From the NCBI GenBank assembly GCA_017420455.1, contig JAFOJB010000444.1:1-17996 (forward strand): a stretch of DNA of 17,996 nucleotides, given 5' to 3'. Under the pieces are notes generated by a model that was not told the DNA's origin, did not search any database, and saw only the letters and a list, made by a program, of their open reading frames with translations. Both the position numbers and the translations under genes were made by a program. Of the stretch, positions 1 through 17,996 are shown one piece after another (position 1 is the stretch's first letter; each line of letters begins with the position of its first letter). The DNA comes from Blautia sp. (GTDB taxonomy: Bacteria; Bacillota; Clostridia; Lachnospirales; Lachnospiraceae).

Positions 1-2211
1 AACAGGGGATATGCGGTTCTCAGCCTGGTTATTATGGCCCCCTGGGCCTTCGTCGGATTTGAGGTCACAGCGTTTGATACAGCCCATTTTCGATTCCCGA
101 TCAGGAAGTCCGGAAGCATCATTCAGAGCTCCATTGTGGTGGCAGCATTTGCTTATATTGCGATGACATTCGTAAGCGTCTGCGCTGTGCCTGACGGTTT
201 TCCGTCCTGGCAGGCGTATATAGAAGGACTTGACGGATTAAGAGGCCTTGCTTCCGTACCGACATTCTTTGCAGCGAAGTCCGTCATGGGAAACGCTGGT
301 CTGGCCATCATGACGATAACAGCCGTTGCGGCCATCCTGACCGGGATCATCGGTGGTTATCGTGCAACAACCCGTGTACTGGCCACCATGGCGGAGGATC
401 GGATCCTGTCTGAGAAATTTCAGAATACTACCTACAGTATTGTTTTCATCCTGGCGCTGTCCGTACTCCTTTCCCTGCTGGGAAGGAACACACTGGTATG
501 GTTTGTCGATCTGACATCTCTCGGCGCGATCATCGGGTTCGGGTATTGCTCTGCAGCGGCATTTAAGCTGGCCAGGGCCGAGGGGAACAGAAAAACGACA
601 GTTACCGGGCTGATCGGCGCGTTTATTTCAGTGATATTTCTCATTGTGCAGCTTATTCCCGGGGTGGCGGCCATGGATGCCATGGCGGGCGAAGCTTTCC
701 TGCTGCTGGCATTCTGGTGCCTGCTGGGGTTTGTATTCTACTGGAGGACAGTGATCAGGAGCACACTCACGGAATACAGCGGGATATCCACTTCGGGAAT
801 CGCTTTGTTTGCCCTGCTGGTTTATTCCGCTCTGCTGTGGTTTGTAAAGCGTCTGGCCGAGGCGGACAGTATCCGGCAGGTGAGAAAGATGCTTCTCTGG
901 GATGGAATCATCCTGATCGTGTTCATTTTCGTCGGCCTTGCCGTCATGCTGTATATCCAGAATATCGTAAGGCAGAAGCATGAAACGACAGAGAGGGAAA
1001 AGATTCACGCAGTGGAGAGCAGTCTGGCAAAGAGCCGCTTTCTCTTTAATATGTCACATGATATCCGCACTCCGATGAACGCGATCATCGGCTACACAAA
1101 TCTGGCGCAGAAGGAAGAAGATATCCGTAAGACACATGAGTATCTCGGAAAGATCGAAAGCTCCAGCCAGCATCTTCTTGCGCTGATCAATGATATCCTT
1201 GAAATGAGCCGCATTGAAAGCGGAACGATCGAACTGGAATTTCTGCCCATCGATCTTCGGGTGTTGTTTGACAGCATCTACGACCTGTTTTCAGAACAGA
1301 TGAAGCAGAAGAAGCTGGATTTCCAGGTCCATACCAGCCAGGTACAGAATCAGTATGTCTGGTGCGACAGAAAAAACCTGAACCGCGTCCTGCTGAATGT
1401 CCTCAGCAATGCATATAAGTTTACTCCGGAGGGAGGAAATATTACCGCTTCACTTTGCGAAACCGGCAGCGGGGAAAACGGATACGGGTCCTATGAGATC
1501 AGGGTCCAGGACAGTGGAATCGGCATGTCCAGGGAATTTGCAGAGAAGATTTTTACTGCCTTCGAAAGAGAACGTACTTCGACCGTCAGCGGTGTGGAAG
1601 GGACCGGACTGGGGATGTCGATCACCAAGAGCATTGTCGACCTGATGGGCGGCACCATTGAAGTGATCACTGCACCGGGAAGCGGTACGACCATTGTGAT
1701 CCGCCTGAAGCTGAAGCTGGCCGAAGAGAAGGACGTAACCTATGACCGGCCGGAAAAGACAGACAGTACGGGAGAGGATCAGGAAAATACCGTAGTTGAC
1801 TTCACAGGCAGACGGGTGCTGCTGGTTGAGGACAACATGATCAACATGGAAATTGCCAATATGATACTCTCCGGGGCCGGCTTTACGGTGGAGACCGCTG
1901 AGAATGGCAGGATCGCGGTGGATATGGTTTCCGCCTCTGAGCCAGGATATTATGACGCTGTTCTGATGGACATCCAGATGCCGGTAATGGATGGATATGA
2001 AGCTGCCAGGGAAATCCGCTCGTTGAATAACAAAGATCTCGCGGATATCCCGATTCTGGCGATGACGGCGAATGCCTTTAAAGAAGATGAGATCGCGGTT
2101 CTGGAAGCAGGCATGCAGGCACATATCGCAAAGCCGGTGGATGTCGGACTGTTGATGAAGACACTGGCATCCGTGCTCGGGAAGGCAGATCACAGAAATA
2201 AGGACGCCTGA
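1..2211 (+). CDS. APC permease-like membrane domain fused to hybrid histidine kinase/receiver (5' end outside window)
   Basis: The reading frame is open from base 1, so the true start lies upstream; the first in-window ATG is at 34. The N-terminal ~300 visible residues are hydrophobic, with several membrane segments, and carry an APC-superfamily style PWAFVGFE stretch, which suggests a degenerate amino-acid permease used as sensor. A short charged linker leads to a HisKA domain with H-box [15 protein letters not shown] (His codon at 1057). Then comes an HATPase with N-box [15 protein letters not shown]1 DSGIGM and G2 GTGLGMSI. Last is a receiver with LLVEDN, phospho-acceptor Asp in [11 protein letters not shown] (codon 1969), AMTAN and AKPVD. 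No HPt or DNA-binding domain follows. Transporter-kinase fusions are known (for example CbrA, with an SSS transporter domain); an APC fusion is rarer. The ligand and the output partner are not visible here. The kinase/receiver call is firm. The permease assignment rests on motif and topology. Confidence 0.88.
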
Positions 2212-2327
2212 ATTGCCAGTTGTCCGGAAGGCAAAACTATACAGCCGGGATGTTTCAGAAAGCCGGGGCTAAGAGGGCGTTCGAGGCAAAATGGGGAACA
2301 GACGTCTGCAGGAAGGAGAGAAGGGTT

Positions 2328-2681
2328 ATGCTTAAAGTGTATTGCTATAACAGATGTACAACATGCAGGAAGGCTTTGAAATGGCTGGACGATAAGGGTA
2401 TCGAATATGAACTTACAGATATCAAAGAAAATCATCCCGATGAAAAAGATCTGCGGAAATACTATTCCATGAGCGGTCTGCCTCTGAAACGGTTTTTCAA
2501 CACAAGTGGGATACCATATCGTGAGATGGGTCTTTCCAGGAAACTCCCTGAAATGAGTGAAGGGGAGCAGCTCGCTTTATTAGCCACGGATGGGATGCTG
2601 GTCAAGCGTCCGCTCGTGGTGGGAGAAGATTTTGTGATGGTTGGATTCAAAGAGGATGAGTGGGCAGAAAAACTGCATTGA
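2328..2681 (+). CDS. ArsC/Spx/MgsR-family thioredoxin-fold protein
   Basis: A 117-aa cytoplasmic protein of the arsenate reductase-like (ArsC/Spx/YffB) family. The N-terminus has a thioredoxin-like beta strand followed by the CTTC redox pair (Cys10 and Cys13). The family's KRPL signature (Arg in the conserved RP) lies near residue 93, in GMLVKRPLVVG. The length is right for the family. I chose ATG 2328 because a purine-rich Shine-Dalgarno (AGGAAGGAGAG) sits just before it and family homology begins there. The frame is open further upstream to 2220, but that extension has no ribosome site and no family similarity. True ArsC uses one N-terminal Cys with distal Cys residues, whereas Spx and MgsR are RNA-polymerase-binding regulators with CxxC, so the CxxC pair leans toward the Spx/MgsR or unassigned type. 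It is followed 18 bp later by the Nudix gene, probably in the same operon. The exact role cannot be set from sequence. Confidence 0.85.
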   Translation: MLKVYCYNRCTTCRKALKWLDDKGIEYELTDIKENHPDEKDLRKYYSMSGLPLKRFFNTSGIPYREMGLSRKLPEMSEGEQLALLATDGMLVKRPLVVGEDFVMVGFKEDEWAEKLH

Positions 2682-2699
2682 AAAGGGTGAGGACAGTAT

Positions 2700-3269
2700 A
2701 TGGCAACGATGGAAACACAGGAGTATCTTGATATTGTTGATGAATCCGGCCGGCCTGTCGGAAAGACAATTCCCCGTGATGAAGCCCACAGAGATGGAAT
2801 TCTCCATCGCACGGCCCATGTATGGATCACGAGGAAGAACAGCCATGGATACGATATCCTGCTGCAGAAACGGAGCGAGGAAAAAGATTCGTTTCCCGGG
2901 TTGTATGATACATCGTCCGCCGGACACATTCCGGCCGGTGACGGGCCGCTGGAGTCGGCCATCAGGGAACTTGCGGAAGAGCTTGGAATAACAGCCTCAG
3001 AAAATGAACTGCACTATGCGGGATCTTTCCGGATCCAGTATGAGGAAGAGTTCCACGGGAAGATGTTCCGGGACAATGAAGTGACGAGTGTTTACGTGTA
3101 TGAAGGCCTCGTAGATATTAAGACACTGACCCTGCAGGAAGCAGAAATTTCAGAAGTACGATGGTTCGATCTTGAGGAGGTGTGGAACGAGATAAAGACA
3201 GACCGCAGCCGGTTCTGTGTACCAGCCGAAGGGCTGAACGTGCTGAGAGAATATCTGAAAGGTTCCTGA
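2700..3269 (+). CDS. Nudix hydrolase, YfcD/IPP-isomerase-like subgroup
   Basis: A 189-aa cytoplasmic protein with a typical beginning for this subgroup (LDIVDESGRPVGKT, then HRTAHVWI). Such proteins resemble YfcD and type I isopentenyl-diphosphate isomerase in fold. The Nudix box is present as G-x5-D-x7-REL-x-EE-L-GI (GHIPAGD...RELAEELGI, about residues 79-101), with Asp where the consensus has the first Glu; to my knowledge this is common in the subgroup. The REL-x-EE metal-binding core is intact, so it should hydrolyse a nucleoside diphosphate-linked substrate with Mg2+. The substrate is not predictable. The ATG at 2700 lies 18 bp after the ArsC-like stop, with a GGTGAGGA ribosome site, which points to co-transcription. 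The next gene starts 54 bp downstream with no terminator seen, so transcription could continue into the nitrogenase-like genes. Confidence 0.9.
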   Translation: MATMETQEYLDIVDESGRPVGKTIPRDEAHRDGILHRTAHVWITRKNSHGYDILLQKRSEEKDSFPGLYDTSSAGHIPAGDGPLESAIRELAEELGITASENELHYAGSFRIQYEEEFHGKMFRDNEVTSVYVYEGLVDIKTLTLQEAEISEVRWFDLEEVWNEIKTDRSRFCVPAEGLNVLREYLKGS

Positions 3270-3323
3270 CTGCCGGAGGAAAAAACCCGCGGTCTTCAGT
3301 AAAAATGATAAGGAGGAAGCAGA

Positions 3324-3746
3324 ATGAATCTGAGGGAAACGATGAATACTCTGCTGGACAAAGCAGAAGAAGCGGTAGATAAAGCCCAGGAAGCCTGGGT
3401 AAACGCAGATATGGATACGAAGCTCCACGATGGAGCACGCTCCGCAATGGAAACGATGGGTACGCTGATGAACAAGGCGGAAGAAGCGGTAGACAAGGCC
3501 CAGGAAGCCTGGGTAAACGCCGATATGGACACGAAGCTTCATGATGGAGCACAGGCCGCAAAAGAGAGGGTTTCTGATTTTATAGAAAAGAACGAACTGG
3601 ATAAGAAAGCGGCTGCCGGCGCGGCAGTGCTGAAGGAAAAGGCTGTGGAAGCAAAGGACAAGGCAAAGGAAGCCTGGGAAAAGTCCGATATGGATGAGAA
3701 GCTTAAAGGCGTGATGGACGATATTAAGGATACCCTCGGCTTATGA
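3324..3746 (+). CDS. Repetitive amphipathic-helix protein preceding the nitrogenase-like genes
   Basis: A 140-aa protein, Ala/Lys/Glu/Asp-rich, with no signal peptide or membrane segment and no cysteine. It is built from repeats: residues 5-38 recur at 43-76 (period 38 aa), and a degenerate third unit lies near 104-127. Each unit has an EAW followed by a DMD and KL motif, giving amphipathic helices of the late-embryogenesis/apolipoprotein-like kind. I do not recognise a named family. The start is supported by AAGGAGG at 3310-3316. The stop overlaps the next gene's start by 4 bp (ATGA at 3743), so the two are translationally coupled. A small soluble helical protein made stoichiometrically with a nitrogenase-like reductase could be a scaffold, chaperone or protective partner; that is inference. 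Being real is well supported by the repeat conservation; function is unknown. Confidence 0.85.
   Translation: MNLRETMNTLLDKAEEAVDKAQEAWVNADMDTKLHDGARSAMETMGTLMNKAEEAVDKAQEAWVNADMDTKLHDGAQAAKERVSDFIEKNELDKKAAAGAAVLKEKAVEAKDKAKEAWEKSDMDEKLKGVMDDIKDTLGL
3336..3551 (+). repeat. In-gene 102-bp direct tandem repeat, period 114 bp
   Basis: Copy 1 spans 3336-3437 and copy 2 spans 3450-3551. Over the 26-codon core (residues 13-38 versus 51-76) the proteins are identical, while the DNA differs at eight codons, all synonymous (AAA/AAG, GCA/GCG, GAT/GAC, AAA/AAG, GCA/GCC, GAT/GAC, CTC/CTT, CAC/CAT). This is an old duplication held by selection on protein sequence, not a fresh slippage product. Confidence 0.95.
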
Positions 3747-6454
3747 TGCAGATTGCGATCTATGGAAAGGGCGGGATCGGAAAATCCACGATCTGCGCGA
3801 ATCTGTCCGCGGCTCTGGCCATCGAAGGAAAAAAGGTGCTGCAGATCGGGTGCGACCCGAAACACGATTCCACACGTCTCCTTCTGTCTGGAAAGATCCT
3901 TCCTACAGTGCTGGAGTATCTTCGGAGTGTCCCGAAGGAAGAAGCCCGGCCGGAGGAAATCCTCAAGGCAGGCTTCAAAGGGATCGGGTGTATTGAGGCA
4001 GGCGGCCCGAAGCCGGGGGTCGGCTGCGCAGGCAGAGGAATCATTTCCCCCTTTGAGTTTCTGGAAAGAAATAAGGTCAAAGAGAAGTATGACCTGATCC
4101 TTTACGATGTACTGGGGGACGTGGTCTGCGGAGGCTTTGCCGTTCCCATCCGGCGGGAATACGCAGACGCGGTATTTCTGGTGACCAGCGGGGAGTTCAT
4201 GGCCCTCTATGCCGCAAATAATATTCTCCGGGGGATCCGGAATTACGATGGGAAGGAGCATAAAAGGGTCGCAGGGATCATCTTTAACCGGAGAAATGTG
4301 GCGGGAGAAGAGGAACGGGTGGAGCGCTTTGCCGCAGCCGTACATCTTCCAATCTGCGCCAGAATCCCCAGAAGCGATGCCTTTGCCAGGGCAGAGGAGA
4401 AAAAGTGTACAGTGACAGCTCTGGAATATGAGAGGATGCAGGGATTTTCTGCAAAAGAGAAGGGTTCTTTCCGGGGCAGGGGATCTCAACCGGGAAATCA
4501 GACAGGAAATCAGACAGGAAATCAGGCAGATCATATTCTGGATACGCCTCCGTCTCAGGAAGTGTACGCAGATGAGTACCGGATATTTCTGAAACTGGCG
4601 CAGGAAATTGCCGGGGGCCTTCCTCTCTGCGAGGCACAGCCTCTGGAGGATGAGGAGCTGGAGAAAGTGGTGCTGGAAGAAGGCAGCACAGGAAGTCTGA
4701 ATCTTCCTCAGGACGGAACTGCTTCCACAGGATGGCTGCACACTTCCTGGAAAACACAGGAACCCCTCACTGCAAAATGGGTACATGCCGCCTGGAAAAC
4801 GCAGGGGGAAAGTGTTTCAGGGGAAAGTACAGAGACAGTCCATAAACTGATGGAAGAGGCAGTCTCAGTGGAAGGGATGCGGATCGACGACAAGTTACCG
4901 GAGGAGACAGCCTCGGATAAGGGAATGTCGAAAGTCGACGGTCTGCAGGAGCATACAGGTGCAGGATCGGATTTCCAGATACCCCTGAGAGATCATGGAG
5001 AAGTCCCCGCAAAGAGACCTCCTCTCTACGGCTGCGCCTTCAATGGCGCGGTGACTACAGCGGTGCGTCTGTCCGATGCCATTGTGATCGCCCACGCGCC
5101 AAAAGCCTGCGCCTTCTTTACCTGGCAGAACATTACCTCCCCAGGCCGTAAGAACCTTTTCAACAGGGGAATTCTTCTTCCTTCTGCCATCAGTCCGAAT
5201 TTTGAAAGCACCGATCTTTCACAGACAGAGGTAGTGTTCGGCGGGATGGACAGGCTGAAGGCTTCTGTCCGGGCAGCGCTGGACAGAAAGCCCGGAGCTG
5301 TGATCGTTGTGAGCTCCTGTACCAGCGGGATCATCGGGGACGATATCCGGGAGGCGGAAAACCTTTCAACGCCCGAAATTCCGGTGTTGGTGATTCCTGC
5401 CGATGGGGATATCGCCGGTGATTATATGGAAGGGATCCGCATGTGCCTTCATACGGTGGCGGAAGGTCTGATCGAACGGTATCCGGAGAAACGCCCCGGG
5501 ACCGTGAATATCGTCGGGGAAGTAGGGGTGTCCAACAATGCGGAAGTAAATTTCCGGTGGATAAAGGGACTGCTGGGGAAAATGGGAATCCGCATCAACT
5601 GCAGGTTTCTCGGAAACGCGAGCGCAGCCGAAATGCGGAATTTTCTTGCGGCGCCTCTGAACATCCTGGCAGTGGATAGCGCCGATAATACGGAGCTGAA
5701 AACCTGGCTGATGGAGAACTATGGCTGCAGGTTTCTTCCCGGAGCTCTGCCCACAGGCTTTCAGGAGACGAAGGAATTTGTCGGAAGGATCGCGGAGTTT
5801 TTTGAGAAAGAGCCTCCGGCAGAGGAAACTGCAGGACCGGAAAGCATCGGAACAGAGGAAACCACAGAATCGGAAAGCATCGGAACAGAGGAAACAACAG
5901 GACCTGAAAGCATTGGAACACAGGGAGAGAAAGCTGATAAAAGATCCCGGCCACAGATGGAGAAGCCGCTCCACAGACTGGCAGAGGCTGCTCTCCGGGA
6001 GGAGGAAAAGGGGTACCATAAGGCGATCGGGGAGCTGCGGCCGCTTCTTTCCGGGAAAAAGCTTCTCATGACGACTATCAGTACCAATATGGACTGGCTC
6101 CTCCTGGCTGCGGAGGACGCAGGAATCGAGGCAGTCTGGGTAGGCGTCCTGGATTATCTTCATCAGGGAATCAGAATATGCCGCAGTGAAAAGGTCCAGG
6201 CAGTAACGCAGGAGCTGTTCGATATCCGGACAGCGGAGAAAAAGATAGAGGAGCTGTCTCCGGATATCGTGGTAGCCAATTATACCACAGCGTTTTCTCC
6301 GGGAAATTACATTCTGGACAATATGCCCATGACGGCGCAGGCCGGGACGCTTTCCGGCGTCAGCGTGCTTCGGCGGTGGGCGCTGGGGCTTGCAGGACGG
6401 AAGGAGGGGGAATGGCTGCATGACAGAAAGCTGTATCAGAAGTATTTCGCCTGA
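3743..6454 (+). CDS. NifH-NifD fusion: nitrogenase-like reductase component 2 plus component 1 alpha in one chain
   Basis: A 903-aa fusion. Residues 1-290 form an iron-protein domain with P-loop GKGGIGKST (8-16), switch I GCDPKHDST (36-44), and the [4Fe-4S] ligands Cys95 (PGVGCAGRGI, which also keeps the Arg that is ADP-ribosylated in NifH) and Cys129 (DVLGDVVCGGF). Residues 291-427 are a low-complexity linker. Residues 428-903 form a nitrogenase component 1 domain with three cysteines placed like the NifD P-cluster ligands: Cys431 (LYGCAFNG), Cys456 (HAPKACAFF) and Cys526 (SSCTSGIIGDDI). The region aligning with NifD Cys275 (PLNILAVDSAD) has Val, and the His442 region (MPMTAQAG) has no His, so FeMo-cofactor is unlikely. 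An acidic ESIGT repeat insert lies at 690-735. The gene overlaps the preceding gene (ATGA) and the following NifK-like gene (35 bp). By family, ATP-driven electron transfer from an Fe-S dimer to the component 1 cluster is expected; the substrate is unknown. Confidence 0.9.
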   Translation: MMQIAIYGKGGIGKSTICANLSAALAIEGKKVLQIGCDPKHDSTRLLLSGKILPTVLEYLRSVPKEEARPEEILKAGFKGIGCIEAGGPKPGVGCAGRGIISPFEFLERNKVKEKYDLILYDVLGDVVCGGFAVPIRREYADAVFLVTSGEFMALYAANNILRGIRNYDGKEHKRVAGIIFNRRNVAGEEERVERFAAAVHLPICARIPRSDAFARAEEKKCTVTALEYERMQGFSAKEKGSFRGRGSQPGNQTGNQTGNQADHILDTPPSQEVYADEYRIFLKLAQEIAGGLPLCEAQPLEDEELEKVVLEEGSTGSLNLPQDGTASTGWLHTSWKTQEPLTAKWVHAAWKTQGESVSGESTETVHKLMEEAVSVEGMRIDDKLPEETASDKGMSKVDGLQEHTGAGSDFQIPLRDHGEVPAKRPPLYGCAFNGAVTTAVRLSDAIVIAHAPKACAFFTWQNITSPGRKNLFNRGILLPSAISPNFESTDLSQTEVVFGGMDRLKASVRAALDRKPGAVIVVSSCTSGIIGDDIREAENLSTPEIPVLVIPADGDIAGDYMEGIRMCLHTVAEGLIERYPEKRPGTVNIVGEVGVSNNAEVNFRWIKGLLGKMGIRINCRFLGNASAAEMRNFLAAPLNILAVDSADNTELKTWLMENYGCRFLPGALPTGFQETKEFVGRIAEFFEKEPPAEETAGPESIGTEETTESESIGTEETTGPESIGTQGEKADKRSRPQMEKPLHRLAEAALREEEKGYHKAIGELRPLLSGKKLLMTTISTNMDWLLLAAEDAGIEAVWVGVLDYLHQGIRICRSEKVQAVTQELFDIRTAEKKIEELSPDIVVANYTTAFSPGNYILDNMPMTAQAGTLSGVSVLRRWALGLAGRKEGEWLHDRKLYQKYFA
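4493..4528 (+). repeat. 12-bp tandem repeat (GNQT x3) inside the NifH-like domain
   Basis: Three head-to-tail copies of a 12-bp unit (GGAAATCAGACA-like) encode GNQT-GNQT-GNQA, residues 251-262. They interrupt the NifH fold just before its C-terminal helix (residues 274-290). Confidence 0.85.
4733..4804 (+). repeat. Linker repeat WLHTSWKTQ / WVHAAWKTQ
   Basis: Residues 331-339 and 346-354 of the fusion repeat with a 15-residue period (GGATGGCTGCACACTTCC versus TGGGTACATGCCGCC at the start of each). A further weaker pair, KLMEEAVSVEGM and KLPEETASDKGM, follows at residues 368-395. The linker between the NifH and NifD halves thus grew by small duplications. Confidence 0.7.
5840..5920 (+). repeat. 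33-bp tandem repeat (ESIGT, about 2.5 copies) inside the NifD-like domain
   Basis: ESIGT recurs at residues 700, 711 and 722 of the fusion protein with an 11-residue period; the DNA copies are nearly identical (GAAAGCATCGGAACAGAGG). The acidic insert lies between two Rossmann-like subdomains of component 1. Confidence 0.85.
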
Positions 6455-7847
6455 CGGTCTTACCGGAATAATCTTTGCCCTGGAAGGGATGAAGAAAACA
6501 ATCGTTCTGTTTAACGGTCCTATGGGATGCCGATTCTATCACAGCACGACCTCCGGCTTCCTGGTCATGCGGCCTTTGCTTTATCTTCCCGTGAATGAAA
6601 AGGGGGAGAGGGCTCCCGTAGATTACAATTACCTGAACGACTGGTTCTTCCGGCAGGACCGGGTTCCGTGCACCTATCTTGACGGATATGACTATGTCTA
6701 CGGTACCCGGGATAAGGTACGGGAAGCGCTGCTGTTCATCCGGGAAAACATTGATTTCGATCTTCTCGGGATCGTGAACTCGCCCGGAGCAGCCCTGATC
6801 GGGGACAATCTCCTGGAAATCGCAAGGCAGACCCTGGGAGGCAGCAGAGTGGTGATGCTGGAATCGCCCGGCTATTCCATCTCCTTTGAAGAAGGGTACA
6901 GTGAAGCGGCTTACGCCCTTCTTTCCCAGGTTGCGGCGCCGTTCTGGAAGGGGCAGGAGACAGATTTCGCTGTCAGCCGTAATGTGGCAGGCATCAGCCA
7001 GATGTCATCTGACAACAATGAGGGAGCGTACAAAGCTTCCATAAACCTCCTTGGTATTTCCATCTGGAATCGGTATTTTGAAGGTGATATCAAAGAATTA
7101 AAACGTCTTTTTTCACTCTGCAGGATCGAAGTAAATGCAGTACTCTGCGCCGACAGTTCCCTGGAAGAGCTGTATTCTATGCCGGATGCAGACCTGAATG
7201 TAGTGCTCGACCCGGAGATGGGGCTTCTGGCGGCAAAATACATGGAGGAAGAATTCTCTGTCCCCTTCTATGTCTGCGATACCCTGCCCATCGGTTTTTC
7301 CGCCACGGAGAAGATGATGCGGGAAGTCTGCGCCAGACTGGAAGAGATCTCATCCTCCGGCCGCACGGAAAAAGCTGCTTCTCCCATCCAGACGGAAATT
7401 CATCCGGAATTCCCCGGGACAGCCTGCCATTTCCGGACGGCGCAGAAGGCCGCCCCCTTCGTTTCCAGCCTGGATACCTTCACAGAAGAGATGGAGAAGG
7501 CACGGGCTCTTGCCTTTTACAAGATAAACGGGATTTACCAGATGTACGGAAAGCCCAGAGGAGTTTCGTTCTGTGTGGTGGGAAACACCGCCCGGAAGAA
7601 GGCATACACTTCCTTTCTCACCACCTATCTCGGGATGGAGGAGACCGATGCAGGCCACGCAGAACTCCTGTTTTCCAACGCCAACGTGATCTCCGAAATG
7701 ATGCTGAAGAACCGGACCTTCTGCGGCATCGAAATCGAACTGCCCGGCATGGGATATGTGGACCTCACCCTGAAGACCCACCTGGGAATCGAAGGGACGC
7801 TGCTTCTGATCGAGCAGGTCCTGAACGGAATTATGTCCCGCTTATGA
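6420..7847 (+). CDS. NifK-like nitrogenase component 1 beta-type partner subunit
   Basis: A 475-aa member of the oxidoreductase/nitrogenase component 1 family. Cys5 (MTESCIRSISPDG) and Cys37 (FNGPMGCRFYHS) match the first two P-cluster cysteines of NifK. The third position is lost: the element that reads CxxxVIGDDL in NifK is NSPGAALIGDNL here (residues 120-131), with Ser/Pro and no Cys. Cys84 (RVPCTYLDGYDYVYGT) lies nearby and could substitute; that is speculation. I chose ATG 6420 because it has AAGGAGGGGG at 6401-6410 and starts just before the conserved Cys. An in-frame ATG at 6390 has no such site. The gene starts inside the end of the NifHD fusion (35 bp overlap), so the two chains should be made together and assemble as a heterodimer or heterotetramer. 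A Rossmann-type nitrogenase subdomain continues to the C-terminus (GKPRGVSFCVVGNTARKKAY, GIEGTLLLIEQ). Confidence 0.87.
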   Translation: MTESCIRSISPDGLTGIIFALEGMKKTIVLFNGPMGCRFYHSTTSGFLVMRPLLYLPVNEKGERAPVDYNYLNDWFFRQDRVPCTYLDGYDYVYGTRDKVREALLFIRENIDFDLLGIVNSPGAALIGDNLLEIARQTLGGSRVVMLESPGYSISFEEGYSEAAYALLSQVAAPFWKGQETDFAVSRNVAGISQMSSDNNEGAYKASINLLGISIWNRYFEGDIKELKRLFSLCRIEVNAVLCADSSLEELYSMPDADLNVVLDPEMGLLAAKYMEEEFSVPFYVCDTLPIGFSATEKMMREVCARLEEISSSGRTEKAASPIQTEIHPEFPGTACHFRTAQKAAPFVSSLDTFTEEMEKARALAFYKINGIYQMYGKPRGVSFCVVGNTARKKAYTSFLTTYLGMEETDAGHAELLFSNANVISEMMLKNRTFCGIEIELPGMGYVDLTLKTHLGIEGTLLLIEQVLNGIMSRL

Positions 7848-7854
7848 GAAAAAT

Positions 7855-7881
7855 GAGAAAAAGGGACGGTTCCTTTTTCTC
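7855..7881 (+). repeat. Hairpin repeat, copy 1 (loop GACGGTT)
   Basis: A perfect 10-bp inverted repeat, GAGAAAAAGG and CCTTTTTCTC, closes the loop GACGGTT. It begins 8 bp after the stop of the NifK-like gene. It could act as a transcription terminator or 3' stabiliser for that operon. The same loop and near-identical stem recur at 8731 and, with a different stem, at 17973, so it is a dispersed repeat as well. Confidence 0.9.
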
Positions 7882-7903
7882 TGATACATGAAAGGATATT
7901 ATT

Positions 7904-8722
7904 ATGAAAGCTTTGAACAGATATCTGAAAAGACTTCATGCGAGGATTAAGGAAAATCGCGTTGTGTTCATACTGTACACTCTTCTGAGGCTCATGGTGG
8001 TAGCCGCACTTATTCGAAGCATCGTCATTCATAATTATGAGAGCGCGGCCGTGTGCGTGCTGACCCTGGCACTGTTCCTGATTCCCAGTTTTCTGGAAGG
8101 AGCGTTGAAGATAGAGATTGCGCCGCTCCTTGAGGGTATACTTTACTGCTTCATATTCGCGGCGGAGATACTGGGAGAGCTGGACCATTATTATACCACG
8201 ATTCCAATATGGGATACCATGCTTCATACTCTTAATGGTTTCCTGTTCGCTGCCGTAGGTTTTGTCACCATCGATCTGCTCAACCGCAACAGTAAGAATG
8301 TCAGGCTTTCGCCGCTGTATTTGGTCATGGTGGCTTTCTGTTTCTCCATGACCATCGGTGTGATGTGGGAGTTTATCGAGTGCGGCGCGGATCTGTTCCT
8401 TAAGCAGGATATGCAGAAGGATTTTATCATACAGAGTTTTCAGTCAACAAAACTTGATCCGACCGGCACCCAGCAGGCCTTCCGGGTAGCTGACATCGTA
8501 AAAACGCAGATATTCACTTCCTCCGGAGAGGTTCTGGAGATCGCGGACGGTTATCTGGACATCGGTATCCTGGACACCATGAAGGACCTGCTGGTCAACT
8601 TCATCGGAGCGGTCGTCTTCTGCGTGTTCGGGTTCATCTACCTGCGAGCTGAAACCAAAGGGAAAAAGACAAAAGTGACTGCCTCTGTAGTAGAGGGGCT
8701 GAAGATACGGCCTAAGGACTGA
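7904..8722 (+). CDS. YjdF-like (DUF2238) integral membrane protein
   Basis: A 272-aa protein with about six membrane segments: roughly residues 20-43, 46-68, 72-94, 105-127, 135-158 and 224-248. The short motif WDTMLHTLNGFLFAAVGF resembles the conserved HT.NG region of the YjdF/DUF2238 family, a family of unknown function. Between segments 5 and 6 lies a ~60-residue soluble stretch. The start has AAAGGA at 7891-7896, 7 bp before ATG 7904. It lies 56 bp after the NifK-like gene but is separated from it by a hairpin repeat, and a matching repeat follows its stop. It could therefore be either the last gene of the nitrogenase-like operon or an inserted single-gene cassette. There is no sequence feature that decides its role. 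Confidence 0.75.
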   Translation: MKALNRYLKRLHARIKENRVVFILYTLLRLMVVAALIRSIVIHNYESAAVCVLTLALFLIPSFLEGALKIEIAPLLEGILYCFIFAAEILGELDHYYTTIPIWDTMLHTLNGFLFAAVGFVTIDLLNRNSKNVRLSPLYLVMVAFCFSMTIGVMWEFIECGADLFLKQDMQKDFIIQSFQSTKLDPTGTQQAFRVADIVKTQIFTSSGEVLEIADGYLDIGILDTMKDLLVNFIGAVVFCVFGFIYLRAETKGKKTKVTASVVEGLKIRPKD

Positions 8723-8730
8723 TCCGGAAA

Positions 8731-8757
8731 GAGAAAAGGGGACGGTTCCTTTTTCTC
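8731..8757 (+). repeat. Hairpin repeat, copy 2 (loop GACGGTT)
   Basis: GAGAAAAGGG pairs with CCTTTTTCTC (one G-T pair) around the same loop GACGGTT as copy 1. It starts 8 bp after the YjdF-like stop, the same spacing as copy 1 after its gene. Immediately after it an A8-G-TTTT-C-T8 palindrome occupies 8758-8779. The two together could end transcription before the tRNA promoter. Confidence 0.9.
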
Positions 8758-8789
8758 AAAAAAAAGTTTTCTTTTTTTTCAAATAATTA

Positions 8790-8819
8790 TTTACAAATCC
8801 GTAGCGGCTGTTGTATAAT
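8790..8819 (+). promoter_or_regulatory. Promoter of tRNA-Val
   Basis: A TTTACA -35 box at 8790-8795 and a perfect TATAAT -10 box at 8814-8819, 18 bp apart. They lie 10 bp upstream of the mature tRNA 5' end. Confidence 0.75.
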
Positions 8820-8829
8820 AAGCACCAAT

Positions 8830-8902
8830 GGAGGGTTAGCTCAGCTGGGAGAGCGTCCGCTTGACGTGTGGGAGGTCATGGGTTCGAGCCCCATATCCTC
8901 CA
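8830..8902 (+). tRNA. tRNA-Val (anticodon GAC)
   Basis: A full cloverleaf. The acceptor GGAGGGT pairs with ATCCTCC and the D-stem is GCTC/GAGC. The anticodon arm is TCCGC-TTGACGT-GTGGG, with T33 and anticodon GAC reading GTC codons. The T-arm is ATGGG-TTCGAGC-CCCAT and the discriminator base is A. The 3' CCA is not encoded and must be added by the nucleotidyltransferase. Its length is 73 nt. It sits alone, not in a tRNA cluster, and no attachment-site repeat of its 3' end is visible elsewhere in the window. Confidence 0.95.
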
Positions 8903-8910
8903 TTACCAAA

Positions 8911-8943
8911 AGCCCGGAAATCAGGAAGACTGATTTCCGGGCT
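8911..8943 (+). terminator. Terminator of tRNA-Val
   Basis: A perfect 13-bp stem, AGCCCGGAAATCA and TGATTTCCGGGCT, with a 7-nt loop, 9 bp after the tRNA. The following CTTTGTGTTGTG is only moderately T-rich, so it may work imperfectly. Confidence 0.7.
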
Positions 8944-8986
8944 CTTTGTGTTGTGATTTGCCGGTAAGGTTCGGGAACAAAGAAAT

Positions 8987-9015
8987 GGCCAGGGGAGAAC
9001 TGCGCTCCCCTGGCC
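8987..9015 (-). terminator. Terminator of the minus-strand DAPG-hydrolase-like gene
   Basis: An 11-bp perfect stem, GGCCAGGGGAG and CTCCCCTGGCC, with a 7-nt loop. Read on the minus strand it is followed by ATTTCTTTGTT and starts 6 bp after the stop of the gene ending at 9022. Confidence 0.8.
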
Positions 9016-9021
9016 GGTCAT

Positions 9022-9819
9022 TCAGATCCGTACCGGGCCGTTCTGACATACATAGACGAATTTTCCTGCTGCGTTCCGGGTCACGGACAGGTCGCAGCGC
9101 ACGCTCTGGGAGGGATCCGGATGATCCTTCCAGAGGGAATAGAGCCTGGGCAGGAAAACGGGCCACTGGCTTGCCTCAAAATCCTCGTGGGAGGTGGCGT
9201 AGTTCGGAACGATCCTTACATCCGGATTCTCAGCGAGCATCCGGAGGATAAAACCGGGAGGACAGGATACCCTGCTGTTGGCTACGGTGGCGGTGATATG
9301 ATTGAGCCCGCCTTCCGTATCCTCCCATTCATGGATGGTGGAGTCGACCAGTTCTCCTTTATCATTAAAAACGCCCTCGCAGATTACGTGGGAAAGGGCT
9401 GTGGTAAAGGGATAGAAGCTTTCCAGGTGCAGGCGGTGGATCTCGACGCCTTCGCCTCCGAAAACGGGAAGTCCCTTCTCCGTGGTCTCGGCGATGATAT
9501 GCACGGAATCTTCCATGCCGTATTCCCAGGGAGTCTTTATCCAGTTAAACCGTTTGTGGGATCCGGGAGCCCACAGATAATAGCATTTCTCCATATTGGC
9601 CCAGAACCAGTCCATCATCTCTGCGGTAACTCCCGGAAGAAAATGCTGCTTCTGGGAGGGCAGGACAAGCCCCTTTTCTGCGGCTTCATCCGTGAGAACC
9701 AGCTCCGGCAGCAGCGGATCCGGCTTTGCCGGCGGCGTGTAGGGGATCAGATCCACATGGATATTATCCTGAAACGGTACGTAGGTTTGTCCGGCACTTG
9801 CAAGATAATCGTTCTTCAT
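9022..9819 (-). CDS. DAPG hydrolase (PhlG)-family protein
   Basis: A 265-aa soluble protein without a signal peptide. Motifs recall the 2,4-diacetylphloroglucinol hydrolase family: LPGVTAEMMDWFWANME (61-77), YYLWAPGSHKRF (80-91) and HEDFE (211-215) in front of FLPRLYSLW. In PhlG a zinc ion is held by His129, Glu160, His270 and Glu274; His88 and the H-x3-E pair His211/Glu215 here are the likely counterparts. The family cleaves carbon-carbon bonds next to a ketone on acylphloroglucinol-type rings; phloretin hydrolases that degrade flavonoids belong to it. A gut bacterium could use it on plant polyphenols, which is inference. The start at 9819 has GGAGGTG 11 bp upstream on the minus strand. It is monocistronic, divergent from rnfC, with its own terminator at 8987-9015. 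Confidence 0.72.
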   Translation of the reverse strand: MKNDYLASAGQTYVPFQDNIHVDLIPYTPPAKPDPLLPELVLTDEAAEKGLVLPSQKQHFLPGVTAEMMDWFWANMEKCYYLWAPGSHKRFNWIKTPWEYGMEDSVHIIAETTEKGLPVFGGEGVEIHRLHLESFYPFTTALSHVICEGVFNDKGELVDSTIHEWEDTEGGLNHITATVANSRVSCPPGFILRMLAENPDVRIVPNYATSHEDFEASQWPVFLPRLYSLWKDHPDPSQSVRCDLSVTRNAAGKFVYVCQNGPVRI

Positions 9820-9914
9820 AATATGTACAGCACCTCCGCTTGTTTTTTCTAAAGTTTACCATATCCCGCCATATTATTACAGGACATTTTGACAGTTTCA
9901 CGAAATGTTTTTCA

Positions 9915-9960
9915 ATTTGTTGCTGATTTTTTATCAGGATTGTTGTATGATGAATAATGA
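9915..9960 (+). promoter_or_regulatory. Probable promoter region of the rnf operon
   Basis: The 223-bp gap 9820-10042 between the divergent genes is AT-rich and holds no other gene. A TATGAT (9946-9951) with TTGCTG (9920-9925) has a long 20-bp spacer. An alternative pairing is TTATCA (9931-9936) with TAATGA (9955-9960). I cannot choose between them, but transcription of rnf must start in this gap. Confidence 0.35.
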
Positions 9961-10042
9961 GTACAAATGATTTCAGTGTGCTTTCTGTGCTGGGATTATT
10001 GATCGTCTTCAGATAAACCATAAAATGAAGGAGGGAATTTTC

Positions 10043-11464
10043 ATGAGCCTGTTCACCTTCGAGGGAGAAGAGCGCGCCCAAGGCTTTTCTGCCCTGAAAG
10101 ATGAAGTTTTCTCCAGATTGAGAACAATCTGGGAAAATGACAACCCGGAAGGGCTTCTGACATTTGTGGGAGGGGTACATCCGTACGAGGGTAAGGAACT
10201 GACGAAGGATCTTCCGCTGGAGCGCTTTAAGCCTCAGGGAGAGATGGTCTTTCCGGTTTCACAGCATATCGGAGCGCCTGCCACGCCTCTTGTGAAAAAG
10301 GGGGATAAAGTGCTTCGCGGGCAGATGATCGCGGAGGCAGGCGGCTTTGTGTCTGCCCATGTGTTTTCATCCGTCTCCGGCACTGTCAAGGCCGTGGAAC
10401 CACGCCTGGTGCCCACAGGGGCAATGGTAAACTCCATCGTCATCGAGAATGACGGGGAATACACCGAGGTGGAATATACGCCCGCAGAGCTTTCAGAGCT
10501 TTCCAAAGAAGAAATCCGCGCCAGAATCCGCGCCGGAGGCGTCGTCGGAATGGGCGGAGCCGGTTTCCCGACGGATGTCAAGCTTTCTCCGAAGGAGCCG
10601 GACAAGATTGAGTATGTCATGGTAAACGGAGCGGAGTGCGAACCCTATCTTACCAGCGACCACAGAAGGATGCTGGATGAACCGGAAGCGATCGTCGACG
10701 GTCTCCGCTGTATCCTGGCTCTTTTTGACAATGCGCAGGGCTGCATCTGTATTGAAAACAACAAGCCGGAGTGCATCGAGCGTATGCAGGAGCTGGTGAA
10801 GGACGAGCCCCGCATGGAGGTGAAGGTCCTGCTTACCAAATACCCACAGGGCGGTGAGCGCAATATCATCAAGGCTGTCACAGGACGGGAGATCAATTCC
10901 ACGATGCTTCCGGCAGATGTGGGCTGTGTCGTGGATAACGTGGATACGGTTTCCGCCATCGCGGACGCTGTTCTCCGCGGAAAGCCGGTCATGAGCAAGA
11001 TCGTCACCGTCACCGGAAATGGTGTAGTCAGCCCGAAGAACTTTCTTGCACCCACCGGTACGGATATGTACGAGCTCATCGAAGCCTGCGGAGGCCTGAG
11101 GGACGGGGTCACCAAGGTCATCGCCGGAGGCCCCATGATGGGCTTTGCCATGTATGATCTTCATGTGCCCTGCACCAAGACCACTGCGGCATGTACCTGT
11201 TTTGTGGAGGATCCGGTCCTGAAGGATGTGGAAACCGCCTGTATCAACTGCGGGCGCTGTGTGGAGGCCTGTCCTTCCCACGTTCTTCCCACCAGGCTCG
11301 CAGCCTTCGCGGACAGGGGAGATCTGGAAAGCTTTCAGGAGTTCGATGGCATGGAGTGCTGCGAATGCGGCTGCTGCAGCTATGTATGTCCGGCAAAACG
11401 GCAGCTCACCCAGAGCATCAAGTCCATGCGCCGGATGATCCTGAACAACAGGAAGAAGAAATAG
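10043..11464 (+). CDS. rnfC: RnfC, NADH-binding peripheral subunit of the Rnf complex
   Basis: A 473-aa subunit of the membrane ferredoxin:NAD+ oxidoreductase, on the cytoplasmic side, carrying the NAD(H) site and FMN. It shows the hallmark GGVHPYEGKEL (43-53), the glycine-rich nucleotide loop GGVVGMGGAGFPTDVKLSP, and NGAECEPYLTSDHRRM, as in the related 51-kDa Complex I subunit. Two ferredoxin-type clusters lie near the C-terminus: CINCGRCVEACP (~399) and CCECGCCSYVCP (~438). ATG 10043 has AAGGAGGG at 10028-10035; an in-frame ATG at 10025 lies upstream of that site and is rejected. Most RnfC proteins begin only a few residues before the GGxHP motif, so the ~40 residues ahead of it are an N-terminal extension. 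First gene of rnfCDGEAB. Confidence 0.95.
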   Translation: MSLFTFEGEERAQGFSALKDEVFSRLRTIWENDNPEGLLTFVGGVHPYEGKELTKDLPLERFKPQGEMVFPVSQHIGAPATPLVKKGDKVLRGQMIAEAGGFVSAHVFSSVSGTVKAVEPRLVPTGAMVNSIVIENDGEYTEVEYTPAELSELSKEEIRARIRAGGVVGMGGAGFPTDVKLSPKEPDKIEYVMVNGAECEPYLTSDHRRMLDEPEAIVDGLRCILALFDNAQGCICIENNKPECIERMQELVKDEPRMEVKVLLTKYPQGGERNIIKAVTGREINSTMLPADVGCVVDNVDTVSAIADAVLRGKPVMSKIVTVTGNGVVSPKNFLAPTGTDMYELIEACGGLRDGVTKVIAGGPMMGFAMYDLHVPCTKTTAACTCFVEDPVLKDVETACINCGRCVEACPSHVLPTRLAAFADRGDLESFQEFDGMECCECGCCSYVCPAKRQLTQSIKSMRRMILNNRKKK

Positions 11465-11479
11465 GGGAGGGCTTTATCG

Positions 11480-12460
11480 ATGGAGCATAACTTTCATGTA
11501 TCATCAAATCCGCATGACAGAGCCCCGATGACCACCAGCCGGATCATGCAGCTTGTGGTGCTGTCGCTCTTGCCTGCGACTGTATTTGGTATTTTCAACT
11601 TCGGGCTCCGGGCCCTTCTGGTGGTGATCGTCACCGTAGCCTCCAGCGTATTCTTTGAGTGGCTTTACTGCCGCCTGATGAAAAAACCCAACACAATAGT
11701 GGATTTCAGCGCTGTCGTGACAGGCCTTCTTCTGGCTCTGAACATGCCCGCGAGCATTCCGCTGTGGATTCCGGTGCTTGGAAGCGCCTTCGCCATCATC
11801 GTGGTCAAGGAGCTTTACGGCGGCCTTGGACAGAACTTTATGAACCCTGCGCTTGCAGCCAGATGTTTCCTGCTGATCTCCTTTGCAGGAAGAATGACGA
11901 ATTTTACGACCTCGGAAAAATTCCGCGGCGCAGTGGATGCCGTTTCCGGCGCAACGCCTCTGGCTTCGCTGAAAACCAACGGCTTCGCGGAAGGCTCTGT
12001 ATCTCTGTGGCATCTGTTTATCGGAAATATTCAGGGAACCATCGGAGAGACTTCTGTGCTCTTTATCCTTTTCGGCGCGCTGATCCTCCTGTATTATAAG
12101 GTCATCAGCCCGAAGCTTCCCCTGGCCTATATCGGGAGCTTTGCCCTTTTCGTACTGCTGTACATGATGTTCACCAACGCGGACTTTTCCCTGCGGTACT
12201 TATTTACCCAGCTCTTCGGAGGCGGCCTGATGTTCGGTGCCTGGTTCATGGCCACAGATTATGTTACCAGCCCTATCACAGAGAAAGGGCGGATCATCTA
12301 CGGATGCTTCCTGGGGATTCTGACGGGAATCTTCCGTATCTTCGGACCCTCTTCGGAAGGAGTCTCCTATGCCATTATCATTGGAAACCTTCTGGTACCG
12401 GTCATTGACCGATACACCAGACCGGTTGCCTTTGGGAAGGGAGGGGCGAAAAATGAATAA
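11480..12460 (+). CDS. rnfD: RnfD, membrane flavoprotein subunit
   Basis: A 326-aa polytopic membrane protein (NqrB/RnfD family), with hydrophobic segments through most of its length. The covalent FMN site is the SGAT motif at residues 156-159 (AVDAVSGATPL), where Thr159 should carry phosphoester-linked FMN. The conserved GGLGQNFMNPALAARCFLL precedes it. GGGGAGGG at 11464-11471 gives the ribosome site, overlapping the rnfC stop. It overlaps the rnfG start by 8 bp. The length is normal for the family. It should conduct electrons and, with RnfE and RnfA, form the ion path. An ApbE flavin transferase is needed for the flavin and is not in this window. Confidence 0.95.
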   Translation: MEHNFHVSSNPHDRAPMTTSRIMQLVVLSLLPATVFGIFNFGLRALLVVIVTVASSVFFEWLYCRLMKKPNTIVDFSAVVTGLLLALNMPASIPLWIPVLGSAFAIIVVKELYGGLGQNFMNPALAARCFLLISFAGRMTNFTTSEKFRGAVDAVSGATPLASLKTNGFAEGSVSLWHLFIGNIQGTIGETSVLFILFGALILLYYKVISPKLPLAYIGSFALFVLLYMMFTNADFSLRYLFTQLFGGGLMFGAWFMATDYVTSPITEKGRIIYGCFLGILTGIFRIFGPSSEGVSYAIIIGNLLVPVIDRYTRPVAFGKGGAKNE

Positions 12461-13244
12461 TCCCTTAGATAAGATCAAAAACAAGATCCTCCACGATACC
12501 GCAGCCATCACCATCATCACACTGGTTTCCGGACTGGCGCTGGGGCTTGTCCATGCGATTACCGCGGGACCTATCGCCATTCAGGAGGCAAAGGCAAAGG
12601 AAGAAGCCTACAAAGCGGTTTTTGAGGAGGCCGGTTCCTTCCAGACAGTGTTTGATGAGCAGGATGCTTCTGTGGAGGCGGCCCTGGACGAGAATGGCTT
12701 TGGCGGCCAGGATATCGATGAAGCCATGCTGGCCGTGGACGAGAACGGAGAGACTCTGGGTTATGCCTACACGGTGACTACTCACGAGGGCTACGGCGGC
12801 GATATCCAGTTCACCATGGGCGTAGAAAACGACGGTACCATGACGGGTATCTCCATCCTCTCCATTTCCGAGACGGCAGGTCTTGGAATGCGGGCGACCA
12901 CAGAGGATTTCAGGAGCCAGTTTGAAGGAAAGGAAGCAGATGAAAACCTGGTCTACACCAAGAACGGGGCTTCCAGAGATAACGAGATCGACGCCTTAAG
13001 CGGCGCTACGGTCACGACAAAGGCCATGACAAACGGCGTAAACGCCGGCCTGGTGGCTTATCGGTACCACGAGGAGAACGGCGTGAAGATCGCAGTGCCG
13101 GCAGATGAGGAAAACACAGCAGAAACGACCGGTGCGGAAAACGAAACCGCTCTGGAGGCAGAGCCTTCAGAGGAAACAGTTTCCGAGGAGGATACCGCCG
13201 AAGTTGAAGACGATACTGAGGAGAAGGAGGAGAATGAAGGATGA
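12453..13244 (+). CDS. rnfG: RnfG, covalent-FMN subunit with acidic C-terminal tail
   Basis: A 263-aa protein with one N-terminal membrane helix (about 17-38) and an extracytoplasmic FMN-binding domain. The flavinylation motif SGATVTT has Thr186 as FMN acceptor, and HEGYGGDIQF and SETAGLGMR are typical of RnfG/NqrC. ATG 12453 has GGAAGGGAGGGG upstream. The frame is open earlier (12369) but lies inside rnfD with no site. The last ~45 residues are almost all Glu, Asp, Thr and Ala, an acidic tail beyond the usual domain end. It overlaps rnfE by 4 bp (ATGA), which implies translational coupling. Confidence 0.93.
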   Translation: MNNPLDKIKNKILHDTAAITIITLVSGLALGLVHAITAGPIAIQEAKAKEEAYKAVFEEAGSFQTVFDEQDASVEAALDENGFGGQDIDEAMLAVDENGETLGYAYTVTTHEGYGGDIQFTMGVENDGTMTGISILSISETAGLGMRATTEDFRSQFEGKEADENLVYTKNGASRDNEIDALSGATVTTKAMTNGVNAGLVAYRYHEENGVKIAVPADEENTAETTGAENETALEAEPSEETVSEEDTAEVEDDTEEKEENEG

Positions 13245-14242
13245 AATCGAATACACCGATGGAACGTCTGCTTAACGGCATCATCAAAGAAAATCCCACC
13301 TTCGTCCTGATGCTGGGTATGTGTCCGACTCTGGCAATCACAACGTCAGCCAGCAATGGTATCGGAATGGGACTTACCACCACGGTGATCCTGGCAGCCT
13401 CGAACCTGATCATTTCCCTGCTTCGGGACTTCATTCCGGACAGAGTCCGTATGCCATCCTACATCGTTGTGGTGGCATCCTTTGTTACGGTAGTGGAGCT
13501 TTTGCTGCAGGGCTTTATCCCGGCCTTGTACAGCGCGCTGGGAATCTATATCCCGCTGATCGTGGTAAACTGCATCATCCTGGGGCGTGCAGAAGCCTAC
13601 GCCTCCAAAAATGAGCCGGTGGCTTCTCTGTTCGATGGAATCGGCATGGGTCTCGGCTTTACCGTCAGCATCACCTGCATCGGTATTGTCAGAGAGCTGC
13701 TTGGTTCCGGAAAGATCTTCGGTTTCCAGCTTCTTCCGCTGGCAGATGCGGCAGCAGGAAAGATCGGATTTGAACCGATCACCATCTTCATTCTTGCTCC
13801 CGGAGCGTTCTTCGTTCTGGCCGCTCTTTCCGCCCTTCAGAACAAGCTGAAGATCGGAGCGGCGAAACGCGGGATCGATCCCAGCAACCCGGAGAACTGT
13901 GACGGCGGCTGCGCATCCTGCGGAAATACAGCCTGCAGGGAAGCAAAGGCTGCCATAGAGGCAGAAGGAAACGCTGCCGAAAAGGAACCGGCAGACGGGA
14001 AAACAGGCGATGCAGATTCTGCAGTAACAGAAGACGGGAAAGCAGACAGCGCAGAACCTGCAGATACACAGAACGGGAATACAGAGGATGCAGCGCCGGT
14101 TTCTGAGGAAGCAGAGAAAGAGCCGGAAACAGAAGCTGCAGAGGATACTGGATTTCCCGCAGAGGAAATCAGCGAAGAGAAACCGGAAGAGACAGAAGAG
14201 CCGGTTGCAGAAGAAGATGAAAGGGGGACGGATGAGTCATGA
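13241..14242 (+). CDS. rnfE: RnfE, membrane subunit with long cysteine/acidic C-terminal extension
   Basis: A 333-aa protein, whereas RnfE is normally about 200-230 aa. Residues 1-205 are the usual six-helix membrane domain with Cys28 (LGMCPTLAIT) and Cys111 (VNCIILGRAEAYAS). These are half of the four cysteines that hold the intramembrane [2Fe-2S] cluster shared with RnfA. Residues 220-232 then carry a C-x3-C-x2-C-x4-C cluster (CDGGCASCGNTAC), followed by about 100 residues rich in Glu, Ala, Thr and Pro, without membrane segments and presumably on the cytoplasmic side. The four cysteines could bind iron-sulfur or zinc; that is inference. It overlaps both neighbours by 4 bp (ATGA), with RBS-like GGAGAAGGAGGAGAATGAAGG before the start. 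Confidence 0.93.
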   Translation: MKSNTPMERLLNGIIKENPTFVLMLGMCPTLAITTSASNGIGMGLTTTVILAASNLIISLLRDFIPDRVRMPSYIVVVASFVTVVELLLQGFIPALYSALGIYIPLIVVNCIILGRAEAYASKNEPVASLFDGIGMGLGFTVSITCIGIVRELLGSGKIFGFQLLPLADAAAGKIGFEPITIFILAPGAFFVLAALSALQNKLKIGAAKRGIDPSNPENCDGGCASCGNTACREAKAAIEAEGNAAEKEPADGKTGDADSAVTEDGKADSAEPADTQNGNTEDAAPVSEEAEKEPETEAAEDTGFPAEEISEEKPEETEEPVAEEDERGTDES

Positions 14243-14814
14243 AAGAACTGTTTCTTATCATTGTAGGTTCTGCCCTGGTTAACAACGTAGTTCTCAGCCA
14301 GTTCCTGGGACTTTGTCCTTTCCTGGGGGTATCCAAAAGCACCAAAACCGCTTCCGGAATGGGCGGAGCTGTCATTTTTGTCATTACGCTTTCCTCCTTT
14401 GTGACCAGCATTATCTACAGGTTTATCCTGGTTCCTCTGAACCTGACCTACCTGCAGACGATCGTTTTCATCCTGATCATTGCCGCCCTGGTACAGTTCG
14501 TGGAGATGTTCCTGAAGAAATCCATCCCCTCCCTGTATACGGCGCTTGGTGTATATCTTCCCCTGATCACCACCAACTGCGCGGTTCTGGGCGTTGCTCT
14601 TCTGAACGTGCAGAAGGAGTACGGAATCCTGAAGAGTACGGTAAATGGTTTTGCTACGGCAGTAGGCTTTACCATCGCCATCATCCTGATGGCAAATCTC
14701 CGGGAAAAGATCGAATATAATGATATTCCCCAGTCGTTCAAAGGGTTCCCCATTGTTCTGGTAACTGCCGGGCTGATGGCCATTGCGTTCTTTGGCTTTT
14801 CAGGACTGATTTAA
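14239..14814 (+). CDS. rnfA: RnfA, membrane subunit
   Basis: A 191-aa, six-helix membrane protein of the RnfA/NqrE family, standard length. The conserved cysteines Cys26 (LGLCPFLGVSK) and Cys114 (TTNCAVLGVAL) complete, with those of RnfE, the ligands of the [2Fe-2S] cluster in the middle of the membrane. RnfA and RnfE are inverted-topology homologues. The ATGA overlap with rnfE indicates coupled translation, and the upstream AAGGGGGA acts as ribosome site. The gene is followed 13 bp later by rnfB. Confidence 0.96.
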   Translation: MKELFLIIVGSALVNNVVLSQFLGLCPFLGVSKSTKTASGMGGAVIFVITLSSFVTSIIYRFILVPLNLTYLQTIVFILIIAALVQFVEMFLKKSIPSLYTALGVYLPLITTNCAVLGVALLNVQKEYGILKSTVNGFATAVGFTIAIILMANLREKIEYNDIPQSFKGFPIVLVTAGLMAIAFFGFSGLI

Positions 14815-14827
14815 GGAGGGCCGGGAT

Positions 14828-15628
14828 ATGATTATTGTGGCAATACTTGCGGCAACCATTCTGGTGGCCCTGGTCGGACTTTTTATCGGCTTATTCCTGG
14901 GAGCTGCAGGAAAGGCCTTCGAGGTGGAAGTAGATGAGAGGGAGGTCGCTGTCCGTGCGGCGCTTCCGGGAAACAACTGCGGCGGATGCGGCTATCCGGG
15001 ATGCGACGGATTGGCAGCAGCCATCGCAAAGGGAGAAGCCCCTGTGAACAAATGTCCTGTAGGCGGTGAGGCAGTCGGAGCCGAGATTGCGAAGATCATG
15101 GGACAGGAGATGGAAGAGACGGTCCGTATGGCGGCCTTCGTGAAATGCTCCGGTACCTGTGAGAAAGCGCGGACCAAGTTCGACTACTCCGGCGTAGAGG
15201 ACTGTGAAATGGTGGTGCAGCTTCCCGGAGGCGGCCCGAAAACCTGTACCTACGGCTGTCTGGGCTTTGGAAGCTGCGTGAAGGCCTGTCCTTTTGACGC
15301 GATCCATATCGTGGACGGCATTGCGGTGGTAGACCGGGAAGCCTGCAAGGCCTGCGGCAAATGTGTTGCAAAATGTCCGAGACACCTGATCGAGCTCTTC
15401 CCCTATGAGCAGAAGATCTTCGTGGGCTGCAGCTCTCATGACAAAGGCAAGGGAGTTACCTCTGCCTGCGATGTAGGCTGCATCGGATGTAAGAAATGTG
15501 AAAAGACCTGCCCGAATGGGGCGATCACGGTGACAGATTTCGTAGCGCATATCGACGCGGAGAAATGTACCAACTGCGGTGCCTGCAAAGAAGTCTGCCC
15601 GAGAGGCATTATCCGAAAGGAAGCATAG
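14828..15628 (+). CDS. rnfB: RnfB, ferredoxin-accepting iron-sulfur subunit
   Basis: A 266-aa protein with one N-terminal membrane helix (1-28) and a cytoplasmic iron-sulfur domain. Cys51, Cys54, Cys59 and Cys76 (NCGGCGYPGC ... CPVGG) bind a [4Fe-4S] cluster. The middle domain carries CSGTCEKA and GPKTCTYGCLGFGSCVKAC. Further ferredoxin motifs follow: CKACGKCVAKCP, CIGCKKCEKTCP and CTNCGACKEVCP, so at least four clusters in addition to the first can be expected. It takes electrons from reduced ferredoxin (or gives them in reverse). The start has TTAAGGAGGG before ATG 14828. Last gene of the operon; no clear U-tract terminator follows, only the hairpins at 15688-15807. Confidence 0.96.
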   Translation: MIIVAILAATILVALVGLFIGLFLGAAGKAFEVEVDEREVAVRAALPGNNCGGCGYPGCDGLAAAIAKGEAPVNKCPVGGEAVGAEIAKIMGQEMEETVRMAAFVKCSGTCEKARTKFDYSGVEDCEMVVQLPGGGPKTCTYGCLGFGSCVKACPFDAIHIVDGIAVVDREACKACGKCVAKCPRHLIELFPYEQKIFVGCSSHDKGKGVTSACDVGCIGCKKCEKTCPNGAITVTDFVAHIDAEKCTNCGACKEVCPRGIIRKEA

Positions 15629-15638
15629 AAATCTTTCC

Positions 15639-15668
15639 TTTACCTTTTCAGGTTCTACTGCGTATAAA
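15639..15668 (+). promoter_or_regulatory. Candidate promoter of the sigma-factor operon
   Basis: TTTACC (15639-15644) and TATAAA (15663-15668), 18 bp apart. A TAGAAT at 15673-15678 is another possible -10. The site lies just after rnfB and upstream of the structured leader. Confidence 0.4.
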
Positions 15669-15687
15669 TATGTAGAATGCTATCGCT

Positions 15688-15807
15688 GATACAGCTTTTC
15701 CCGACGGGCTATGGCCCGGACGGGAAATCCTGTATCCTGGGAGCCGTTCAGAAATCATGACAGACCCAATGCGGACAAGCCGCGGAGCAAAGTCTGTTTC
15801 TGAACGG
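15688..15807 (+). promoter_or_regulatory. Structured leader: two long stem-loops before the sigma-factor operon
   Basis: Hairpin A (15688-15736) has three stacked helices: GATACAG/CTGTATC, TTTCCCG/CGGGAAA and GGGC/GCCC with loop TATG. Hairpin B (15744-15807) has CCGTTCAGAA/TTCTGAACGG, a 6-nt bulge, ACAGAC/GTCTGT, then an inner GCGG/CCGC. No T-tract follows either, so they are not plain terminators. I recognise no known riboswitch consensus. The 205-bp gap 15629-15833 otherwise holds no gene. Confidence 0.6.
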
Positions 15808-15833
15808 GCCTCAAGAAAAAGAAAGGGATCAGG

Positions 15834-16058
15834 ATGGATAAAATTCTAAAGAGTCTGTTTGATTTCCAGCGGTTTGCTGGAGAGAGCGCTCTGCAGAGCA
15901 TCATCACCTCGGTGGAAGAGCGTTTTCCTGCAAATGAAGAGAAATCGCCCAGAACTGCCCTGACGGCAGAAGAAATGGACCAGATTTCCGCTGCGGGCAA
16001 TGCATATCTGCAGATGGAAAAGGACAAATGGGAGAATTTGGTGAATGGCGGTAATTGA
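15834..16058 (+). CDS. Small protein of unknown function co-encoded with a sigma factor
   Basis: A 74-aa protein, soluble, with no cysteine and no signal peptide. It begins MDKILKSLFDFQRFAGES and has a mid-region LTAEEMDQISAAGNAYLQ. I recall similar short proteins next to sigma factors in Lachnospiraceae but no assigned function. The LTAEEMDQISAAG piece looks like the leader-peptide motif of double-glycine bacteriocins and RiPPs (LSxEELxxIxGG), yet no transporter, protease or modifying enzyme is near. The ribosome site is AAAGGG at 15822-15827. The last 14 bp overlap the sigma-factor gene, so the two are translationally coupled, and a role as regulator or anti-sigma partner is plausible but unproven. 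Confidence 0.7.
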   Translation: MDKILKSLFDFQRFAGESALQSIITSVEERFPANEEKSPRTALTAEEMDQISAAGNAYLQMEKDKWENLVNGGN

Positions 16059-16527
16059 CGGGGAAGAAGTGTATCTGCTGTACCGTGATAAGGTCCGGGG
16101 ATATATTTCCCAACACGTGAATCAGCGGGAAGAGGTGGAGGATCTTTGTGCAGATGTGTTTGAGAAGGTTGTAAGTTCCCTGGATACTTATGACAGCACA
16201 AAGGCTTCTGTTTCTACATGGATCTTTACCATTACCCGCAACAGAGTGATCGATTTCTACAGAAGAAATCGGGAGCATGCCGAACTTCCGGAAGAGCTTG
16301 CATCCACCGAGATGCTGGATGCGGGCCTCCTGCGGGAGGAAACTCTCCGGGAACTGGCCGAAGCGCTGATGAAGCTGTCCGAAGAGAAACGCACTATCAT
16401 CATTCTGCGTTACTATAATGGGCTTTCCCTGAAGGATATCTCAGATAAAACCGGGATCAGCTATGGCATGGTGAAGGTAAAGCATCAGCAGGCGCTGAAA
16501 GAATTAAAAAAAATCATGAAAATATAG
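16045..16527 (+). CDS. ECF-type (sigma-70 family) RNA polymerase sigma factor
   Basis: A 160-aa protein with sigma region 2 (residues ~10-75; VEDLCADVFEKVV, then STWIFTITRNRVIDFYRRN for -10 recognition) and region 4 (residues ~100-158). Region 4 has the helix-turn-helix GLSLKDISDKTGISYGMVKVKHQQALKELKK for -35 recognition. Regions 1 and 3 are absent, as in ECF sigma factors. The ATG at 16045 lies inside the end of the 74-aa gene, with GGGAGAA 10 bp upstream. No classic transmembrane anti-sigma gene follows; a terminator closes the operon 13 bp after the stop. The regulon cannot be read from this window, and I saw no ECF-like AAC motif upstream of the operon. Confidence 0.92.
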   Translation: MAVIDGEEVYLLYRDKVRGYISQHVNQREEVEDLCADVFEKVVSSLDTYDSTKASVSTWIFTITRNRVIDFYRRNREHAELPEELASTEMLDAGLLREETLRELAEALMKLSEEKRTIIILRYYNGLSLKDISDKTGISYGMVKVKHQQALKELKKIMKI

Positions 16528-16540
16528 GGTTTTACAGCAT

Positions 16541-16598
16541 AAGGCCATGAAGAGGAGCGGGCGGAACACGCCGGCTTACTTGTCGAGGCTTTTTTTTT
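16541..16598 (+). terminator. Rho-independent terminator of the sigma-factor operon
   Basis: Outer stem AAGGCC with GGCTTT, inner stem AGC-GGCG with CGCC-GCT around GAACA, then a run of nine T (16590-16598). Confidence 0.8.
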
Positions 16599-16650
16599 CG
16601 TTATAAGGATTGAGACAGTTATTTCTGAATCAATCCCAAGGAGGTTTCGA

Positions 16651-17961
16651 ATGAAAAAGGACGTGTTTCCGGACGGCACAGAAATATCGTCATGGTTCCG
16701 GGAAATTCCGGAAGTATCGCTGGATGACTACGAGAGGAAGTATCCGCTGGATCAGTATGGAATCCTTCCGGATGGGACGGTCCAGACTGAAAAGATACAG
16801 GCTGTCATCGATCTGGCGGCAAAAGAGGGAGGAGGCGTTCTGGTGGTCCCGGAGGGGTGCTTCCTTTCCGGCGCTCTGCATTTCCGGCAGGGCGTCAGTC
16901 TTTACCTTGTAAAGGGAGGCGTTCTGAAGGGAAGCGATGATATCCGGGATTTTCCGCTTTGCGATACCAGGATCGAGGGTCAGAACTGCCTGTATTTTCC
17001 GGCCCTGATCAATGCGGAAGGCCTGGATGGCTTTACCATCTTCGGAGAAGGGACGATAGACGGGAACGGACAGAAATACTGGGAAGATTTCTGGCTGAGG
17101 ATCCGGTGGAACCCACGCTGCACAAACAAGGACGCCCAGCGTCCGAGGCTGGTGTTCCTGTCTCATTGCACCAATGTTCTGGCCAGAGGAGTTACCTTCC
17201 AGAATGCTCCTTTCTGGACAAACCACCTTTACCAGTGCCGGTATGTGAAATACATCGGCTGCAGAATGCTGTCTCCGGTTTCTCCGGTAAAAGCCCCCAG
17301 CACGGACGCCCTGGATATCGATGCCTGCCAGGATGTGCTGGTGAAGAACTGTTATATGGCGGTAAATGACGACGCCGTTGCCCTGAAGGGCGGGAAAGGA
17401 CCCTGGGCGGATGAAGCGCCGGAAAACGGCGGAAATGAGCGGATCATCATAGAGGACTGTGAATATGGGTTCTGCCATGGCTGTCTTACCTTCGGATCGG
17501 AATCGATCCACGACCGGAATATCATTCTCCGGAATATCAGGGTAGGGACCGGGTATAACATGTTGTGGATGAAGCTCCGCCCGGATACTCCGCAGCATTA
17601 TGAATATGTCCTGGTGGAAAACATCGAGGGCAAAACCGCCAGTTTCCTGAATATCAATCCCTGGTCTCAGTTTTTTGACCTGCAGGGACGCAAGGACCTT
17701 CCCGTTTCCAGGTGTGAGCACGTCGTCATACGGAACTGCCGCTTCTCCTGCGATACTTTTTTCAATGTCCAGGCGGATGAGGAGCATTATCATCTGTCCG
17801 ATTTCACCTTTCAGGATCTGACGATCCAGGCGGCGGACACCGCCTTCGACCAGAGCGTCATCGAAAACCTGAAGGCGGAAAATGTTGCGCTGCAAAAAAA
17901 GGATACCATAGAGTACCCGGATGCGGTGACAACACTGAAAGAAGACAACTCCATCATCTGA
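16651..17961 (+). CDS. GH28 family glycosidase (polygalacturonase-like), cytoplasmic
   Basis: A 436-aa right-handed beta-helix enzyme of glycoside hydrolase family 28, which hydrolyses alpha-linked galacturonic acid bonds in pectin or rhamnogalacturonan fragments. Catalytic-region motifs are recognisable though atypical: STDALDID (217-224) for NTD, NDDAVALKGG (239-248) for the DD pair, CHGCLTFGSES (275-285) for GHG, and LWMKL (near 307) for RIK. There is no signal peptide or anchor, so it should act inside the cell on imported oligogalacturonides, probably as an exo-enzyme. That fits cytoplasmic GH28 proteins of gut Firmicutes. AAGGAGG at 16640-16646 sets the start. The frame ends 35 bp before the window edge. 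It has its own upstream terminator boundary, so it is a separate transcription unit from the sigma factor; no pectin transporter is seen. Confidence 0.9.
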   Translation: MKKDVFPDGTEISSWFREIPEVSLDDYERKYPLDQYGILPDGTVQTEKIQAVIDLAAKEGGGVLVVPEGCFLSGALHFRQGVSLYLVKGGVLKGSDDIRDFPLCDTRIEGQNCLYFPALINAEGLDGFTIFGEGTIDGNGQKYWEDFWLRIRWNPRCTNKDAQRPRLVFLSHCTNVLARGVTFQNAPFWTNHLYQCRYVKYIGCRMLSPVSPVKAPSTDALDIDACQDVLVKNCYMAVNDDAVALKGGKGPWADEAPENGGNERIIIEDCEYGFCHGCLTFGSESIHDRNIILRNIRVGTGYNMLWMKLRPDTPQHYEYVLVENIEGKTASFLNINPWSQFFDLQGRKDLPVSRCEHVVIRNCRFSCDTFFNVQADEEHYHLSDFTFQDLTIQAADTAFDQSVIENLKAENVALQKKDTIEYPDAVTTLKEDNSII

Positions 17962-17972
17962 GGACACAACAG

Positions 17973-17995
17973 GACAGAGGGACGGTTCTTTTGTC
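17973..17995 (+). repeat. Hairpin repeat, copy 3 (loop GACGGTT, different stem)
   Basis: GACAGAGG pairs with CTTTTGTC (six Watson-Crick and two G-T pairs) around the same GACGGTT loop as the copies at 7855 and 8731. It lies 12 bp after the GH28 stop, and the window ends one base later, so the full extent is unknown. Confidence 0.8.
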
Positions 17996-17996
17996 T

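Follow-up and report, generated by a model that had tools for sequence, protein, structure and literature searches.

A NifH-NifD/E fusion protein and its NifK/BchB-like partner from Blautia: a possible DPOR-like reductase whose family lies partly near cobalamin riboswitches

A stretch of 17,996 nucleotides from Blautia sp. (here named the window) encodes a protein, HD, in which a NifH-like and a NifD/NifE-like domain are joined in one chain, together with an adjacent NifK/BchB-like partner, K. In the current work, HD-K is tentatively read as an ATP-driven, DPOR-like reductase which would not fix N2 and whose substrate would be a tetrapyrrole, most likely a corrinoid, a reading to which we assign a probability of roughly 0.45. 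The fused architecture was known before, and the cobalamin-riboswitch neighbourhood of the family is what is new here.

HD is a member of the nitrogenase superfamily combining component 2 with component 1, since both of its domains exceed the curated Pfam cut-offs: Fer4_NifH covers residues 2-228 (E 1.3e-89, 300.7 bits against a cut-off of 25) and Oxidored_nitro residues 431-693 (E 3e-55, 188.2 bits against 28.6), in agreement with the true NifH-NifD fusion in a single frame that had been claimed by an earlier, sequence-only reading of this DNA (Table 1). Translation of HD starts at 3743 or 3746, where ATGATG is found. The iron protein had been described as intact, and its P-loop, Cys95 and Cys129 are indeed invariant in each of the best 120 (window copy included) of the 2099 matches returned at E up to 0.001 by a protein search with HD, both cysteines also being kept in all 22 intact fused loci. 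The three D-domain cysteines regarded as P-cluster-like (Cys431, Cys456 and Cys526) align to Cys70, Cys96 and Cys162 of the NifD of locus L105, which we take to be Cys62, Cys88 and Cys154 of Azotobacter NifD. The proposed NifK-like partner was likewise recovered as an Oxidored_nitro protein; K overlaps HD by 35 bases and most likely starts at the ATG at 6420, which is preceded by an AGGAGG-type site, rather than at 6390, the start given by the mechanical ORF list. The small upstream ORF is possibly translated together with HD, and the palindrome directly past K, detected by a consensus scan alone, may mark where the HD-K transcript stops. Two other candidate partners were rejected: a BLAST comparison of 15 loci revealed no common Rnf cluster, so that the Rnf operon which follows at 10025-15628 of the window is taken to lie there by chance, and DUF3786 is present in 3 loci only.

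Table 1. Positions in the window of HD, K and neighbouring elements.
Feature	Position	Strand	Basis or detail
Small upstream ORF, 140 residues	3324-3746	+	internal 114-base repeat; 4-base overlap with HD
HD, NifH-NifD/E-like fusion, 903 residues	3743-6454	+	translation without stop; Pfam
NifH domain with tail, residues 1-312	3743-4678	+	
P-loop codons, residues 8-16	3764-3790	+	within NifH domain
Cys95 codon	4025-4027	+	within NifH domain
Cys129 codon	4127-4129	+	within NifH domain
Low-complexity insert, residues 226-276	4418-4570	+	12-base repeat at 4493-4529; residues 244-271 pLDDT < 50
Linker, residues 308-424	4664-5014	+	largely predicted disordered
NifD/NifE-type domain, residues 425-903	5015-6451	+	Pfam, profile scores, alignment
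Cys431 codon	5033-5035	+	D domain
Cys456 codon	5108-5110	+	D domain
Cys526 codon	5318-5320	+	D domain
Cys620 codon	5600-5602	+	D domain
Low-complexity insert in D domain, residues 690-745	5810-5977	+	33-base repeat at 5820-5924, 3.2 copies
K, NifK/BchB-like partner, 475 residues	6420-7847	+	Pfam Oxidored_nitro, E 7.7e-39
Invariant Cys codon of K	6528-6530	+	
10-pair palindrome directly past K	7855-7881	.	consensus scan alone; listed for minus strand

Considering that the window's genome assembly consists of 593 contigs, is 78% complete and holds tandem repeats in the inserts of HD, an assembly error joining two genes, or the formation of two protein products, might be put forward as the source of the fusion, and a hidden stop or frameshift between the halves had been named as a risk. 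However, the best 120 of the 2099 matches are all two-domain fusions and the HD-K gene pair has continuous frames in all 22 intact loci, from 21 genomes; because of these two findings the fusion is not an assembly artefact, and, with the 17 fused rows of the tree described below forming one clade, such an origin is considered very unlikely. The 23 fused loci analyzed comprise these 22 and G1234, which is truncated at its contig end, while G418 and G787, having an internal stop with separate nifH and nifD in one frame, were rejected as fusions and left out of the count. The genomes searched contain at least the fused genes counted, the candidates scored per genome being the best ones in several genomes. 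As to the claim of an undescribed system, it has to be withdrawn: the consulted part of Dos Santos et al. 2012 (PMC3464626) mentions, in one sentence and without data, a nifH/nifE-like ORF followed by a nifN/K-like gene. HD-K fits this fused NifHD/E plus NifN type, with one ORF, an adjacent nifN/K-like gene and the same architecture and gene order, a likeness that is by description only, as that part gives no sequences, tree or function.

The tree was built from 60 fetched sequences, in which 17 of the 22 intact loci are represented (as close kin of rows that were kept, L119, L121, L122, L123 and L138 were omitted). The 17 fused NifH halves form a single clade, in which the window copy, L004, L005, L095 and L137 constitute one supported subclade (100/99), and a 100/100 branch separates the fused halves from the family's unfused NifH homologues, for which the identity reaches 48-59%. 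Six of the seven regions with unfused homologues carry hydrogenase-maturation genes (named by eye) and are similar to the Coprococcus catus type, that is, unfused NifHDK-like sets beside hydrogenase-maturation genes, as described in PMC3464626; they differ from HD-K in being unfused and in having no riboswitch in any of the seven (0/7).

Among the best 120 of the 2099 matches, the window HD is the longest (903 versus 703-814 residues in the other 119) because of three low-complexity stretches, partly made of tandem repeats: the first insert (226-276) has 51 residues versus a median of 6, with one other row reaching 55, the linker (308-424) has 117 versus a median of 42 and a next longest of 90, and the insert in the D domain (690-745) has 56 versus 3 in every other row. 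The structure model of HD has two inter-half segments, 313-363 and 373-429, with pLDDT below 50, and its confidence is low around the cluster loops. Since the inter-half stretch combines this low pLDDT with a length varying from 34 to 117 residues (same 120 matches), it looks, as far as the model can tell, like a flexible leash allowing the usual docking, which does not support the fixed 1:1 tether and distinct electron-transfer geometry suggested earlier. The fusion would instead fix the stoichiometry, with one NifH dimer, not two, per (HD)2K2 particle.

The cluster ligands were compared across the 22 intact loci. Three cysteines are invariant in D and one in K, a second cysteine of K being found in 17 of the 22, so that the set of six required for a P-cluster (three from D and three from K) is not present. 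Neither of the FeMoco ligands of NifD, which we take to be Cys275 and His442 in Azotobacter numbering, is kept in the alignment of any of these loci (0/22). HD-K therefore shares with NifHDK and NifEN the fold, the P-loop, Cys95/Cys129 and the three P-cluster-type cysteines of D, but differs from them in the empty FeMoco ligand positions and the single invariant cysteine of K, and the missing ligands argue against an N2-fixing nitrogenase or Mar. A NifEN-like scaffold or maturase, making a metal cofactor for another enzyme, is improbable: in the window genome (78% complete) PF00148 gives HD, K and one weak, sub-cut-off match, hence no second NifEN-type pair and no recipient of a cofactor was found.

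The designation of HD-K as a candidate reductase can be maintained, and no named family fits it well, the cut-offs of CfbC, BchL and BchB all being missed by the profile scores of HD and K. BchL gave 219.9 bits against a cut-off of 345.15 and BchB 77.6 against 490.35, and the NifH half of HD (P0001) scored highest with CfbC, at 297.9 bits against a cut-off of 402, nifH giving 297.4. The D half has its top scores with the NifE and NifD profiles, not with BchN, whereas the closest match of K by fold is the DPOR B subunit. By sequence, the nearest solved relative of K is the Mar enzyme (E 3.7e-10), with DPOR B a close second (5.3e-10), and the component-1 fold is shared. From this kinship and shared fold one could argue that HD-K resembles Mar (methylthio-alkane reductase) in using clusters of the nitrogenase type to reduce small molecules or C-S bonds; however, Mar uses nitrogenase metalloclusters, according to the available part of PMC12552129, and the ligands for both the P-cluster and the FeMoco-type cluster are missing from HD-K, which makes this explanation highly improbable.

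DPOR (BchL with BchN-BchB, or ChlL with ChlN-ChlB) is like HD-K in its ATP-driven iron protein and its two-subunit core without FeMoco ligands, in BchB being nearest to K by profile and fold, and putatively in a [4Fe-4S] cluster held by three cysteines and one further ligand. HD-K differs by the fusion of H and D, its NifE-like D and the family cut-offs that it does not reach, and its fourth ligand would be a cysteine, whereas that of DPOR is an aspartate, taken here to belong to BchB. This use of aspartate is stated in the accessible part of PMC3464626, and CfbCD is presented as a tetrapyrrole reductase of F430 synthesis in that of PMC7242693. The resemblance to CfbCD lies in the slight preference of the NifH half for CfbC over NifH; the score below the CfbC cut-off and the two component-1 chains, versus a single CfbD-type subunit, set HD-K apart.

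A cobalamin riboswitch (RF00174) is located within 10 kb of 11 of the 23 fused loci versus 2.0 expected when kinship among loci is ignored, and in 4 of 8 only when counted by family group (P 0.005); P values other than this one are inflated by the kinship. The 10-kb limit, which is the size of the fetched regions, was chosen once initial riboswitch hits were known; for the six loci added later the scan covered 6 to 10 kb per side, and a riboswitch number of 10 or 18 was assumed for each of their genomes, the shorter scans leading to an overestimate, not an underestimate, of their expectation. Near the limit, G1060 (L124) is included at 9.8 kb and G901 (L108) falls outside at 11.4 kb; L097 has a weak match (34.6 bits), and G1371 (L138) and G1260 (L128) belong to the same genus. 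In L125, L139 and L141 riboswitch and HD occupy opposite strands, and the riboswitches of L120-L123 are placed beyond K, 1.4 kb after HD, so that none of these necessarily controls HD. The 12 loci without a riboswitch within 10 kb are the window pair, L004, L005, L095, L096, L108, L118, L119, L137, L140, L142 and the fragment G1234; for some of them the contig is short or the search covered less than 10 kb per side. For the window copy, the 18-kb window, where the contig ends, holds no RF00174 match even at E up to 1, and a sub-threshold riboswitch was likewise sought at that E and rejected in L095, L096 and L118.

The riboswitch-linked loci mostly adjoin transcobalamin-like or ECF-transporter genes, the tallies of DUF4430, PF01902 and ECF being based on neighbours picked by eye for profiling (a set outside which the long surface protein of L138 lies), with the PP-loop genes of L121 and L123 assigned via BLAST kinship to that of L120. 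The DUF4430 proteins near HD are predicted to bind B12, and the ECF S components gave sub-cut-off scores, with folate and riboflavin S components, so that B12 stays putative as their ligand. In the consulted portion of the open-licence PMC literature no link between nitrogenase and B12 was found, the nearest papers being PMC10418091 and PMC12751083.

The fact that 12 of the 23 loci have no riboswitch within reach, the DPOR-B-like character of K and the top CfbC score of P0001 would also suit an enzyme reducing another tetrapyrrole (haem, sirohydrochlorin, an F430-like compound or a chlorin), the B12 neighbourhood then reflecting shared uptake or chance; against the riboswitch excess and the missed CfbC, BchL and BchB cut-offs, this is considered unlikely. 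An ATP-driven supply of low-potential electrons would fit the formation of cobalt(I), and with the B12 neighbourhood this could indicate that HD-K reductively activates or repairs B12 proteins, delivering electrons to protein-bound cob(II)alamin rather than to a free substrate; however, the profiled neighbours (the picked ones) are surface and uptake proteins with no corrinoid methyltransferases among them, and such a role appears rather improbable.

For the preferred reading, a DPOR-like reductase of corrinoids, the following cycle is proposed. Two HD chains would pair via their NifH domains, which would bind ATP and carry a [4Fe-4S] cluster reduced by ferredoxin; the leashed dimer would dock on the D-K core and hand over electrons of low potential to a further [4Fe-4S] cluster, putatively held by the three D cysteines and one K cysteine. 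As no FeMo-cofactor site is present, the cavity could accept an organic substrate, as in DPOR, and the closeness of roughly every second fused locus analyzed to B12 riboswitches suggests a B12-type molecule, not N2, as the substrate. In the course of B12 salvage, a corrinoid imported from outside may thus be reduced at a double bond of the ring, at the cobalt or at an axial or side group. The window copy may have kept this ancestral substrate; since its subclade is without a riboswitch, its substrate may also have changed.

Fused homologues are numerous, and some are labelled nitrogenase iron protein, so that nifH surveys of N2 fixation can be misled by them. As a natural fusion, HD could serve as a tool to trap the iron protein in complex with component 1. 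Should the B12 link hold, the nitrogenase superfamily would gain a corrinoid-acting reductase and B12 salvage an ATP-driven redox step. In its fullest form, which we hold a little more tentatively than the reading given at the outset, HD-K would be a corrinoid-reductase branch of the superfamily tied to B12 import, in which a leashed iron protein, with one NifH dimer serving both catalytic sites of (HD)2K2, would reduce imported cobamides (at the macrocycle, cobalt or side group) before their use or remodelling, the window subclade being its stand-alone version.

The fusion of a NifH-like half (H) to a NifD/NifE-type half (D) within one protein (HD) is real, as the sequence-only reading had proposed, and conserved. 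The fused set, with L004 and L005 included, consists of 23 loci from 22 genomes; as the locus of genome G1234 is cut by a contig end, 22 intact loci from 21 genomes remain. Across sampled whole genomes the fused gene is sparse, being present in 2/150 genomes of the window's family (G000, the source of the window, and G058), 1/246 of its order, 3/299 of its phylum (G418 excluded) and 3/341 of its class (G787 excluded), and, in further samples, in 1/25 genomes of the order of G594, 8/198 and then 16/393 of the order of G901, 4/148 of the family of G901, 4/16 of the family of G1097 and 1/4 of the order of G1321, these samples overlapping one another. Genome G1097 carries two complete fused loci (L120 and L121), each with a cobalamin riboswitch approximately 1.4 kb after HD. 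The fusion had also been presented as a candidate for an undescribed system, but the architecture has been mentioned before: Dos Santos et al. 2012 (PMC3464626) noticed, and set aside, single frames combining nifH- and nifE-like sequence with a nifN-like gene next to them. Searches of open-licence papers yielded no function for such frames and no tie to B12.

Unfused sets are a system separate from HD and its NifK/BchB-like partner K. In the window's family, unfused relatives lie alongside apparent hydrogenase-maturation genes, named by eye, in six of seven regions, the seventh (L105) reading by eye as a nitrogenase cluster; PMC3464626 reports this unfused type with hydrogenase-maturation genes in Coprococcus catus. 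In L099, L100, L101, L102, L103 and L104, unfused NifHDK-like sets flank genes that by eye appear to encode HypF, HypD and HypE, and several of these regions contain two such sets.

All 22 intact fused loci have two cysteines in H (Cys95 and Cys129) and three in D (Cys431, Cys456 and Cys526), and 21 also have Cys620 in D; among the best 120 of 2099 protein matches to HD, the same five are always retained and Cys620 occurs in 119. The FeMoco ligand positions hold neither Cys nor His in 22/22 loci. One Cys of K is invariant (22/22 loci, and across 18 aligned K rows) and a second occurs in 17/22. Judged from sequence, the four invariant thiolates (three in D, one in K) would suit a single [4Fe-4S] cluster but are too few for an eight-iron P-cluster, for which six are needed. 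The DPOR enzyme has a comparable ligand plan in which one ligand is Asp, according to PMC3464626, and its [4Fe-4S] cluster is described in PMC7242693 as sited next to the substrate. By profile and by fold, BchB of DPOR is nearest to K, and in a sequence comparison with solved structures the Mar enzyme (E 3.7e-10) scores about equally with DPOR B (5.3e-10). Going by the BchB residues, the invariant K Cys presumably occupies the place of the DPOR ligand Asp. In profile scores the D half resembles NifE rather than BchN, and simple descent of HD-K from DPOR is therefore disfavoured. We consider HD-K a nitrogenase-like reductase without FeMoco, with a probability of about 0.85.

The fixed tether and distinct geometry earlier ascribed to the fusion give way to an apparent leash, since the structure model of HD (mean pLDDT 70.8, pTM 0.60) has a disordered stretch separating two folded parts, and linker length ranges from 34 to 117 residues among the best 120 of 2099 matches. 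The fusion would set one NifH domain per D, half the need of two docked dimers per D2K2, so that a single NifH dimer serving both sites, or sharing between neighbouring particles, would be required.

According to Rfam scans of the loci, together with whole-genome searches covering 16 genomes, 11/23 partly related loci (L097, L120, L121, L122, L123, L124, L125, L128, L138, L139 and L141) have a cobalamin riboswitch no more than 10 kb from the fused gene, against 2.0 expected. The first 17 loci gave 8 such cases versus 1.1 expected (P 2e-6), or 4/8 versus 1.0 when grouped by family (P 0.005), and for six later loci 3 versus 0.5 to 0.9 (P 0.01 to 0.05), kinship making each P too small; within 2 kb the count was 5/17 versus 0.3. 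Riboswitch, pair and intervening genes share a strand in L122, L128 and L138, apart from an 88-codon frame on the opposite strand in L128, which is taken as spurious. The riboswitches of L125, L139 and L141, on the opposite strand 130 to 240 bases from the HD start, and the ones that lie 1.4 kb after HD, beyond K, in L120 to L123, need not act on HD.

In L097, HD-K is embedded among ECF-transporter and transcobalamin-like genes that all share one strand, are separated by no more than 18 bases and are preceded by a weak riboswitch; the arrangement in L124 is similar, with a same-strand riboswitch located 9.8 kb upstream. Among picked neighbours, DUF4430 scored above its cut-off at 10/11 riboswitch loci, and Burroughs et al. 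2007 interpret DUF4430, its toroid partner and neighbours of the CbiO/CbiQ type as machinery for scavenging B12. The transporter S components match folate and riboflavin families, without reaching the cut-off, so the transporter ligand is not assignable to B12 from them. In four loci the gene ending about 15 bases or less before HD encodes a PP-loop ATPase from the diphthine-ammonia ligase family (PF01902), assigned by profile for L120 and L128 and by kinship for L121 and L123; this arrangement would recall CfbB/CfbCD of F430 synthesis, where an amidating enzyme stands beside a reductase.

Further neighbours are placed in the table. Three loci that lack a nearby riboswitch have a DUF3786 gene close to the fused gene or immediately before it, and a small Cys-rich protein (PF04071 in L108; alike in L119) is encoded immediately 5' of HD on the same strand in two loci. 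In the window, a complete rnfCDGEAB-type operon follows K by 2 kb, with no such neighbour in the other loci compared; a small repetitive ORF, in which 114 bases are duplicated internally, overlaps the HD start by four bases, and near the fused gene both here and in L005 a hybrid histidine kinase is joined to a region resembling a membrane permease.

Coordinates of features in the window and in fused loci
Feature	Sequence	Position	Strand
Permease-like region with hybrid histidine kinase	window	1-2211	
Small repetitive ORF	window	3324-3746	
HD	window	3743-6454	+
K	window	6420-7847	+
tRNA gene	window	8830-8902	
rnfCDGEAB-type operon	window	10025-15628	
Permease-like region with hybrid histidine kinase	L005	7603-10404	
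DUF3786 gene	L004	18855-19499	
DUF3786 gene	L095	11733-12386	
DUF3786 gene	L096	5824-6429	
Cys-rich protein gene	L108	11144-11440	
Cys-rich protein gene	L119	11288-11584	

The window, L004, L005, L095 and L137 group together in the tree with support of 100/99, and this subclade lacks a riboswitch within 10 kb; L096, L108, L118, L119, L140, L142 and the G1234 fragment lack one as well. Whole-genome search located riboswitches elsewhere in the source genomes of the window (3), L095 (2) and L096 (2). The case for a corrinoid substrate of the window copy is consequently one of descent only. For HD-K as a whole, a corrinoid is the best single guess at the substrate, tentatively and at slightly less than even odds, and the pair may be a DPOR-like, ATP-driven reductase of a B12-type compound.
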